This document shows positions 1 to 64,000 of a stretch of DNA of 64,000 bases, piece by piece. The notes beneath the pieces are model-generated. The model saw only the letters and a program-made list of their open reading frames with translations, did no database searches and was not told the DNA's origin. Each line of letters starts with the position of its first letter. The stretch's first letter is position 1. Source of the DNA: Pseudomonas sp. KBW05 (GTDB lineage: Bacteria; Pseudomonadota; Gammaproteobacteria; Pseudomonadales; Pseudomonadaceae); the NCBI RefSeq assembly GCF_003852405.1, contig NZ_QAJM01000016.1, forward strand, positions 285,124 through 349,123, read 5' to 3'. The translations under genes were made by a program, and so were the position numbers.

Positions 1-10
1 GCTGCGAAGG

Positions 11-919
11 TTACGCACCCGGCACAAAATGCTTCTGCGCAGTACCACGGGCGATCAGGCGGGAGATGTAGTCGAGCTTCTGCGCGTCCTGGTCGATAAA
101 CCGGAAGGTCAGTTGCAGCCAGTCGCTGTCGGGCTTGGGTTCGTGGGCGACGACGGCGTGCAGGTAGCCGTTGAGGCGCGCGACTTCGGCGTTGTCGCCT
201 TGCTCCAGGTCGAGCACGGCGCTTTCCAGCACCTGGGGCAGGACTTCACCGCGGCGTACCACCAACAGCGCTTCCTTGATGCTCAAACCCTTGATCACGC
301 ATTGCTGGGTGCCACTGGACAGGCGCAGTTGGCCCTGGCCACGGCCGCCCGCTGGCGCTGCGGCGGGGGCTTGCACCGGCGGGCTGTTGAGCAGGCCTTT
401 GCTGGGCGCAGGGGCTGCAGCGGCAACCGGGGCTGCGCGCACGGTCTCGGCTTTGCCACCGGTCAGGGCGCTCAGGGAGTCATTGCCAAAGGCCGAGTTC
501 ATCTTGGTCGGCGCACTGGCGACCAGGGCGTCGAGGCGGCCGATCTTGTGCAGGGCCTGCTTGACCTTGTTCAGCAATTGCTCGTTGGTGAACGGCTTGC
601 TGACATAACCGGAAACCCCGGCCTGGATCGCCTGGACCACGTTTTCCTTGTCGCCACGGCTGGTCACCATCACAAACGGCATGGCCTTGAGGTGCGGTTG
701 CTCACGGCACCAGGTCAACAGCTCCAGGCCGGACATCTCGGGCATTTCCCAGTCGCAAAGCACCAGGTCGAACGTCTCGCGCATCAGGATGGCCTGGGCC
801 TTTTTGCCGTTCACCGCGTCTTCAAGCTTGATCCCGGGGAAGTAGTTGCGCAGGCACTTCTTCACCAGATCGCGGATAAACGAGGCGTCATCCACCACCA
901 ATACACTGACTTTACTCAT
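11..919 (-). CDS. Response regulator with C-terminal PilZ-like domain
   Basis: A 302-residue cytoplasmic response regulator. Residues 1-122 form a receiver domain with the acidic pair D10/D11, phospho-acceptor D56 in LCDWEMP, T86 and the conserved lysine K108 before proline. A low-complexity Ala/Pro linker (about 135-195) leads to a C-terminal domain (about 200-300) that looks PilZ-like, with an IKGLSIKEALLVV strand and the closing pattern FIDxDxxxLDYISRLI. I do not see a clear RxxxR c-di-GMP-binding motif, so ligand binding is doubtful. It is the last gene of the pst-phoU direction, as in P. aeruginosa where a response regulator follows phoU, but a hairpin terminator lies between it and phoU, so it may be expressed separately. 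Its partner kinase is not in the window. Family confidence is high; function is unknown. Confidence 0.85.
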   Translation of the reverse strand: MSKVSVLVVDDASFIRDLVKKCLRNYFPGIKLEDAVNGKKAQAILMRETFDLVLCDWEMPEMSGLELLTWCREQPHLKAMPFVMVTSRGDKENVVQAIQAGVSGYVSKPFTNEQLLNKVKQALHKIGRLDALVASAPTKMNSAFGNDSLSALTGGKAETVRAAPVAAAAPAPSKGLLNSPPVQAPAAAPAGGRGQGQLRLSSGTQQCVIKGLSIKEALLVVRRGEVLPQVLESAVLDLEQGDNAEVARLNGYLHAVVAHEPKPDSDWLQLTFRFIDQDAQKLDYISRLIARGTAQKHFVPGA

Positions 920-1043
920 CGACCCTTCATCCTATAAAAACTTCGGCACGCAAGACGCCTGACTGGTGGCATTTTGCCAAAACTCGGTAGTCACAGTCGG
1001 ACTTTATTGCTTCCGCTGCGCAAAATATTCGGGGGCCACAAAC

Positions 1044-1073
1044 GAAAACGCCCGGCCAAAGGCCGGGCGTTTA
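1044..1073 (-). terminator. Intrinsic terminator after phoU
   Basis: GC-rich hairpin with arms cgcccggcc and ggccgggcg, a three-base loop and a T run on the minus strand. It sits about 15 bases past the phoU stop, ending the pst-phoU transcript before the response regulator gene. The hairpin is symmetric, but no plus-strand gene ends here. Confidence 0.85.
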
Positions 1074-1087
1074 TTTCTCGGGCAATC

Positions 1088-1849
1088 TTACTTATCGTCA
1101 GCTTCGCCCGGAACATTAGGGATTTGATCGACCGAACCTTCAACTTCGGCCTTCATGCGCTTGAGGCCCATGTGCCGCACGTCGGTGCCACGGACCAGGT
1201 AGATCACCAGCTCCGAGATGTTGCGCGCGTGGTCGCCGATACGTTCCAGCGAACGCAGCACCCAGATGATGCTCAACACCCGCGAGATAGAGCGCGGGTC
1301 TTCCATCATGTAGGTGGCCAGCTCACGCAGCGCGGTCTTGTATTCGCGGTCGATGATCTTGTCGTACTGGGCCACCGACAACGCCAGCTCGGCGTCGAAA
1401 CGGGCAAAGGCGTCCAGTGCGTCGCGCACCATGTTGCGCACCTGGTCGCCGATGTGGCGCACCTCCACGTAGCCGCGCGGGGCTTCGCCTTCTTCGCACA
1501 GCTGGATGGCACGACGGGCGATCTTGGTGGCTTCGTCGCCGATGCGCTCCAGGTCGATCACCGACTTGGAGATGCTGATGATCAAACGCAGGTCGGACGC
1601 CGCCGGTTGGCGACGGGCCAGAATGCGCAGGCATTCTTCGTCGATATTGCGTTCCATCTGGTTGATCTGGTCATCGATCTCACGCACTTGCTGGGCCAGG
1701 CCCGAATCGGCCTCGATCAGCGCGGTCACGGCGTCGTTGACTTGCTTCTCCACCAGACCGCCCATCGCCAGGAGGTGGCTGCGCACTTCCTCGAGCTCGG
1801 CGTTGAACTGCGCGGAGATGTGGTGGGTAAGGCCTTCTTTGCTAATCAT
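1088..1849 (-). CDS. phoU: Phosphate-specific transport system accessory protein PhoU
   Basis: PhoU is the cytoplasmic adaptor between the Pst transporter and the PhoR kinase; it restrains the Pho response when phosphate is plentiful. The 253-residue all-helical protein has the two tandem three-helix repeats of the family, each marked by the metal-binding helix motif: DLERIGDEATKIA in the first half and SLERIGDHARNI in the second. The length is close to the usual 235-245 with a short acidic tail. It lies directly downstream of pstB in the standard order pstSCAB-phoU and is followed by a strong terminator. Confidence 0.98.
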   Translation of the reverse strand: MISKEGLTHHISAQFNAELEEVRSHLLAMGGLVEKQVNDAVTALIEADSGLAQQVREIDDQINQMERNIDEECLRILARRQPAASDLRLIISISKSVIDLERIGDEATKIARRAIQLCEEGEAPRGYVEVRHIGDQVRNMVRDALDAFARFDAELALSVAQYDKIIDREYKTALRELATYMMEDPRSISRVLSIIWVLRSLERIGDHARNISELVIYLVRGTDVRHMGLKRMKAEVEGSVDQIPNVPGEADDK

Positions 1850-1919
1850 GTTGGCGTCCTTGGAGCGTCCGGTAAGGTGCGGAGAACCGCAGCATCAGTG
1901 CAATGAGAACCACGGCTGA

Positions 1920-2753
1920 CTAGCCGTAGCGACCGGTGATGTAGTCTTCGGTCTGCTTCTTCGCCGGATTGGTGAACAGAGTATCGGTATCACCGAATTC
2001 CACCAGCTTGCCCATGTACATGAACGCGGTGTAGTCGGAAACCCGCGCTGCCTGTTGCATGTTGTGGGTCACGATGACGATGGTGAACTTGGATTTGAGC
2101 TCGTAGATCAGCTCTTCGACTTTCAGCGTCGAGATCGGGTCGAGTGCCGAGCATGGTTCGTCGAGCAACAGCACTTCCGGCTCCACGGCGATAGTGCGCG
2201 CGATCACCAGACGTTGTTGCTGGCCGCCGGACAGGCCGAGGGCCGAGTCGTGCAGACGGTCTTTCACTTCGTCCCACAACGCCGCGCCTTTCAAGGCCCA
2301 CTCAACCGCTTCGTCGAGGATGCGTTTCTTGTTGATGCCCTGGATGCGCAGGCCGTAGACCACGTTTTCGTAGATGGTCTTGGGGAACGGGTTGGGCTTC
2401 TGGAACACCATGCCCACACGACGACGCAGCTCAGCCACGTCTTCGCCCTTGCGGTAGATGTTGGTGCCGTAGAGGTTGATGGCGCCATCAACGCGGCAAC
2501 CGTCCACCAGGTCGTTCATGCGGTTGAAGGTACGCAGCAGCGTGGACTTGCCGCAGCCCGACGGGCCGATGAAGGCGGTCACGCGCTGCTTGGGGATGTT
2601 CATGCTGACGTCGAACAGCGCCTGTTTTTCACCGTAGTACAGGCTCAGGCCCGGCACTTCGATGGCCACGGTTTCCTGGGCCAGGCTCAGGCTCTGCTTG
2701 TCGCGACCCAGGGCAGACATGTTGATGCCGTGGGTGTGGGTTTCATGTTGCAT
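1920..2753 (-). CDS. pstB: Phosphate ABC transporter ATP-binding protein PstB
   Basis: ATPase subunit that powers phosphate import through PstCA at the inner membrane. The 277-residue protein has Walker [11 protein letters not shown]-loop QKPNPFP, ABC signature LSGGQQQR, Walker B VLLLDEP and the switch histidine in IVTHNMQQ. An N-terminal extension of about 27 residues precedes the nucleotide-binding domain, longer than in E. coli PstB. The ATG chosen gives a His-rich start (MQHETHTHG). It is separated from pstA by a REP inverted repeat inside the operon and from phoU by about 70 bases. Confidence 0.98.
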
Positions 2754-2782
2754 GGGATGCTCCCTGTGCTACCAATTCGTTG

Positions 2783-2871
2783 TGTGGGAGCGGGCTTGCT
2801 CGCGAAGGCGTCCGGTCAGTCGACCTATGTGTTACTGAGACACCGCATTCGCGAGCAAGCCCGCTCCCACA
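2783..2871. repeat. REP pair inside the pst operon (pstA-pstB gap)
   Basis: Two REP units in opposite orientation: the start TGTGGGAGCGGGCTTGCTCG is mirrored by CGAGCAAGCCCGCTCCCACA at the end, about 48 bases apart. The same unit recurs at 43203-43291 and 62203-62291. The arms can fold into one long hairpin in mRNA between pstA and pstB. Confidence 0.92.
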
Positions 2872-2893
2872 TTTAGTCCGCGTTCAATTCAGA

Positions 2894-4564
2894 TCAGCTA
2901 TCCAACGCTTTGTATTTTTCACGCAGGTGGTTACGAATCCACACTGCCGACAAGTTGAGCGTGGCGATCACCAGCACCAGTAGCAAGGCGGTGGCGTACA
3001 CCAGTGGCCGTGCCGCTTCGACGTTGGGGCTCTGGAAGCCGACGTCATAAATATGGAAGCCCAGGTGCATGATCTTCTGGTCCAGGTGCAAGTACGGGTA
3101 GTTGCCATCCAGCGGCAGCGACGGCGCCAGTTTCACCACACCCACCAGCATCAGCGGCGCCACTTCACCGGCGGCGCGGGCCACGGCGAGGATCATGCCG
3201 GTCATCATCGCCGGGCTGGCCATGGGCAGCACGATCTTCCACAGCGTTTCCGCCTTGGTCGCGCCCAGTGCCAGGGAGCCTTCACGCACGGTGCGAGGAA
3301 TCCGCGCCAGGCCTTCTTCAGTGGCCACGATCACCACCGGCACCGCCAGCAGCGCCAGGGTCAGCGAGGCCCACAGCAGGCCCGGCGTACCGAAGGTCGG
3401 CGCCGGCAGGGCTTCGGCGAAGAACAGGCGGTCCACCGAACCACCCAGTACATACACGAAGAAGCCCAGGCCGAACACGCCGTAGACGATGGCCGGTACG
3501 CCCGCCAGGTTGTTCACGGCGATACGGATGATGCGCGTCAGGGTGTTCTGCTTGGCATATTCACGCAGGTACACCGCCGCCAGTACGCCGAACGGGGTCA
3601 CGATCATCGCCATGATCAGGGTCATCATCACGGTGCCGAAGATGGCCGGGAAGATCCCGCCTTCGGTGTTGGCTTCCCGTGGGTCATCGCTGAGGAATTC
3701 CCAGACCTTGCTGAAGTAGAAACCGATCTTGGTAAAGGTGCCCATGGCGTTCGGCTGGTAGGCGTGCACCACTTTGCCGATGCCGATCTCCACTTCCTTG
3801 CCGTTGCCGTCACGGGCGGTCAGCGCGTCACGGTTGAACTGGGTGTGCAGGTCGGACAGGCGCGCTTCGATGTCCTGGTAACGGGCATTCAGCTCGGCGC
3901 GGTCGGCGTCCATGTCGGCCTGGGCGGCAGCGTCGAGCTTGCCTTCCAGTTCCAGCTTGCGGCCGTGCAGGCGGATGCGTTCGAGACCTGCGTTGATTGC
4001 GCCGATATCGGTTTTTTCCAGGCTCTTGAGCTGGGCAGCCAGCTTGTTCACACGGTCGACGCGGGCTTGCAGCTCCGGCCACGCGGCCTCGCCTTCGGCG
4101 ATGACCTTGCCATCCTGCTTGACGTTGACCAGGGTGCCGTAGAAGTTACCCCACTCGCGACGCTCGATGGCCATCAGCTCGACCGGCTTGGTCTGGTCCT
4201 TCAGCCACTCGCCGACGATCCAGGTGAAGTCGTTGCCGTTCAAGTCCCGGTTGCCGACCTTGATCAGCTCGCGGGTCATGAATTCCGGGCCTTGGTCCGG
4301 CACGGGCAGGCCAGCGCTTTTCAGGCGCTCGCGGGGCACTTCTTCCTTCTGCACCACTTCGCCGATGACGATATGGTTTTCCTGGCCCGGCACGCTGTAG
4401 TTGGCCTGGATCAGGTCGGCCGGCCAGAAGTGGCCCAGGCCACGTACGGCAATCACGGCCAGCAAACCAATGGTCATGATGACCGCGATGGACACCGCGC
4501 CACCGCTGATCCAGACGCCTGGGGCGCCGCTCTTGAACCATCCATTCAGGGAGTTCTGTTTCAC
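2894..4564 (-). CDS. pstA: Phosphate ABC transporter permease PstA
   Basis: Inner-membrane permease half of the high-affinity phosphate importer. At 556 residues it is nearly twice the length of E. coli PstA. A first transmembrane helix (about 18-45) is followed by a roughly 250-residue insert, presumably periplasmic, with a coiled-coil-like charged stretch (about 165-250, many Leu/Ala/Glu/Arg heptads). A standard permease core then begins at about residue 300 and carries the EAA-like loop TVREGSLALGATKAETLWKI. The long insert is typical of Pseudomonas PstA. It sits 15 bases downstream of pstC and must pair with that subunit. Confidence 0.97.
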   Translation of the reverse strand: MKQNSLNGWFKSGAPGVWISGGAVSIAVIMTIGLLAVIAVRGLGHFWPADLIQANYSVPGQENHIVIGEVVQKEEVPRERLKSAGLPVPDQGPEFMTRELIKVGNRDLNGNDFTWIVGEWLKDQTKPVELMAIERREWGNFYGTLVNVKQDGKVIAEGEAAWPELQARVDRVNKLAAQLKSLEKTDIGAINAGLERIRLHGRKLELEGKLDAAAQADMDADRAELNARYQDIEARLSDLHTQFNRDALTARDGNGKEVEIGIGKVVHAYQPNAMGTFTKIGFYFSKVWEFLSDDPREANTEGGIFPAIFGTVMMTLIMAMIVTPFGVLAAVYLREYAKQNTLTRIIRIAVNNLAGVPAIVYGVFGLGFFVYVLGGSVDRLFFAEALPAPTFGTPGLLWASLTLALLAVPVVIVATEEGLARIPRTVREGSLALGATKAETLWKIVLPMASPAMMTGMILAVARAAGEVAPLMLVGVVKLAPSLPLDGNYPYLHLDQKIMHLGFHIYDVGFQSPNVEAARPLVYATALLLVLVIATLNLSAVWIRNHLREKYKALDS

Positions 4565-4579
4565 AGACTTCTACCTTTC

Positions 4580-6865
4580 TTAAAGCGACGAGTATTTCTT
4601 GCGCAGACGCTGACGGATCAGCTCGGCGAGGGTGTTCATGATGAAGGTGAACAGCAGCAGCACCAGTGCCGAGAGGAACAGCACACGGTAGTGACTACCG
4701 CCCACTTCCGACTCAGGCATCTCCACCGCGACGTTGGCCGCCAGCGTGCGCAGGCCTTCGAACAGGTTCATCTCCATCACCGGAGTGTTGCCGGTGGCCA
4801 TCAGCACGATCATGGTCTCGCCGACGGCACGGCCCATGCCGATCATCAGGGCCGAGAAAATGCCCGGGCTGGCAGTCAGGATCACCACACGGGTCATGGT
4901 CTGCCACGGCGTGGCACCCAGGGCCAACGAGCCCAGGGTCAGGCCGCGCGGTACGCTGAACACGGCGTCTTCGGCGATGGAGTAGATGTTCGGGATCACC
5001 GCAAAACCCATGGCCAGGCCGACTACCAAGGCGTTGCGCTGGTCGTAGGTGATGCCCAGATCGTGGGAGATCCACATGCGCATGTCGCCGCCGAAGAACC
5101 AGGTTTCCAGGTACGGGCTCATGTACAGCGAGAGCCAGCCCACAAACAGGATCACCGGGATCAGGATCGCACTTTCCCAGCCATCGGGAACGCGCAGGCG
5201 GATCGACTCAGGCAAGCGGCTGAAGATGAAACCGGCCACCAGGATGCCAATCGGCAACAGCATCAACAGGCTGAAAATCCCCGGTAGATGCCCCTCGACA
5301 TACGGCGCCAGGAACAGGCCGGCGAAGAAGCCGAGGATCACCGTCGGCATCGCTTCCATCAGTTCGATCACCGGCTTGACTTTGCGGCGCAGGCTCGGGG
5401 CCATGAAGTAAGCGGTGTAGATGGCAGCGGCAACAGCCAGCGGTGCGGCCAGCAGCATGGCGTAGAACGCCGCCTTCAGCGTACCGAAGGTCAGTGGCGC
5501 CAGGCTCATCTTGGGTTCGAAGTCGGTGTTGGCGGCGGTCGATTGCCAGACGTATTTAGGCTCGTCGTAGTTTTCGTACCAGACCTTGCTCCACAGCGCG
5601 CTCCACGAGACTTCCGGGTGCGGGTTGTCGAGCAGCAGCGGTTGCAGCTTGCCGCCGGCTTCCACGATCACGCGGTTGGCCCGTGGCGACAGGCCGAATA
5701 CGCCTTGGCCATCGACCACCGGGTCCACCAGCAAGGTGCGGTGGGCGGTGCTGTGGAACACGCCGAACTTGCCGGAGGCATCGAGCGCGGTGAAGCCTTT
5801 GCGACGCTCTTCGGCGGTGATTTCAACGATAGGCGCGGTGCCCATCTGGAAGGTGCGGATCTGCTTGAGGTGCTGCTCGCCGTCCGGGTCGCGGGCCATG
5901 AACCACTGGGCCAGACCGCCTTTGGAGTTACCGACGATCAGCGAGATACCGCCCACCAACTGGGTGCTGGCGGTGATTTCGGCATCGCCACTTTCCAACA
6001 ATTTGTATCGACCGTTGAGGCTCTTGTCCCGTAGGTTGAATACATCGGCCAGGGCACGGCCGTTAATCACGTACAACCATTGCTGGCGTGGGTCGATGAA
6101 GATCGCCTTCACCGGCTCGGTCATTTGCGGCAGCTCGATACGCTTCTGCTCGCTGGTGACTTCGCCAGTCATCATGTTTTCTTCGCGGCTCAAGGACAGC
6201 ACGTTCAGGTGCGAACCCGCGGAGCCGGCGACCACCAGGGTGGAATCAGTGGCGTTGAGCGCGACGTGCTCCAGCGGACGACCGGCGTCATCGAGGACGA
6301 TCGGTGTTTCACCGTAGGGGTATTCGATCGCAGGCGAAATGGTTTTCTTGCCGTCCGGGTAGGACACCTTATAGGTGTGGCGGAACACCATGGACTGGCC
6401 ATTGGACAAGCCCAGGATCACCAGCGGGCTGCCGGGCTGGTCTTCACCGATGGAGACCACTTGGCTACCGGCCGGCAACGGCAGGTCGACACGCTTGAGC
6501 TCGGCGCCGGTGTCCACATTGAAGAACAGTGCCTGGCCCTTGTCGGAAACCCGCATGGCGACTTGGTTCTGCTCTTCGAGCGAGATCATCAACGGCTTGC
6601 CGGCGTCCTGGATCCAGGCCGGGGTCAGTGCGTCTTCCTTGGTCAGCGAGGCGCCTTGGAACAGCGGCGCAACCACGTAGGCAAGGAAGAAGAAGATCAG
6701 CGTGATTGCACCGAGGACGGCGAGACCGCCGATCAATACATACCAACGGGTCAGGCGATCTTTGAGCGCGCGAATGCGGCGCTTGCGTTGCAGCTCAGGC
6801 GTATTGAAATCAATGCGCTTGGGAGGAGAAGTCGTCGTCATGGTGGAATTGGCCAGATCATTCAT
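4580..6865 (-). CDS. pstC: Phosphate ABC transporter permease PstC
   Basis: Second permease half of the phosphate importer, 761 residues from the ATG chosen. One transmembrane helix near residues 40-70 is followed by a large domain of about 350 residues, presumably periplasmic, rich in short beta strands and propeller-like (for example SPLVILGLSNGQSMVFRHT). The permease core is C-terminal (about 450-761) with an EAA-like loop PRGLTLGSLALGATPWQTM. Start choice: a GTG at 6871 is in frame, but the ATG at 6865 has an AGGG-like site eight bases upstream; a third candidate is ATG 6841 (MTTTSPPKR). The Pho box at 6888-6905 is so close that a transcript starting there could only use 6865 without a leader, or 6841. 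Confidence 0.96.
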   Translation of the reverse strand: MNDLANSTMTTTSPPKRIDFNTPELQRKRRIRALKDRLTRWYVLIGGLAVLGAITLIFFFLAYVVAPLFQGASLTKEDALTPAWIQDAGKPLMISLEEQNQVAMRVSDKGQALFFNVDTGAELKRVDLPLPAGSQVVSIGEDQPGSPLVILGLSNGQSMVFRHTYKVSYPDGKKTISPAIEYPYGETPIVLDDAGRPLEHVALNATDSTLVVAGSAGSHLNVLSLSREENMMTGEVTSEQKRIELPQMTEPVKAIFIDPRQQWLYVINGRALADVFNLRDKSLNGRYKLLESGDAEITASTQLVGGISLIVGNSKGGLAQWFMARDPDGEQHLKQIRTFQMGTAPIVEITAEERRKGFTALDASGKFGVFHSTAHRTLLVDPVVDGQGVFGLSPRANRVIVEAGGKLQPLLLDNPHPEVSWSALWSKVWYENYDEPKYVWQSTAANTDFEPKMSLAPLTFGTLKAAFYAMLLAAPLAVAAAIYTAYFMAPSLRRKVKPVIELMEAMPTVILGFFAGLFLAPYVEGHLPGIFSLLMLLPIGILVAGFIFSRLPESIRLRVPDGWESAILIPVILFVGWLSLYMSPYLETWFFGGDMRMWISHDLGITYDQRNALVVGLAMGFAVIPNIYSIAEDAVFSVPRGLTLGSLALGATPWQTMTRVVILTASPGIFSALMIGMGRAVGETMIVLMATGNTPVMEMNLFEGLRTLAANVAVEMPESEVGGSHYRVLFLSALVLLLFTFIMNTLAELIRQRLRKKYSSL

Positions 6866-6871
6866 GCGCAC

Positions 6872-6905
6872 ACCCTAGCGATCCTGTATGACAGAAAGAT
6901 GACAA
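6872..6905 (-). promoter_or_regulatory. Pho box and -10 before pstC
   Basis: Read on the minus strand, 6905-6888 gives TTGTCAT, four bases, CTGTCAT, almost the full PhoB tandem consensus. Ten bases further is TAGGGT (6877-6872), which fits a -10 element in a PhoB-activated promoter. It gives pstCAB-phoU its own phosphate-starvation promoter in addition to that of pstS. Confidence 0.8.
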
Positions 6906-6995
6906 TGCAGTGACGCAAGAAATCCGCCGCGTAGCAGAGCTGGCAGCGGACTAAAAATTAGGAGGCGAGGTCCAGGTCCTGCAGACCCCGCCCGG

Positions 6996-7028
6996 GCCTT
7001 GAGCCTTGGTATAAACCCGGCTCAAGGC
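6996..7028 (-). promoter_or_regulatory. Intergenic hairpin between pstS and pstC
   Basis: A perfect 10-base inverted repeat, gccttgagcc and ggctcaaggc, with a 13-base loop just past the pstS stop. No U tract follows on the minus strand, so it looks more like an mRNA-stabilising or processing hairpin than a full terminator. It would leave pstS mRNA in excess over pstCAB, as is usual for a periplasmic binding protein. Confidence 0.6.
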
Positions 7029-7043
7029 AGCTTTACCGAAGGC

Positions 7044-8030
7044 TTACTTGCCGCCTTCTTTCAAACCCAGGTCAGCCAGGGCCTTGGCGGCAACTTTGGC
7101 TGGAAGTGGGATGTAGCCGTCTTTCACGACAACTTCCTGGCCCTGTTTGGACAGAACCAGTTTCACGAACTCAGCTTCCAGCGGGGCCAGAGGCTTGTTC
7201 GGGGCTTTGTTGACGTAAACGTAGAGGAAACGCGACAGCGGGTATTTGCCGTTCAGGGCGTTTTCTTCGCTGTCTTCGATGAAGTCAGTGCTGCCTTTCT
7301 TGGCCAGGGCAACGGTCTTCACGCTTGCAGTCTTGTAGCCGATGCCCGAGTAACCGATACCGTTCAGCGAGGAGCTGATCGACTGCACGACCGAAGCCGA
7401 GCCTGGTTGTTCGTTCACGTTTGGCTTGTAGTCGCCTTTGCACAGGGCTTCTTCTTTGAAGTAGCCGTAGGTGCCGGATACCGAGTTACGGCCGAACAGT
7501 TGCACTGGCTTGTTGGCCAGGTCGCCGGTCACACCCAGGTCGCCCCAGGTTTTCACGTCGGCTTTGCCACCGCACAGGCGAGTCGAGGAGAAGATCGCAT
7601 CAACCTGTTCCATGGTCAGGTGCTGGATCGGGTTGTCTTTGTGTACGAAGACAGCCAGGGCGTCCACGGCAACCGGGATAGCGGTTGGCTTGTAGCCGTA
7701 CTTCTGCTCGAAGGCAGCCAGTTCGGTGTCCTTCATCTTGCGGCTCATCGGGCCCAGGTTGGAGGTGCCTTCAGTCAACGCAGGTGGCGCGGTGGCGGAG
7801 CCAGCGGCCTGAATCTGGATGTTTACGTTCGGGTATTCTTTTTTGTAGGACTCGGCCCACAGGGTCATCAGGTTGGCCAGGGTGTCAGAACCAACGCTGG
7901 ACAAGTTGCCCGATACACCGGTGGTTTTGGTGTAGCTCGGGATAGCTGGGTCAACAGCGGCGAACGCGTTAGCAGTCGCAACGCCAGCAGCGACAAAAGT
8001 CATGGCCGCCATCAAACGCTTCAGTTTCAT
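7044..8030 (-). CDS. pstS: Phosphate ABC transporter substrate-binding protein PstS
   Basis: Periplasmic phosphate-binding protein delivering Pi to PstCA. The 328-residue protein has a Sec signal peptide (lysine-rich start MKLKR, hydrophobic core, cleavage near ANAFA/AVD). The phosphate-binding segments of the family are visible: [22 protein letters not shown], the stretch [13 protein letters not shown] and [11 protein letters not shown] near the end. It is the first gene of the pst operon and carries a Pho box 80 bases upstream. Confidence 0.98.
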
Positions 8031-8092
8031 GCCTTACTCCTAGCAGATAGGGATAGTTGGATCGGGGCCAAGTATCGGTAGGCCGTGTGAAC

Positions 8093-8126
8093 ACTCTATG
8101 TCTGGAATATGACAATTAGATGAAAG
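8093..8126 (-). promoter_or_regulatory. Pho box and -10 before pstS
   Basis: On the minus strand 8126-8109 reads CTTTCAT, four bases, TTGTCAT: a tandem PhoB site with one mismatch in each half. TAGAGT at 8098-8093 lies ten bases downstream as a -10 element. Spacing matches the pstC promoter, supporting direct PhoB control of the whole block. Confidence 0.8.
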
Positions 8127-8188
8127 GCCAGTATTGGCTTTAAACACGGCAAGCCGGGGAAAGGTTCGCAAACACGGGGGGTTGGGGC

Positions 8189-8233
8189 AGGAGCGGAGGT
8201 GTTTCAGAAATACTCTGTAATGCGATCGCTCCT
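8189..8233. repeat. Degenerate REP-like inverted repeat
   Basis: The heptamer aggagcg at 8189 is mirrored by cgctcct ending at 8233, and the right half ends gcgatcgctcctaca, resembling other P. fluorescens REP families. It may also serve as a terminator for the MFS gene transcribed from the right. Too degenerate to assign firmly. Confidence 0.4.
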
Positions 8234-8264
8234 ACATTGCGCAGGAACGATCGCTTTCAAGGCC

Positions 8265-9554
8265 TTAGCGGGAACGCTTCCACAGATACCCACCCACCAA
8301 CATCCCCATCACGCACAGCGCGGCGACATAGTAAGCAGGGCCCATCGGGCTTTCCTTCATCAACAACGACACCGCCAGCGGCGTCAGGCCGCCGAAAATC
8401 GCGTAGGCCACGTTGTAGGAGAACGACAAGCCGCTGAAGCGCACCACCGGTGGAAAGGCTTTCACCATCACGTAGGGCACCACGCCGATGGTGCCGACGA
8501 ACAGGCCAGTCAGGGCATACAGTGGGAACAGCCAGTCCGGGTGCTGGACCAGACTATGGTACAGCGTCCACGAACTGCACAGCAGCAACAGGCAACCGAC
8601 GACCAGCACGCGGCCAGCGCCGAAGCGGTCAGCCAGGGCACCAGAGAGGATGCAGCCCAGGCTCAGGGTGACGATAGCCAGGCTGTTGGCTTGCAAGGCG
8701 ATGGTCGGTGCAAAGTGGTAGACAGTCTGCAGCACGGTCGGGGTCATCAGGATGACCACAACGATGCCGGCCGACAGCAGCCAGGTCAGCAGCATCGACA
8801 ACACGATGGCGCCACGGTGGTCACGCAGTACCGCGCGCAGCGGCAGCTCGGCGGCCAGGGTCTTGCGTTGCTGCATCTCGGCGAAGATCGGCGTTTCATG
8901 CAACCAGCGACGCAGGTACACCGACAACAGGCCGAACACGCCGCCGAGCAGGAACGGGATGCGCCAGGCGAAATCCGAAACCTCTGCCGGGGTGTAGAGG
9001 GTGTTGATCGCCGTAGCCACCAGCGAACCCAGGAGGATGCCGGCAGTGAGGCCGCTGGTCAGGGTGCCACAGGCGTAGCCGATATGGCGCGGCGGTACGT
9101 GTTCGGAGACGAACACCCACGCGCCCGGCACTTCGCCACCAATCGCCGCTCCCTGGATGACGCGCATCAGCAGCAACAGGATCGGCGCCCACAGGCCGAT
9201 CTGCGCGTAGGTCGGCAGCAGGCCCATGATCAGGGTCGGTACGGCCATCATGAAGATGCTCAGGGTGAACATCTTCTTGCGGCCCAGCAGGTCACCGAAG
9301 TGCGCCATGATGATGCCGCCCAGCGGGCGCGCCAGGTAGCCGGCCGCAAAGATGCCGAAGGTCTGCATCATGCGCAGCCATTCGGGCATGTCCACCGGGA
9401 AAAAGAGTTTTCCGACCACGGTGGCGAAAAACACGAAAATGATGAAATCATAAAATTCCAGCGCCCCGCCCAAGGCAGACAGCGACAGGGTTTTGTAGTC
9501 GTTGCGGGTCAGCGGGCGCGAAGGTTGCGCACTGCTTGCGGGCACGGAGGACAT
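8265..9554 (-). CDS. MFS transporter, metabolite:H+ symporter type
   Basis: A 429-residue inner-membrane carrier with about 12 transmembrane helices. The hallmark motif between helices 2 and 3 is GDLLGRKKMF, preceded by ARPLGGIIMAHF, which places it in the metabolite/H+ symporter branch of the major facilitator superfamily (relatives carry dicarboxylates, shikimate or proline/betaine). The second-half equivalent is ALADRFGAGR. The ATG at 9554 (MSSVPASS) was chosen over an upstream in-frame start at 9710 because the extra 52 residues are not membrane-like and this start fits the family's length. An MFS gene also lies beside pstS in P. aeruginosa. The substrate cannot be read from the sequence. 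Confidence 0.9.
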   Translation of the reverse strand: MSSVPASSAQPSRPLTRNDYKTLSLSALGGALEFYDFIIFVFFATVVGKLFFPVDMPEWLRMMQTFGIFAAGYLARPLGGIIMAHFGDLLGRKKMFTLSIFMMAVPTLIMGLLPTYAQIGLWAPILLLLMRVIQGAAIGGEVPGAWVFVSEHVPPRHIGYACGTLTSGLTAGILLGSLVATAINTLYTPAEVSDFAWRIPFLLGGVFGLLSVYLRRWLHETPIFAEMQQRKTLAAELPLRAVLRDHRGAIVLSMLLTWLLSAGIVVVILMTPTVLQTVYHFAPTIALQANSLAIVTLSLGCILSGALADRFGAGRVLVVGCLLLLCSSWTLYHSLVQHPDWLFPLYALTGLFVGTIGVVPYVMVKAFPPVVRFSGLSFSYNVAYAIFGGLTPLAVSLLMKESPMGPAYYVAALCVMGMLVGGYLWKRSR

Positions 9555-9796
9555 GGCAAGGCTTCTCTTATAGTAGTCAGGACGGCAGAACCGCTGTGCT
9601 GGCAGGGCCAGGACGGGTTGGGAAAGATAGCAAATCGCTTGCAAAAGCACACCACAAGCACAGTTGCGGTAAAAAGCCGCGATACAGCGGCGAATAGCCG
9701 ACCAAATCAACTACAGACGGTCGTCGCGACGCAAGGGTGTCGATATACTCGGGCCACGCACGCGCCAGACACGCAGTCTTGAGAGGCATACCCGGC

Positions 9797-10201
9797 ATGA
9801 TCGAACTCGAACAAGAAGACCCTATCCCGCAAGGCGATCTCGCCCTGCAAATCACCGCGCTTCCGCGCGAAACCAACGGCTTTGGCGATATCTTCGGCGG
9901 CTGGCTGGTCGCGCAGATGGACCTCGCCGGCACCGCCATGGCCAGCAAGGTCGCGGGTGGGCGTGTGGCCACCGTGGCCATCGATCGCATGGCGTTCCTG
10001 GTGCCTGTCGCCGTGGGCGCGCAGCTGTCCTTTTATACCCAGGCCCTGGAAATCGGCCGCAGCTCGATCCAGATGATGGTCGAAGTGTGGAGCGACGACC
10101 CGCTGTCCAGCGAATGGCGCAAGGTCACCGAGGCGGTGTTTGTGTTCGTTGCCATCGATGGCAGTGGCCGTACGCGCTCGGTTCCATCGCGCGCCCGTTA
10201 A
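9797..10201 (+). CDS. Acyl-CoA thioesterase, YciA-like hotdog fold
   Basis: Probable cytoplasmic thioesterase hydrolysing acyl-CoA to free acid and CoA. The 134-residue protein has the single hotdog domain, with the active-site region TNGFGDIFGGWLVAQMDLAG (catalytic Asp after the glycine-rich turn, long central helix) and the second conserved strand VDRMAFL-like AIDRMAFLVPVAVG. The ATG at 9797 has a GAGAGG site ten bases upstream; the in-frame ATG at 9737 lacks one. A second, different thioesterase of this family lies at 61690. It is transcribed divergently from the MFS gene. Confidence 0.9.
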   Translation: MIELEQEDPIPQGDLALQITALPRETNGFGDIFGGWLVAQMDLAGTAMASKVAGGRVATVAIDRMAFLVPVAVGAQLSFYTQALEIGRSSIQMMVEVWSDDPLSSEWRKVTEAVFVFVAIDGSGRTRSVPSRAR

Positions 10202-10257
10202 ACCTCGCCGGGTTTTGACGGTCAATTGCCCCATTGCCTGCCATTGAGAGTGTTGTT

Positions 10258-11157
10258 ATGCCTGTGCCCCACGTTGAAACCGTGAAAATCGATGAGCTGG
10301 ACTGCTGGCGCATCCGCCACAACGGCGCTGAGTTGATGGTGGCCCAACAGGGCGCGCACATCTTCAGTTACCAACGTGATGGCGAGCAGCCGCTGATCTG
10401 GCCCAACCCCGAAGCGGTGTTCAAGCAGGGCAAGGGCATTCGTACCGGCGTACCGGTGTGCTGGCCGTGGTTCGGCGTATTTGAGCGCAACCCGCCAAGC
10501 GTCAAGGCGATGCGCCAGAGCGAGCAGCCTGCCGGTGCCCATGGTTTTGTGCGTACTGCGTTGTGGGAATTGGCCGCGACCGAGCTTGAAGGCGACGCCT
10601 TGCGCGTTGACCTGGTACTGCCAGTGCCCACAGGTGGCTTCCCCGGCTGGCCCCATCAAGTCGACCTGACCCTGAGCCTGCTGCTGGACGAGCAACTGCA
10701 CATCCGCCTGACCAGCCACAACCGTGGCACCGACACCGTGACCCTCAGCCAGGCGCTGCATACGTACTTTGCCGTGAGCGATGTGCGCAACGTGCAAGTC
10801 GATGGGCTGGACGGAACGGCGTATATCGATACCGCTGACGGCTGGACCGAGAGAAACCAATCAGGTTTGCTGCACTTCACCGCCGAGACGGATCGCATCT
10901 ACCTCGATACGCCGGCGCAGTTGAGCATCGTCGATAAAGACTGGCAGCGTCGCATCCAGCTCACCAGCGAGGGCTCGAAGTCCACCGTGATCTGGAACCC
11001 GTGGACCGAGCGCGCCAAGGCCTTTGATGACATGGCCGATGATGGTTGGACGGGCATGCTGTGCATCGAGACGGCGAATGTGCTGGATGATGTCGTTGAG
11101 TTGGCACCCGGCCAAAGCCACACCTTAGGCGTGAGCATCACTGGTATAGCCCTGTAA
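10258..11157 (+). CDS. D-hexose-6-phosphate mutarotase (aldose 1-epimerase family)
   Basis: Interconverts alpha and beta anomers of hexose 6-phosphates such as glucose 6-phosphate. The 299-residue galactose-mutarotase-like beta sandwich shows the family signatures: the anomer-binding segment IRTGVPVCWPWFG, the catalytic histidine in PAGAHGFVR, ALHTYFAVSD and a C-terminal catalytic glutamate in MLCIETANV. It resembles E. coli YeaD. The start ATG at 10258 has a GAGAG site upstream, preferred to an in-frame ATG at 10234. A REP pair follows its stop. Confidence 0.92.
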   Translation: MPVPHVETVKIDELDCWRIRHNGAELMVAQQGAHIFSYQRDGEQPLIWPNPEAVFKQGKGIRTGVPVCWPWFGVFERNPPSVKAMRQSEQPAGAHGFVRTALWELAATELEGDALRVDLVLPVPTGGFPGWPHQVDLTLSLLLDEQLHIRLTSHNRGTDTVTLSQALHTYFAVSDVRNVQVDGLDGTAYIDTADGWTERNQSGLLHFTAETDRIYLDTPAQLSIVDKDWQRRIQLTSEGSKSTVIWNPWTERAKAFDDMADDGWTGMLCIETANVLDDVVELAPGQSHTLGVSITGIAL

Positions 11158-11170
11158 ACCCAATCAAAAC

Positions 11171-11242
11171 TGTGGGAGCTGGCTTGCCTGCGATAGCAAT
11201 GGTGAATTCACTACAGCTATCGCAGGCAAGCCAGCTCCCACA
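11171..11242. repeat. REP inverted pair
   Basis: TGTGGGAGCTGGCTTGCCTG is mirrored by CAGGCAAGCCAGCTCCCACA, with the inner arms gcgatagc and gctatcgc also complementary. It forms one long hairpin between two convergent genes and probably works as a bidirectional mRNA end. Confidence 0.92.
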
Positions 11243-11259
11243 TTGATTCGTGCTGGGCT

Positions 11260-11796
11260 TTAGAGATCAGACTCCTTCACCACCCTTACCTTCCCCGCAT
11301 CCAGCGCATACGCCGCGTCCGCCAAATCATTGTTGACCTTCTCCACCTTCAACGTCCCCGTCACCCACAACGGCGTGTAGATATCATCCAGCTTCAACCC
11401 CTTGGGATAACGCACCAGCACCAACTGGTTAGGCGGCGGTGGCGGCACGTGGATGCATGCGCCTGGGTACGGCACCAGGAAGAACAGCGTGCTGCGGCCC
11501 TTGGCGTCGGTTTCCAGCGGCACTGGGTAGCCGCCGATACGGATGTTCTTGCCGTTCATGGCGGCCACGGTCTTGGTCGAATACATCACCGCCGGCAAGC
11601 CTTTGCTCTGTTTCAGGCCGCCTTTTTCGGTGAACGTGCCTTGGGCTTCGGGGGAGTTGTGGTCGATCTCGGGCATGGTTTCGAGGGCTTTCTGGTCCGA
11701 CAGCGGCATCAGGTCGAGCCAGTCGGTTTCCGGCAGTTCGCCGGCGTGCGCAAGGCCAGAGCCGAGCAAGAGGAGAGTCAACAGAAGACGGCGCAT
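11260..11796 (-). CDS. DUF3299 family secreted protein
   Basis: A 178-residue protein with a Sec signal peptide (MRRLLLTLLLLGSGLAHA then GELPETDW), so probably periplasmic. The mature part matches the DUF3299 pattern: DLMPxSD near the start, a central RIGGYPVPLE segment, and a FLVPYPGACIHVPPPPPNQ motif containing the single cysteine and histidine, which could bind a metal. Function of the family is unknown. It follows the small YeaQ-type gene in the same direction with a hairpin between them. Confidence 0.85.
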   Translation of the reverse strand: MRRLLLTLLLLGSGLAHAGELPETDWLDLMPLSDQKALETMPEIDHNSPEAQGTFTEKGGLKQSKGLPAVMYSTKTVAAMNGKNIRIGGYPVPLETDAKGRSTLFFLVPYPGACIHVPPPPPNQLVLVRYPKGLKLDDIYTPLWVTGTLKVEKVNNDLADAAYALDAGKVRVVKESDL

Positions 11797-11834
11797 GGGG
11801 AGCAGCTCGGCAAGGAAAACAGTGCCGGCATTCT

Positions 11835-11865
11835 AGCCCTCTGCGCCTGCGCAGCGCAGAGGGCT
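11835..11865 (-). terminator. Hairpin after the YeaQ-type gene
   Basis: Perfect 12-base arms agccctctgcgc and gcgcagagggct around a seven-base loop, 12 bases past the stop of the small membrane protein gene. There is only a weak T content on either side, so termination may be partial. Confidence 0.6.
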
Positions 11866-11877
11866 TTGTCGCTTAGA

Positions 11878-12123
11878 TCATTTCTTTTTGATCAGGCCGT
11901 AGATCACCAGCAGGATGATCGCGCCGATCAGCGCGCCGATGAAGCCCGCGCCTTGACCGGCCTGGTAGATACCCAGCGCCTGGCCACCGTAGGTCGCCGC
12001 CAGGGAGCCGGCGATACCCAGCAGGATGGTCATGATCCAGCCCATGCTGTCGTCGCCAGGCTTGAGGAAACGCGCCAGCAGGCCGACGATCAGGCCGATA
12101 AAGATGGTTCCGATGATACCCAT
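11878..12123 (-). CDS. GlsB/YeaQ/YmgE family small membrane protein
   Basis: An 81-residue protein with three hydrophobic helices and the family features: an early GLIVGLLARFLKPGDD turn, a glycine-rich helix LLGIAGSLAATYGG and the final helix GALIGAIILLVIYGLIKKK. It is often called transglycosylase-associated, although no enzymatic activity is established; E. coli YeaQ and YmgE are stress-induced inner-membrane proteins. A clear GAGGG ribosome site precedes the ATG. A perfect hairpin separates it from purK, so it is probably its own transcript. Confidence 0.93.
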   Translation of the reverse strand: MGIIGTIFIGLIVGLLARFLKPGDDSMGWIMTILLGIAGSLAATYGGQALGIYQAGQGAGFIGALIGAIILLVIYGLIKKK

Positions 12124-12152
12124 GGCATTTCCCTCTGAATGTAGGTGAGCTA

Positions 12153-12178
12153 TGCCAAAGCCTAGTCAGGCTTTGGCA
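12153..12178 (-). terminator. Hairpin after purEK
   Basis: Perfect 11-base inverted repeat (tgccaaagcct and aggctttggca) with a four-base loop between the purK stop and the next start. No T run follows, so it may be a Rho-assisted or stabilising end. Confidence 0.65.
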
Positions 12179-12228
12179 TCCTGCAATCAGAGAGACGACG
12201 ATCACCAATGGTTCCCGTCGGACTTGGC

Positions 12229-13314
12229 TTATTGCTCGGCGATCAGCGCTTCAACCTTGAGGATCTGCGCTTGCAGCGTCGCACGGTCCTTACAGCGCAG
12301 GTTGGCGTGGCCGACCTTGCGCCCGGCCTTGAAGGCCTTGCCGTAGTGGTGCAGGTGGCAGTCGTCGATGGCGATGACTTTTTCCACTGGCGGCACTACA
12401 CCGATGAAGTTGAGCATCGCGCTTTCGCCGACCTTGGCCGTGGAGCCCAGCGGCAAGCCCGCGACCGCCCGCAGGTGGTTTTCGAACTGGCTGCACTCGG
12501 CGCCTTCGGTGGTCCAGTGCCCGGAGTTGTGTACGCGCGGGGCGATTTCGTTGGCCTTGAGGCCACCGTCCACTTCAAAGAACTCGAACGCCATCACGCC
12601 GACGTAATCCAGTTGCTTGAGCACACGGCTGGAATAATCTTCCGCCAGGGCCTGCAAAGGGTGATCAGTGCTGGCCACGGACAGCTTGAGGATGCCGCTG
12701 TCGTGGGTGTTGTGCACCAACGGGTAGAAGCGGGTCTCGCCATCACGGGCACGCACGGCGATCAGCGAGACTTCGCCGGTGAACGGTACGAAGCCTTCCA
12801 GCAGGCAGGCCACGCTGCCCAGCTCGGCAAAGGTGCCGACCACGTCAGCGGCCGTGCGCAGGACTTTCTGGCCCTTGCCGTCATAACCCAGGGTGCGGGT
12901 TTTCAGCACGGCCGGCAGGCCGATGCTGGCAACGGCGGCGTCCAGGTCCGCCTGGGACTGGATATCGGCGAAGGCCGGGGTGGGGATGCCCAGGTCCTTG
13001 AACATGCTTTTCTCGAACCAGCGGTCACGGGCGATGCGCAAGGCTTCGGCGCTCGGGTACACCGGCACGAACTGCGAGAGGAAGGCCACGGTTTCAGCCG
13101 GCACGCTTTCGAACTCGAAGGTCACCAGGTCCACTTCGTCGGCCAGTTGGCGCAGGTGGTCCGGGTCGCTGTAGTCAGCCCGCAGGTGTTCACCCAACGC
13201 AGCCGCGCAAGCGTCCGGCGCCGGGTCCAGGAAAGCGAAGTTCATCCCCAGCGGGGTTCCCGCCAGAGCCAGCATGCGGCCCAGTTGGCCGCCACCGATT
13301 ACACCGATTTTCAT
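12229..13314 (-). CDS. purK: N5-carboxyaminoimidazole ribonucleotide synthase PurK
   Basis: Catalyses the ATP- and bicarbonate-dependent carboxylation of AIR to N5-CAIR in purine synthesis. The 361-residue ATP-grasp protein begins with the dinucleotide-like loop IGVIGGGQLGRMLA. ATP-grasp landmarks follow: LKTRTLGYDGKGQ, the metal-site stretch GVMAFEFFEVDGGL and NEIAPRVHNSGHWT. The ATG at 13314 has a TGAGG site; an in-frame TTG at 13323 would only add three residues. It follows purE by 11 bases, the usual purEK operon. Confidence 0.97.
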   Translation of the reverse strand: MKIGVIGGGQLGRMLALAGTPLGMNFAFLDPAPDACAAALGEHLRADYSDPDHLRQLADEVDLVTFEFESVPAETVAFLSQFVPVYPSAEALRIARDRWFEKSMFKDLGIPTPAFADIQSQADLDAAVASIGLPAVLKTRTLGYDGKGQKVLRTAADVVGTFAELGSVACLLEGFVPFTGEVSLIAVRARDGETRFYPLVHNTHDSGILKLSVASTDHPLQALAEDYSSRVLKQLDYVGVMAFEFFEVDGGLKANEIAPRVHNSGHWTTEGAECSQFENHLRAVAGLPLGSTAKVGESAMLNFIGVVPPVEKVIAIDDCHLHHYGKAFKAGRKVGHANLRCKDRATLQAQILKVEALIAEQ

Positions 13315-13325
13315 CGTCAACAACC

Positions 13326-13817
13326 TCAGGCGATGCGTGGGTCTGGATTGTCCAGCACGCTGTCTGTCTGCTCAGCACGGAATTTCTTCAGCACCGCGTG
13401 GAACTGCGGATGCTTGGCGCCCAGGATGCTGGCGGACAGCAACGCGGCGTTGATCGCGCCGGCCTTTCCGATCGCCAGGGTCGCCACCGGAATGCCGGCT
13501 GGCATCTGCACGATGGACAACAGCGAATCCACGCCCGAGAGCATTGCCGACTGCACCGGCACGCCAAGCACCGGCAGGTGGGTCTTGGCCGCACACATGC
13601 CTGGCAAGTGTGCTGCACCGCCGGCACCGGCGATGATCACCTCGATGCCACGGGATTCTGCTTCATCGGCATACTGGAACAGCAAATCCGGGGTGCGGTG
13701 GGCAGAGACCACTTTCACTTCATACGGAATGCCGAGTTTTTCCAGCATATCGGCGGTGTGGCTAAGGGTGGACCAATCGGACTTGGAGCCCATGATCACG
13801 CCAACCAATGCACTCAT
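13326..13817 (-). CDS. purE: N5-carboxyaminoimidazole ribonucleotide mutase PurE
   Basis: Converts N5-CAIR to CAIR, the step after PurK. The 163-residue protein has the class I PurE motifs: the N-terminal [13 protein letters not shown] binding loop, VVSAHRTPD with the catalytic histidine, and the [20 protein letters not shown] stretch. An AGAAGAGG site precedes the ATG. A hairpin with a T run lies about 40 bases upstream of the start on the same strand, so the leader may carry an attenuator or simply end the hipBA transcript. Confidence 0.98.
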
Positions 13818-13855
13818 CGTCGTGCCTCTTCTCTCTGGGCGCCCGCAGGCGCGTC

Positions 13856-13898
13856 AAAAAACAACAAGCCACGCGGGAAATCCGGCGTGGCTTGTTGT
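13856..13898 (-). terminator. Strong terminator upstream of purE
   Basis: On the minus strand a 14-base stem (acaacaagccacgc mirrored by gcgtggcttgttgt) with a ten-base loop is followed by six T. It lies between the hipA stop and the purE start, so it ends hipBA transcription or sits in the purE leader. Confidence 0.88.
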
Positions 13899-14013
13899 AC
13901 GAATTAAGGCCGGTTGGACCGGCCGAAGGCCGCGCAGTATACCGTAATAATGCAGATAAACAGCCCCTTGGATGACCATCTGTCTAGCGGGGCAAAGTGG
14001 CGGTTTTATTGAC

Positions 14014-15318
14014 TCAGGAGTCAGCGACGAAGCTTAGACGATGGGTCTTGGTAATGGCATCAATCATGGTCGGCGACACCCCTACTTTTGCCGCGATCAC
14101 CGGCCATTGCACGACGGCCTCGCGCACCTCACGGATGATCTGCCGAGCTTTAAGACCCTTGATCTGACTTGCAACACTGAGCAAGTCTTCCAGCACAAAG
14201 TTATCGCGCTTACCGTTTACGCTCATCTGATGGCTATCGACCCAGAAATTACCGGGCATATAGGACCAAGTCACGTCATAGGCAGGTGACAGGTACCAGG
14301 TGCCGTCTGTATCCAACAGAAAGCTGATGTTCTTGGTGTGATCATCCTGGTTTCGGGCGATAACGTTGAACACCATCCGCCGGAAAAACTGCTCTGCCTC
14401 CCGACGACTCAACTTCAACACCCTGAACACGCTCAGCGCCTCAGCGTACGAATACTCACCGGGCTTTTTGTAGTCGGCATGATCCAGCGCACACAGCGTA
14501 GCGGTATGAATTTTCTCGCCATCATCCGTGCGATCGAATCGTTTGGTCATGAAATGGGCGCGCCCGCCCTCTTCGAGCAGACGGCATTCGGTCATCACCA
14601 CACCGGCCTGCCTGGCCATCAGGTGATACGCGTATTCGATCCGACCAAATCCTTGACTATCCGCAAGTACGTCGGTGTTTTTTGCAACGTCAAACTTTAG
14701 CAGCCAGTAGCTGTACCCCTGTGGCGCCGTCACTTGGCCCGACCGGACATGTCCTTCGTCGTTGATCGCAATGATCGCCTTCGCACGCGCACCGCCTGCA
14801 CTGGTGCCTACCTGGATCAATCGCTGCAACGCGGCATCATCCACCGTGGGATCGTTGGACGTCAGGCGATCCTCCAGGCTCTCACGCCCCGCAAGGACTT
14901 CGCCAGCCAACTGGACCAGCGCCTCGATCTCGATACTTTCGGCCTCGTTAGCCTCTGTCTTCATGGCCGGCCGATATTCCAGGGCGCCCATGCCGCGATT
15001 GCCCTGATACAGCAGCCGATCTACCGGAGTGAAGGAACGCTTGTCGCGGCCTTGCTGGGCCAACCAGGCATCGATCAGGGCATTGCCGAAATCATCCGGG
15101 AGCGAGTCGGCAAAGATCGCCGGAAGCGCTTTATAGGTTTCCCGGTTCAGGTTGGTGAATGCGTAGGTGTAACCAACACGGGCAGGCATATGGATAGGCG
15201 AAATTTCCAACCCGGTGGCGACGAACTCGGGAGAAAACTCGAACTCGCCAACCAGGCTTGCCTCATCCCAATTAAGCGCGCCAACGTAGAGGCCCCATAA
15301 ATAGATTTGTGCGATCAC
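14014..15318 (-). CDS. hipA: Type II toxin HipA, serine/threonine kinase
   Basis: HipA-type kinase; the E. coli protein phosphorylates glutamyl-tRNA synthetase and causes growth arrest. The 434-residue protein has an N-terminal couple domain, the Gly/Ser-rich loop GTSAGGARAKA that carries the autophosphorylation-type serine, the catalytic loop RNQDDHTKN and the metal-binding SPAYDVTW segment, so it appears catalytically intact. The start is taken as GTG 15318, whose GTGA overlaps the hipB stop and lies behind AAGG; a TTG three bases earlier is also possible. The pair sits behind an AT-rich region, between purE and the LysR/aspA block, suggesting insertion. The target in this organism cannot be read from sequence. 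Confidence 0.93.
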   Translation of the reverse strand: MIAQIYLWGLYVGALNWDEASLVGEFEFSPEFVATGLEISPIHMPARVGYTYAFTNLNRETYKALPAIFADSLPDDFGNALIDAWLAQQGRDKRSFTPVDRLLYQGNRGMGALEYRPAMKTEANEAESIEIEALVQLAGEVLAGRESLEDRLTSNDPTVDDAALQRLIQVGTSAGGARAKAIIAINDEGHVRSGQVTAPQGYSYWLLKFDVAKNTDVLADSQGFGRIEYAYHLMARQAGVVMTECRLLEEGGRAHFMTKRFDRTDDGEKIHTATLCALDHADYKKPGEYSYAEALSVFRVLKLSRREAEQFFRRMVFNVIARNQDDHTKNISFLLDTDGTWYLSPAYDVTWSYMPGNFWVDSHQMSVNGKRDNFVLEDLLSVASQIKGLKARQIIREVREAVVQWPVIAAKVGVSPTMIDAITKTHRLSFVADS

Positions 15319-15680
15319 CAAGTCGTGTCCTTCTCTGCGGCGTCAGGCGTGATGAGCTTTTTCTGGCCCGTGACTGACGAGTTTGCGGATCGAGGCTTGC
15401 GGAGGGTGTAGGCGCGTTGACGTTGCTTCCCGGCCATCTTTGCCATCTGGATGGGACTTGAACGCACCTCCTCGACCAGGGAACTCAACCGATCCAATTC
15501 CCCGATCACGCGCAATACCGCAATCAGGTTGAGCAAGGTGCCCTTGCCCGCCATCAACTGGCGCAACGTAGTCCGGGAAATGCCCGCTTCTTCAGCAACG
15601 GTCTCCTGATTGAGGTTCTTCTTCACCCTCAGGGCTTCGAGGCGCGAGCCAATCACTTCTGCGATGGCTTGCTCACTCAT
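15315..15680 (-). CDS. hipB: Antitoxin HipB, XRE-type DNA-binding protein
   Basis: Cognate antitoxin and autorepressor for HipA. A helix-turn-helix of the XRE/Cro type covers about residues 5-60 (core LNQETVAEEAGISRTTLRQL). A basic, Ser/Thr/Lys-rich tail follows, a typical degradable or HipA-contacting extension. The start is uncertain: ATG 15680 (MSEQAIAEV) has GGA eight bases upstream; ATG 15689, ATG 15695 and GTG 15734 are in frame. It overlaps hipA by four bases, so translation is coupled with the antitoxin first. Confidence 0.88.
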   Translation of the reverse strand: MSEQAIAEVIGSRLEALRVKKNLNQETVAEEAGISRTTLRQLMAGKGTLLNLIAVLRVIGELDRLSSLVEEVRSSPIQMAKMAGKQRQRAYTLRKPRSANSSVTGQKKLITPDAAEKDTTW

Positions 15681-15734
15681 CGTTGTCATCCGCATTTTGT
15701 CTGGCTTCCTGATCGATAGGTGACTTTCTACCAC

Positions 15735-15870
15735 TTATTGAACAGTATCCTAGCCAATAAACCGGCGACATGTAAGTCGATGTATAGAGCCCTATTTTTT
15801 GGATAGAAACATGATCAAAATATGACTTAAAGACACATAATGAGCAGTAAACTATCCAATTTTAAGATAA
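15735..15870. promoter_or_regulatory. AT-rich promoter region of hipBA
   Basis: This stretch is markedly more A+T-rich than its surroundings. It contains three copies of the HipB half-site word TATCC, at 15746 and 15853 on the plus strand and at 15801-15805 (GGATA) on the minus strand, about 52-55 bases apart. The canonical TATCC-N8-GGATA operator itself is not present, so HipB binding here is an inference. Confidence 0.4.
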
Positions 15871-16800
15871 TCACGTTAAACCACGCTCACCCACAGGACT
15901 CTGCGCCGCCCCACCCTCCAACTTGCGCCACAACAACCGCACGTTTGCCTTGCGTACCAACGCGCAGCGATACAAACGAATCTCCAGCGGCACATGCCAT
16001 TGCGGACCGCCGCACACCACCAGTTCACCGCGTGCCAACTCGGCACGCACGCTCAGTTGCGGCACCCAGGCGATACCCAACCCTTCCAGAGCCATGCTCT
16101 TGAGGCTATCGGCCATGGCGGTTTCGTACACGGTGGTAAAGCGCAAGGCACGCTGGCGCAGCAGCAAATGCACCGAACGCCCAAGGAATGCACCGGCGCT
16201 GTAGGCCAACAACGGCACACTGCCCTCACCTTCCAGGTCGAACAACGGCTTGCCATCGGCATCGGCGGCGCACACCGGGAGCATTTCGGTGTTGCCCAAA
16301 TGCAGGGAGGGGAAGATCTCGGCATCCATCTGCATCGCCGCATCCGGGTCGTAGAACGCCAGCATCAAGTCACAACCGCCTTCGCGCAGGGCGTGCACCG
16401 CGTCGCCGACGTTGGTGGCGACCAGCCGCGTGGCGATGTTCAGGCCTTCGTTGCGCAGTTGGGCGATCCAGCGTGGGAAGAAGCCCAGCGCCAGGGAGTG
16501 CGCCGCCGCCACTTGCATGACTTCGCCCTGCCCGCCCTCCAGGTGATGCAAATGGCGCAGCACTTCACCGAGCTGTTCGACCACGGTGCGCGCGGTGACC
16601 AGGAACAACTGCCCCGCCGCCGTCAACTCCACCGGCGTGCGGGAGCGGTTGACCAGGGTCAGGCCCAGCGCAGCCTCCAGGCTACGGATGCGGCGGCTGA
16701 ACGCCGGCTGGGTGACAAAGCGCCGTTCCGCTGCCTGGGAAAAGCTGCGGGTGGCCGCCAGGGCGCTGAAGTCTTCCAGCCATTTGCTCTCAAGGTTCAT
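15871..16800 (-). CDS. LysR-family regulator divergent from aspA
   Basis: A 309-residue LysR-type transcription factor. The winged helix-turn-helix occupies residues 1-60 (FSALAATRSFSQAAERRFVTQPAFSRRIRSLE), and the effector domain from about 90 on has the usual two lobes. ATG 16800 is preferred because GGAGGG lies eight bases upstream; an in-frame start at 16836 has none. It is divergent from aspartase, and LysR regulators commonly control the gene they face, so an amino-acid or C4-dicarboxylate signal acting on aspA is a reasonable inference. Confidence 0.92.
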   Translation of the reverse strand: MNLESKWLEDFSALAATRSFSQAAERRFVTQPAFSRRIRSLEAALGLTLVNRSRTPVELTAAGQLFLVTARTVVEQLGEVLRHLHHLEGGQGEVMQVAAAHSLALGFFPRWIAQLRNEGLNIATRLVATNVGDAVHALREGGCDLMLAFYDPDAAMQMDAEIFPSLHLGNTEMLPVCAADADGKPLFDLEGEGSVPLLAYSAGAFLGRSVHLLLRQRALRFTTVYETAMADSLKSMALEGLGIAWVPQLSVRAELARGELVVCGGPQWHVPLEIRLYRCALVRKANVRLLWRKLEGGAAQSPVGERGLT

Positions 16801-16982
16801 CACTTCCCTCCACGGGTACGCACCATTTTGGCACACACGCCCGCCATGATAGCCGGGTCACACCTGCATTATGCCGTTTATGCATAGCCCAGTGCTGAAC
16901 AGCATTGGCCCAAAAACTCACACAAGCCTAGCATTCGCAGCGTTCCGGCCAGTTCCGGGTCCATATCGAGATGATTTCCGTC

Positions 16983-18407
16983 ATGTCCTCCGCTGCATCT
17001 TTCCGTACCGAAAAAGACCTGCTTGGCGTACTCGAAGTACCGGCTCAAGCGTATTACGGCATCCAGACCCTGCGAGCGGTGAACAACTTCCGCCTCTCGG
17101 GCGTTCCGATTTCGCATTACCCGAAATTGGTGGTCGGTCTGGCAATGGTCAAGCAAGCGGCGGCTGACGCCAACCGCGAGCTGGGTCAGCTCAGTGAAGC
17201 CAAGCACGCTGCCATCAGCGAAGCCTGTGCCCGGCTGATCCGCGGCGATTTCCACGAAGAGTTCGTGGTGGACATGATTCAAGGCGGCGCTGGCACTTCA
17301 ACCAACATGAATGCCAACGAAGTGATCGCCAACATCGCGCTGGAGGCCATGGGCCACCAGAAGGGCGAGTACCAGTACCTGCACCCAAACAACGACGTGA
17401 ACATGGCGCAGTCGACCAACGACGCCTACCCGACCGCGATCCGCCTGGGTCTGCTGCTGGGCCATGACGCGCTGCTGGCCAGCCTCGACAGCCTGATCCA
17501 GGCCTTCGCCGCCAAGGGCGTCGAGTTCGGCCATGTGCTGAAAATGGGCCGCACCCAATTGCAAGACGCCGTGCCGATGACCCTCGGCCAGGAATTCCGC
17601 GCCTTCGCCACCACCCTCGGTGAAGACCTGGCCCGCCTGAAAACCCTGGCGCCAGAACTGCTGACCGAAGTGAACCTGGGCGGCACCGCCATCGGTACCG
17701 GCATCAACGCCGACCCGCGTTACCAGGCCCTGGCCGTACAACGCCTGGCCACCATCAGCGGCCAGCCGCTGGTACCGGCTGCCGACCTGATCGAAGCCAC
17801 CTCCGACATGGGCGCCTTCGTGCTGTTCTCCGGCATGCTCAAGCGTACCGCCGTGAAGCTGTCGAAGATCTGCAACGACCTGCGCCTGCTGTCCAGCGGC
17901 CCGCGTACCGGCATCAACGAGATCAACCTGCCAGCGCGTCAGCCAGGCAGCTCAATCATGCCCGGCAAGGTCAACCCGGTGATCCCGGAAGCGGTGAACC
18001 AGGTGGCGTTCCAAGTGATCGGCAACGACCTGGCGCTGACCATGGCAGCCGAAGGCGGCCAACTGCAGCTGAACGTGATGGAGCCGCTGATCGCCTTCAA
18101 GATCTTCGACTCGATCCGCCTGCTGCAACGCGCCATGGACATGCTGCGCGAACACTGCATCGTCGGCATCACCGCCAACGAAGCACGCTGCCGCGAACTG
18201 GTGGAACACTCCATCGGCCTGGTCACCGCGCTGAACCCGTACATCGGCTATGAAAACGCCACCCGCATCGCCCGTATCGCCCTTGAAAGCGGCCGCGGCG
18301 TGCTGGAACTGGTGCGCGAAGAAGGCTTGCTCGACGACGCCATGCTCGACGACATCCTGCGCCCGGAAAACATGATCGCTCCACGTTTGGTCCCGCTGAA
18401 GGCCTAA
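16983..18407 (+). CDS. aspA: Aspartate ammonia-lyase (aspartase)
   Basis: Reversibly deaminates L-aspartate to fumarate and ammonia. The 474-residue protein has the fumarase/aspartase superfamily signature GSSIMPGKVNPVIPE with the catalytic serine loop, plus GAGTSTNMNANEV, NDVNMAQSTNDAYPT and the substrate-binding GRTQLQDAVPMTLGQEF. The start is taken at ATG 16983 (MSSAASF); ATG 16971 is in frame with a GAG directly adjacent. It is followed by a strong terminator, then the amino-acid symporter and asparaginase: together import, deamidation of asparagine and deamination of aspartate feed fumarate and ammonia into metabolism. Confidence 0.97.
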   Translation: MSSAASFRTEKDLLGVLEVPAQAYYGIQTLRAVNNFRLSGVPISHYPKLVVGLAMVKQAAADANRELGQLSEAKHAAISEACARLIRGDFHEEFVVDMIQGGAGTSTNMNANEVIANIALEAMGHQKGEYQYLHPNNDVNMAQSTNDAYPTAIRLGLLLGHDALLASLDSLIQAFAAKGVEFGHVLKMGRTQLQDAVPMTLGQEFRAFATTLGEDLARLKTLAPELLTEVNLGGTAIGTGINADPRYQALAVQRLATISGQPLVPAADLIEATSDMGAFVLFSGMLKRTAVKLSKICNDLRLLSSGPRTGINEINLPARQPGSSIMPGKVNPVIPEAVNQVAFQVIGNDLALTMAAEGGQLQLNVMEPLIAFKIFDSIRLLQRAMDMLREHCIVGITANEARCRELVEHSIGLVTALNPYIGYENATRIARIALESGRGVLELVREEGLLDDAMLDDILRPENMIAPRLVPLKA

Positions 18408-18460
18408 GCGTTTGTTGCACCGCTCACCAGGTTGAGGGACTAGACACCTCTCACCTTTTG

Positions 18461-18496
18461 AGGGCCTGAAGGCTCGTTCTTCAGGCCCTTTTTTTT
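18461..18496 (+). terminator. Intrinsic terminator after aspA
   Basis: Stem agggcctgaa / ttcaggccct with a short loop followed by eight T. A textbook Rho-independent terminator 53 bases past the aspA stop. Confidence 0.95.
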
Positions 18497-18606
18497 GCCT
18501 CAAGGTTGTGAAATGACGCCCATAAAAACTCCAATATCGCCCTGCAAGCCCGCCACCCTGCTGAAACCTTTAATCGCCCCGTGCAGACGGATCACGCGCT
18601 CCTAGG

Positions 18607-18787
18607 TATAGTGCCGCCCCTCTTCGCGCTGCGGCCGTCGGTAACGAGGCCCGGATACACACGCGAAACCGCATGAATAACAACCCGCAAAAGGATTGGG
18701 GTCGAACTGTCGCGCACTGCCTGGTGCTTAGCGACGGCGTCGCACCGTCCTGCGTTTGCCATTAGAAAAATCAGCGAGGAACACTCC
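18607..18787 (+). promoter_or_regulatory. Long structured leader of the amino-acid symporter gene
   Basis: The 380-base gap between aspA and the symporter holds the aspA terminator and then about 290 bases without a credible gene. TATAGT at 18607-18612 is a plausible -10, giving a leader of about 170 bases. Near its end two hairpins compete for the same bases: gtcgc-gcac...gtgc-gcgac (18709-18735) and gacgg...ccgtc (18733-18749). This could be a cis-regulatory RNA; I recognise no known riboswitch class. Confidence 0.4.
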
Positions 18788-20233
18788 ATGCTCGAAGTCA
18801 TCAACGACTTCCTCTCAGGGAAAGTACTGATCGTGCTCATTGTCGGGCTCGGCGGTTATTTCACGATTCGCTCGCGTTTCGTACAACTGCGCCACTTTTT
18901 CCACATGTTCTCGGTGTTTAAAGACAGCCTGAAGAGCAGCTCCGACCAACTCAGCTCGTTCCAGGCGCTGATGCTCAGCCTGGCTGGCCGCGTAGGTGCC
19001 GGTAACATCGCAGGCGTCGGCATTGCCGTGACCCTGGGTGGCCCGGGTGCCGTGTTCTGGATGTGGGTCACCGCGCTGGTGGGCATGTCTTCGAGCTTTA
19101 TCGAATGCTCCCTCGGCCAGCTGTACAAGCGTACCGACGCTGAAGGCACCTTCCGTGGCGGCCCGGCGTATTACATCCAGCACGGCCTGCACAAGCGCTG
19201 GCTGGGCATGGTCATGGCGTTCCTGCTGCTGGTGACCTTCGGCTTCGCCTTCAACGGCCTGCAAGCCCATGCCGTGACGCACTCGCTGAACAACGCCTTC
19301 GGCCTCGACACCACCTACACCGGCCTGGCCCTCGCGGCATTGCTGGGCCTGGTGTTCATCGGCGGGATCAAGCGCATCGCGTCGATTGCCGACCTGCTGG
19401 TGCCGGTCAAGACCCTGGTCTACATCGCCGTGACCCTGTACGTGATCGTGCTGCAATTCGACCACGTACCGGCCATGCTGATGACCATCGTCAAGAGCGC
19501 CTTCGGCCTCGACCAAGCCTTCGGTGGCCTGGTGGGCAGCGCGATCATCATGGGTGTGAAACGCGGCGTGTTCGCCAACGAAGCAGGTCTGGGCAGTGCG
19601 CCTAACGTGGCGGCGGTGGCTTCCGTAGAGCACCCGATTGCCCAGGGCGTGGTCCAGGCGTTCAGCGTGTTCCTCGACACCTTCGTGATCTGCACCTGCA
19701 CCGCGTTGCTGATCCTGCTCTCCGGCTTCTACACCCCAGGCTTTGAAGGCGACGGCATTGCCCTGACCCAGAACTCCCTGGCGGCCGTGGTCGGTGACTG
19801 GGGCCGCATGTTCATCTCCGTGGCCCTGGCGTTGTTCGTGTTCACCTCGATCATGTACAACTACTACCTCGGCGAGAGCAACCTGCGCTTCCTGGTGGGC
19901 AACAACCGCAAGGTGCTGATGGGTTATCGCGCACTGGTGCTGGCCCTGATTTTCTGGGGTTCCATCGAGAACCTGAGCACCGTGTTCGCGTTCGCCGACA
20001 TCACCATGACCATGCTCGCCTTCGTCAACCTGTTCGCCCTGGCGTTCCTGTTCAAGATCGCCATGCGCATCCTGAACGACTACGACAACCAGCGCGCGGC
20101 AGGCATCAAGACGCCGGTGTTCGACTCCAGCCAGTTCCCTGACCTGGACCTGGACCGCAAGGCCTGGCCGGCCAATCCGGTAAAGCCGGACGCCGCTACT
20201 TCGGCTGAGCTGAACGCCCAAGTACAACGCTAA
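18788..20233 (+). CDS. Sodium:alanine/glycine symporter (AGCS family)
   Basis: Inner-membrane Na+-coupled amino-acid importer, 481 residues with about ten or eleven hydrophobic helices. Family landmarks are the unwound-helix motif LAGRVGAGNIAGVGIAVTLGG near residue 65, the central GVFANEAGLGSAPNVAA segment and FTSIMYNYYLGE towards the end. The tail is hydrophilic. The ATG is preceded by GCGAGGA. Placed between aspartase and asparaginase, the likely substrate is a small neutral amino acid or asparagine/aspartate; the sequence does not settle which. Confidence 0.94.
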   Translation: MLEVINDFLSGKVLIVLIVGLGGYFTIRSRFVQLRHFFHMFSVFKDSLKSSSDQLSSFQALMLSLAGRVGAGNIAGVGIAVTLGGPGAVFWMWVTALVGMSSSFIECSLGQLYKRTDAEGTFRGGPAYYIQHGLHKRWLGMVMAFLLLVTFGFAFNGLQAHAVTHSLNNAFGLDTTYTGLALAALLGLVFIGGIKRIASIADLLVPVKTLVYIAVTLYVIVLQFDHVPAMLMTIVKSAFGLDQAFGGLVGSAIIMGVKRGVFANEAGLGSAPNVAAVASVEHPIAQGVVQAFSVFLDTFVICTCTALLILLSGFYTPGFEGDGIALTQNSLAAVVGDWGRMFISVALALFVFTSIMYNYYLGESNLRFLVGNNRKVLMGYRALVLALIFWGSIENLSTVFAFADITMTMLAFVNLFALAFLFKIAMRILNDYDNQRAAGIKTPVFDSSQFPDLDLDRKAWPANPVKPDAATSAELNAQVQR

Positions 20234-20248
20234 ACATCGATAGATGAC

Positions 20249-20292
20249 ACGCCGCCCGGCCTTGGGCATGCTCTGGGCCCGGCGGCGTTTTT
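20249..20292 (+). terminator. Intrinsic terminator between symporter and asparaginase
   Basis: GC-rich stem acgccgcc...ggcggcgt extended past one C:C mismatch by cggcc/ggccc-type pairs, then five T. Only about 18 bases separate it from the asparaginase start, so asparaginase depends on readthrough or its own start inside this region. Confidence 0.85.
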
Positions 20293-20310
20293 CGTTCAGG
20301 AGATTTCTCG

Positions 20311-21288
20311 ATGCAATCAGCTAACAATGTGATGGTGCTCTACACCGGCGGCACCATCGGCATGCAAGCCAGCGCCAACGGCCTGTCCCCGGCCTCCGGC
20401 TTCGAAGCGCGTATGCGCGAACAGCTCGCCGGCCAAGCATTGCCCGCCTGGCGCTTCCAGGAAATGGCCCCGCTGATCGACAGCGCCAACATGAACCCGG
20501 CCTACTGGCAGCGTTTGCGCGCGGCGGTGATTGACGCGGTGGACGGCGGCTGCGACAGCGTGCTGATCCTGCACGGCACCGACACCCTGGCTTACAGCGC
20601 GGCGGCCATGAGCTTCCAGCTGCTGGGCCTGCCGGTCCCTGTAGTGTTCACCGGTTCGATGTTGCCGGCTGGCGTGCCAGACAGCGATGCCTGGGAAAAC
20701 GTCAGCGGCGCGCTGCTAGCCCTGGGCGCAGGCCTATTGGCGGGCGTGCACCTGCACTTCCACGGCGCGATGATGGCCCCCACTGCCTGCGCGAAGATTC
20801 GCAGTTTCGGCCGCAACCCATTCGCGGCGCTCAATCGCCAGGGTGGCGTGGCCCGTGCCGAGTCCATCCCGGCAGCGTTGGACTATCGCCAGCCCAAGGC
20901 CCTGGCCAACGTCGGCGTGCTGCCTCTGGTTCCGGGTATCGGCGCGGCGCAGCTGGACGCGGTAATCGGCAGCGGCATTCAAGCGTTGATCCTCGAATGC
21001 TTCGGCAGTGGTACCGGCCCTAGCGACAACCCTGAGTTCCTCACCAGCCTTGAGCGCGCGCAGGCCCAGGGCGTGGTCGTGGTGGCGATCACCCAATGCC
21101 ATGAAGGCGGCGTCGAGCTGGATGTCTACGAAGCCGGTAGCCGCCTGCGTGGCGTGGGCGTGCTGTCGGGTGGCGGCATGACCCGTGAAGCGGCGTTCGG
21201 CAAGCTCAATGCGCTGCTCGGTGCAGGCCTGGACACTACCGAGGTCCGCCGGCTGGTGGAAGCCAACCTGTGCGGTGAACTGGGCTAA
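20311..21288 (+). CDS. ansA: L-asparaginase
   Basis: Hydrolyses L-asparagine to aspartate and ammonia. The 325-residue protein has both catalytic signatures: YTGGTIGM with the nucleophilic threonine near residue 13 and LHGTDTLAYSA with the second Thr-Asp pair near residue 90. No signal peptide is seen, so a cytoplasmic, type I-like enzyme is likely. The ATG has AGGAGA upstream. Its product aspartate is the substrate of the aspartase encoded upstream. Confidence 0.94.
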   Translation: MQSANNVMVLYTGGTIGMQASANGLSPASGFEARMREQLAGQALPAWRFQEMAPLIDSANMNPAYWQRLRAAVIDAVDGGCDSVLILHGTDTLAYSAAAMSFQLLGLPVPVVFTGSMLPAGVPDSDAWENVSGALLALGAGLLAGVHLHFHGAMMAPTACAKIRSFGRNPFAALNRQGGVARAESIPAALDYRQPKALANVGVLPLVPGIGAAQLDAVIGSGIQALILECFGSGTGPSDNPEFLTSLERAQAQGVVVVAITQCHEGGVELDVYEAGSRLRGVGVLSGGGMTREAAFGKLNALLGAGLDTTEVRRLVEANLCGELG

Positions 21289-21337
21289 GCCCCCTACATA
21301 ATCACCGCCCTCCTGACCCCACGCTTCCTAGCATGGC

Positions 21338-21366
21338 AACACCCGAGGCATGCCCTCGGGTTGTTT
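21338..21366 (+). terminator. Terminator after asparaginase
   Basis: Hairpin caac-a-cccgagg / cctcggg-ttg with one bulge, then ttt. It separates the asparaginase gene from the large toxin-like gene that follows. Confidence 0.75.
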
Positions 21367-21394
21367 CCAACCCTAGGCACGTCAGGAGCTGCCC

Positions 21395-24300
21395 ATGACT
21401 TCAACCCCTACCCCGCACGCCCGGCCCGACCCCACTGCCGCCGTGTTCGCCCAAATGTCCGCCGGGCCGACTTTCCACGAAGTGGCTGCGACACTGTTGC
21501 GCGAGCAGTTGCAAGAACAATACCCCACGCTGGATATCGACCCCGAAATCACCATGGTCGGCACGCCCTCTTGGGATTGGGTCGACGATCAGCTCGTCGC
21601 GGGCACCCCACATTACCAGCCACTCAGCGATGTATTGGCCAGGCAGGCGGTGCTGGCGGTGCCGGCGATTTATCTTGAAGGCGAACACTTTCTCACCCGC
21701 CTACCCATCGTTGAACCGGCCGCACACCTGCCCGTGCGTATCGACAAGATTGCCGAACTGATCAACGTGCTGGCGCCGGTGATGATTCGCGCCTACCAAG
21801 ACCAACAGGTCGGCTACTGGAACCAGTCCAATGGTACCGGGCCCCATTGGCATCAGTTGTCGAGGACGTTGCGCGATATCTGGAACGTGGACCAGGTACA
21901 GGGCTGGACGGCCCAGGACTGCCTGATGGCCCGTCAGTTGTACCGCGCGCCTGACATTGAAGATCGGCGCCAGGGCGACCAGTACGCCACGCGAAGCTAC
22001 CTATTGAATATCGACGAGGTCGATAGCCAGGGCAAGGTCAAGCATCTGAACGAGCACCTGGTCACGGTGCTGATAGGCAAGCAGGACGACCGTGAGGTGA
22101 TCCTCGCCCACTCGTTGCTGCACGGCTTCGAAAAATTCAGTTCCCTGGCGCAATTGGGCCAGGCACTGACCACGCTGGTCGACACGTCAATCGCCCACGC
22201 AGCCCTGCAGTGGCGTTTGGTGGAGCCCCAAGGCAATTACTTCGATCACTTGGCCTGTGCATTGATTGCCGTGCAGATCGAAGCCATCGGCGCCCTCGAC
22301 TTTTCCGATATAAGGGGCGGCGCAGCCAGCCAGGCACCGCTGGCCGTGCCACCCAGCAGCGAACCTGCCGCAGCGGACGATGACCTGCAATGGTTCCAAC
22401 AGGCCTTGCCGGATTGGCTGAGCCAGGCAACCAGCTCCGACCTCAGCGCGTTCTCCCGGCACCTTAAGGATCTGGCGGCATTGCATCGCGTCAACGAGGG
22501 CAGGACCTACCTGGACGCCATCGAGCCGATCCAGGCCTACGCCCTCAACCAGTTGCGCAACGAAATGCTCAAGGAACATGCCGACGCCGCCACGCTGATG
22601 CTCGATAAAATCGAACTGGTGGTGCAGAGCCCGGTTATCTGGGGCACCTTCACCGTGCCGGGGCTAACGGACACCACCGTCTTCAGCCTGACCGAGTTGG
22701 CCCTGCAAAACCTGATTGCTGTGCCGTTGGGCGATAAGACGCTACGCGTTCAAGGCGGTAACGGTCTGCCGGACTGGCTCACTGTCAGCTACCTGGAAAG
22801 CCTGATCAGCCGCATCGACATCGGCCGCCGTTACCCGTCCCTGATCAACAGCACCCTGCTGAGCGACCCCCAGGAATCGGGCCGTCGCCAGCAACTCTTC
22901 ATTCAGCACCTGCGCATTCAACTACCGTTGCTCGCGCTGCAATGCAAGATCCGCGGGCAGTACGGTATCGACGAACGTGGCTACCGGTACATCGCCGCCC
23001 TGATGCAGGAACAGGCCGTAGACCGCCAGGTCGATGGCCTGCGTATCAGCCTGCGGCCCTTGGCATTCGTGCCACAACGGCGCACCGACAACTCAGAGGA
23101 TGAGGTGCAGAACATGTATGTGATCGGCCCACAGGACCCTTCAGCCGGGCCGTGCCTGCTGTACCGCCCGCTGCTGGATCCGCCACTGATCCAATATCCC
23201 TCACCGACCAACCTGCTGTACGCCGTGCAGCAGTCGTCGCGGCTGCGTACGTCGGTACTGGCCTGGTTACCCGACGGGGCGCGCGAGGACTACACCCGCT
23301 ACGTCTTCCCCGGCACGCTGCCCTCGCCTTGGGCCGCGGCGGAGTTTCTGGTCGACCCGCTCAAACTTTGGACCCTGAGCGGGCCGATGAGCCTGGGGGT
23401 ACATGCCCTGGACGGCAATATCTTCGCCCACCTGTACACGGCCAATGCCCAGGCGATGGCCGAGCTGGCGAACCGTCAATCCGTGTCAAATGCAGAAGCC
23501 CGCTGGGACACCTTCAAACGTGCCGGCTGGCTGCTATTCAATGCGGCGCTGCCGTTTATGGGGCGAACGGCAGGTGCCGCAGCCTGGGTCTGGCAGATCA
23601 TGGATCAACTGCAACAGGTGGTCGACGCCAGCGAGCACCCCGAGCAGCAGTCCCCCTGGGAAGCCTTGAGCGAGCTATTGCTCAACCTCGGCATGGCCGC
23701 CGCACTGCACGGCCTTTCTCGAGGCGGTCCAAAAGCGCGGCCCGAACCACCGATAAAACGCCCACCCGAGCCGCACAGACCCTCCGAGCCCAACGCCCAG
23801 CAGGTCACCCGATTGGCCACCCTCAGTAGCGACGAACTGCCGACAACGCACCTGCAGCCATTGCACACTCTTGGCGCCACGACCCGCAAACCCGTAAGGC
23901 TGATCGAGGTACTGGACCGCTTCAAGGTCGCCAAACCGGCGACCCTGGGCGCGCCCATCAATGAGCCGGGAGCCCACCTGCATTTGTATCCCGACGCGGG
24001 TAAATACTACGCTCCGGTTGGCTCGCGCTGGTTCGAGGTGACGGTGGATGAAAACGATACCGTGTTGATCGTCGATTCCACCCAACCTGAGCGCACCGGC
24101 CCACCCTTGATCAGCAATCGCCAGGGCAACTGGTTTGTGGACGTGCGTTTGCGCCTGCGCGGTGGCGGCCCCAAAAGCATGCTGCGCAAAGCCAAGACCC
24201 TGGTCGAGAAGCGTGCCGAGCAGCTACGCAAGCAACTGAGCGATTTCGAAAACGATAAAAAGAAAGCCCAAAACGAGTTGCAACAGGCTCACCAAGCGAT

Positions 24301-25987
24301 GGCCGAGGCCCCTTCCACTTCTGCCCAGGCGTTACGCCAGACCTATCTGCAAACCCTGGATACCCAGCGCAACGAATATGAAACCGCCTTGCAGCAACTC
24401 AAGGAGCTCAATGTGCATGCGCCAATCGCCGACTATTCGCAAAAGGCGCTCAACTACCTCAAGGCACAGACCGAGTTCACCCGTGCGGATATCCGCGATG
24501 CGCTGACTGATTTCACACCCACACTGCGCACGGTGCTGGACCAGATCGATCATCAGGCAGAGGAGCCGCAAGCGCGCAATATTGAAGATTCCCAGCGCAT
24601 GAGCACGCTGAACCAGCAGATGATCCAGCGCCTTGAGTACATGCAGGGGCGCTTTGTCGAACTGCGCAAACTGCAACGCGACGGCCTGCGGCTGATCAAT
24701 GCGATAAAAGGCACCCTGCCCGCGTATGACTCGGATGCGCTCAAGGCGCTGCAAGTCGCCTTGAGCCGCAACCTGTGCCTGGATGCGCAGACCGTGCACA
24801 CCGAGCCACACGCCTGGTCCAAGCTGGACAGCATCGTCGATACCGCCGGCGTGGCGATCCAATGCCTGCGTGACACCCTGGAAGAGCGCAGTGAAAGCCG
24901 CCTGGATGAACGTTTCGATACCTTGAACAACCTGATCGAGCAATTTCGTCTGGTGGATGAGCGTCTGGTTGACCTCAAGGATCAGCACACCCCCCATGTC
25001 CTCGATGAACCCGTGCAAGGCCTGCGCGATCAACTGGCCGAATTCAACCGACGTGCGATCAGTAACCTGGCGCTGGTAAGCGCCGAACGGGATACCTTGC
25101 GCAACCGTCCCAGTCCGCCGCCGACACCGCCGCGCCCGCATAAGCGGTTTATCCGCACCCGCTACAGCGGCCAGTTGATCGGAGAGCCGCGCTTGACCCC
25201 GATTGGCCTGGACACGGGCCTGGTGGACATCTTCTCGCCGATCACACGCAAGGTGGTTGCCACCTATCACGAAAAAACGCCGGGGCTGTGGGTCGAGCAC
25301 TTCAAGACCCCACCGGTCAGCCCGGCGCTGCTGGATATACAAACCAGCATTCTCCGCGGCCAGGCCCTGCTCGACGAAATACCGGCCTTCCTGGCGCAGG
25401 CCGAGACGTTAGCGGCACAGCCAGCGCGCAACCCCATTGGTATCGAGTACCTTTACCATCAACAGGCCAAGCTACTGGAGCAGGCCGTCAGCGCAATCGA
25501 AACCGCGTTGACCCAAAGCAATGCAACCGAGAGCACCAACCTGCCTGCCAGTTGGGTTACCAAAGCGTTGACTGAATCCATTACCAGCCTGTACCGCAAA
25601 AGCAATGAGCAAGTGACGCACCTGCTCAAGCAGCGCCCCCCGACAGTCTCCGCCCTGGAATGGCTCAAGCAACAGGACGCCGTCAGCATTAAACAAAGCA
25701 TCTTCCGTCGTCGCCTGAAAAGCCCGGTGCTCGACTACCTCGACGAATACACCGTCACCGACAGCAGCATCCACAAACCCCTCTGGTATGCGCACTTTCA
25801 CTACAGTACCTCGTGGACGCCCGCCAGGACCTACCTGTCAGCCCGCCTGAAAACCTTAGAAGAACACAGCCTGGGGGCGGCCGCCGACACCCCGAAAGGG
25901 TTGAGCGACGAGCAAAAAGTTGCCTTCTTGCGCAGCGAGATCAGCCTCGGCGCCGCCCGCCGGCTGTTTTTCGGTGACGCCCCATAA
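21395..25987 (+). CDS. Giant DUF6543 / dermonecrotic-toxin-like protein, copy 1
   Basis: A 1530-residue protein of the large Pseudomonas family annotated as dermonecrotic toxin domain or DUF6543; no activity is established and I see no catalytic motif I can name. No signal peptide. A strongly hydrophobic stretch at about residues 710-735 and a second at about 760-775 resemble membrane-insertion helices of toxin translocation domains. A conserved block near 862 (HLHLYPDAGKYYAPVGSRWF) and another near 1255 (GEPRLTP...YHEKTPGLWVE) recur in the neighbour. Between about 930 and 1130 the sequence is charged and helical, probably coiled coil. The start is ATG 21395 with AGGAGCTG upstream. The end motif RSEISLGAARRLFFG is shared with copy 2. 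Probably an effector delivered to other cells; this is inference. Confidence 0.8.
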   Translation: MTSTPTPHARPDPTAAVFAQMSAGPTFHEVAATLLREQLQEQYPTLDIDPEITMVGTPSWDWVDDQLVAGTPHYQPLSDVLARQAVLAVPAIYLEGEHFLTRLPIVEPAAHLPVRIDKIAELINVLAPVMIRAYQDQQVGYWNQSNGTGPHWHQLSRTLRDIWNVDQVQGWTAQDCLMARQLYRAPDIEDRRQGDQYATRSYLLNIDEVDSQGKVKHLNEHLVTVLIGKQDDREVILAHSLLHGFEKFSSLAQLGQALTTLVDTSIAHAALQWRLVEPQGNYFDHLACALIAVQIEAIGALDFSDIRGGAASQAPLAVPPSSEPAAADDDLQWFQQALPDWLSQATSSDLSAFSRHLKDLAALHRVNEGRTYLDAIEPIQAYALNQLRNEMLKEHADAATLMLDKIELVVQSPVIWGTFTVPGLTDTTVFSLTELALQNLIAVPLGDKTLRVQGGNGLPDWLTVSYLESLISRIDIGRRYPSLINSTLLSDPQESGRRQQLFIQHLRIQLPLLALQCKIRGQYGIDERGYRYIAALMQEQAVDRQVDGLRISLRPLAFVPQRRTDNSEDEVQNMYVIGPQDPSAGPCLLYRPLLDPPLIQYPSPTNLLYAVQQSSRLRTSVLAWLPDGAREDYTRYVFPGTLPSPWAAAEFLVDPLKLWTLSGPMSLGVHALDGNIFAHLYTANAQAMAELANRQSVSNAEARWDTFKRAGWLLFNAALPFMGRTAGAAAWVWQIMDQLQQVVDASEHPEQQSPWEALSELLLNLGMAAALHGLSRGGPKARPEPPIKRPPEPHRPSEPNAQQVTRLATLSSDELPTTHLQPLHTLGATTRKPVRLIEVLDRFKVAKPATLGAPINEPGAHLHLYPDAGKYYAPVGSRWFEVTVDENDTVLIVDSTQPERTGPPLISNRQGNWFVDVRLRLRGGGPKSMLRKAKTLVEKRAEQLRKQLSDFENDKKKAQNELQQAHQAMAEAPSTSAQALRQTYLQTLDTQRNEYETALQQLKELNVHAPIADYSQKALNYLKAQTEFTRADIRDALTDFTPTLRTVLDQIDHQAEEPQARNIEDSQRMSTLNQQMIQRLEYMQGRFVELRKLQRDGLRLINAIKGTLPAYDSDALKALQVALSRNLCLDAQTVHTEPHAWSKLDSIVDTAGVAIQCLRDTLEERSESRLDERFDTLNNLIEQFRLVDERLVDLKDQHTPHVLDEPVQGLRDQLAEFNRRAISNLALVSAERDTLRNRPSPPPTPPRPHKRFIRTRYSGQLIGEPRLTPIGLDTGLVDIFSPITRKVVATYHEKTPGLWVEHFKTPPVSPALLDIQTSILRGQALLDEIPAFLAQAETLAAQPARNPIGIEYLYHQQAKLLEQAVSAIETALTQSNATESTNLPASWVTKALTESITSLYRKSNEQVTHLLKQRPPTVSALEWLKQQDAVSIKQSIFRRRLKSPVLDYLDEYTVTDSSIHKPLWYAHFHYSTSWTPARTYLSARLKTLEEHSLGAAADTPKGLSDEQKVAFLRSEISLGAARRLFFGDAP

Positions 25988-26146
25988 CCGACTGTTGTAT
26001 CGGTTCAAGACCGTGACCCGATCCGCCAAACCCGCCCCCAACCAGGGAGCGGGATTGCCTACTTATCTACCGTCTGCATTGCGCCCTCAATGATTACCTT
26101 GCGCCAGCCCAGTCCAAACGGGCTGATGACCGCCAAGGAGCTGAAA

Positions 26147-29100
26147 GTGCCCAACGCCTCGAACCACACCAATAACAATCGCCCCTCCACCGCCTACGGG
26201 CTGCTTACCCAATTGACCACAGGCCCCTCCTCGCGGGAGGTGGCATCCGCCATGTTGCGAACGGCGCTGCGAGAGCAATACCCCACACTCAATCTGAACC
26301 CGGACCTGACCATGCTCGTCACCCCTCGCTGGCAGGTGACCGATGAGGCCGTGATACCGGCCGTGATACCGGCCGAGCCTCGGATCGAATCCCTCACCAG
26401 CATCCTGGCGCGCCAGGCACTGGGAAATGCGCCGGTGATCTACCTGGAGGGCGAGCACTACCTGACGCTGCAGCCCCAGGTCCTGCCTGCGCTGCACCTG
26501 CCGGTGAAGATCGATGCCATTGCCCGCCTGATCAACGAGCTGGCGCCACTGCTCTATACCGCCTTCCAGGAACAGCAACTGGACTACTGGAACGCCTCGT
26601 ACAACAGCACCGGGCTGCGCTGGCAGGTGCTCGCCACTTCGCTGCGCAAAGTCTGGAACGTGACCACGGTCGAAGGCTGGGATGAACACGACTGCGCCAT
26701 GGCCCGCACGCTGTATCACGCCCCCGACCTGGCCACCCGCAAAGCCCGGGACCCTTACCAGACCCACGCCTACCTGATCGATATCGACCTGCACCTGCCA
26801 GACCGCCAGGAGCACGTCGGCCTGTTGGACATGGCACTACTGGTCGGCAGCCATGAAAGTCGCCAGGTCATCCTCGCCTATTCACTGATCGCCGGTTACG
26901 AGCGCTTCGACTCTCTGGACAAACTGGCCGAGGTCCTGCCCGAACGCCTGAGCCATGTAAGAGCCGACTCCAAGGTGCAATGGCGGCTATACGAGCCCCC
27001 GGGCAACTTTTTCGACAGCCTGGCCTGCACCCTGATCGGCATGCAGATCGAGGCCATCGGTGCGCTGGGCAATGAGGCCGACGAACAACTCGCCCTGCCG
27101 TTGCGCAGCCCTACCGTTGCGCGAATCCTGCCCAGCATCGAAGACCTCAGTGACCATCGGCTTTCGAACATCCGCCAGATCCATCAGCACCTGCCCACCT
27201 GGCTGACCAATGCCTCCGACCTTGAGATGGCTGCCTACAGCCGCTACATGATCGACCTGGCGCAATTGCACACACACTATCAGGGCCGTTCGTTTCGCGA
27301 CGATATCCCACCGATCCGCGACTATGCTCGCGAGCAACTTTTGCAGCGCATCCGCACCCATGCCCAGGGCGCGCACACCAATGTGGACAAGGTGCAGATA
27401 GTGATCCAGTCGCCGGTTATCTGGGGCACCTTCGTGGTGCCTGGTGCCAAGGATGTTACCCGGCGAAGCCTGATCGACCTGGCATTGGATAACCTCACCG
27501 GCCTGCCCAGCGGGGTGACAAGCGTGGCCTACAACGGTGGGGACGCACCGGCGTGGCTGACCTACGACTACCTCACGGAAGTCATCGAAGCCCTCGACAT
27601 CGGCGCGCGCTACCCGGCGCTGATCAAACAGAAACTGCTGGACGACCCTCTCGACGCCCACCAGCGCAGGATTCTCTATACCTCGCACTTGCGCGTGCAA
27701 CTGCCGTTACTGGCCCTGCAACTGAAAATGCAGCAGCGCAACGGCTTGGATGAGCGCGGCTTCCTCTACATCGCCGCCCTGATGCAACCCGAGGACCATG
27801 ACCGGCAGGTCGATGGCCAACCCATTGTGATCCGGCCACTGGCGTTTATCCCAACGCTGCGTCCCGGCCATCAGCAGGACACTGTGGCCAACATGTTCGT
27901 GATCGGCCCCAAGGACGCCAGCGCAGGCCCGTGTGTGCTGTATCGGCCGTTGCTGGAACCGACGTTGCTGCAGTTCGCGTCGCAGCAAAACCTGCTGTAC
28001 GCCATCAAGCACCATCACTCGCTGCGGGAGTCGATACTGGCCTGGCTACCGGAGGAATCACGCTTCAATTATGGTCAATACGTGTTCCCGGACACCCTGC
28101 CCTCGCCATGGACCGCTGTGCGGGTGCTGGTTGAGCCGGCGACCTTGGTGTACATGAGCGGCCCTATAGAGCTCAGTGATGAAGCGCTCGGCGCAGACAG
28201 CCTGGACGAATTGTTCAAAGCCAACGCCAACGCCTTGATTGAGCTGGCAACGCGGCAATCGGTTTCCAATGCACAAAAGCGCTGGGAGACTTTTCGCCAC
28301 ACCGGCTGGCAGATCTTCAGTGCAGCCCTGCCTTTCCTGGGACGCTCCGTCGGGATCGCCGCCTGGATATGGCAGATCATGGACGACCTGCAGGAAGCCG
28401 AACAAGCGGTGCTTACCCCCGAAGCCTCGGCGCCTTGGACCGCCCTGGTGGATATGTTTCTCAACCTGGGCATGGCGCTGGCTCTGCATGTGGCGCTGCG
28501 CCATCCGCCGGCCGAAGCGCTCACGGAGGCCCTCAAGCCCTTGGGCACTGACGAACTTGACCTGCTGGAAACGTTACCGTCAAAGCCAGCAGGCGCGATC
28601 AAACCCCTTTCCGTATCTCGCCTGCCTGACGCACCCGGCCAAGAACTATCGAACCTGCACCAGGGCTCCCTGCATATCAGCGGTGCCTTGAAACGCACCC
28701 CCGCAAGCCTGGGGGAGACATTGGACAGTTTTGCCGTGACCAGGCCCGAAGGCCTGGGCGAGCAGAACAAAACAGCAGGGCCCCACCTGCACCTCTACCC
28801 CCTGGCCGAAAAATGGTACGCGCCGGTAGGCCAGCGGTGGTTCGAGGTCACGCTTGACGCCAACGATACCGTGCAGATCATCGACCCCAACGCCAAACCG
28901 CGCGTGGGGCCCTTGCTGGTCAGCAATCTGGCCGGGCAATGGTTTGTCGATACGCGCCTGCGCCTGCGCGGGGGCGGCTTTCGAAACCGTCGACGAGCCG
29001 CTCAGCAGCAACAACCGTCTCGCATCCAGACACTGCGCCGCGACCTCAACGCCTTTCATGCCGATGAAGACCGCGCCCAGGCGCAGCTCTCTGCGTCGCT

Positions 29101-30802
29101 GGCCGCCATCGGCTCGGAGCCAGGTCCATCGACCGACCTGCGGCGCGAAGCGTTCATCACCCAAGTGGATGAACGACTGGAGGCCTACGACACGCCCATT
29201 CGCCAGCTGCGCGCCCTGGGCATCATCGACAGCGTCCCCAACTATCAAAGCGCGATGATCGACTACCTCAACAAGCAACTGGTGCTCACCCGAACGGCCG
29301 TGGAAGAACGGCTGCCGCCGTTTCGCGCCTTGCTGCTCACCACGGTGGACGCCCTCGAAGCCGAGACGCCGGTGGGCGCACAAACCCAGGCCGACCTGGC
29401 GCAAACGATGTCGACCATGAACGTCGAGATGATCCGCCGCATGGAATACGCCGAGTCGCGCTTTCGCGAACTGGATGGCCTGGGCGCAGCGGGAGCGAGG
29501 GTGATCCTGAGTAATCAGCAAGCCTTGCCCCACATTGCCGTCAGTGACCTCAGGGCTTTGCAGATCACCATCTCCCGCTACCTGTGCAGCAGCCCTGCCG
29601 AAGGCACGGGGCAAAGTACAGCACGCAGCCGGTTGCATGCCATCGTCGATACGGTGGACCTGAGCGTGCAGAGCAGCATCGAGATGCTGGGCAAAGCCAA
29701 CGGCACGCCCCTGGACCAACGCATAGAAGTGTTGAACAGCCTGGTGGAGCAGTTCGCCATCGTCGACCAACGCCTGCTGGACTTGCATGCCGACTACCCT
29801 GAACACCTGCTGCGCGACCCGCTGGAAACCCTGCGCCGCTACATTGACGACTTCAACCTGGAGGCCACGCAGGAGCTGGTCAGACTGCTACGCGAGCGCA
29901 GGGCCCTGGCGCCCAAGCCCGGCCCGTCCAAACCACCCGCCCCCAGGCACAAAATCATCAAGACTCGCTTCAGGGGCGTAGTGGTCGGAGAGCCGCGGGC
30001 CTCCGACAGCACCTTGGTGGATATCAAGGCACCGATGACCGGCAAAATCATCGCCACGTTCCATGAAAAAACCCCAGGCGTATGGGTCGAGCGCGAAGCG
30101 CCGTCCGTATCGGTCCAGGCTCGCGCGCAGGTCGACCTGCAGACTAGCCTCAACTTCGGCCAGGACCTTTTGAATGCAGAAGCCGCCACCACTCGCCGCC
30201 TACAGGCACACGCACGGAAGGCCGGACGCATCCCGGTGGAAATCGAGGAAATGTTCCATCAACACGCGTCGCGTCTGCAGGAGGCTGCGGATGTGATCGA
30301 AGCCGCTCTGACCCAGTTAAACCTGACTGAAAGCGACCGCCCGCCCGCTGCGGCGCTTAAAAAAAGCCTCGCAGACAGCGCCACGCGCCTGTTCAAACTG
30401 GGCAAAAGCACGCGTATCAGCATGACCAAACAACAACCGCCCACGGCTGCGCGGGTGGAATGGCTGCACAATGAGAATCAAGTCACGATCAAAAAAACAC
30501 CCGGTGCCCGGCGGCCACTCAAAGGTGCAGGCAAAGACTATCTGGATGAATGGGAGATTCGCGACACCGAGGACAATTTAGTGCTGTGGTATGCGCACTT
30601 TCACTACCCGTCGCGCGAGGCCGCCGACGAAGCGTTCACCGCCGCCCACCTCAAGACCCGCGAGCAACAGAAACTCGGTGGAGCCTTCGAACGCAAGACC
30701 GGCACGGACCGCGACCAGATTGCGATCTATCGCAGTGAGATCAGCCCGGCCCTCGCCCAGTCACTGTTCTTTGGCAGTTCCCACACCCCAGGCCAGGCGT
30801 AA
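26147..30802 (+). CDS. Giant DUF6543 / dermonecrotic-toxin-like protein, copy 2
   Basis: A 1551-residue paralogue of the preceding gene, collinear over its full length: LREQYPTL near the start, the LEGEHYLTLQP segment, hydrophobic helices near 720-745, HLHLYPLAEKWYAPVGQRWF near 881, HEKTPGVWVER near 1290, LWYAHFHYPS and RSEISPALAQSLFFG at the end. I chose GTG 26147 because AAGGAGCTG six bases upstream mirrors the AGGAGCTG before copy 1 and the N-termini then align; ATG 26126 and ATG 26090 are in frame but lack such a site. The two genes are 159 bases apart in one direction. Its 3' end overlaps the convergent MocR gene by 42 bases. Function unknown. Confidence 0.8.
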   Translation: MPNASNHTNNNRPSTAYGLLTQLTTGPSSREVASAMLRTALREQYPTLNLNPDLTMLVTPRWQVTDEAVIPAVIPAEPRIESLTSILARQALGNAPVIYLEGEHYLTLQPQVLPALHLPVKIDAIARLINELAPLLYTAFQEQQLDYWNASYNSTGLRWQVLATSLRKVWNVTTVEGWDEHDCAMARTLYHAPDLATRKARDPYQTHAYLIDIDLHLPDRQEHVGLLDMALLVGSHESRQVILAYSLIAGYERFDSLDKLAEVLPERLSHVRADSKVQWRLYEPPGNFFDSLACTLIGMQIEAIGALGNEADEQLALPLRSPTVARILPSIEDLSDHRLSNIRQIHQHLPTWLTNASDLEMAAYSRYMIDLAQLHTHYQGRSFRDDIPPIRDYAREQLLQRIRTHAQGAHTNVDKVQIVIQSPVIWGTFVVPGAKDVTRRSLIDLALDNLTGLPSGVTSVAYNGGDAPAWLTYDYLTEVIEALDIGARYPALIKQKLLDDPLDAHQRRILYTSHLRVQLPLLALQLKMQQRNGLDERGFLYIAALMQPEDHDRQVDGQPIVIRPLAFIPTLRPGHQQDTVANMFVIGPKDASAGPCVLYRPLLEPTLLQFASQQNLLYAIKHHHSLRESILAWLPEESRFNYGQYVFPDTLPSPWTAVRVLVEPATLVYMSGPIELSDEALGADSLDELFKANANALIELATRQSVSNAQKRWETFRHTGWQIFSAALPFLGRSVGIAAWIWQIMDDLQEAEQAVLTPEASAPWTALVDMFLNLGMALALHVALRHPPAEALTEALKPLGTDELDLLETLPSKPAGAIKPLSVSRLPDAPGQELSNLHQGSLHISGALKRTPASLGETLDSFAVTRPEGLGEQNKTAGPHLHLYPLAEKWYAPVGQRWFEVTLDANDTVQIIDPNAKPRVGPLLVSNLAGQWFVDTRLRLRGGGFRNRRRAAQQQQPSRIQTLRRDLNAFHADEDRAQAQLSASLAAIGSEPGPSTDLRREAFITQVDERLEAYDTPIRQLRALGIIDSVPNYQSAMIDYLNKQLVLTRTAVEERLPPFRALLLTTVDALEAETPVGAQTQADLAQTMSTMNVEMIRRMEYAESRFRELDGLGAAGARVILSNQQALPHIAVSDLRALQITISRYLCSSPAEGTGQSTARSRLHAIVDTVDLSVQSSIEMLGKANGTPLDQRIEVLNSLVEQFAIVDQRLLDLHADYPEHLLRDPLETLRRYIDDFNLEATQELVRLLRERRALAPKPGPSKPPAPRHKIIKTRFRGVVVGEPRASDSTLVDIKAPMTGKIIATFHEKTPGVWVEREAPSVSVQARAQVDLQTSLNFGQDLLNAEAATTRRLQAHARKAGRIPVEIEEMFHQHASRLQEAADVIEAALTQLNLTESDRPPAAALKKSLADSATRLFKLGKSTRISMTKQQPPTAARVEWLHNENQVTIKKTPGARRPLKGAGKDYLDEWEIRDTEDNLVLWYAHFHYPSREAADEAFTAAHLKTREQQKLGGAFERKTGTDRDQIAIYRSEISPALAQSLFFGSSHTPGQA

Positions 30803-32317
30803 GCGCTGCAACGCCAGGGCGATGGCGGGTTCAGGCACGGCGGCGAACCCCAGCACCAGGCCGGCCCGTTGATCCGCCGGCACGGTGGAGTCCGGCAGCC
30901 AGTAGTGGCTCAAGCCGTTGACCTCGACATCGACGGAGCGCGCCAGCTCAAGCAGTTGCTGCTCGCGAGCCAGGCTGTCCACACGCACAGTAAGGTGCAG
31001 CCCTGCCGCGACATTCGGCAGTTCGCCAACACCTGCCAGGCCTTGGGGCCAACCGGCCAGCACTGCGTTGCGCCGACTCAACGCCGCCCGCCGCATGCGG
31101 CGGATGTGCCGCTGGAAATGCCCCGTCGCCATGAACTCGGCCATTACCGCCTGGGTGCTGACTTCGGAATGGCGCATGTCCACGGCACGCCGTCGCGAAA
31201 AGGCACCTACCAGGCCCGGCGGCAGTACCAGATAGCCCAGGCGCAAGGCAGGAAAAGCCACCTTGCCGAAAGTCCCGACGTAGAGCACACGGCCGGTACG
31301 GTCCAAGGCGGCCAACGGCGACAACGGCGCGCCGCTGTAACGGTATTCGCCGTCGTAGTCGTCTTCGATGATCCAGCCGCCGGTGCGATCGGCCCAGGCC
31401 AGCAGCTCGAGGCGTCGCGCCAGGCTCATGACCACGCCCAGCGGGTACTGATGAGATGGCGTGACATAGGCCACACGGCAATCCTCCAGCGCATTGAGAC
31501 GCTGGCAATCGATGCCCTCGCCGTCCACCGGTACACCGTGCAATTTCCCTCCGGCCAGGGCGAACGCATGGCCTGCTGCGCGGTAGCCCGGGTTCTCCAC
31601 AGCGACACCGTCGCCGGGCTCCACCAGCAACTGTGCACAAAGGCTGATAGCCTGCTGTGCGCCACTGGTGATCACAATTTGTTCAGCTGCGCACTGCATG
31701 CCCCGGGAGCTGCGCAAATAAGCCGCGATCAAACTGCGCAACCGAGCATCCCCCGCCGGGTCGCCATAACACAGTTGTTCCAGGTCAGGTTTGCGCCAGA
31801 AAGCCCCATTCAGCTTGGCCCACACCTCGAACGGGAACAGATCGAACGCCGGCACGCCCACGCGAAAGGCCCGTGGAGGTCCCGCTGGCGGCTGTGACAA
31901 ATGGTGGGTTTTTATCCGCGCCAAACCCCCGCTGTGGATAACTTCATTGTCCAAATCTTCCGGCAAATTTGACCATTTTGTGGATAAGGCTGGGGATAAG
32001 CCTGTGTGTAACCCTGTGGATACTTTTGTGGATAGTTTTTTTGCCGCCGGCAGTTGCGCCACATAAGTGCCATCACCGACCCGGCTTTCGGTAAACCCTT
32101 CGGCATACAACTGATCGTAGGCGCGCACCACGCTGTTGCGCGAGATCGACAGCGCCGCCGCCAAGTCGCGGCTGGCGGGCAAGCGCGTGCCGCTGACCAG
32201 ACGCCCGTCCAGCACGCGTTGGCGCAAGGCTTCGTACAGTTGGCGTGTCAGTCCCTGACGGCGATCCAGTTCGATCCCCGCAGGGTTAAAAGACAGCGGC
32301 GGCGTGATGGGCGACAT
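30761..32317 (-). CDS. MocR-type regulator: GntR DNA-binding plus aminotransferase-like domain
   Basis: A 518-residue PLP-dependent transcription factor of the MocR/PdxR group. The GntR winged helix spans about residues 15-85 (GTRLPASRDLAAALSISRNSVVRAYDQL). A linker carries a four-residue tandem repeat (about 93-113). A fold-type I aminotransferase domain follows, with SGAQQAISLCAQLL, the cofactor-binding DDYDGEYRY and the PLP lysine in GTFGKVAFPALRLGY. It is divergent from the PaiB-like flavoprotein gene and the downstream acetyltransferases, the most likely targets. The C-terminal coding end overlaps the convergent toxin-like gene. Confidence 0.92.
   Translation of the reverse strand: MSPITPPLSFNPAGIELDRRQGLTRQLYEALRQRVLDGRLVSGTRLPASRDLAAALSISRNSVVRAYDQLYAEGFTESRVGDGTYVAQLPAAKKLSTKVSTGLHTGLSPALSTKWSNLPEDLDNEVIHSGGLARIKTHHLSQPPAGPPRAFRVGVPAFDLFPFEVWAKLNGAFWRKPDLEQLCYGDPAGDARLRSLIAAYLRSSRGMQCAAEQIVITSGAQQAISLCAQLLVEPGDGVAVENPGYRAAGHAFALAGGKLHGVPVDGEGIDCQRLNALEDCRVAYVTPSHQYPLGVVMSLARRLELLAWADRTGGWIIEDDYDGEYRYSGAPLSPLAALDRTGRVLYVGTFGKVAFPALRLGYLVLPPGLVGAFSRRRAVDMRHSEVSTQAVMAEFMATGHFQRHIRRMRRAALSRRNAVLAGWPQGLAGVGELPNVAAGLHLTVRVDSLAREQQLLELARSVDVEVNGLSHYWLPDSTVPADQRAGLVLGFAAVPEPAIALALQRLRLAWGVGTAKEQ
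31979..32035. repeat. Five 12-base tandem repeats resembling DnaA boxes
   Basis: Words TGTGGATAA (31979), TGGGGATAA (31991), TGTGTGTAA (32003), TGTGGATAC (32015) and TGTGGATAG (32027) recur exactly every 12 bases, with a further isolated TGTGGATAA at 31933. TGTGGATAA is the complement of the DnaA box TTATCCACA. On the minus strand the array encodes the four-residue linker repeat of the MocR regulator. Confidence 0.85.
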
Positions 32318-32404
32318 ATTGGACCTATGAAATGGGTGCCAGATGGATCTTTCAACGAACCATTAGCCTGCCTAGGATGCAGGCATTCGCCAAGGAATAT
32401 TTCC

Positions 32405-33043
32405 ATGTACACACCCCGCGCCTTTGCCCTCGATGACTTGCCCGAACTGCATCAGTTGATCCAGCACACGCGCCTAGCGCAGTTGGTGACGTTTGGCGAA
32501 CAGGGCCTGCTGGCCAGCCATTTGCCGCTGCTGCTCCACCCCTCCGAAGGCCCGAATGGCACGCTTCACGGGCACCTGGCCAAGGCCAATCCGCAGTGGC
32601 GCGACCTGCAAAATGGCAGCGAAGCGCTGGTGATCTTTGCCGGCGCCGAGGCCTACATCAGCCCGGCGTTTTATCCGGCCAAGGCCGAGCACGGCAAAGT
32701 CGTGCCCACCTGGAACTACATCGCCGTACACGCCTACGGCACGGCCGAAGTGTTCACCGATGCCGAGCGTTTGCTCGCACTGGTCAGCGCCCTCACCGAC
32801 CGTCATGAAGGCAACCGCGCCGAGCCGTGGAAAGTCAGCGACGCCCCGGCCGACTACATTGACGGCATGCTCAAGGCCATCGTCGGCTTTGCCCTGCCGA
32901 TGGAACGCCTGATCGGCAAGCGCAAGCTCAGCCAGAACCGTAGCCCCGCCGACATGGCCGGCGTGCGTGACGGCCTCGCCGCCAGCGTGGACGTGCGCGA
33001 CCAGACTCTCGGCCAATTTATTCCCCAAGGAGTTGCAGAATGA
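32405..33043 (+). CDS. PaiB-like FMN-binding protein
   Basis: A 212-residue protein of the PaiB/FMN-binding split-barrel family, often called negative transcriptional regulator although it has no evident DNA-binding motif. Landmarks are MYTPRAF at the start, the flavin-site stretch FAGAEAYISPAFYPAK, VVPTWNYIAVHAYG and the closing KRKLSQNRSPAD. ATG 32405 has AAGGA upstream. Its stop overlaps the next gene in an ATGA, so the two acetyltransferases are translationally coupled behind it. It faces the MocR regulator gene. Confidence 0.93.
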   Translation: MYTPRAFALDDLPELHQLIQHTRLAQLVTFGEQGLLASHLPLLLHPSEGPNGTLHGHLAKANPQWRDLQNGSEALVIFAGAEAYISPAFYPAKAEHGKVVPTWNYIAVHAYGTAEVFTDAERLLALVSALTDRHEGNRAEPWKVSDAPADYIDGMLKAIVGFALPMERLIGKRKLSQNRSPADMAGVRDGLAASVDVRDQTLGQFIPQGVAE

Positions 33044-33486
33044 GCCAGATCGATATCCGCCAAGTCAGCGCCACCGACCACGCCGCATGGTTGCCGCTGT
33101 GGCAGGCGTACTTGAAGTTCTACAACACCGAATTACCGGACGCGGTCAGCCAAAGCACCTGGCAGCGCCTGATCGACGCCAGCGAACCGACCCATTCGGC
33201 ACTGGCCTGGCAGGATGGCAAGGCGGTGGGCATGGTCAACTTCATCTACCACCGCTCCAACTGGAGCATCGAGAACTCCTGTTACCTGCAGGATCTGCTG
33301 GTGGACCCGAGCCAACGCGGCACCGGCGTGGGCCGCAAACTGATTGAGTTCGTCTACGCCACCGCCAAGGCCGATGGCTGCTGCAAGGTGCATTGGCTGA
33401 CCCACGAAACCAATGCCACCGCGATCCAACTCTATGAGCGCATCGCCGAACGTCCCGGTTTTATCCAATTTCGCAAAGGCCTTTAA
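33040..33486 (+). CDS. GNAT family N-acetyltransferase
   Basis: A 148-residue single-domain acetyltransferase. The acetyl-CoA pyrophosphate loop is DPSQRGTGVGRKLIEF, following the strand YLQDLLVD; the C-terminal part HWLTHETNATAIQLYERI is the usual GNAT helix-strand end. It overlaps the upstream FMN-binding gene by four bases (ATGA). PaiA, the usual partner of PaiB, is also an acetyltransferase acting on polyamines, so a small amine substrate is possible but not shown. Confidence 0.92.
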   Translation: MSQIDIRQVSATDHAAWLPLWQAYLKFYNTELPDAVSQSTWQRLIDASEPTHSALAWQDGKAVGMVNFIYHRSNWSIENSCYLQDLLVDPSQRGTGVGRKLIEFVYATAKADGCCKVHWLTHETNATAIQLYERIAERPGFIQFRKGL

Positions 33487-33496
33487 GGAGCGCAGC

Positions 33497-34180
33497 ATGT
33501 CCACTTCCCTCGCCGACTGGAAAGGCGTCCCGGCGCCGACCGTGCAACTGCTTGAAGGGCGCTTTATCCGCCTGGAAAAACTCGACCCGGCGCGCCATGG
33601 CGACGATCTGTTCCAAGCCCTGCAAGGCCCTGGCGCCGACCCCAAGTTGTGGGACTACCTGCCTTACGGACCTTTCCCCGAGCGCAGCGCGTTCAATGAC
33701 TGGCTCAACAACCACGCCGCCCACAGCGACCCGTATTTTTTCAGCGTGATCGACCGCGCGACCGGCCAGGTGCAAGGCATCCTCAGCCTGATGTCCATCG
33801 TGCCCGAACAAGGCCGCATCGAAATCGGCCACGTGACCTTTGGCGCGCCGATGCAACGCTCGCCGAAAAGCACCGAAGCGGTGTACCTGCTGGCTAAACA
33901 CGCGTTCGAGCAGGGTTACCGCCGCCTGGAGTGGAAGTGCAATAACGCCAATGACCGCTCCAAGTACGCGGCAGAACGGCTGGGGTTCAGCTTCGAGGGT
34001 GTGTTCCGCCAGCACACGGTGGTGAAGGGCAAGAACCGCGATACGGCGTGGTATTCGATCATCGACGCGGAATGGCCGGCAGTTGGGGCGGGGTTTGAGG
34101 AATGGTTGTCGGAGGCGAATCAGGCTGGCTCGGGCCAGTTGAAAAGCCTGGCCGAGTGCCGCCTCCCAGACAACACATAA
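33497..34180 (+). CDS. GNAT family N-acetyltransferase, RimJ/RimL-like
   Basis: A 227-residue acetyltransferase of the RimJ/RimL branch: LEGRFIRLEKLD near the start, central strands FFSVIDRATGQVQGILSL and EIGHVTFG, then KCNNANDRSKYAAERLGFSFEG. The ATG at 33497 has AAGGAG eight bases upstream and lies ten bases after the previous stop, so it completes a three-gene unit. Substrate unknown; relatives acetylate small molecules or protein N-termini. A compound REP element follows. Confidence 0.92.
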   Translation: MSTSLADWKGVPAPTVQLLEGRFIRLEKLDPARHGDDLFQALQGPGADPKLWDYLPYGPFPERSAFNDWLNNHAAHSDPYFFSVIDRATGQVQGILSLMSIVPEQGRIEIGHVTFGAPMQRSPKSTEAVYLLAKHAFEQGYRRLEWKCNNANDRSKYAAERLGFSFEGVFRQHTVVKGKNRDTAWYSIIDAEWPAVGAGFEEWLSEANQAGSGQLKSLAECRLPDNT

Positions 34181-34184
34181 CCCC

Positions 34185-34289
34185 TGTGGGAGCGGGCTTG
34201 CCCGCGATGGCGGTGTATCAGCTTGCACATCGGGTACTGACACACCGCCATCGCAGGCAAGCCAGCTCCCACACAAGCCCGCTCCCACA
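34185..34289. repeat. Compound REP element (three units)
   Basis: An initial TGTGGGAGCGGGCTTGCCCG unit is mirrored first by GCAGGCAAGCCAGCTCCCACA and then by a truncated extra CAAGCCCGCTCCCACA directly joined to it. The element separates two convergent genes. Confidence 0.9.
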
Positions 34290-34310
34290 TTTGGATTTGT
34301 ATTGGTTCTA

Positions 34311-35207
34311 CTACCGCAGCTTCTGCGCCAACACCGCAATATGCTCCGGCCCAATCCCGCAGCAACCACCCAAATGGCTGGCACCACGCGCCTGCCAATC
34401 CGCCGCCCAATGCAGGTACCCCGGTGGATCCAGGTCATCGCGCAACGGGTCCAGACCATCGTTGGCCGTGGCTTCCTTGGGTTGCGGTGGGAACGCGTTG
34501 GCATAGGCGCCCACTTCAATTTGCACGCCCAACCGCGCGAACGTCTGGCGCGCGGCATCAATTGCATCGCCGATCACTTCCGGCTGGCTGCAGTTGAACA
34601 GCAACACCTGCACACCCAACTGCGCCGCCGCTTCCGCAGCGTCTGCCACCGGCTCACCGGAGCGCAAGCGCGGCACGTCGTCGGTGTCTTCATCCTTCAA
34701 TGTAAACGACAGCCAGAACGGTTTGCCGTCCTTTGGCAGCCCAGCCTGGATGGCGCGCGCTTCGGCGATGGAACTCTGGGTTTCCGCTAGCCACAGGTCG
34801 ACAAACGGCGACAGGCCTTGCACCAGCGGTGTCAGCAACTCGGCGACGCGCTGCGGCTCGAACAGGTCGGGACGGTACGAGCCAAACAGCGGCGGCAGCG
34901 AGCCGGCCACGCGCACGGCCTGGCCGGAAGCGTCCACGGCACGCCGCGCCAATTCACCGGCCAACGCCGCCAGGGCCTGGCCTTCGGCGGCGAAGCGCGC
35001 CTCGCCGATATGGAATGGCACCACGGCATAGCTGTTGCTGGTGATAACGTTGGCGCCACTTTGGATATAAGCCGCGTGCACCGCTTCCACTGCCTGCGGC
35101 GCTTCGCTCAACGCCAGCGCCGACCACTCCGGCTGCCGGAACGGCGCGCCACGGCGTTGCAGTTCACGGCCCATGCCGCCATCGAGAATTACTGTTGCGT
35201 TGGCCAT
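34311..35207 (-). CDS. Homocysteine S-methyltransferase family protein
   Basis: Transfers a methyl group from S-methylmethionine or a related donor to homocysteine, forming methionine. The 298-residue (beta/alpha)8 barrel has the zinc-thiolate ligands in FNCSQPE and GGCCGIGPEHI, plus the early substrate strand LDGGMGRELQRRG. The start ATG 35207 (MANATVIL) is tentative, as ATG 35222 and 35243 are in frame and none has a strong ribosome site. It is divergent from an amino-acid ABC transporter, suggesting methionine or S-methylmethionine salvage. Confidence 0.92.
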   Translation of the reverse strand: MANATVILDGGMGRELQRRGAPFRQPEWSALALSEAPQAVEAVHAAYIQSGANVITSNSYAVVPFHIGEARFAAEGQALAALAGELARRAVDASGQAVRVAGSLPPLFGSYRPDLFEPQRVAELLTPLVQGLSPFVDLWLAETQSSIAEARAIQAGLPKDGKPFWLSFTLKDEDTDDVPRLRSGEPVADAAEAAAQLGVQVLLFNCSQPEVIGDAIDAARQTFARLGVQIEVGAYANAFPPQPKEATANDGLDPLRDDLDPPGYLHWAADWQARGASHLGGCCGIGPEHIAVLAQKLR

Positions 35208-35319
35208 ATGCTTTTTACTCATAAGCTTATGAAAATAACTCACTATGAGAGTCGTTCTTATAACTATTTAATACGTTCAATTCAGTACATAACAACTCTT
35301 TTTTCTAACGGTGTTCTTC

Positions 35320-36141
35320 ATGAAACTTAAACCGCTGCTGGCCCTGGGCCTGACGATTCTGGCTGCTTCTACCCAAGCCTTCGGCGGCACCACGCTGGAC
35401 CGCATCGAGCAAAAGAAAGAGTTGGTGGGCGTGCTGATGGAAAGCTACCCGCCGTTTTCGTTCTTGAACGAGCAAAATCAACTGGATGGCTTCGACGTTG
35501 ATGTCGCCAAGGCCGTTGCGCAAAAACTCGGCGTGAAACTGCGCCTGGAAACCCCGTCCTGGGACGTGATCGCCGCCGGCCGCTGGAGCGGGCGCTACGA
35601 CATCTGCATCTGCTCCATGACCCCGAGCAAGGCCCGCGCCGAGGTGTTCGATTTCCCGGTGGAGTACTACGCCTCGCCCGCAGTGATCGTGGTCAACGCC
35701 ACGGACGAGCGCATCCACAGCGCCAAGGATTTGAGCGGCAAAAAAGTCGGCCTCACCAGCGCCTCCAGCTATGAAAGCTACCTGAACAAAAACCTGGTGA
35801 TCGAAGGCGCCGAAGACACCCAGTTGCAGTACCCGTTCGACAACGTGCAGATCGCCCCGTACGACACCGACAACGTCGCCTTCCAGGACCTCGGCCTCGG
35901 CGCCGGCAAGCGCCTGGATGCGATCCTCACCAACCTGGTCACGGCGCAACCGCGCCTGAACGAAGACAAGCGCTTCAAACTGGCCGGCGAGGCGTTGTAT
36001 TCGGAACCCAACTCGGTGGCCATCGAAAAAGGCGACCCACAGTGGGACAGCAAAGTGCGTGAAGTCTTTGCCCAGCTGAAACAGGACGGCACCTTGAGCC
36101 AGTTGTCGCAAAAATGGATCGGCGCCGACATCAGCCAATGA
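35320..36141 (+). CDS. Polar amino-acid ABC transporter, periplasmic binding protein
   Basis: A 273-residue family 3 solute-binding protein. A Sec signal peptide (MKLKPLLALGLTILAASTQAFG) leads into the family start VGVLMESYPPFSFLNE. Ligand-site segments are GFDVDVAKAVAQKLG, YDICICSMTPSKAR and KKVGLTSASSYESYL. The ATG was preferred to a GTG nine bases upstream because it gives a standard signal peptide. It overlaps the permease gene by four bases. The divergent homocysteine methyltransferase hints at a sulfur amino acid, but this is inference. No ATP-binding subunit is encoded here. Confidence 0.93.
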   Translation: MKLKPLLALGLTILAASTQAFGGTTLDRIEQKKELVGVLMESYPPFSFLNEQNQLDGFDVDVAKAVAQKLGVKLRLETPSWDVIAAGRWSGRYDICICSMTPSKARAEVFDFPVEYYASPAVIVVNATDERIHSAKDLSGKKVGLTSASSYESYLNKNLVIEGAEDTQLQYPFDNVQIAPYDTDNVAFQDLGLGAGKRLDAILTNLVTAQPRLNEDKRFKLAGEALYSEPNSVAIEKGDPQWDSKVREVFAQLKQDGTLSQLSQKWIGADISQ

Positions 36142-36962
36142 CAGCGTTTCCTACACCGCCCAAGGTCAGCGAGTCGCGCGTGCAGCGCCTGTTTGGCTTT
36201 CGCACCCGCCTCTACCTCACCTGGGCAGCGCTGCTTTGCCTGTTCGCCAGTTTCTTCCTGAGCTTTGACCTGAAGTTCTCGATCATCCTCGACAAGCTGC
36301 CCAACCTGGTCGGCCTGCACCTGGCGCCCAACGGCTTCCTGCAAGGCGCGGCGCTGACGTTGTTCCTGTGCCTATGTTCCATCGTGATCTCGTCGGTGCT
36401 GGGTTTTGTCACCGCACTGGGACGCTTGTCGAAAAGCGCCGTGGCCTTTGGCATCGCCAGCTTCTACGCGTCGTTCTTTCGCGGCACACCGCTGCTGATC
36501 CAGATCCTGCTGATCTACCTCGGCCTGCCGCAATTGGGTCTGGTGCCGGGCGCCATCGTCGCCGGGATCATCGCGCTGTCGCTGAACTACGGCGCCTACC
36601 TGAGCGAAATCTTCCGCGCCGGCATCCTCGGCGTCGCCCACGGCCAGCGCGAAGCGGCCCTGGCGCTGGGCATGCGCGACAGTGCGATCTTCTGGCACGT
36701 GACCCTGCCCCAGGCCATGCGCACCATCATTCCGCCGGCGACCAACCAGTTCATCTCGATGCTCAAGGACTCGTCGCTGATCTCGGTGATGGGTGTGTGG
36801 GAGGTGATGTTCCTGGCGCAGTCCTATGGCAGGTCGAGTTATCGCTATATCGAGATGTTGACCACCGCTGCGATTATTTACTGGGTGCTGTCCCTGGGAC
36901 TGGAACTGATCCAGGCGCGAATGGAGCGGCACTATGGCAAGGGGTATGTGCGCCGTAGCTGA
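36138..36962 (+). CDS. Polar amino-acid ABC transporter permease
   Basis: A 274-residue inner-membrane permease of the HisM/GlnP type, with about five helices. An N-terminal cytoplasmic stretch precedes the first helix at about 25-45, and the EAA loop reads HGQREAALALGMRDSAIFWHVTLPQ. The ATG overlaps the stop of the binding protein gene (ATGA), so they are coupled. With only one permease gene it would act as a homodimer, with an ATPase encoded elsewhere. Confidence 0.94.
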   Translation: MTAFPTPPKVSESRVQRLFGFRTRLYLTWAALLCLFASFFLSFDLKFSIILDKLPNLVGLHLAPNGFLQGAALTLFLCLCSIVISSVLGFVTALGRLSKSAVAFGIASFYASFFRGTPLLIQILLIYLGLPQLGLVPGAIVAGIIALSLNYGAYLSEIFRAGILGVAHGQREAALALGMRDSAIFWHVTLPQAMRTIIPPATNQFISMLKDSSLISVMGVWEVMFLAQSYGRSSYRYIEMLTTAAIIYWVLSLGLELIQARMERHYGKGYVRRS

Positions 36963-37018
36963 GGGTCAGCTGGACTGACGGCGCAGCTTGACCACGCCCA
37001 TTTGCAGACCGAGCAACT

Positions 37019-37073
37019 GCAATAAAATGCAGGTAAGTGACGGCTGTGTGATTTTGTACGCAATAAAATGCAG
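37019..37073. repeat. Pair of 14-base direct repeats before the autotransporter gene
   Basis: The word gcaataaaatgcag occurs at 37019-37032 and 37060-37073, 41 bases apart, about four helical turns. Both lie in the 231-base gap between the permease and the autotransporter gene. They may be regulator binding sites for the gene starting at 37194. No other gene is seen in the gap. Confidence 0.7.
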
Positions 37074-37193
37074 ACCCTATTTGAACGCGTGCCAATAGAG
37101 ACAACTCCCGCAAACCGGGAGCCCATGCCCTGACAGTTATCCCCCCGCCATCTCGCTAAATTCCCGGCCTCATCCACAAGAGGTCGGGAATTC

Positions 37194-38480
37194 ATGCCCA
37201 TGACACCCCGCAAGATCGTACTTTTCATCAGCCTTGCGCTTGCCGCCAGCCTTCAATCTGCCCACGCGCGCAGTACTACCTGGTACACGCCTTACGGGTA
37301 TCAACTCTACAAAACGCTCACTGATGCATGGTCCTACACACCTGAGACCAAAGCCTCACCCGTCGACAACTATTTCACTCGGCAAGCCACTACGCACAAC
37401 GGTGTGCAGCTCGCCAAAGTGCTGGACCCGGCGCTGATCCAACTGCTGCAATCGAACCAACTGACCGCCGAGCAGATCAAGGCGCTGGAAAAATTCGGCG
37501 CGCAGCTGGCCGCCCAACCCGGCGGTATTGGCGCGGCCCTCGAACAATTGGCCGCAAGCCAGAACGCCAACCTGGCAGCCGCCACCCAGGGCACCACGCA
37601 ACAACTGGTCAACCGACTGCGCTTGATCCTGCTGGACCAGCCCGAAGACAACGACGATGGGCATTTCTGGGTGACAAACCTGGCAAGCGAAGGTGACCTC
37701 GCCGGCCAGCGTGGCAGTGCCGGACTCGGCACCGCCAATCAGGGCCTGATGGTGGGCGCCGACTGGGCAGTCGACTATGCCTGGCGCATTGGCGTGCTGG
37801 GGGCAAGCTCCAACAGCCGCCTGGACGCCCGACGCTTTGCCGCGAACCTGGACAGCTGGCACTTGGGCGCCTATGCCGTGCGCCAGGAAGACCCCTTCGC
37901 CCTGCGTCTAGGGGCGATCTACAGCAACCATACGGGCAAGAACCAGCGCAGCGTCGAATTTCTGAGCCACAAGCAAACAATCAAGGGGCGCTACGATGCC
38001 ACCAGCCAGAACGTGTTCGCCGAAGCGGGCTACCAACTGGGGGGCGACGGCTACAGCATTGAGCCGTTTGCCGGCCTTGGCTACCAGCGCTACCACCGCG
38101 GTGGATTCAAGGAGCACGGTGGGTCAGATGCTCTTAACGTCCAGGCTCAAACCCAACAGAACTTGAGCAGCTCGTTCGGCCTGAACCTGGCCAAACGGTA
38201 TGAGTTCGACAACCAGATGGAGCTCGTACCTTACCTGAGTGCCGGTTGGAAACATCTCTATGGCGACGTCGACAGTAGCGTGCGCCAGTCCTTTCGTTAT
38301 CACGCGATTGACAGCTTCACCGTCCAGGGAACAGCCCTGGACCGCAACAGCCTCACCTTGGTAACCGGCCTGGATCTGCAGCTCTCGGCCAATCACACCG
38401 TAGGCCTGGCCTACACCAGCGAAAAAGGCACCCACAGCCGTCATCAGGGCCTGACGGGCGAATGGCGAATGACCTTCTAG
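37194..38480 (+). CDS. Autotransporter beta-barrel protein with short passenger
   Basis: A 428-residue outer-membrane protein. A Sec signal peptide (MTPRKIVLFISLALAASLQSAHA) is followed by about 130 residues rich in Ala/Gln/Leu helices (for example LTAEQIKALEKFGAQLA) instead of a beta-helix passenger. The C-terminal part from about residue 155 is a classic autotransporter barrel: alternating strands such as GLMVGADWAVDYAWRIGVLGA, SWHLGAYAVRQ and a final aromatic F in EWRMTF. The barrel length fits a 12-strand translocator. What the short helical passenger does is unclear; it could plug the pore or act at the surface. Confidence 0.85.
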   Translation: MPMTPRKIVLFISLALAASLQSAHARSTTWYTPYGYQLYKTLTDAWSYTPETKASPVDNYFTRQATTHNGVQLAKVLDPALIQLLQSNQLTAEQIKALEKFGAQLAAQPGGIGAALEQLAASQNANLAAATQGTTQQLVNRLRLILLDQPEDNDDGHFWVTNLASEGDLAGQRGSAGLGTANQGLMVGADWAVDYAWRIGVLGASSNSRLDARRFAANLDSWHLGAYAVRQEDPFALRLGAIYSNHTGKNQRSVEFLSHKQTIKGRYDATSQNVFAEAGYQLGGDGYSIEPFAGLGYQRYHRGGFKEHGGSDALNVQAQTQQNLSSSFGLNLAKRYEFDNQMELVPYLSAGWKHLYGDVDSSVRQSFRYHAIDSFTVQGTALDRNSLTLVTGLDLQLSANHTVGLAYTSEKGTHSRHQGLTGEWRMTF

Positions 38481-38499
38481 ACGACGTCAAATCCCGGGC

Positions 38500-38526
38500 A
38501 AAAAAAAGGAGGGCACCTGCCCCCCC
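38500..38526 (-). terminator. Intrinsic terminator of the pyruvate carboxylase operon
   Basis: On the minus strand a stem ggggggc / gccctcc (one G:U pair) with loop aggt is followed by eight T. It lies 30 bases past the stop of the biotin-carrying subunit gene. Confidence 0.85.
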
Positions 38527-38556
38527 GAGGATTAAGCGGTAGTGTCGAAGGCTGGA

Positions 38557-40365
38557 TCAGCCTTCGATTTCAATCAGGATTTCGCCAGGGTTGACCCGGT
38601 CGCCCTTGGCCACGTGAACGGCGGTCACCTTGCCGGCAATGGCTGCCTGCACTTCGGTTTCCATCTTCATCGCTTCGGTGATCAGCACGGCCTGACCGGC
38701 CTTGACCACGTCGCCTTCCTTGACCAGCACGTCGACGATATTGCCCGGCATCGCCGTGCTGACATGGCCCGGCGCAGTGGCTTGCTTGCGCTTGCTGCTG
38801 CCGCCGCCGACGAACTCATTGAGCGGTTCGAACACCACTTCTTCCGGCATGCCGTCGATGGACAGGTAGAAGTGGCGCTTGCCTTCGGCCTTCACGCCGA
38901 CACCGGTGATGTCCACGCGGTAGCTTTCGCCGTGCACGTCGATGACGAATTCGGTCGGCACACCTTCACCACCGGCACGCGCAACGCCGCCCGCCTCAGG
39001 AATCGGCAGCAATACTTCCGGCGCCAGGGTGCCGGCGTCGCGTTCTTCGAGGAACTTGCGGCCGATGTCCGGGAACATGGCATAAGTCAGCACGTCTTCT
39101 TCGGACTTGGCCAACGCGCCGATCTCGCCGCGCAGCTTGGTCATTTCCGGCTTGAGCAGGTCAGCCGGGCGCACGTCGATCACTTCTTCGCTGCCAATGG
39201 CCTGGCGGCGCAGTTGTTCGTTGACGGTGCCTGGCGCCTTGCCGTAGCCGCCTTGCAGGTAGAGCTTCACTTCGTTGGTGATGGTCTTGTAGCGCTCGCC
39301 GGCCAGCACGTTGAAAAACGCCTGGGTGCCGACGATCTGCGACGTCGGCGTGACCAGCGGCGGGAAGCCAAGGTCTTCACGTACGCGTGGGATCTCGGCC
39401 AGTACTTCGCTCATGCGGTTGAGAGCGCCCTGCTCTTTCAACTGGTTGGCCAGGTTGGAAATCATCCCGCCCGGCACCTGGTTGACTTGCACACGGGTGT
39501 CGACAGCGGTGAATTCGCTCTCGAACTGGTGATATTTCTTACGCACCGCGTAGAAGTACAGGCCGATCTCTTGCAGCAGCTCCAGGCTCAGGCCGGTGTC
39601 GAATTCGCTGCCTTTAAGGGCGGCGACCATCGACTCGGTGCCTGGATGGCTGGTGCCCCAGGCGAAGCTGGAGATGGCAGTGTCGATGTGACTGGCACCG
39701 TTTTCGATGGCCTTGAGTTGGCACATCGCGGCCAGACCCGCGGTGTCATGGGAGTGGATGAAAATCGGTAGGGTCTGCTCGGCTTTCAGCGCCTTGACCA
39801 GTTCGCCGGTGGCGTACGGGGTCAGCAGGCCAGCCATGTCCTTGATCGCGATGGAGTCGCAACCCATGGCTTCCAACTGCTTGGCCTGGGCCACGAAGGC
39901 CTCGACGGTGTGCACCGGGCCGGTGGTGTAGGCGATGGTGCCCTGAGCGTGTTTGCCCGCCGCTTTTACCGCTTCGATAGCCACGCGCAGGTTACGCACG
40001 TCGTTCATCGCGTCGAAGATGCGGAACACATCGATACCGTTGACTGCGGCCTTGGCGACGAAGGCTTTGACCACGTCGTCGCTGTAGTGGCGGTAGCCCA
40101 GCAGGTTCTGGCCACGCAGCAGCATTTGCAGGCGGGTGTTGGGCAACGCGGCGCGCAGTTTGCGCAGGCGCTCCCACGGGTCTTCTTTAAGGAAGCGCAC
40201 GCAGGCGTCGAAGGTCGCGCCGCCCCAGACTTCCAGGGACCAGTAGCCGACTTTGTCGAGCTTGTCGCAGATCGGCAGCATGTCGTCGGTGCGCATGCGG
40301 GTCGCCAGCAACGATTGGTGGGCGTCGCGCAGGATGGTGTCGGTGACAAAGATTTTCTTGGACAT
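38557..40365 (-). CDS. oadA: Pyruvate carboxylase subunit B / oxaloacetate decarboxylase alpha
   Basis: Carboxyltransferase plus biotin carrier subunit; with the neighbouring biotin carboxylase it converts pyruvate to oxaloacetate to refill the TCA cycle. The 602-residue protein has the carboxyltransferase barrel (TDTILRDAHQSLLATRMR at the start, GGATFDACVRFL, HSHDTAGLA metal site), a PYC_OADA linker, and a biotinyl domain ending the protein with the biotin lysine in EAMKMETE. No membrane beta or gamma decarboxylase subunits are nearby, so a two-subunit pyruvate carboxylase as known in Pseudomonas is preferred over a Na+ pump. ATG 40365 has GAGGAA upstream, 11 bases after the previous stop. 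Confidence 0.95.
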   Translation of the reverse strand: MSKKIFVTDTILRDAHQSLLATRMRTDDMLPICDKLDKVGYWSLEVWGGATFDACVRFLKEDPWERLRKLRAALPNTRLQMLLRGQNLLGYRHYSDDVVKAFVAKAAVNGIDVFRIFDAMNDVRNLRVAIEAVKAAGKHAQGTIAYTTGPVHTVEAFVAQAKQLEAMGCDSIAIKDMAGLLTPYATGELVKALKAEQTLPIFIHSHDTAGLAAMCQLKAIENGASHIDTAISSFAWGTSHPGTESMVAALKGSEFDTGLSLELLQEIGLYFYAVRKKYHQFESEFTAVDTRVQVNQVPGGMISNLANQLKEQGALNRMSEVLAEIPRVREDLGFPPLVTPTSQIVGTQAFFNVLAGERYKTITNEVKLYLQGGYGKAPGTVNEQLRRQAIGSEEVIDVRPADLLKPEMTKLRGEIGALAKSEEDVLTYAMFPDIGRKFLEERDAGTLAPEVLLPIPEAGGVARAGGEGVPTEFVIDVHGESYRVDITGVGVKAEGKRHFYLSIDGMPEEVVFEPLNEFVGGGSSKRKQATAPGHVSTAMPGNIVDVLVKEGDVVKAGQAVLITEAMKMETEVQAAIAGKVTAVHVAKGDRVNPGEILIEIEG

Positions 40366-40376
40366 TGTTGTATTCC

Positions 40377-41792
40377 TCACAGGCCTGCGTGGGCGGCGAT
40401 GGCGGCGGCGATGGCCAGGGCCAGCTCTTCGGGTTTGCGCTTGATCGAGTAGTTGGTCAATTCAGGGTGGGCTTCAACGAAGCTGGTATTGAACTGGCCG
40501 CTGCGGAATTCCGGGTTGCGCAGGATTTCCTGGTAGTAGGCGGCGGTGGTCTTCACGCCTTGCAGGCGCATGTCGTCCAGGGCACGCAGGCCGCGGTCCA
40601 TGGCTTCTTCCCAGGTCAACGCCCACACCACCAGTTTCAGGCACATGGAGTCGTAGAACGGCGGGATGGTGTAGCCGGTATAGATCGCCGTGTCGGTGCG
40701 CACACCGGGGCCGCCGGGGGCGTAGTAACGGGTGATCTTGCCGAAGCTTGGGAGGAAGTTGTTCTTCGGGTCTTCGGCGTTGATGCGGAACTGCAACGCG
40801 AAACCACGGTGCTGGATGTCTTCCTGTTTCACCGACAGCGGCAGGCCCGAGGCGATGCGGATCTGCTCACGGACGATGTCGATCCCGGTGATTTCTTCGG
40901 TGATGGTGTGCTCCACCTGCACCCGGGTGTTCATCTCCATGAAGTACACCTCGCCCTCGGCGAGCAGGAACTCCACGGTGCCGGCGTTCTCGTAGCCCAC
41001 GGCCTTGGCCGCACGCACCGACAGGTCGCCGATGTAGGCGCGCTGTTCCGGGGTCAGCTGCGGGCTTGGCGCGATTTCGATGAGCTTCTGGTTACGGCGC
41101 TGGATCGAGCAATCGCGCTCGAACAAATGCACCACGTTGCCAAAGCTGTCACCGAGGATCTGCGCTTCGATGTGCTTGGGATTGACGATGCATTTTTCCA
41201 GGAACACTTCCGCCGAACCGAAGGCCTTGGTGGCTTCGGAGATAACGCGGGGGAAGGCTTGTTCAAGTTCTTCACGGCTGTTGCAACGGCGGATACCGCG
41301 GCCGCCACCACCGGAGGTGGCCTTGAGCATCACCGGGTAACCAATGCGGTCGCCTTCGGTGAGGGCCTCAAAGATGTCGGCGACGTTGCCTTCGGTACCG
41401 GGGGTAACCGGTACACCGGCCTTGATCATGCTGCGGCGCGCTTCGGTCTTGTCGCCCATGCGGCGGATCACTTCAGCGGACGGACCGATGAATTTGATCC
41501 CACGTTCGGCGCAAATGTCTGCCAGTTCGGCGTTTTCCGACAGGAAGCCGTAGCCGGGGTGCAGTGCGTCACAACCCGTTTCCACGGCCAGGTTCACCAG
41601 CTTGCGCGGGTTCAGGTAGCCGGCCAAAGGCTCGGCACCAATGCTGTGGGCTTCGTCGGCACGTTTGACGTGCAACGCGTGGCGGTCGGCGTCGGAGTAG
41701 ACCGCGACCGAGCGAATGCCCATCTCGGCGCAGGCACGCACGATTCGTACGGCAATTTCACCACGGTTGGCGATCAGGATCTTTTTTATCAC
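40377..41792 (-). CDS. pycA: Pyruvate carboxylase subunit A (biotin carboxylase)
   Basis: ATP-dependent carboxylation of biotin on the partner subunit. The 471-residue ATP-grasp enzyme starts with KKILIANRGEIAVRIVRAC. It has the glycine-rich ATP loop KATSGGGGRGIRR, the metal-site glutamates in YFMEMNTRVQVEHTITEE and GFALQFRINAEDP. Length is as expected for a free-standing biotin carboxylase. It is the first gene of the operon with the B subunit and divergent from a LysR regulator, an arrangement conserved in Pseudomonas. Confidence 0.96.
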   Translation of the reverse strand: MIKKILIANRGEIAVRIVRACAEMGIRSVAVYSDADRHALHVKRADEAHSIGAEPLAGYLNPRKLVNLAVETGCDALHPGYGFLSENAELADICAERGIKFIGPSAEVIRRMGDKTEARRSMIKAGVPVTPGTEGNVADIFEALTEGDRIGYPVMLKATSGGGGRGIRRCNSREELEQAFPRVISEATKAFGSAEVFLEKCIVNPKHIEAQILGDSFGNVVHLFERDCSIQRRNQKLIEIAPSPQLTPEQRAYIGDLSVRAAKAVGYENAGTVEFLLAEGEVYFMEMNTRVQVEHTITEEITGIDIVREQIRIASGLPLSVKQEDIQHRGFALQFRINAEDPKNNFLPSFGKITRYYAPGGPGVRTDTAIYTGYTIPPFYDSMCLKLVVWALTWEEAMDRGLRALDDMRLQGVKTTAAYYQEILRNPEFRSGQFNTSFVEAHPELTNYSIKRKPEELALAIAAAIAAHAGL

Positions 41793-41988
41793 TTGGAAAT
41801 TCCCTTGAGCCGATTGCTGCGTTCTTCGACCCGCTAGACCCGGGTCGGCGCGTGACCAAATGTTTCATGACAGTCGCGAGACACACACTAAGCCCGTGGA
41901 GGGATTAACAAAAATCAATAATTATTGGGTCGTGCATAAGTAAAGACTTATAGTTGGCCGGACAGCCTCGGGCGAAAGGACGGTAAAA

Positions 41989-42963
41989 ATGCGTAAGTCA
42001 TTGATGCGTATGACATTGCGTCAATTGCAGATTTTCAATGAAGTGTGCGATTTGCGCTCGTATAGCCGCGCTGCCGAGGAAATGTCCCTCACACAACCCG
42101 CCGTCAGCCTGCAAATTCGCCAGCTGGAAGAGCTGATCGGCCAGCCATTATTCGATTACGTCGGCAAAAAGCTCTACATGACCGAGGCCGCCGAAGCCTT
42201 GCAGCGCGCCAGCCGGGACATTTTCGGGCGCCTGGAAAACCTCGACATGCAACTGTCGGACATGCAGGGCTCGTTGCAGGGCCAGTTGAAGCTGGCGATT
42301 GAATCCAGCGCCAAGTACTTCGTGCCCCATCTGTTTGCCGCGTTCAAGCGCCAGCATCCCGAAGTGCAGTTGCACCTGACGGTGGTCAACCGCGCCCAGG
42401 TGATTCGCAGGCTTTCGGACAATCGCGACGACCTGGTGATCATGTCCATGGTGCCCCAGGACATGGGCCTGGAGTTCCTGCCGTTCCTCAACAACCCGAT
42501 CGTCGCGGTGGCGCCCCCTGATCATCCCTTGAGCCTGCAAGGCCCGCTGCGCCTGCAAGACCTGGAGCCTTACACGCTGCTGGTCCGCGAACAGGGTTCC
42601 GGCACGCGAATGGCCTGCGAGGAATACTTCAAGGAGAAACGCGTGCACTTCACCCAGACAGTGGAAGTGTCGTCGGCCGAGGCCCAGCGCGAATGCGTGA
42701 GCGCAGGTTTGGGCGTGGCCTTGCTGACGCGCCACGCCGTGAACCTGGAACTGGCCAGCGGCGGGCTCAAGGAGCTGCCGGTGGAAGAGCTGCCGCTGTA
42801 CCGCAGTTGGTGCCTGGTGCAGGCCAAGGCCAAGCGCCTGTCACCGGTGGCCCATGCGTTCCTGGGCTTTATCCGCAGCGAACGGGCACAGATCAGCGTG
42901 TTGGCTGAGCGTTTCGCTGGGCAGCCACGGGTGCCTGCCAATGCAGTTCCGGGTAGTCACTGA
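41989..42963 (+). CDS. LysR-family regulator divergent from pyruvate carboxylase
   Basis: A 324-residue LysR-type factor of the CbbR/CysB-like group. The DNA-binding domain spans residues 8-66 (LRQLQIFNEVCDLRSYSRAAEEMSLTQPAVSLQIRQLEEL); the effector domain follows with LVREQGSGTRMACEEYF as a ligand-loop landmark. ATG 41989 has GAAAGGA upstream. Sharing a 196-base intergenic region with the pyruvate carboxylase operon, it is probably its regulator. Its 3' end overlaps a convergent small gene by 71 bases. Confidence 0.94.
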   Translation: MRKSLMRMTLRQLQIFNEVCDLRSYSRAAEEMSLTQPAVSLQIRQLEELIGQPLFDYVGKKLYMTEAAEALQRASRDIFGRLENLDMQLSDMQGSLQGQLKLAIESSAKYFVPHLFAAFKRQHPEVQLHLTVVNRAQVIRRLSDNRDDLVIMSMVPQDMGLEFLPFLNNPIVAVAPPDHPLSLQGPLRLQDLEPYTLLVREQGSGTRMACEEYFKEKRVHFTQTVEVSSAEAQRECVSAGLGVALLTRHAVNLELASGGLKELPVEELPLYRSWCLVQAKAKRLSPVAHAFLGFIRSERAQISVLAERFAGQPRVPANAVPGSH

Positions 42964-43090
42964 TGCTTTGGAGCAGTTGGCGTTCTTCACAACGGTCTTC
43001 GATTGCGCGACGGAACGCCATGCGGCGCTGGTCTTCCTGTTGACGGCGGGTTTTGACGGCGCTGTTGCTGTCTTCGTAGGGACGGGCCAT
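42893..43090 (-). CDS. Small conserved Pseudomonas protein (PA3496-like)
   Basis: A 65-residue, highly charged protein: MARPYEDSNSAVKTRRQQED followed by a basic helix RRMAFRRAIEDRCEERQLL and a short tail. It resembles the small proteins catalogued as PA3496-family putative envelope integrity proteins; this recognition is from memory and not certain. There is no membrane helix or signal peptide. A GGGAGA site lies seven bases before the ATG, which together with conservation of the start supports a real gene. It overlaps the convergent LysR gene by 71 bases. Confidence 0.7.
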   Translation of the reverse strand: MARPYEDSNSAVKTRRQQEDQRRMAFRRAIEDRCEERQLLQSISDYPELHWQAPVAAQRNAQPTR

Positions 43091-43202
43091 TTCGAGTCTC
43101 CCAATGCGAGTACGGGAGTTCAGGATGGGCTTGGGGGGTTACGGTTTGGCGGCGAGCGCATGACAGGAAGATGAATCTTCCTAAATATGCAGGAGATTCA
43201 AA

Positions 43203-43291
43203 TGTGGGAGCGGGCTTGCTCGCGAATGCGGTGGGTCAGTTAGAACATCTTTGACTGACACTCCGTCTTCGCGAGCAAGCCCGCTCCCACA
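43203..43291. repeat. REP inverted pair
   Basis: TGTGGGAGCGGGCTTGCTCG mirrored by CGAGCAAGCCCGCTCCCACA, nearly identical in its arms to the elements at 2783 and 62203. It lies just past the stop of the RpiR-type gene and may shield its mRNA end. Confidence 0.92.
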
Positions 43292-43311
43292 TTGGTCCGT
43301 GCACATTTCAA

Positions 43312-44178
43312 TCAGTCGTCGAGGGCTTTGACGGACTTGGGCGACAACCGCAGGCTGCGCAAGCTGCGCTTCACGCTCTTGAGGTGGTTGACCAGGCTCG
43401 GCCCGCGCGCCATGGCCACGCCCATCGCCAGCACGTCGATCACCACCAGGTGGGCAATGCGCGAGGTCAGTGGCGTGTAGATCTCGGTGTCTTCGTGCAC
43501 ATCAATCGCCAGGTTGACGGTGGACAGCTCCGCCAACGGCGTCTGGCTCGGGCACAGGGTGATCAGGGTCGCGCCGCTTTCACGCACCAGGTTGGCGGTG
43601 ATCAGCAGGTCCTTGGAACGCCCGGACTGGGAAATACAGATCGCCACGTCGGTGGGCTTCAACGTCACCGCCGACATCGCCTGCATGTGCGGGTCGCTGT
43701 AGGCCGCTGCCGTGAGCAGCAGTCGGAAGAATTTGTGCTGGGCGTCAGCTGCCACCGCACCCGAAGCGCCAAAACCATAGAACTCGACACGCTGGGCCTG
43801 GGACATCGCAGTCACGGCTTTTTGCAGCTCGATCGGGTCGAGTTTCTCGCGCACTTCCATCAGGGTGTGCAGCGTGGTGTCGAAGATTTTCAGGCTGTAG
43901 TCGGCGACAGAATCGTCTTCGTGGATCGCAAACTGCCCGAAGCTCGCGCCGGCGGCCAGACTCTGGGCCAGCTTGAGTTTCAGGTCCTGGAACCCGGAGC
44001 AACCGATGGCGCGGCAGAAGCGCACGATGGTCGGCTCGCTGATGCCCACGCTGTGGGCCAGGTCGGCCATGGAACTGTGCATCACGGCCGCAGGATCAAG
44101 CAGCACGTGGTCGGCAACCTTGAGTTCCGATTTACGTAACAGGTGGCGCGACTGGGCGATATGTTGCAACAGGTTCAA
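43312..44178 (-). CDS. RpiR/HexR-family transcriptional regulator
   Basis: A 288-residue regulator of sugar-phosphate metabolism. The N-terminal RpiR helix-turn-helix (residues 1-75) contains SMADLAHSVGISEPTIVRFCRAIGCSG; the SIS sugar-isomerase domain (about 120-260) contains FYGFGASGAVAADAQHKF and CISQSGRSKDLL, the phosphosugar-binding serines. It is related to HexR, which senses 2-keto-3-deoxy-6-phosphogluconate, but zwf/pgl/edd genes are not beside it, so it is probably the second RpiR-type copy found next to the pyruvate carboxylase region in Pseudomonas. A perfect HexR-type palindrome precedes it. Confidence 0.92.
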   Translation of the reverse strand: MNLLQHIAQSRHLLRKSELKVADHVLLDPAAVMHSSMADLAHSVGISEPTIVRFCRAIGCSGFQDLKLKLAQSLAAGASFGQFAIHEDDSVADYSLKIFDTTLHTLMEVREKLDPIELQKAVTAMSQAQRVEFYGFGASGAVAADAQHKFFRLLLTAAAYSDPHMQAMSAVTLKPTDVAICISQSGRSKDLLITANLVRESGATLITLCPSQTPLAELSTVNLAIDVHEDTEIYTPLTSRIAHLVVIDVLAMGVAMARGPSLVNHLKSVKRSLRSLRLSPKSVKALDD

Positions 44179-44222
44179 AGGGCAGGACTCTTGTTATTGG
44201 CAGGTGCCAGGGATGTAGCAAG

Positions 44223-44241
44223 CTTGTAGTTATACTACAAG
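44223..44241. promoter_or_regulatory. HexR-type operator
   Basis: Perfect palindrome CTTGTAGT-TAT-ACTACAAG, matching the known HexR consensus TGTARTNNNAYTACA at every position. It lies 45 bases upstream of the RpiR-type gene start, so autoregulation is likely. Confidence 0.85.
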
Positions 44242-44340
44242 AATTGTCGTTTTGCCCGTCTGATGCATCACTAAATCGCCCTGCTGCCCTCTGATTCAAA
44301 GGGCAGGCGCTTTGTAGCCATCGGGGCGGCCCCGCCGTCA

Positions 44341-47214
44341 TTAAGGAAAATCTGCATTTTTCCGTAACAAATCTGCCAACCCTTCTGCCTGCATTGGCCG
44401 GCTGATCAGATAACCCTGCACTTCGTCACAACGCTCCTGCCGCAAGAAGTCCAACTGCTGCTTATCCTCCACACCTTCGGCCACCACTTTCAACGCCAAG
44501 CCATGGGCCATGGCGATGATTGCTCGGGTGATGGCCGCGTCTTCACGGCCCTGGCCAAGACCACGGATGAAGGTCTGGTCGATCTTCACGTAATCCACGG
44601 GGATGCGCTTGAGGTAGCTGAGGGACGAATAGCCGGTGCCAAAGTCGTCGATGGCCAGCTTCACCCCCAGGTCGCGCAACTGCTGGAAGGTGGCGATGAT
44701 GTGCTCAACGCTATCGAGCAGCTGGCTTTCCGTCAGTTCCAGCTCGAGATATTGCGGGTCCAGCCCGGTTTCTTCGAGGACCTGGCGCACCAGGCTGACC
44801 AGTTTGCCCTGGCGCAACTGATGCACCGACAGGTTCACCGACACCCGGATCGGCGCCAGCCCCTGGCGCTGCCATTCGCACGCCTGCCAGCAGGCCTGGC
44901 GCAGCACAAATTCGCCTAGCGGCACGATCAGGCCCGTCTCTTCCGCCAGGCCGATAAACTCACCCGGCGGCACCATGCCCCACTGCGGATGCTCCCAACG
45001 CACCAGCGCTTCGGCGGCGTTCAGCTTGCCGGTGGCCAGGCATAGTTTCGGCTGGTAGAACACCGTCAGCTGGCGGTCTTCGATGGCTTTGCGCAGTTGG
45101 TTTTCCAGCTGCAAGCGCTCCAGCGTGCTGGCTTGCAGGCTGTCGGTGTAGAACTGGAAATTGTTGCCGCCCAGGTGCTTGGCGTGTTGCATGGCCATGT
45201 TCGATTGGCTGACCAGCGCGGAAATTTCCCGCGCATTATCCGGCAGCAGGCTGACGCCCATCGAGGCGCTGACTACCAACTCATGCCCGTCCACCGTCAC
45301 CGGCACGCGCAGTTTGGCCAGCAACCGCGTGGCCACCCGCGCCAGGCTCGACAGGCTGCCGTAGGCGTCGAACAGCACGGCAAATTCGTCGCCGGAGAGG
45401 CGCGCAATGGTGTCCGCTTCCGGCAAGGCATTGATCAAGCGCCGCGCCATTTTCTGCAACAGTTGGTCGGCAACTTCGTGGCCCAGGCTGTCGTTGAGCA
45501 GCTTGAAGCGATCAAGGTTGATATGCAGCAGCGCCAGGCTGCGCCCGCCCTGGCGTACCCGCGCATGGGCTTCGCGCAGGCGCTCGCGGAACAGCGAGCG
45601 GTTGGCCAGGCCGGTCAGCTCGTCGTAATGGGTGAGGTAGCGCATGCGCTCTTCGGATTCGCGCCGCGCGGAGAGATCGGCGAAGAAGCCCACGATATGG
45701 CTGACCTTTCCCCGAACATCACGCACCACATTCAAGTGCAACCACTGCGGGTACAACTCGCCGTTCTTGCGCGTTTCCACCAGTTCGCCCTGCCAGGTGC
45801 CATGGCTGAGCAACGCCTGGCGGATCACCGGAAAGTGGCGGCGCGCGTCGCGGCTGCTGGGCAGTTCGACGACGTTGCGCCCGAGCATGTCATCGATGTC
45901 AAAACCGGTGACACGGCTGAAGGCCTGGTTCACCGCGATCAGCTTGTAGTCCGGGTCGAGAATCACGATACCTTCGCTGGCCGCCTCGAAGACCGTCGAA
46001 GCCAGTCGTTGCTGCTCTTCGAGGACTTTACTGGCGCTGATGTCGCGACGGGTGCCGAGCATCCGGGTGACCCGGCCGCTGGGCGCGCGCTCCACGGCGC
46101 GGCCACGGTCTTCGATCCAGACCCAGTGGCCGTCACCGTGACGCACGCGGTATTCAACCTGATAGTCCTCGCTGCGGCCCTTGAGATGCTCGACCAGCGC
46201 ACGCTTGAGCAGCGGCAAGTCGTCGGGGTGCAGGCGTGGCTTGAGGTGACTGAGCATCGCCGTGACGTACTCCGGCTCCAGGCCGAACAACTCCTTGAGT
46301 TGGGTGTGGTGGACCTCGTCGGTTTGCAGGTTCCAGTCCCACAAGCCTAGCTCGCTGGCTTGCAGCGCCATGGCCAGGCGCGCCTCGCTCTTGTTCAGGG
46401 CAAGGCTGGCAGCGTCGAGTTCCTGGCTGCGCTGGGCCACGCGGTCTTGCAGGCCGGTCTGGGCTTCGCGCAATTCCTGCTCGATCTGGCGGCGCTGTTC
46501 GACTTCGCGCACCAACTCTTGATTCAACTGCTCGCTGCGCTGCTGCGCCTGCTGCAAGTGTTCGATCAGCGCCTGGTTCTGGAAGCGCCGCAACAGCCCG
46601 CGCTGGATCAGGCGGTTGACCTGCCACGCCACCACGCTCAAGGACGCCAACAGAATCAGGCCGAGCACACCCCAGCCTTGCTGCTGCGGGGCGCCGTTCC
46701 AGAAGAGATAGAGGATCGCCGGCACCAGGCATGGCAAGGCAAACGACAGGAACGCCGGCAAGCTCACGGCGTAGGCCACGCTGGCCGACAGCGTCGCGGC
46801 GCCGATCAGACCAAACACCCAGGCCTGCTGCATAAAGCTGTCCACCGGCACCAGGGCGATGGCGGCGGTGGCCAGGGTCAGGCCACTGACCGCCGAACCG
46901 AGCATGAACATGCGCCGCCACACCGGCTGGGCCTGGCGACTGGGCATCGCCGAATCAAACGCCGCCACCTGGATCACGCGCATCGCTACCAGCGCCAGCA
47001 GCCATACCAGCCAGATGCTGTCCAGCAGGTACTGTTTGGGGTTCCACAACAGCCAGGCACAGACCAGGCCGTTGACCAACATTAATAAGGTGGGCAACAA
47101 CGAGCCCTGATACAACAGGCGTGTGCGTTCGACCGCCATCTCAGTGGCGTAGTGCTTGCGGATAACCTGCGCGGGCGCCGCCGAGGGGCTGAGCAGGTCG
47201 GTGCTGAGGGTCAT
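44341..47214 (-). CDS. Membrane GGDEF/EAL protein with PAS sensors
   Basis: A 957-residue cyclic-di-GMP enzyme. Domains in order: six or seven transmembrane helices (about 35-220), a coiled coil (about 225-285), a PAS/PAC domain (about 290-400), a second PAS (about 405-520), GGDEF (about 525-690) and EAL (about 700-950). The GGDEF site reads SGDEF, a variant still found in some active cyclases. The EAL domain keeps AEALVRWEHP, the metal-binding IDDFGTGYSSL and AEGVED, so phosphodiesterase activity is likely. ATG 47214 was chosen over an in-frame start at 47292 because the extra residues overlap the intergenic palindrome side and look non-coding. The two PAS domains suggest a redox or small-ligand signal. 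Confidence 0.93.
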   Translation of the reverse strand: MTLSTDLLSPSAAPAQVIRKHYATEMAVERTRLLYQGSLLPTLLMLVNGLVCAWLLWNPKQYLLDSIWLVWLLALVAMRVIQVAAFDSAMPSRQAQPVWRRMFMLGSAVSGLTLATAAIALVPVDSFMQQAWVFGLIGAATLSASVAYAVSLPAFLSFALPCLVPAILYLFWNGAPQQQGWGVLGLILLASLSVVAWQVNRLIQRGLLRRFQNQALIEHLQQAQQRSEQLNQELVREVEQRRQIEQELREAQTGLQDRVAQRSQELDAASLALNKSEARLAMALQASELGLWDWNLQTDEVHHTQLKELFGLEPEYVTAMLSHLKPRLHPDDLPLLKRALVEHLKGRSEDYQVEYRVRHGDGHWVWIEDRGRAVERAPSGRVTRMLGTRRDISASKVLEEQQRLASTVFEAASEGIVILDPDYKLIAVNQAFSRVTGFDIDDMLGRNVVELPSSRDARRHFPVIRQALLSHGTWQGELVETRKNGELYPQWLHLNVVRDVRGKVSHIVGFFADLSARRESEERMRYLTHYDELTGLANRSLFRERLREAHARVRQGGRSLALLHINLDRFKLLNDSLGHEVADQLLQKMARRLINALPEADTIARLSGDEFAVLFDAYGSLSSLARVATRLLAKLRVPVTVDGHELVVSASMGVSLLPDNAREISALVSQSNMAMQHAKHLGGNNFQFYTDSLQASTLERLQLENQLRKAIEDRQLTVFYQPKLCLATGKLNAAEALVRWEHPQWGMVPPGEFIGLAEETGLIVPLGEFVLRQACWQACEWQRQGLAPIRVSVNLSVHQLRQGKLVSLVRQVLEETGLDPQYLELELTESQLLDSVEHIIATFQQLRDLGVKLAIDDFGTGYSSLSYLKRIPVDYVKIDQTFIRGLGQGREDAAITRAIIAMAHGLALKVVAEGVEDKQQLDFLRQERCDEVQGYLISRPMQAEGLADLLRKNADFP

Positions 47215-47370
47215 AGGCAGTGTTCTTATAATGGTGAGCCCGAAACGTGCACGGAGCATACACAAGCCTGCGCGTGCGCCAAACTGCTCCACGTCATAAA
47301 AACCAGCGGATATTTACCCGCAAACCTCGGTGCCAGACAGCTTGGGCAAGGCGGTCCGGGGGCTGCACCC

Positions 47371-47388
47371 GATGACCGACCGGTCATC
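47371..47388. promoter_or_regulatory. Palindrome resembling a TetR-type operator
   Basis: GATGACCG-AC-CGGTCATC is an eight-base perfect inverted repeat about two helical turns long, nested in a wider ggggctg...cagcccc repeat. It sits between the divergent GGDEF/EAL and uvrD genes, 73 bases before uvrD. No TetR gene is in the window. Confidence 0.55.
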
Positions 47389-47460
47389 AGCCCCAACAGA
47401 ATTATCGACCATCCGGCATTGGGGTTTGCCCCACTCCCCCGAGGGCCATAGAATGCGCCG

Positions 47461-49644
47461 ATGCGCGATGATCTCTCCCTTTTGCTGAACTCCCTCAACG
47501 ATGCCCAACGCCAGGCCGTAGCAGCCCCCGTTGGCCGTCAGTTGGTCCTGGCCGGTGCTGGCTCCGGTAAAACCCGAGTGCTGGTGCACCGTATCGCCTG
47601 GTTGATCCAGGTCGAAAACGCGTCCCCCCATTCGATCCTGTCGGTGACCTTCACCAACAAGGCCGCTGCCGAGATGCGCCATCGCATCGAGCAGTTGATG
47701 GGCATCAGCCCGGCCGGCATGTGGGTGGGCACCTTTCACGGCCTGGCGCACCGCCTGTTACGGGCGCATTGGCAGGAAGCGGGCCTGGCCCAGACCTTCC
47801 AGATTCTCGACAGCGATGACCAGCAACGCCTGGTCAAGCGGGTGATCCGCGAGCTGGGGCTGGACGAACAACGCTGGCCGGCGCGCCAGGCGCAGTGGTT
47901 TATCAACGGCCAGAAAGACGAAGGCCTGCGCCCGCAGCACATCCAGGCCAGCGGCGATCTGTTCCTGGCTACCATGCGCAGCATCTATGAAGCGTACGAA
48001 GCGGCCTGCGCACGTGCTGGCGTGATCGACTTCTCCGAGCTGCTGCTGCGCGCCCTCGACCTGTGGCGTGACAACCCCGGCTTGCTGGCCCATTACCAGA
48101 AACGCTTCCGGCACATCCTGGTGGACGAATTCCAGGACACCAACGCCGTGCAATACGCCTGGTTGCGTCTGCTGGCCAAGGGCGGCGACAGCCTGATGGT
48201 GGTGGGCGATGACGACCAGTCGATCTACGGCTGGCGTGGCGCGAAAATCGAGAACATCTACCAGTATTCCGAAGACTTCCCGGACGCGATCACCATCCGC
48301 CTGGAACAGAACTACCGCTCCACCGCCGGTATCCTCAAGGCCGCCAACGCCTTGATCGCCAACAACACCGGGCGCCTGGGCAAAGAGCTGTGGACCGACG
48401 GCGGCGAAGGCGAGGCGATCAACCTGTACGCCGCGTTCAACGAGCACGACGAAGCGCGCTACGTGGTGGAAACCATCGAAAGCGCGCTGAAGACCGGCCT
48501 GGCGCGCAGCGATATCGCCATCCTTTACCGCTCCAACGCCCAGTCGCGGGTGCTGGAAGAAGCCTTGCTGCGCGAACGCATCCCGTACCGCATCTATGGC
48601 GGCCAGCGCTTCTTCGAGCGCGCCGAAATCAAGAACGCCATGGCCTACCTGCGTTTGCTGGAAGGTCGCGGCAACGATGCGGCGCTGGAGCGGGTGATCA
48701 ACATTCCGGCCCGTGGCATCGGCGAAAAAACCGTCGAGGCGATTCGCGATCACGCGCGCCATGCCGATGTGTCGATGTGGGAAGCCATGCGCTTGCTCGT
48801 CGCCAATAAAGGCCTGACCGGTCGTGCAGCCGGGGCGTTGGGGGTGTTTGTCGAGCTGATCGAGAACCTCGCCGCCAAGTGTGCGGAAATGCCCCTGCAT
48901 TTAATGACGCAGACGGTGATCGAGCAGTCCGGGTTGATTGCCTACCACGAAGCGGAAAAAGGCGAGAAAGGCCAGGCTCGGGTAGAAAACCTTGAGGAAC
49001 TGGTCAGCGCCGCCCGCGCGTTCGAAAACACCGAGAACGAAGAGGAGTTGACCCCGCTCGCCGCCTTCCTCGGCCATGCCTCCCTGGAAGCCGGTGATAC
49101 CCAGGCCGACGAGCATGAAGACAGCATCCAGCTGATGACCTTGCACAGCGCCAAGGGCCTGGAGTTTCCGTATGTGTTCCTGGTGGGCATGGAAGAAGGC
49201 CTGTTCCCCCACAAGATGAGCCTGGAAGAACCCGGCCGCCTTGAGGAAGAACGCCGCCTGGCCTATGTGGGCATTACCCGGGCGATGCAGAACCTGGTGA
49301 TGACCTACGCCGAGACCCGACGCCTGTACGGCAGCGAGACCTACAACAAGGTGTCGCGCTTCGTACGTGAAGTGCCGAAGGGGCTGATCCAGGAAGTGCG
49401 TTTGTCCAACAGCGTCAGCCGCCCGTTCGGCGGCGGCCAGCAGCAGAGCGCCAGCAGCCTGTTTGCTGGCTCCGCAATCCCGGAAACCGCGTTCAGCCTC
49501 GGCCAGCAGGTCAAGCATGCGATCTTCGGCGAAGGCGTGATCCTCAACTTCGAAGGCGCCGGCGCCCAGGCACGGGTGCAGGTGAACTTCGCCGAAGGCA
49601 GCAAGTGGCTGATGATGGGTTACGCGAAGCTCGAAGCCATCTGA
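47461..49644 (+). CDS. uvrD: DNA helicase II UvrD
   Basis: Superfamily 1A 3'-5' helicase acting in mismatch and nucleotide-excision repair. The 727-residue protein has the full motif set: Q motif LNDAQRQAVAA, Walker A AGAGSGKT (about residues 31-38), motif II VDEFQDTN, motif III VGDDDQSIYGWRGA, motif IV EQNYRST, motif V LMTLHSAKGLEFP and motif VI VGITRAMQ. The C-terminal Tudor-like end AIFGEGVILNFEGAG...KWLMMGYAKLE is that of UvrD rather than Rep. I see no obvious LexA box upstream. Confidence 0.97.
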   Translation: MRDDLSLLLNSLNDAQRQAVAAPVGRQLVLAGAGSGKTRVLVHRIAWLIQVENASPHSILSVTFTNKAAAEMRHRIEQLMGISPAGMWVGTFHGLAHRLLRAHWQEAGLAQTFQILDSDDQQRLVKRVIRELGLDEQRWPARQAQWFINGQKDEGLRPQHIQASGDLFLATMRSIYEAYEAACARAGVIDFSELLLRALDLWRDNPGLLAHYQKRFRHILVDEFQDTNAVQYAWLRLLAKGGDSLMVVGDDDQSIYGWRGAKIENIYQYSEDFPDAITIRLEQNYRSTAGILKAANALIANNTGRLGKELWTDGGEGEAINLYAAFNEHDEARYVVETIESALKTGLARSDIAILYRSNAQSRVLEEALLRERIPYRIYGGQRFFERAEIKNAMAYLRLLEGRGNDAALERVINIPARGIGEKTVEAIRDHARHADVSMWEAMRLLVANKGLTGRAAGALGVFVELIENLAAKCAEMPLHLMTQTVIEQSGLIAYHEAEKGEKGQARVENLEELVSAARAFENTENEEELTPLAAFLGHASLEAGDTQADEHEDSIQLMTLHSAKGLEFPYVFLVGMEEGLFPHKMSLEEPGRLEEERRLAYVGITRAMQNLVMTYAETRRLYGSETYNKVSRFVREVPKGLIQEVRLSNSVSRPFGGGQQQSASSLFAGSAIPETAFSLGQQVKHAIFGEGVILNFEGAGAQARVQVNFAEGSKWLMMGYAKLEAI

Positions 49645-49653
49645 CACACCTTC

Positions 49654-49746
49654 TGTGGCGAGGGAGCTTGCTCCCGCTGGCCTGCGCAGCAGGCCTGTCT
49701 TTTGGGGCCGCTTCGCGCCCCAGCGGCAGCAAGCTCCCTCGCCACA
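49654..49746. repeat. REP-like repeat, TGTGGCGAGGGAGC type
   Basis: TGTGGCGAGGGAGCTTGCT at the start is mirrored by AGCAAGCTCCCTCGCCACA at the end, enclosing two nested GC hairpins. The same left half occurs at 59581. It is a second REP family, distinct in sequence from the TGTGGGAGC elements. Confidence 0.9.
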
Positions 49747-49915
49747 ACGACAGCGTGCCCTTGTATTCCGACAAGACGGGCCAATATCTGTAATACGTCC
49801 TACAGACCTTTCAGATTTCGTCTTACGCAAAAGCCCGAAACATTATGTCGCTAGCCACTGTCACGACACCTGTGCAACATGGCGCGCGTGCAATCCACAA
49901 ATGGGAATTCCCTTT

Positions 49916-50788
49916 ATGAAACGTTTTCTTAGCATCGCCATGGCGTTGTGCATCGGCCTGACGATGAGCCTCGACGCCAACGCCAAGCGCTTCGGTGGCG
50001 GCAAAAGTTCGGGCGCAGCACCGACTCACCAAACCAGCCAGATGGCTCCCTCCGCTGGCGGCATGGGCGGTGCAGCCGCTACCGCAGGCGCGGCCGGTGC
50101 TGCTGGCGCTGCTGCCAAGGCCGGCGGTGCTTCGCGTTGGTTGGGCCCTCTGGCCGGCATCGCGGCCGGTGGCCTGCTCGCTTCCATGTTCATGGGCGGC
50201 GGCTTCCAGGGCATGCAGATCTTCGACATCCTGATCATGGCGGTCATCGCCTTTGTGATCTTCCGCTTTATCGCCGCCCGTCGCCGCAAGCAGCAGGAGC
50301 ACATGGCTCCAGCCGGCGCGCCGATGCAGCGTGAAGTGTTCGAGCAAAAGCCGGCCATGGGCTCGATCTTCGGTGGTTCCGCAGCCCCTGCTGCTGCCCG
50401 CCCAGTGATCAACGCTCCGGCGTGGTTCAACGAAGAGCGTTTCGTCGAAGCGGCCCGCAGCCACTTCCAGTCCCTGCAGCAACACTGGGACGCCAACGAA
50501 ATGGACAAGATCGCCGAGTTCGTGACCCCGCAACTGCTGGAGTTCCTCAAGCGCGAACGCGCTGAACTGGGCGACGCGTTCCAGTCGACCTACATCGACG
50601 ACCTGCGCGTACAACTGGAAGGCGTGGATGACCGCGCCGACAAGACTATCGCCACCCTGACCTTCAGCGGCGTGTCGAAAAACTCGCGCTTTGACCAAGG
50701 CGAAGTGTTCAGCGAAAGCTGGAACATGGAACGCCCACAAGGCGAAAACCAACCTTGGCTGGTTGCCGGTATCCGCCAGAACGGCTGA
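49916..50788 (+). CDS. Tim44-like domain membrane protein
   Basis: A 290-residue protein with a Sec-type signal (MKRFLSIAMALCIGLTMSLDANA), an Ala/Gly-rich segment with one or two hydrophobic stretches (GIAAGGLLASMFMGGGF and IFDILIMAVIAFVIFRFIAA, about 82-120), and a C-terminal Tim44/MBA1-like domain (about 165-290, from INAPAWFNEERFVEAARSHF). Bacterial members are inner-membrane proteins of unclear function, proposed to handle membrane proteins or peptidoglycan-linked tasks. It is monocistronic between a REP repeat and a strong terminator. Confidence 0.9.
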   Translation: MKRFLSIAMALCIGLTMSLDANAKRFGGGKSSGAAPTHQTSQMAPSAGGMGGAAATAGAAGAAGAAAKAGGASRWLGPLAGIAAGGLLASMFMGGGFQGMQIFDILIMAVIAFVIFRFIAARRRKQQEHMAPAGAPMQREVFEQKPAMGSIFGGSAAPAAARPVINAPAWFNEERFVEAARSHFQSLQQHWDANEMDKIAEFVTPQLLEFLKRERAELGDAFQSTYIDDLRVQLEGVDDRADKTIATLTFSGVSKNSRFDQGEVFSESWNMERPQGENQPWLVAGIRQNG

Positions 50789-50817
50789 TCACCTGGCGCC
50801 TTGAGCGCGCAGTAAAC

Positions 50818-50860
50818 GACCCCGGCGGTGTAGTGAAATACACCGCCGGGGTCTTTTTTT
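50818..50860 (+). terminator. Strong intrinsic terminator
   Basis: A 15-base perfect stem (gaccccggcggtgta / tacaccgccggggtc) with a six-base loop followed by seven T, ending the Tim44-like gene and insulating the hemophore cluster. Confidence 0.96.
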
Positions 50861-50892
50861 GCCTGTCAGAAATGCTTTGTTGTTTTTACTGG

Positions 50893-50911
50893 ATTAATGA
50901 GAAACATTCTC
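50893..50911. promoter_or_regulatory. Probable Fur box before the ECF sigma gene
   Basis: attAATGAGAAACATTCTC matches the core of the Fur consensus GATAATGATAATCATTATC at 13 of the last 16 positions. It lies 52 bases before the sigma factor start, where iron-starvation sigma genes of the FecI type normally carry a Fur site. Confidence 0.7.
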
Positions 50912-50962
50912 ACTATACTCGTGCCCTCTCCCGGTTCTGCCCGAGCATAGGAACGTGCCGCC

Positions 50963-51460
50963 GTGCTGGAAAAACTCTTCAATCAACATGCATCCGCCCT
51001 GCATCGTTACCTGTTGCGGAAGAAATGCACCCCCAGCCTTGCCTCGGACCTGGTGCAGGACACGTTCCTGCGCATCGCCCAGCTGGAGAACATGGAACGC
51101 ATCCTGTGCGCGCCGTCGTACCTGTTTCGCGTCGCGCACAACCTCATGATCGACCACCATCGACGCTACGGTGAAAAGCGCTTCGACAGCGACGCAGCCG
51201 CCTATTTCGACACTCTGGTGGACGAAGCCAGCGGCCCGGAAGAGCAAGCGCTCGACGCCCTGGCCCTGGAGCAGTTGGAAAGCCTGCTGGAACGCATGCC
51301 AGAGCGCACCCGCGATATTTTCATGCTGTGCCGGGTGGAAGGCATGACGCACAAAGAGACCGCCCGCTATTTACGGATATCCACAAGCTCTGTACAAAAA
51401 CACATGGCGATGGCGCTGGCCAAGATTGGCAAGGCGCTTGATCCAGACCAAGAGGGCTAG
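50963..51460 (+). CDS. ECF sigma factor, FecI-type
   Basis: A 165-residue extracytoplasmic-function sigma factor. Region 2 covers about residues 8-72 (LHRYLLRKKCTPSLASDLVQDTFLRIAQ, then SYLFRVAHNLMIDHHRR, the -10 recognition helix). Region 4 covers about 105-158 (LERMPERTRDIFMLCRVEGMTHKETARYL and STSSVQKHMAMAL, the -35 helix-turn-helix). The start is GTG 50963 with AGGA upstream. A FecR-type anti-sigma gene follows at 43 bases and a receptor with a signalling domain after that: a complete cell-surface-signalling set. A Fur-like box lies upstream, so low iron would be one of two required signals, the other coming from the receptor. Confidence 0.95.
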   Translation: MLEKLFNQHASALHRYLLRKKCTPSLASDLVQDTFLRIAQLENMERILCAPSYLFRVAHNLMIDHHRRYGEKRFDSDAAAYFDTLVDEASGPEEQALDALALEQLESLLERMPERTRDIFMLCRVEGMTHKETARYLRISTSSVQKHMAMALAKIGKALDPDQEG

Positions 51461-51503
51461 ACCTTGGGTATCTTGAAAAGCAAGAAGGTAAACAGTCAGA
51501 ACC

Positions 51504-52478
51504 GTGAATGCTCCCCCACAAACGACCGACCCGTTGGAGCGCAAAGCTGCCGATTGGGTGATGCGTCATCGACAAGGCCAGCTGTCGGCGCGTGAGCTAG
51601 AAGCTTTTCAGCGTTGGCAGGAAGCCGACCCCAGGCATGCCGCCGCCGCCGGCCGGGCTGACCGTGCCTGGCGCGCCACCGCCTCGCTCAAACGCCACCC
51701 CGGCTATGTAAAACCGCAACGCCCGCCGCGCACGCTCTGGACCCGCAATACCTGCGCCAGCGCCATCGGTGCTGCCGCGCTGGGCTGCTGGATGCTGCTC
51801 GCGCCGCCCTTCTGGCTGCAAGCGCTGAACAGCGACTATCACACCGGCTTTGGCGAAGTTCGCCACATTACCCTGGCAGATGGCAGCCAGGTTGAACTGG
51901 GCAGCCACAGCATCCTGAACGTCGCCTATGACGAGCAAACTCGCCTGGTCAACCTGAGCCAGGGCGAAGCGGTGTTCACCCCATCGCCGATCAATGATCA
52001 GGAGCGCCGCCCTTTTACCGTGCGCGCGCCCGGCGCCGACATCACTGCACGCGGCACACGCTATCTGGTCGGTGTCGGTCAGGATCGCGAAGGCTGGGTC
52101 GGGGTTTTGCAGCACAAGGTCGAGGTCAACCTGACGCCCGCCCAGCGCGATGATGCGGCCGGCTCCGCCCTGCTGGAGCAAGGCAACAGCCTGCGCTTCA
52201 GCCCCAAGACCGGCTTGGTGCCGCTCACCACGCGCCCGGATGAACTGGCCAGTTGGCAGGAAGGTCGCCTGGTGTTCCAACGCGAACCGCTGGGCGAAGC
52301 GGTGGCGCGCATCAATCGCTACCGACCGGGGCTGGTCGTGGTCAAAGGCGACACATTGAGTGCGGTGCGCATCAGCGCGGTGATGCGTCTGGACAATCTC
52401 GACGACGCCCTCAAACACCTCGCACAGCAAGCCCACGGGCGCATTCTCGACCTGCCTGGACTCACGCTGATCTACTGA
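51504..52478 (+). CDS. FecR-type anti-sigma/sigma regulator
   Basis: Inner-membrane sensor that passes the receptor's signal to the sigma factor. The 324-residue protein has an N-terminal cytoplasmic DUF4880 domain (about 10-55, ADWVMRHRQGQLSARELEAF), one transmembrane helix (about 84-106), the periplasmic FecR domain (about 115-220, with ITLADGSQVELGSHSILNV and FTVRAPGADITARGTRYLVG) and a C-terminal STN-like segment (about 265-324, SAVMRLDNLDDALKHLAQQ). The start GTG 51504 lacks a strong ribosome site. It is followed by a hairpin with T run before the receptor gene, so receptor expression is separately controlled. Confidence 0.94.
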   Translation: MNAPPQTTDPLERKAADWVMRHRQGQLSARELEAFQRWQEADPRHAAAAGRADRAWRATASLKRHPGYVKPQRPPRTLWTRNTCASAIGAAALGCWMLLAPPFWLQALNSDYHTGFGEVRHITLADGSQVELGSHSILNVAYDEQTRLVNLSQGEAVFTPSPINDQERRPFTVRAPGADITARGTRYLVGVGQDREGWVGVLQHKVEVNLTPAQRDDAAGSALLEQGNSLRFSPKTGLVPLTTRPDELASWQEGRLVFQREPLGEAVARINRYRPGLVVVKGDTLSAVRISAVMRLDNLDDALKHLAQQAHGRILDLPGLTLIY

Positions 52479-52502
52479 AAGGCCCCGCCTGCGGGCCTTT
52501 TA
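52478..52502 (+). terminator. Terminator after the FecR-type gene
   Basis: Stem aaaggccc / gggccttt with a short loop and a following tttt, directly at the stop codon. It splits the sigma/anti-sigma unit from the receptor unit, as expected if the latter has its own sigma-dependent promoter. Confidence 0.8.
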
Positions 52503-52529
52503 ACATCATGAATATATAAAACAAGATAC

Positions 52530-52548
52530 ATAGATCATAACGATCTAT
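52530..52548. promoter_or_regulatory. Inverted repeat in the receptor promoter region
   Basis: ATAGATC-ATAAC-GATCTAT is a perfect seven-base inverted repeat in the AT-rich gap before the receptor gene. It could be an operator or part of the promoter recognised with the neighbouring ECF sigma factor; neither can be shown from the sequence alone. Confidence 0.5.
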
Positions 52549-52622
52549 CGCGTTTTTGCTGCTGCTGCGTTTCTACTACATGTGAATAACTCTTATTTGC
52601 TTTAGTGAGGCCGGTTTTGCAG

Positions 52623-55600
52623 ATGCAACAGAACAACAAGAAGCGCAAGGCAGCAAATCGCACGCGACTGAGCCTGGGCATCCAGCTCGCCGTGTTCGCG
52701 CTGGCCGCCGACGCCGCCGCCATCAACCCGGTGCAAACCCGCCCGGTCAGCAGCGCTGCACAGGTGCAACCCCAAGGTGCTTACCACGACTTCGACGTAC
52801 CCGCCCTGTCGCTGGACGAAGGCCTGGTGCTGCTGGCGCGCCAGGCGGGTGTCGAGGTCTACCTGGGCAGCAATGACCTCACCGGCACCTACGGCAACCC
52901 GGTCAAGGGCCGCCTGTCCCTGGAAGCTGCGCTGCAACAACTGCTCGCCAACCAGGCGCTGACCTACAGCCTGGGCAGCCAGCCCGAGCGGCCGATCATC
53001 CAGGTGCAACCCGCGCCGGGCATGAGCGGCATCCAGCAAGGCGACCTGCACCCGATCTACGTGCATGGCCTGGACGGCAAAGAGTCGCGCGACGAAAAGG
53101 GCTACAACGACATCTACGATCTGGACGTGTCCTCCGTGTATTCCGGCAAGGAACAGATCGAACGCTACAAAGGCGCCGCCCCCGCCGACATGTTCAAGGG
53201 CATGCTCAACGTCTACAGCGGTGACGGCCGCAACAGCGGCGCGCTCGACCCCAACGTGCGCGGCATCCAGGGCCCCGGCCGGGTGCCGCTGACCATCGAC
53301 GGCACCGAACAGGCGCTGACGGTGTATCGCGGCTACATGGGCGCCAACAACCGTAACTACATCGACCCCAACCTGATCGGCAGCATCAAGGTGCTCAAGG
53401 GACCGAACCTGGAGCGCAACGTCTATAGCGGCGTGGGCGGCGCGGTGGTCGCCAACACCTTGAACGTGGATGACATCCTCAAGGAAGGCCAGGAGTTCGG
53501 CGGCGAGCTGAAGATGGAAGGCAGTAACAACTCGGTGTCGCCCAAGTTGCCGCACTTGATGACCGGCCAAAGCCCGCCCGCCGACTATCAATACATCCCC
53601 ATTAATTCCTACTACGACCCGTCGCTGTACAAGCACCCGCGCACCAGCCGCGACAACAGCCTGATCACCGGCGGCGACTCGGCCTACCGCCTGGCCCTCG
53701 GCACCCGCCAGGAAAAATTCGAACTGCTCGCCGCCTACGCCTACCGCGAAAAGGGCAACCACTACGCGGGCAAGAACAAGAGCGGGTTCTACGCCACCGG
53801 CAAACAGGTCAATGGCCAGTTCGACTACATCCCCAACCTGGCCAACATCTATAAACCGGGGGATGAAGTGCCCAATACCTCTAGCAAGATGGAGTCGTGG
53901 CTAGCCAAGGCCAAGCTGAAGATCGACGACGACCAATCCCTGGAGTTCGGCTACCGCGACACGGATTCGCTGTACGGCGAAATCCTGCCGTCACGCATTT
54001 CGTTCTTCCGCCCCGGCGACCAGTACGACGCCGCATCCAGCGGCGTACCGCAGTGGCCGCTAAGTCATGTGCAGAGCAAAGCCTACAACCTGGAATACAA
54101 CCTCAAGCCCGAAGGCAACCCGTGGGTGGATTTCTATTCCAACCTCTGGGCCACCAATACCCAAAGCGACACCTATACCAGTGGCGGTGTGCCCAACTCC
54201 ACCAGCATGGCCAACCCGGCATTCAGAAATACAGCCGTGGCCAACGCGCAACATGACCGGGCCGGCGTGACCCTCAGCAACAAGTTCAAGATGCTGGATA
54301 GCCTGGACCTCACGTTAGGCGCCAGTTACCAGCACGAAAAGTTAAGCTCGAAGGACGACTACTACGACCCCATTATCTTCGACCTCTTGCGCATGAACCC
54401 GCGCGCTGGGCGCCGGGACGAAAGGGAGTACAACTTCAACTTCGATTGGCGGCCGGTCAGTTTTGTCAAATTCACAGCAGGCGCGCGCTACTCGTCTTAC
54501 TGGGCGTTCGATGATTATTTGAAAGAAACTCAAGACGCGTCAGGTGTGACCACCAAAGTGTATGAAACTGGAAAAAGGGTGAATTACACCACGCGCAAAA
54601 TATTGACCGACAGCGAGGTAGAGGCAGCGATTGCGCAAAAAATTGCTGAACAACAACCCACCTGGGACGCCTGGGGATTTACCGAGGAAGATAAGGCGGT
54701 TGTCACAGAAGAGATCAGACGCACAACCACCAGCATTCAGGACACTTACAACACGGCCGACTGGGCAAGCGATGATAAAGGTCGTTTCTCACGCGCCACT
54801 GACCCCTGCATCATTGCGGCGAACTCGGGGGAAAATGTAATTGCTTGTACCACCTCGACAAACCAGCCCGTTGTAAAAGACGTCAAAGCCAAGCACCAGA
54901 AAGACAGCGGCTGGGCGCCCAGTGCATCGGCCACGTTTTATACCTCGGAAAATGGCCGATTCTATTTGCGCTACAGCGAAGCCATCCGTTATCCAAGCAT
55001 GTTTGAAAGCACCCTCGGCTTTTCAGCATCCATAAATCCCTGGGGCCTTGAGCCGGAGCATGCCTATAACTATGAAGCTGCCTACATTCACAACCTCGCG
55101 GGCTGGGGTGGAAGTGAGCGTGCGGATATCAAGCTGACCTATTACAACAACACCACCAAAAATGTGATTGAACGTGACCCCTCGCTATTCTTCAGCAACC
55201 TGGAGAAGCAGACGACCTCCGGTGTGGAACTCCAGGGACGCTACGACAACGGCGGATTCTTCACCGACCTGAGCATTGCCCATGTACTGAAAAACAGAGT
55301 CTGTGATGAAAATTCCGCCGTCAGCATCAGCGCCAACGGCAGTACCCCAAACTGTGTGGACGATGGTTTTGTCGGGGGTTACCTAGTGAGCATGTCCCAG
55401 CCGGAATGGTCAGCCAATCTGGGCTTGGGCGCGCGGTTCTTCAATCGCAAGCTCGAAGTCGGCGGACGCGCCATTTATTACCGCCAACACGAGAGCAAGT
55501 TTGAAAGTAACTACGCCGACAGTGCCATGGTCAGTTACTACATCAACACCCCGATGTCGTGGGACAAGATAGTGACCTATGACGCCTACGTGAACTACAA

Positions 55601-55733
55601 GTTGACCGACGATGCATCTATCGAACTGACCGGCACCAACTTGAGCAACCTTTATTACGTCGACCCACTGACACGTTCGGCGGTGCCGGCCCCGGGTCGC
55701 ACGTTAAAACTTGCATTCACAACAAACTTTTAG
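52623..55733 (+). CDS. TonB-dependent receptor with N-terminal signalling domain (hemophore/haem receptor)
   Basis: A 1036-residue outer-membrane receptor. After a long Sec signal peptide (core GIQLAVFALAADAAA) comes an STN signalling domain (about 52-110: FDVPALSLDEGLVLLARQAG, then GRLSLEAALQQLLANQ), which contacts FecR-type regulators. The plug follows (about 155-290, with DPNVRGIQGPGRVPLTIDG and IKVLKGP) and then a 22-strand barrel ending in LKLAFTTNF. Large loops contain a charged insert near 645-770 (EVEAAIAQKIAEQQPTWDAW). ATG 52623 is used; GTG 52605 is in frame. Followed by two hemophilin-like genes and a Slam gene, its ligand is most likely a haem-loaded hemophore. From about 54480 on the DNA is visibly more A+T-rich than the first half. 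Confidence 0.94.
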   Translation: MQQNNKKRKAANRTRLSLGIQLAVFALAADAAAINPVQTRPVSSAAQVQPQGAYHDFDVPALSLDEGLVLLARQAGVEVYLGSNDLTGTYGNPVKGRLSLEAALQQLLANQALTYSLGSQPERPIIQVQPAPGMSGIQQGDLHPIYVHGLDGKESRDEKGYNDIYDLDVSSVYSGKEQIERYKGAAPADMFKGMLNVYSGDGRNSGALDPNVRGIQGPGRVPLTIDGTEQALTVYRGYMGANNRNYIDPNLIGSIKVLKGPNLERNVYSGVGGAVVANTLNVDDILKEGQEFGGELKMEGSNNSVSPKLPHLMTGQSPPADYQYIPINSYYDPSLYKHPRTSRDNSLITGGDSAYRLALGTRQEKFELLAAYAYREKGNHYAGKNKSGFYATGKQVNGQFDYIPNLANIYKPGDEVPNTSSKMESWLAKAKLKIDDDQSLEFGYRDTDSLYGEILPSRISFFRPGDQYDAASSGVPQWPLSHVQSKAYNLEYNLKPEGNPWVDFYSNLWATNTQSDTYTSGGVPNSTSMANPAFRNTAVANAQHDRAGVTLSNKFKMLDSLDLTLGASYQHEKLSSKDDYYDPIIFDLLRMNPRAGRRDEREYNFNFDWRPVSFVKFTAGARYSSYWAFDDYLKETQDASGVTTKVYETGKRVNYTTRKILTDSEVEAAIAQKIAEQQPTWDAWGFTEEDKAVVTEEIRRTTTSIQDTYNTADWASDDKGRFSRATDPCIIAANSGENVIACTTSTNQPVVKDVKAKHQKDSGWAPSASATFYTSENGRFYLRYSEAIRYPSMFESTLGFSASINPWGLEPEHAYNYEAAYIHNLAGWGGSERADIKLTYYNNTTKNVIERDPSLFFSNLEKQTTSGVELQGRYDNGGFFTDLSIAHVLKNRVCDENSAVSISANGSTPNCVDDGFVGGYLVSMSQPEWSANLGLGARFFNRKLEVGGRAIYYRQHESKFESNYADSAMVSYYINTPMSWDKIVTYDAYVNYKLTDDASIELTGTNLSNLYYVDPLTRSAVPAPGRTLKLAFTTNF

Positions 55734-55807
55734 CCATCAGTCAATGCCGAGCTGTTGCACCGCTCGCGAAAACGGAAGTTTATGAACTTCATCAGTCAGG
55801 GAATGAG

Positions 55808-56557
55808 ATGAAACTTTTAACTGTGGCAACTCTGTCAATTGGATTGCTTGGACTCAGTGACATGATTCGGGCGGAAAACGCTTCCGGCCAAAGCTATTAC
55901 GGCACCATCAACGTCGGTTACACGCATGCCTATGGGCCACCTGGATATCCCAGCGTGCCGGGCCAACCCAGCATTGTATTGGTGAGCCCTTTCAATACGA
56001 CGCCAATCGCCTTCAACGCCCTGAAGAACATGATTCTGCCCGACACAAATGGGGTCACAAGCTTGTCATCACTGCCACCCCCTGCAATGGGCAGCTTTGA
56101 TTTCAAAACCATTGCAAGCCAGCAAGTGTACTTCGGTGAATGGTCGAACAGCGGCGCCGATAATGACCCCACCCGAGTCGTGTATTACAGCGGTGAAACT
56201 ACCGGCCGAGTGTTGCCAAGCACCAACGTCACCTACGCCGTTCAAGGTATTAACAACTACTCAGGTACCAACCTGCTCACAGGTGAACTGACTGCAAGTT
56301 TCGGTACCGCGGCGCCTGCGCTGACGGGAACACTGAGTAACAACAGTCTTAAAATACAGTTATCTGCCCCTATTTCCACGGCAGATACCAGCTTCAGCGG
56401 CTATGCCATCGTTCGTAACGCCAGCACCCAATCACTGCTCTCATCGGGGACGACGCAAGGCAGCTTCTTCGGTGCCGGCACCACCGCATCTATCGCCGGC
56501 ATCACTAAGTTTACCAATCGAAATTACGACACCGCGTTTGGTGGAGTCGTTAAGTAA
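55808..56557 (+). CDS. Hemophilin-like secreted hemophore, copy 1
   Basis: A 249-residue protein with a Sec signal peptide (MKLLTVATLSIGLLGLSDMIRA) and no lipobox cysteine, so a soluble secreted protein. The mature part starts SGQSYYGTI. An N-terminal ligand domain extends to about 150 (FDFKTIASQQVYFGEWS, DPTRVVYYSGE), followed by a small beta-barrel like those of Slam substrates and TbpB: LLTGELTASFG, SFFGAGTTASIAGITKF and the end DTAFGGVVK. It has only one histidine (H40), unlike copy 2, so haem coordination may differ. An AGGGAATGAG site precedes the ATG. Placed after the receptor and before copy 2 and Slam. The hemophilin (HphA/HsmA-like) assignment rests on domain layout and context. Confidence 0.82.
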   Translation: MKLLTVATLSIGLLGLSDMIRAENASGQSYYGTINVGYTHAYGPPGYPSVPGQPSIVLVSPFNTTPIAFNALKNMILPDTNGVTSLSSLPPPAMGSFDFKTIASQQVYFGEWSNSGADNDPTRVVYYSGETTGRVLPSTNVTYAVQGINNYSGTNLLTGELTASFGTAAPALTGTLSNNSLKIQLSAPISTADTSFSGYAIVRNASTQSLLSSGTTQGSFFGAGTTASIAGITKFTNRNYDTAFGGVVK

Positions 56558-56685
56558 CCCGCAACGCTAACTTAATCCAACTTACAACTACGTTCTAACG
56601 TGTGAGGTGTTCCATGGGAGGCTAAAGAAAACTTGGCAGATGCTTGACGTGTTGACTTAATTAAAATCACTCAATGGATGATGAA

Positions 56686-57447
56686 ATGAAAACTTTCAAC
56701 TACACAGTATTGGCAGTGGCTCTTCTTGGTTTGGCTGGCGTTGCTCAAGCAGATACTTCTTCTGGCCAAAGCTATACCGGCACTATCGTCGTGGAAGGCT
56801 CCAGCGGCACGGGTTCTACCAATCACCCGGGCACTGCTGGCCAACCGTCCGTAGGCGTGCTGGCGTTTTACGGCGGTGCAAAAGTGGGCTTCAGCGGTCT
56901 CAAAGGCATGGTCGCCACTGACGCCAATGGCGTCACCACCATTACCCCGGCCATGATGCCAGCCTCCCACGCCGCGCTGGGTAACTTTGACTTCAAGCAA
57001 GTCGCCAGCCAGCAGGTCTACTACGGCGAGTGGTCGCAGAACGGCACCAACAACGACCCGACTCGCGTTGTGTACTACTCCGGTGACAACACCGGCCGTG
57101 TACTGCCAACGACCAGCGTGACCTACGCGGTACAGGGCATCAACAACTACTCCGGGGCTAACGTTCTTGCCGGTGACTTGACCGCCACCTTCGGCACTGC
57201 CGCGCCAACCTTGACCGGCTCTATTGCCAACAGCACCCTGCGAGTCGGCGTGAACGCCAACATCAGCACCAGCGATGCCAGCTTCGCGGGCAGCGCCACA
57301 GCGCGCAATGCCGCAACCAATGCGTTGCTGTCCACCGGTACGACCAATGGCAACTTCTACGGCGCAGGCTCTACCGCGTCGCTGGCCGGTATCACCAAGT
57401 TCACCAACCGCGACTACGACACCGCTTTCGGCGGCGTAGCCAAGTAA
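56686..57447 (+). CDS. Hemophilin-like secreted hemophore, copy 2
   Basis: A 253-residue paralogue of the upstream gene, with a Sec signal peptide (MKTFNYTVLAVALLGLAGVAQA) and no lipobox. It keeps SGQSYTGTI, DFKQVASQQVYYGEWS, NDPTRVVYYSGDNTGRVLP, YAVQGINNYSG, then the barrel signature GNFYGAGSTASLAGITKF and DTAFGGVAK. Two histidines, H47 in a Gly-rich loop and H95 before the core, are candidates for the two haem ligands known in hemophilins. ATG 56686 gives the cleaner signal peptide; ATG 56674 adds four residues. Codon usage here is GC-rich like the host, unlike copy 1. A very strong hairpin follows before the Slam gene, so this protein should be made in excess over its exporter. Confidence 0.85.
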   Translation: MKTFNYTVLAVALLGLAGVAQADTSSGQSYTGTIVVEGSSGTGSTNHPGTAGQPSVGVLAFYGGAKVGFSGLKGMVATDANGVTTITPAMMPASHAALGNFDFKQVASQQVYYGEWSQNGTNNDPTRVVYYSGDNTGRVLPTTSVTYAVQGINNYSGANVLAGDLTATFGTAAPTLTGSIANSTLRVGVNANISTSDASFAGSATARNAATNALLSTGTTNGNFYGAGSTASLAGITKFTNRDYDTAFGGVAK

Positions 57448-57475
57448 CAGCGGCTTGAACTGACGTAGCACCACC

Positions 57476-57508
57476 AAGCAAGTGCCTGGCCTCCAGGCAC
57501 TTGCTTTT
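57476..57508 (+). terminator. Attenuating terminator between hemophore 2 and Slam
   Basis: A perfect 14-base stem (aagcaagtgcctgg / ccaggcacttgctt) with a three-base loop and tttt. It lies 28 bases after the hemophore stop and 31 before the Slam start, so Slam is expressed by readthrough. Confidence 0.9.
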
Positions 57509-57539
57509 GGCGTTTTGAAGCGATCCCGAGAGCCCGGTA

Positions 57540-59039
57540 ATGCCCCAGCCCTACTGCAAGCGATCCCTCACGTTGCATGTGTTGCCCCTTTCCCTGCTGC
57601 TGTTCATGGCCCCGACGGTGTTCGCCGCCGACCAGGACACCAGCCTGCGTCTGAACCAGAGCATCGAGTACCGCGCCAACAAGCAAGAGCGCGAGTTGCT
57701 CAAGGATGAACTGCCGAGTGACGGTGCCGCGCCGTCGCTGACCATCGACGGCCAGACCTACACCGTCGGCAACAACCTCGACGAGTTGGGCCGCGCGGTG
57801 TACCTGAGCGTCGAGCGCCAGCAATGGCCAAACGCCCGCGACTACCTCAAGCGCTACACCGCCCTGCCCGGCCACGACCCGATGCTCACCGCCTACGCCA
57901 ACGGCGGCTTGGCCCGTGCCGATGGCGACCTGGACAGCGCCGAACGTTATTACCAGGACCTGCTGGCCATCCAGCCCGACTTCCTGCCCGGGCGCCTGGA
58001 ACTGGCGCGGGTGCAGTTCGAGAACCGCAAGGACCGCGACTCCAAGGCCGTGTTCGAAAAAATCAGCAGCAGCCTCAGCCCGTCGGACGCCCAGGCCATG
58101 GGGCTGGGCAAGACCGTCGACAGTTTTATCCAGGCCCTCGACCATCGCGAAGACTGGCAAGGCTCGTTCGCCATCGGCCCGACCTGGAGCGACAACCTCA
58201 ACCAGTCGTCCGAAGGCAGCGTGACTTACCGCTACCAGACCGCTGAAGAAACCTACGTGGTCAAGCAATCCCTGCCCAAGGCCGTGTCGGCCCACGGCCA
58301 GGATTACGAGGCCACGCTCAACAAACGCATCGCCATCAGCGGCCATCACGGGCTGTTCGTGCGCTCGCTGTTGTACGGCCAAGCGTACGAAAAAGAGAGC
58401 AAGTACAACGAATCCACCGTGATCAACAACGCCGGCTACAGCTACCACGATGCGCGCAACCAGTACGCCTTCGGGCCGTCGTACGAGTTCAACACCATTG
58501 GCGACAACGCCATGTACAGCGCCTGGGGCCTGCGCGGCGAGTGGATTCACACGCTGTCGGCCACACGCATGTTCAAGCTCGAAGGCGAGTACAAGGACAT
58601 GACGTACAAACACCAGATCAACAGCAACCTCGACGGCGGTATCAGCTCGGTCTACGCCACCCTGTGGCAAGTATTGCCCCGGCAGTGGACGCTGTTCGGC
58701 GGCGTCGACATTACCGAGCGCAACGCCCGCGACCGCGTCGCCGCGTACCTGCAAAAAGGTGTGCGTCTGGGCGTCGCCAAGGATTTCGACATCGGCGTGA
58801 GCGCCGTGCTGTTCGCCTCGTACCGCAAGCGTCAATACGATGCCTACAGCGCAATCGTCGATGGCCGACGCAATGAGGATGAGCAAGGCTACACCTTCAT
58901 CCTGCGTGCCCCACGGTTGGCGGTGTACGACGTGGTGCCCAGCCTTACGGTCAAATACAACAAGGTGCAGAGCAACATCGACTGGATTTATTCCTACGAC
59001 AAAAACAGCATCAGCCTAAAACTGGAGAAACAGTTCTAG
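57540..59039 (+). CDS. Slam-type outer-membrane exporter (surface lipoprotein assembly modifier)
   Basis: A 499-residue outer-membrane protein that in known systems moves hemophilins or surface lipoproteins across the outer membrane. A signal peptide (core LPLSLLLFMAPTVFA) is followed by a periplasmic TPR region (about 80-185: LGRAVYLSVERQQWPNARDYL, GLARADGDLDSAERYYQDLLA, LELARVQFENRKD) and then a DUF560 beta-barrel (about 205-499) with strands such as GSFAIGPTWSDNLNQSS and the terminal SISLKLEKQF ending in phenylalanine. This TPR-plus-DUF560 layout is the Slam signature. It is the last gene of the cluster, directly behind its two presumed substrates. Confidence 0.9.
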   Translation: MPQPYCKRSLTLHVLPLSLLLFMAPTVFAADQDTSLRLNQSIEYRANKQERELLKDELPSDGAAPSLTIDGQTYTVGNNLDELGRAVYLSVERQQWPNARDYLKRYTALPGHDPMLTAYANGGLARADGDLDSAERYYQDLLAIQPDFLPGRLELARVQFENRKDRDSKAVFEKISSSLSPSDAQAMGLGKTVDSFIQALDHREDWQGSFAIGPTWSDNLNQSSEGSVTYRYQTAEETYVVKQSLPKAVSAHGQDYEATLNKRIAISGHHGLFVRSLLYGQAYEKESKYNESTVINNAGYSYHDARNQYAFGPSYEFNTIGDNAMYSAWGLRGEWIHTLSATRMFKLEGEYKDMTYKHQINSNLDGGISSVYATLWQVLPRQWTLFGGVDITERNARDRVAAYLQKGVRLGVAKDFDIGVSAVLFASYRKRQYDAYSAIVDGRRNEDEQGYTFILRAPRLAVYDVVPSLTVKYNKVQSNIDWIYSYDKNSISLKLEKQF

Positions 59040-59158
59040 TCCGCCGCTGTCACAGGGATTGTGCTTGCGCTGAGATATCTATTTCACGGTTGCACTTATA
59101 GCGAGCTACTGTATAAAACGCCCCTATAAACCGCGCCATCAGCAAGAGGATCCCGGCC

Positions 59159-59566
59159 GTGGAAGAAATCATCGAACAATTGCGTGAAGCCAACGAACCG
59201 GTCCCGGTTCCTTTGGAGCTGCCTGACGAAGACCAACTGGTGGAAATCGAAGAACAACTGTTCATCGACATCCCGTTTGTCTTCCGTGAGTTCCTGCTGA
59301 CCGTCAGCGACGTGGTCTACGGCAGCCTGGAGCCGGTGACCGTCACCGACCCGCAGTCCCACACCTACCTGCCGGACGTGGCCGCCAACGCCTGGGATGC
59401 CGGCGTTGATCGCAGCATGATCCCGATCTGCCAGGACGGTGACGACTACTACTGCGTCGAAGAAGACGGCACCGTGGTGCTGTGGTCCGGCGAAGAAGAG
59501 CTGGTCACCGAAGAAACCTGGGAATCGGTGTGGCACTGGGCGCGGGACGTCTGGCTGGAAAGCTGA
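59159..59566 (+). CDS. SMI1/KNR4 (SUKH) family protein
   Basis: A 135-residue acidic protein of the SUKH superfamily: helical start EEIIEQLREANEPVPVPLELPDEDQLVEIEEQL, then the signature IPFVFREFLLTVSD, IPICQDGDDYYCVEEDGTVVLW and the end ESVWHWARDVWLES. Many SUKH proteins are immunity proteins against polymorphic toxins, but here no toxin gene is adjacent and the gene sits among core-like genes, so a housekeeping role is equally possible. GTG 59159 has AGAGGA eight bases upstream. Confidence 0.88.
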   Translation: MEEIIEQLREANEPVPVPLELPDEDQLVEIEEQLFIDIPFVFREFLLTVSDVVYGSLEPVTVTDPQSHTYLPDVAANAWDAGVDRSMIPICQDGDDYYCVEEDGTVVLWSGEEELVTEETWESVWHWARDVWLES

Positions 59567-59580
59567 GTCTTGTGTGCTCT

Positions 59581-59625
59581 TGTGGCGAGGGAGCTTGCTC
59601 CCGCTGGGCTGCGCAGCAGCCCCCG
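59581..59625. repeat. Half REP, TGTGGCGAGGGAGC type
   Basis: Only the left arm TGTGGCGAGGGAGCTTGCT and one inner hairpin (gggctgcgcagcagcccc) of the element seen at 49654 are present, between two convergent genes. The right arm is missing, so this is a solo REP unit or a decayed pair. Confidence 0.8.
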
Positions 59626-59635
59626 ACATCCGCCA

Positions 59636-61399
59636 CTAGTGCTCCGCCGTATCTTTATGGTTATCCAGCGTCTCCAACAAGGCGACCTGCATCCGCGTAT
59701 GCACGCGGATGAACCAGCGCCAGAGCACGGCCGCCACCGCCGCCGTGACCACGGCAATCAGCACCAGCAACTTGTTGGTCGGCAGAATACTGGCCGACAA
59801 GGCTGCCAATAGCAGGAAGATCACCAGCAGCGACAGGATCGGGATCAGCTCCGCGATCACCCGTCGTACGCGCTGGGTATGGCGCCCGGCCATTTCCGGT
59901 TTCACGCTCATCTCCGCCAGCAACATCGACAGCGCCTTGAGCTTGCGATACGCCGCAATCAAGAACGGCAGCGACAACAGCAACGCCCCACCCCAGATCA
60001 ACGCCTTCTGCCAGCTTGGATCACTGATCCAGCCTTCCAGGTAGCCGCCGATGCGCTTTGCAAAAAAACTGCCAGTGAAGAAAATCGCCACCACCAGCGC
60101 CAGGTTCACCCCCACCTGCAGGATGATCTTGCGGATCATCGACGCCAGCATCGCGCCCTCGCCCTGGGGCTGAATGCTGCGCAGCCATTCGCCATACATG
60201 CCAAACACTCGGCTCATGCGCTTGGGCATCACCGCCGCAATCTTCAACGACAGTGGGTCGGCGCCGCGAATCAGGTAGGGCGTGAGCAGCGTAGTGATCG
60301 CCGAAACGGCCACTGCCACCGGATACAGGAAGTCACTGGTTACCTGCAGCGTCATCCCCAGCGCCGCGATGATGAAGGAAAACTCTCCAATCTGTGACAG
60401 CCCCATGCCCACCCGCAGTGAGGTGCGGCCATCATTGCCGGCGATAAACGCCCCAAGGCCGCAGGACAACATCTTGCCCAGCACCACCGCCACCGTGATC
60501 ACCGCAATCGGCCAGGCGTATTGCAGGAGGATCTGCGGGTCGATCATCAAGCCAATCGCCACAAAGAAGATCGCGCTGAACATGTCACGAACCGGCTCGA
60601 TCAAGCGCTCGATCTTAATCAACTGGCGGGATTCGGCCATGATCGCGCCAATCAGGAACGCACCCAGCACCATGCTGTATTCCAGCTTGACCACCAGCAG
60701 GCAGAAGCCGAAACACAGGCCGAGCACAGTGATCAGCAGCATCTCGTTGCTTTCGAACTTGGCCACGTAGGCCAGCAGACGCGGCACCAGCAAGATGCCG
60801 ATGACCAGCGCGACGATCATGAACAGCGAGAGCTTGCCGACCGTGGAAAACACCTCGCCGGAGCTGACCGTGCCACTCACGGCGATGCTCGACAGCAAGG
60901 CGATGATGCCGATGCCGAGGATATCTTCGACGATCAACACACCGAAAATCAGTTGGGCGAAGCGCTGGTTTTTCATCTTCAGGTCGTTGAGCGCCTTGAC
61001 GATGATGGTGGTGGAGGAGATCGCCAGGATCGCGCCGAGGAACAGTGAGTCCATGGTGTTCCAGTCGAACCACTGGCCGATCTCGTAGCCGATCCAGATC
61101 ATCAGGATGATCTCCAGGAACGCCGCGATAAACGCCGTGGCGCCGACCTTGAACAGCTTGCGCAGGCTGAACTCCAGGCCCAGGCAGAACATCAGGAAGA
61201 TCACCCCCAGCTCGGCGAGGGTCTTGATGGTGTCTTCGTCGTGGATCAGGCCGAAAGGCGGGGTGTGGGGGCCGATGATAAAGCCGGCGACGATATAGCC
61301 CAGCACCACCGGCTGCTTGAGGCGGTGAAACAGGATGGTGACCACCCCTGCAACCAGCATGATCACGGCCAGGTCCTGGATAAAGCTGATGGCGTGCAT
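59636..61399 (-). CDS. Kef-type cation:proton antiporter (CPA2)
   Basis: A 587-residue inner-membrane antiporter of the KefB/YbaL-like CPA2 family, with an N-terminal block of about 12 helices. Landmarks are QPVVLGYIVAGFIIGPHTPP, FCLGLEFSLRKL, FGVLIVEDILGIGIIALL and MGLSQIGEFSFIIAALGM. The C-terminal part has three to four more hydrophobic helices and no TrkA-N nucleotide-binding domain, which separates it from true KefB/KefC. ATG 61399 is chosen for AAGGAG nine bases upstream; an in-frame start at 61465 adds 22 non-membrane residues. Likely K+ or Na+ efflux. Confidence 0.92.
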   Translation of the reverse strand: MHAISFIQDLAVIMLVAGVVTILFHRLKQPVVLGYIVAGFIIGPHTPPFGLIHDEDTIKTLAELGVIFLMFCLGLEFSLRKLFKVGATAFIAAFLEIILMIWIGYEIGQWFDWNTMDSLFLGAILAISSTTIIVKALNDLKMKNQRFAQLIFGVLIVEDILGIGIIALLSSIAVSGTVSSGEVFSTVGKLSLFMIVALVIGILLVPRLLAYVAKFESNEMLLITVLGLCFGFCLLVVKLEYSMVLGAFLIGAIMAESRQLIKIERLIEPVRDMFSAIFFVAIGLMIDPQILLQYAWPIAVITVAVVLGKMLSCGLGAFIAGNDGRTSLRVGMGLSQIGEFSFIIAALGMTLQVTSDFLYPVAVAVSAITTLLTPYLIRGADPLSLKIAAVMPKRMSRVFGMYGEWLRSIQPQGEGAMLASMIRKIILQVGVNLALVVAIFFTGSFFAKRIGGYLEGWISDPSWQKALIWGGALLLSLPFLIAAYRKLKALSMLLAEMSVKPEMAGRHTQRVRRVIAELIPILSLLVIFLLLAALSASILPTNKLLVLIAVVTAAVAAVLWRWFIRVHTRMQVALLETLDNHKDTAEH

Positions 61400-61689
61400 G
61401 GCGAGGGGCTCCTTGAAGGTACCGGCGCTTTTCCCACTTCCGTACGCGCCTTTGGAATGTCGCAAAGTGCGGAAGGAAAAGTCTGCCTAAATCGTAAGAA
61501 ATGCCCTGAGACGGGCTTTTGCAGGTTAACACCGCGACTTCCGGCAGAAAGCCGGTGCAATATATGGAAACAGATCGGCCCAGGCGTGACGGCAAGCCGC
61601 CCACCTGCGTCCCGTTATGGATGGCGCTGCAAAGATTCCAGCACCCGCAGAGGTGCCCCCCAACCAATGCCTACAACCGTGAGTGTGCT

Positions 61690-62166
61690 ATGGAACCCGG
61701 AAACGCCCAACTGTCGATGACGGTGCTGATGACCCCTGATATGGCCAACTTCTCTGGCAATGTCCACGGCGGCACCCTGCTCAAGTACCTCGACGAAGTG
61801 GCCTACGCCTGTGCGAGCCGTTATGCCGGCCGCTACGTAGTGACATTGTCCGTAGACCAAGTGATTTTTCGCGAGCCGATCCATGTCGGTGAGCTGGTGA
61901 CCTTCCTCGCGTCGGTCAACTACACCGGCAACACCTCGATGGAGGTGGGGATCAAGGTGGTCACCGAAAACATCCGCGAGCGCTCGGTGCGTCATACCAA
62001 CAGCTGCTTCTTCACCATGGTCGCCGTGGACGACCAACGCAAGCCGGCCGCCGTGCCGCCGTTGCAGCCGCACAACAGCGAAGACAAGCGCCGCTTCGTA
62101 CAGGCGCAGCAGCGCCGGCAGATTCGCCAGGAGCTGGAAAAGCGGTATCAGGAAATCAAAGGCTGA
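61690..62166 (+). CDS. Acyl-CoA thioesterase, hotdog fold
   Basis: A 158-residue cytoplasmic thioesterase of the acyl-CoA hydrolase (YciA/BACH-like) family. The active-site stretch is NFSGNVHGGTLLKYLDEVAYACA, followed by VTLSVDQVIFREPIHVGELV and VGIKVVTENIRE; the C-terminal 35 residues are charged and helical. It differs clearly from the shorter thioesterase at 9797. The start ATG gives the canonical family N-terminus (MEPGNAQLSMTVLMTPD). It is divergent from the antiporter gene across a 290-base gap in which no other gene is evident. Confidence 0.92.
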   Translation: MEPGNAQLSMTVLMTPDMANFSGNVHGGTLLKYLDEVAYACASRYAGRYVVTLSVDQVIFREPIHVGELVTFLASVNYTGNTSMEVGIKVVTENIRERSVRHTNSCFFTMVAVDDQRKPAAVPPLQPHNSEDKRRFVQAQQRRQIRQELEKRYQEIKG

Positions 62167-62202
62167 GACACGGCAAAGCTCGACCTGTAAACCCAATCAA
62201 AA

Positions 62203-62291
62203 TGTGGGAGCGGGCTTGCTCGCGAAAGCGGTGTGTCAGTCAAAGATGTTCCAACTGAACCACCGTATTCGCGAGCAAGCCCGCTTCCACA
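62203..62291. repeat. REP inverted pair
   Basis: TGTGGGAGCGGGCTTGCTCG mirrored by CGAGCAAGCCCGCTTCCACA with one mismatch in the right arm. It lies between the convergent thioesterase and pdxY genes. Confidence 0.92.
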
Positions 62292-62307
62292 TTTTTGATT
62301 TGCGGTG

Positions 62308-63180
62308 TTACAAGCCTATCGGCGTGGCTTCAAAGCGCACCCGCGGATGGGCAATACGATCCTGGGCCCGCACCAGCTCCAGCTCGTAACTCGCACACGC
62401 CTGGGTTTCCAGCAGCACTTCATGCACCGCCGCGGCAGTGAACTCGAAAGCCGCCACTAGGCTGTCGCCCAGCAACACCCGCGCCAGGAACAACCCCGAC
62501 GTCAGATCACCCACGCCCACCGGCTGACGCGGAAACGCCAGCAACGGCCGGCGCAGGTGCCAGCTGCCATCGTTGGTCACCAGCAGCATCTCGAAACCTT
62601 CCGGCAACTTGCCCGGATAATCCAAGTGTTTAACCAGCACCGCCTTCGGCCCACGCGCCAACAAGGACTTGGCCATGGCCAGGCAATCGAACAGCGACTG
62701 CGGCTTGCGCCCGGCAAAGCTGTCCAGTTCCAGTTGGTTGGGGCACAGGAAGTCAGCCATGGCTGCCGCTTCGTCCAGCAGGAAATCGCTGACTTCCTGG
62801 GGCACGATGCAGCCCTTTTCCGGGTGACCCATGACCGGGTCGCAGAGGTACAGGGCCTTGGGGTTGATAGCCTTGATGCGCGCCACACCGGTCAGAATCA
62901 CGCGGCCCTGGTCGGCACTGCCCAGGTAGCCGGACAGCACCGCATCGCAGTTGCCCAACTCGCCAATCGCCGCAATGCCTTCCACCAGCGCCGGAATTTG
63001 CTGCGGCGCCAACACTTCGCCGGCCCACTGGCCATACTGGGTGTGGTTGGAGAACTGCACCGTGTTCAGCGGCCAGACGTTCACCCCGACGCGCTGCATG
63101 GGGAACACGGCGGCGCTGTTTCCGGCGTGGCCAAAGACCACATGAGACTGGATCGCAAGCAGATGAGGTGTGCGTTTCAT
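62308..63180 (-). CDS. pdxY: Pyridoxal kinase PdxY
   Basis: Phosphorylates pyridoxal to pyridoxal 5'-phosphate in the vitamin B6 salvage pathway. The 290-residue ribokinase-fold enzyme starts [21 protein letters not shown] with the substrate-binding serine, and contains [22 protein letters not shown] and the catalytic anion-hole motif [10 protein letters not shown]. The length is that of PdxY rather than PdxK. It may matter locally because the MocR regulator in this window needs PLP. Confidence 0.96.
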
Positions 63181-63297
63181 GCAGGGGATTTCCGTAAAGC
63201 CGTTGAAATTCTGGCCGCGCAGTATGCGACTAAACGCAGCCTGTACGACAGACCAGCGACACAGTTAAGCTGCTCTCACTTTGTTGGAGTTTTTCGC

Positions 63298-63693
63298 ATG
63301 CTGACCCTGGGAAATATCTTCGTGTTGATGCTGCTGGCGACCGGTGCCGCCTGGGTGTGGCACAACCACGGCCTGCGCGAGCGCGCGCTGGAGCGGGTCA
63401 AGCAGCATTGCGCCAAGCTCGACATCGAACTGCTCGACGGCGCCGTGGCGCTCAAGCGCATCGGGTTTGTAAAGGATGCCAAGGGCCGCCGGCGCCTGGC
63501 ACGCATCTACAATTTCGAATTCACCGTGACCGGCGAAAGCCGTCATCCGGGGACCATCACCCAATTCGGCGCCCACAGCGCGCAGATCGAACTGGCGCCC
63601 TACCCGTTCGAGATCAAGACGCCGCTGCCCAGCGCCGACGTGATCGAGCTCAGCCAATGGCGCCAGGACCACGCCAGCAAGAACCGTCACTGA
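63298..63693 (+). CDS. DUF3301 family membrane-anchored protein
   Basis: A 131-residue protein with one N-terminal membrane helix (NIFVLMLLATGAAWVWHNHG) and a basic soluble domain carrying the DUF3301 pattern: RVKQHCAKLDIELLDGAVALKRI, ARIYNFEFTVTGESRHPGTI and a final QIELAPYPFEI. The function of the family is unknown. TTGGAG precedes the ATG. Its stop codon overlaps the convergent neighbour by seven bases. Confidence 0.9.
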   Translation: MLTLGNIFVLMLLATGAAWVWHNHGLRERALERVKQHCAKLDIELLDGAVALKRIGFVKDAKGRRRLARIYNFEFTVTGESRHPGTITQFGAHSAQIELAPYPFEIKTPLPSADVIELSQWRQDHASKNRH

Positions 63694-64000
63694 CGACAGG
63701 CGGCCAGCGCGGCCTGTAGCGCCGCCACGTCCTGTGGCGCGCTGAAGATCAATTCGATACGCGAATCGCGACGCCATTCGCTGGGTTGCCAGGTGAGCGG
63801 GCTGTTATCCACCGCATTGGCGCTGACCCAGCCTTCACCGCTGTGGATAACCAGTTTGGCGCGGCGCCATTCAAGGTTTTCCAACCACTGTTGCAGGCGC
63901 TGAGTGTCGAATTGCTGGCTCGGATGCCAGCGCCAGCCGATGCTCCAACCGCCCTCTTGGGCCTGACTCAGGCAGATTGGCAGCACGGGGTCGCTCCAGA
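63687..64000 (-). CDS. Probable CobW-family GTP-binding protein, C-terminal part (partial)
   Basis: The gene runs off the right edge of the window; only about the last 104 codons are present. The frame stays open to position 64000, and the GTG at 63986 is not a credible start. The visible part resembles a CobW C-terminal domain: a helix RLQQWLENLEWRRAKLVIHS, a strand EGWVSANAVD and WRRDSRIELIF before a short final helix. The GTPase domain lies outside, so the assignment is tentative. CobW-type proteins are metallochaperones. Confidence 0.6.
   Translation of the reverse strand, partial: WSDPVLPICLSQAQEGGWSIGWRWHPSQQFDTQRLQQWLENLEWRRAKLVIHSGEGWVSANAVDNSPLTWQPSEWRRDSRIELIFSAPQDVAALQAALAACRQ

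What the first reader, a model, noticed from the sequence alone, without database searches (positions are those of the whole stretch)
50893..59039. Complete hemophilin-Slam iron/haem scavenging module with its own sigma factor
In one direction and without foreign genes between them lie a Fur-like box, ECF sigma, FecR-type regulator, TonB receptor with an STN domain, two secreted hemophilin-like proteins and a Slam exporter. Established knowledge: Slam exports hemophilins in Haemophilus and Acinetobacter, and STN/FecR/FecI sets sense receptor occupancy. Inference: here the secreted hemophore itself, when loaded, would be the inducing signal through the receptor. Pseudomonas is known for HasA/HasR, which uses a type I secretion system; this would be a second, unrelated hemophore route.
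Basis: partly seen in the sequence, partly recalled or inferred. Interest (0 to 1): 0.88.

Follow-up and report, generated by a model that had tools for sequence, protein, structure and literature searches.

The report
Pseudomonas haem-scavenging operon with sensor genes
This gene set probably lets a Pseudomonas secrete haem-grabbing proteins and sense haem at its surface; the same kind of cluster is known from Acinetobacter, but this one carries a different kind of control protein and an odd second haem-grabber that lacks the usual haem-holding residues.

Summary
In order on the + strand lie a Fur-like palindrome, ECF sigma, FecR, a TonB receptor with a signalling (STN) domain, two hemophilins (both HphA domains above Pfam cut-offs) and Slam.

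The kind is not new: the Acinetobacter baumannii hemO (hph) cluster has the same five functions in the same order; receptor, hemophilin and Slam are 42-46% identical.

Added here: (1) The module occurs in 14 of 399 sampled Pseudomonas genomes and in records of Novosphingobium, Pseudoalteromonas and Vibrio, although a 2023 paper calls the cluster unique to Acinetobacter. (2) Receptor STN and a nearby FecR go together: 22 of 22 loci with, 0 of 9 without; many are close kin. (3) The module sigmas do not share one origin (AU p = 0.002), while STN receptors group together. (4) The hemophilins are unequal. HplB keeps both axial histidines; HplA has Tyr at one place and a gap at the other. HplA stands in a low-GC tract next to a receptor segment only 50% identical to the nearest relative's, against 97% in the receptor's first 500 residues.

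That loaded hemophore is the inducing signal remains inference.

The parts
50898..50912 (+). Fur-box-like palindrome TGAGAA-N3-TTCTCA upstream of sigma
   Evidence: unique in window, 0 in 100 shuffles; block conserved in 14 modules, exact palindrome in 4 of 14; binding of Fur is inference
50963..51460 (+). ECF sigma factor, FecI type
   Evidence: Pfam and NCBIfam; trees
51504..52478 (+). FecR-type anti-sigma regulator
   Evidence: Pfam FecR, DUF4880
52531..52551 (+). conserved element TAGATCATAACGATCTATCGC between fecR and receptor; candidate site for the module's own sigma
   Evidence: exact in 8 of 14 modules, with substitutions in the rest; one match in the whole genome at up to 3 mismatches; role is inference
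52623..55733 (+). TonB-dependent receptor with N-terminal signalling (STN) domain; open frame from 52605
   Evidence: Pfam; best solved relative HasR, E 9e-32; 46% identical to the A. baumannii receptor
52779..53009 (+). STN signalling domain of the receptor (approximate limits)
   Evidence: alignments; Pfam STN E 0.025, below cut-off
54540..54932 (+). hypervariable receptor segment, aa 640-770 counted from the ATG at 52623
   Evidence: 50% identity to the nearest relative against 97% for aa 1-500
55808..56557 (+). hemophilin A (HplA): signal peptide, HphA_N, HphA_C barrel; neither axial His present
   Evidence: Pfam; alignments; Foldseek
56686..57447 (+). hemophilin B (HplB): signal peptide, HphA_N with both axial His, HphA_C barrel; open frame from 56674
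   Evidence: Pfam; PDB sequence search; AlphaFold and Foldseek; alignments
57540..59039 (+). Slam / type XI secretion outer-membrane exporter
   Evidence: SlipAM 7e-53, TPR_Slam 2e-21; 43% identical to the A. baumannii Slam

Best explanation
This is a hemO/hph-type haem-scavenging module with cell-surface signalling. Iron shortage lifts Fur from the sigma-fecR pair (inferred from the palindrome). HplB, and perhaps HplA, cross the inner membrane by Sec and the outer membrane through Slam (shown by others for the Acinetobacter and Xenorhabdus homologues, inferred here). HplB binds haem between two histidines and hands it to the receptor. Haem or loaded hemophore on the receptor makes its STN domain act on FecR, which frees the sigma to transcribe receptor, hemophilins and Slam from a promoter in the fecR-receptor gap, so the loop amplifies itself when haem is really found (inferred from FecIRA and HasISR). 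The window's form of the gap element occurs once in the genome, which suggests a local circuit. HplA is a lineage-specific second cargo whose haem site has changed.
For: Domain calls for every part; both hemophilins model with a C-terminal eight-strand barrel and match solved hemophilins best; HplB and 12 of 12 full-length Pseudomonas orthologues aligned keep both axial His; gene order conserved in 13 other Pseudomonas genomes, in the A. baumannii and Novosphingobium records, in Vibrio with 3.3 kb between receptor and hemophilin, and in Pseudoalteromonas with the sigma-FecR pair behind Slam; STN and FecR co-occur in 22 of 22 loci with STN and 0 of 9 without; Fur-like palindrome and conserved receptor-upstream element; the A. 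baumannii homologues: Slam-dependent secretion, haem binding, uptake through HphR (PMC8560813).
Against: No expression or binding data. The two HasR haem-ligand positions (recalled) are not conserved in this receptor, so transfer details must differ. The N-terminal, haem-binding halves are modelled with low confidence. The sigma-70 scan found no promoter in these gaps, and it does not cover ECF promoters. The upstream conservation is among near relatives. In S. maltophilia a haem-linked FecI homologue was not autoregulated, though its receptor there is truncated (PMC12772443).
Confidence: 0.72

Rival explanations
1. The receptor signals on haem or haemoproteins directly; the hemophilins only deliver haem and are not themselves part of the signal.
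For: The A. baumannii receptor is held to keep hemophore-independent haem piracy (PMC8560813). FecR/STN sets commonly sense the transported ligand (established knowledge).
Against: A hemophilin gene stands directly behind the receptor in the complete modules seen, except the Vibrio record with 3.3 kb between; in Serratia the loaded hemophore is the Has signal (recalled).
Confidence: 0.4
2. HplA is a decaying duplicate without function, not a new tool.
For: Intact in only 1 of the 14 Pseudomonas module genomes; a second (P. brenneri, L037/L058) holds a deleted remnant. Neither axial His is present.
Against: Full-length frame, intact signal peptide and barrel, HphA_N at 52.8 bits against a cut-off of 22; Tyr at the first ligand position in both the intact copy and the remnant.
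Confidence: 0.45
3. The module scavenges something other than haem.
For: Slam cargoes are diverse; PMC12282271 names a cobalt receptor protein among them (passage).
Against: HphA_N and HphA_C well above cut-off; HplB has both His ligands; NCBIfam's best receptor models are haem receptors, though below their cut-offs.
Confidence: 0.06

Closest known systems
Acinetobacter baumannii hemO (heme cluster 2; hphR-hphA-hsmA)
   Same: ECF sigma, anti-sigma, STN receptor, hemophilin, Slam in the same order (PMC10483418 table passage; record CP040048.1). Receptor 46%, HplB 42%, Slam 43% identical.
   Different: Acinetobacter continues with tonB, haem oxygenase and DUF454, absent here. Sigma and FecR are only 34% and 23% identical, and the sigma does not group with the Pseudomonas one. 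The window has a second, His-less hemophilin.
Has system (HasA-HasR-HasI-HasS)
   Same: Hemophore plus STN haem receptor plus ECF/anti-sigma; the receptor's best solved relative is HasR.
   Different: HasA has an unrelated fold and leaves by type I secretion (established knowledge). No HasA was found in this genome; the HasR haem-ligand His positions (recalled) are not conserved.
Xenorhabdus Hrp locus and other Slam/T11SS-1B hemophilin loci
   Same: TonB receptor, Slam and hemophilin homologue (PMC8406197 passages).
   Different: No sigma is mentioned there ('sigma' 0 times in the main text); in our set receptors without STN have no FecR hit nearby.
Stenotrophomonas maltophilia HemI-HemR-HemAD
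   Same: FecIRA-like haem regulation, Fur-repressed (PMC12772443 passages).
   Different: No hemophilin or Slam is mentioned there (0 occurrences of either word in the main text).

Membership tests
Hemophilin (HphA/Hpl) | HphA_N haem-binding domain | tested here: met
   Both above cut-off 22 bits: 52.8 (HplA), 79.9 (HplB)
Hemophilin (HphA/Hpl) | C-terminal eight-strand barrel (HphA_C) | tested here: met
   75.1 and 79.8 bits against 31; eight C-terminal strands in both models; Foldseek best hits are hemophilins
Hemophilin (HphA/Hpl) | Axial His ligands of HphA (H43, H106), in HplB | tested here: met
   H47 and H95 counted from the ATG at 56686, aligned to the HphA motifs; residue numbers assigned by motif
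Hemophilin (HphA/Hpl) | Axial His ligands of HphA (H43, H106), in HplA | tested here: not met
   Tyr at the first position, gap at the second. H. haemolyticus hemophilin uses a single His, so two are not absolute for the family
Hemophilin (HphA/Hpl) | Binds haem and is secreted | not testable with these tools
   needs purified protein and supernatants
Slam / type XI secretion exporter | SlipAM barrel plus N-terminal TPR domain | tested here: met
   7e-53 and 2e-21, both over cut-off
FecIRA-type cell-surface signalling set | ECF sigma plus FecR adjacent to a receptor with STN domain | tested here: met
   STN by alignment only, Pfam STN below cut-off
FecIRA-type cell-surface signalling set | Ligand-dependent activation of the receptor operon | not testable with these tools
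   needs reporter fusions
A. baumannii hemO-type cluster | sigma, anti-sigma, receptor, hemophilin, Slam in this order | tested here: met
A. baumannii hemO-type cluster | tonB and haem oxygenase in the same cluster | tested here: not met
   The gene after Slam is a SUKH protein; tblastn of the A. baumannii haem oxygenase and TonB gave no hit in the window at E 1e-3
Has system | HasA hemophore in the genome | tested here: not met
   0 matches in own genome; the same search finds HasA in 63 of 399 genomes of the genus

The most novel reading that the evidence does not exclude
HplA is a re-tooled hemophilin (for example Tyr-ligated haem, or another ligand) that came into the operon together with a new hemophore-docking segment of the receptor. 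In this module, then, receptor-hemophore specificity is exchanged as a cassette while export and signalling parts stay constant, and different lineages have coupled the same receptor-hemophilin-Slam core to different FecI/FecR pairs. That would make it a modular, privatised hemophore-sensing system, parallel to pyoverdine/FpvA types.
Probability: 0.3. Interest if true: 0.66.

Novelty: new variant of a known kind. Interest (0 to 1): 0.5.

Why it matters
It takes a haem system known mainly from an animal pathogen into Pseudomonas, including P. viridiflava and the other named strains, and contradicts the printed statement that the hemO cluster has no homologue outside Acinetobacter (PMC10483418). 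Besides Has it gives another hemophore encoded with a FecI-type sensor, with an unrelated hemophore fold and exporter, so one can test whether 'the loaded hemophore is the signal' is a general design. HplA gives a test of how far a hemophilin can move from His-ligated haem.

Tried and rejected
A new kind of system: rejected because of the A. baumannii cluster. A chance neighbourhood: rejected because the order is conserved. HasA and this module excluding each other: 0 of 14 module genomes have HasA against 63 of 399 overall, but 0 in 14 has a chance of 0.086, so not shown. A wider regulon of the receptor-upstream element: only one genome match at up to 3 mismatches. The genome with the hplA remnant (L037) sharing the window's receptor segment: not so, 48%. 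A known promoter or terminator consensus in the fecR-receptor gap: none called, although by eye a GC-rich hairpin with four T follows fecR in the window and L031 only. No claim about the haem pocket is drawn from the AlphaFold models (10-row alignments, low confidence in the N-terminal half). In one search one row (L067_2) was translated in a wrong frame and is not used. Rows dropped before the sigma trees: of 36 FecI-type paralogues in the own genome, 29 were fetched as loci, 25 were placed by my script, 21 remained after four long rows were left out; the long module row L067 and several near-copies of the Pseudomonas sigma were left out too. The receptor tree and the loop comparison leave out L034 (broken frame); the receptor tree also lacks L068, L070, L075 and L122-L126. 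Loci L120 and L121 were fetched to see the neighbours of two other sigmas; only an ORF list of L120 was made and nothing is claimed from it.

Searches for prior description: hemophilin+Slam+Pseudomonas (7 papers); two or more of hemophilin, sigma factor, FecR, Slam (340 papers, 20 listed); Slam+hemophore+TonB-dependent receptor from 2021 (8); four or more of hemophore, HasR, HasI, anti-sigma, Pseudomonas (32, 12 listed); four or more of Acinetobacter, hemO, sigma factor, heme, FecR (138, 20 listed); hemophilin or HphA from 2022 (206, 20 listed); hemophore+Slam+Pseudomonas fluorescens (1); HphR+heme (10); hemophilin+sigma factor (1, PMC10483418); two or more of haemophore, cell-surface signalling, Slam (13, 8 listed). 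None of the listed titles and abstract starts, or of the passages read from five papers (PMC8406197, PMC8560813, PMC10483418, PMC12282271, PMC12772443), describes a Pseudomonas hemophilin-Slam operon with its own sigma. The library lacks most subscription papers; the 2024 J Bacteriol hemophilin paper (10.1128/jb.00444-23) was not held and was not read.
Full report
Check of the observation. The ORF list and Pfam/NCBIfam scans confirm every named part at or near the stated coordinates: ECF sigma 50963-51460, FecR 51504-52478, receptor 52605/52623-55733, hemophilin A 55808-56557, hemophilin B 56674/56686-57447, Slam 57540-59039, all on +. The next gene is a SUKH protein (59159-59566), not a haem gene. 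The palindrome TGAGAA-N3-TTCTCA at 50898-50912 is the only such site in the window and absent from 100 shuffles. Both hemophilins start with a signal-peptide-like stretch and neither has a lipobox cysteine there (read from the sequence). Both exceed the cut-off of NCBIfam's Slam-dependent cargo model.

Structure. HplB modelled at mean pLDDT 69 and HplA at 65 with alignments of 10 rows; both show eight C-terminal strands, well predicted, and a poorly predicted N-terminal half. Foldseek's eight best PDB chains for each are hemophilins, led by Stenotrophomonas holo-HphA for HplB (E 1.2e-14) and Vibrio holo-HphA for HplA (E 3.5e-13).

Haem ligands. In A. baumannii HphA, haem iron is held by H43 and H106 (PMC8560813 passages). 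HplB aligns His at both places (NHP and PASH), and so do the 12 full-length HplB orthologues from Pseudomonas modules that I aligned (the L042 copy, which lacks the N-terminal domain, is not counted). HplA has Tyr at the first place (GYP) and a deletion at the second; a decayed hplA copy in L037/L058 (Pseudomonas brenneri) also has Tyr there (EYP). One orphan hemophilin outside a module, L044 (P. parafulva), also lacks both His, and one of the two in L067 lacks the second. Tyr ligation is a possibility, not a result.

Distribution. HphA_C was found in 21 of 399 Pseudomonas genomes, 19 above cut-off. I examined regions from 20 of these 21 (own included; G315 not fetched; some second hits not fetched). 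The full order sigma-FecR-STN receptor-hemophilin-Slam is present in 14 (own plus L031-L043), of which L042 has a hemophilin lacking its N-terminal domain and L034 a receptor with a broken frame. Nine of the 14 sit between the uvrD/tim44 and SUKH/kefB genes. Of 13 other genomes with the SUKH gene I fetched 9, and in all 9 (L078-L086) tim44 and SUKH are side by side, so the module was gained or lost there as a block. Outside the genus, 7 of 292 other genomes sampled from the order and 3 of 368 from the class have a match. Of those 10 loci, 4 hold an STN receptor, FecR, hemophilin and Slam (L067, L071, L072, L073; in L072 the sigma-FecR pair lies downstream of Slam; L067's sigma was found only by Pfam), 2 have receptors without STN and no FecR hit (L068, L075), and 4 are incomplete or negative (L069 Slam hit only, L070 and L074 cut by contig ends, L076 no hit). 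L070 shows a sigma but no FecR in its 10.5 kb, and its receptor's N-terminus is missing. The named scan gave 16 loci, 15 with sigma, FecR, receptor, hemophilin and Slam (L065 with the truncated hemophilin; several are the same genomes as above), among them P. viridiflava, P. cedrina, P. proteolytica, P. gessardii, P. brenneri and P. putida NBRC 14671. A receptor search of the plasmid collection gave 57 records. I opened 5: A. baumannii, Novosphingobium, Pseudoalteromonas and Vibrio records carry sigma, FecR, STN receptor, hemophilin and Slam (in Vibrio 3.3 kb lie between receptor and hemophilin), while an E. coli plasmid carries Slam and a receptor without STN or FecR.

STN and FecR go together. 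Over the scorable loci, receptors with an STN domain have a FecR within the fetched stretch in 22 of 22 (window, L031-L043, L067, L071-L073, L122-L125) and those without STN in 0 of 9 (L046-L050, L068, L075, L077, L126). Fourteen of the 22 are one Pseudomonas lineage, so these are not independent cases. The own genome has one of each kind: the window module and a second Slam-receptor-cargo locus without STN (L077). In the receptor tree of 23 rows the STN class is one side of a branch (100/100), although the program warned that long branches meet there.

The sigma factors are not one lineage. With 21 FecI-type paralogues of the own genome as background, the module sigmas fall apart: Pseudomonas with L072 (100/98); L070/L071/L073 with Pseudoalteromonas and Vibrio (100/97), next to another own-genome sigma (98/89); Acinetobacter apart, on weak support; Novosphingobium unsure. 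Holding them together is rejected (AU p 0.002 for 12 and for 11 rows; 0.005 in the 10-row set). The group is defined by gene context, but these tests were run after a first tree had suggested the split. So homologous receptor-hemophilin-Slam cores are coupled to different FecI-type sigmas, by separate recruitment or by replacement. The FecR genes were not put in a tree.

Control regions. Upstream of sigma a Fur-like block is conserved in 14 of 14 (exact palindrome in 4). Between fecR and receptor the region around TAGATCATAACGATCTATCGC is conserved (exact in 8 of 14, substituted in the rest), and the window's sequence has one match in the genome at up to 3 mismatches. This fits the Fec layout, with sigma and anti-sigma under Fur and the receptor operon under the sigma; the assignment is inference. 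The sigma-70 scan found nothing in these gaps.

A divergent tract. Against its nearest relative (L051/L031, Pseudomonas sp. CBZ-4) the window is 92-99% identical in 250-base steps through sigma, FecR and the first part of the receptor up to about 54150, and 93-99% from 57400 on. In between, receptor steps fall to 0.60-0.85, hplA is missing in the relative, and one step inside hplB falls to 0.74. At protein level aa 640-770 of the receptor are 50% identical while aa 1-500 are 97%, the largest such gap among the 78 pairs of 13 Pseudomonas receptors. Third-position GC drops to 0.67 in the receptor's C half and 0.59 in hplA, against 0.72-0.86 in the other parts. The window genome is also the only one of the 14 with an intact hplA. 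Co-arrival of hplA and a new receptor segment is the simplest reading, but it rests on one genome; against it, this segment is variable in genomes without hplA too (L042/L043: 51% against 87%), and the remnant-bearing L037 does not share the window's version (48%).

Comparison with the known. PMC10483418 (passages) lists the A. baumannii hemO cluster as ECF sigma, anti-sigma, hphR, hphA, hsmA, TonB-related, haem oxygenase, and states that it has no homologue in other genera; an A. baumannii record shows the same order. PMC8560813 (passages and discussion part 2) reports Slam-dependent secretion, haem binding and use through HphR. PMC8406197 (passages) reports a Xenorhabdus homologue as Slam cargo. 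The T11SS cargo survey PMC12282271 does not mention Pseudomonas, sigma or FecR in its main text (0 occurrences each). The window module is a member of this kind with changed parts. The receptor's nearest solved structures are HasR, so 'unrelated to Has' applies to hemophore and exporter only. The haem-ligand histidines of HasR (recalled: one in the plug, one in an outer loop) have no counterpart in the aligned segments.

How it most likely works, and what is shown. Shown here: parts, order, conservation, STN-FecR co-occurrence, ligand residues, sigma lineages. Shown for homologues by others: secretion by Slam, haem binding, uptake through the receptor. Inferred: Fur control, sigma control of the receptor operon, and loaded hemophore as signal. 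The own genome has two haem oxygenases but no HemS match (the control rang in E. coli) and no HasA match (with the positive findings).

Noticed in passing
window 54150-56650: Low-GC tract (receptor C half plus hplA) strongly diverged from the nearest relative while most of the flanks are 92-99% identical (one later step inside hplB is 74%); looks like an allele import by recombination.
   Followed up: partly
L077 (own genome C65:272000-288000): Second Slam locus in the same genome: receptor without STN, a 278-aa cargo with only a weak TbpB_B_D match (E 3e-4, below cut-off), no FecR hit; cargo ligand unknown.
   Followed up: partly
L042 / L065 (record titled Pantoea sp. Ap-967; the matching genome G134 is grouped with the window's genus): Hemophilin lacking the N-terminal haem domain but keeping the barrel; the record title looks mislabelled.
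   Followed up: no
L034, receptor around residue 926: Reading frame of the receptor broken near its C-terminus.
   Followed up: no
L044 / L064 (P. parafulva): Orphan hemophilin without both axial His beside Slam, no receptor hit nearby; by eye a transposase-like ORF (6149-6628 of L044) close by.
   Followed up: no
L045, 4300-8337: Three hemophilin-like cargo genes in a row behind a Slam, with no receptor or sigma hit in the 17 kb.
   Followed up: no
L124 (Pseudoalteromonas sp. KG3 plasmid, cheese rind): The whole module with haem oxygenase, tonB and exbD lies on a 184-kb plasmid beside transposase genes.
   Followed up: partly
L071:10400-11743 and L072:5803-7143: A TPR-repeat protein of 446-447 aa stands directly downstream of Slam in two other families of the order.
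   Followed up: no
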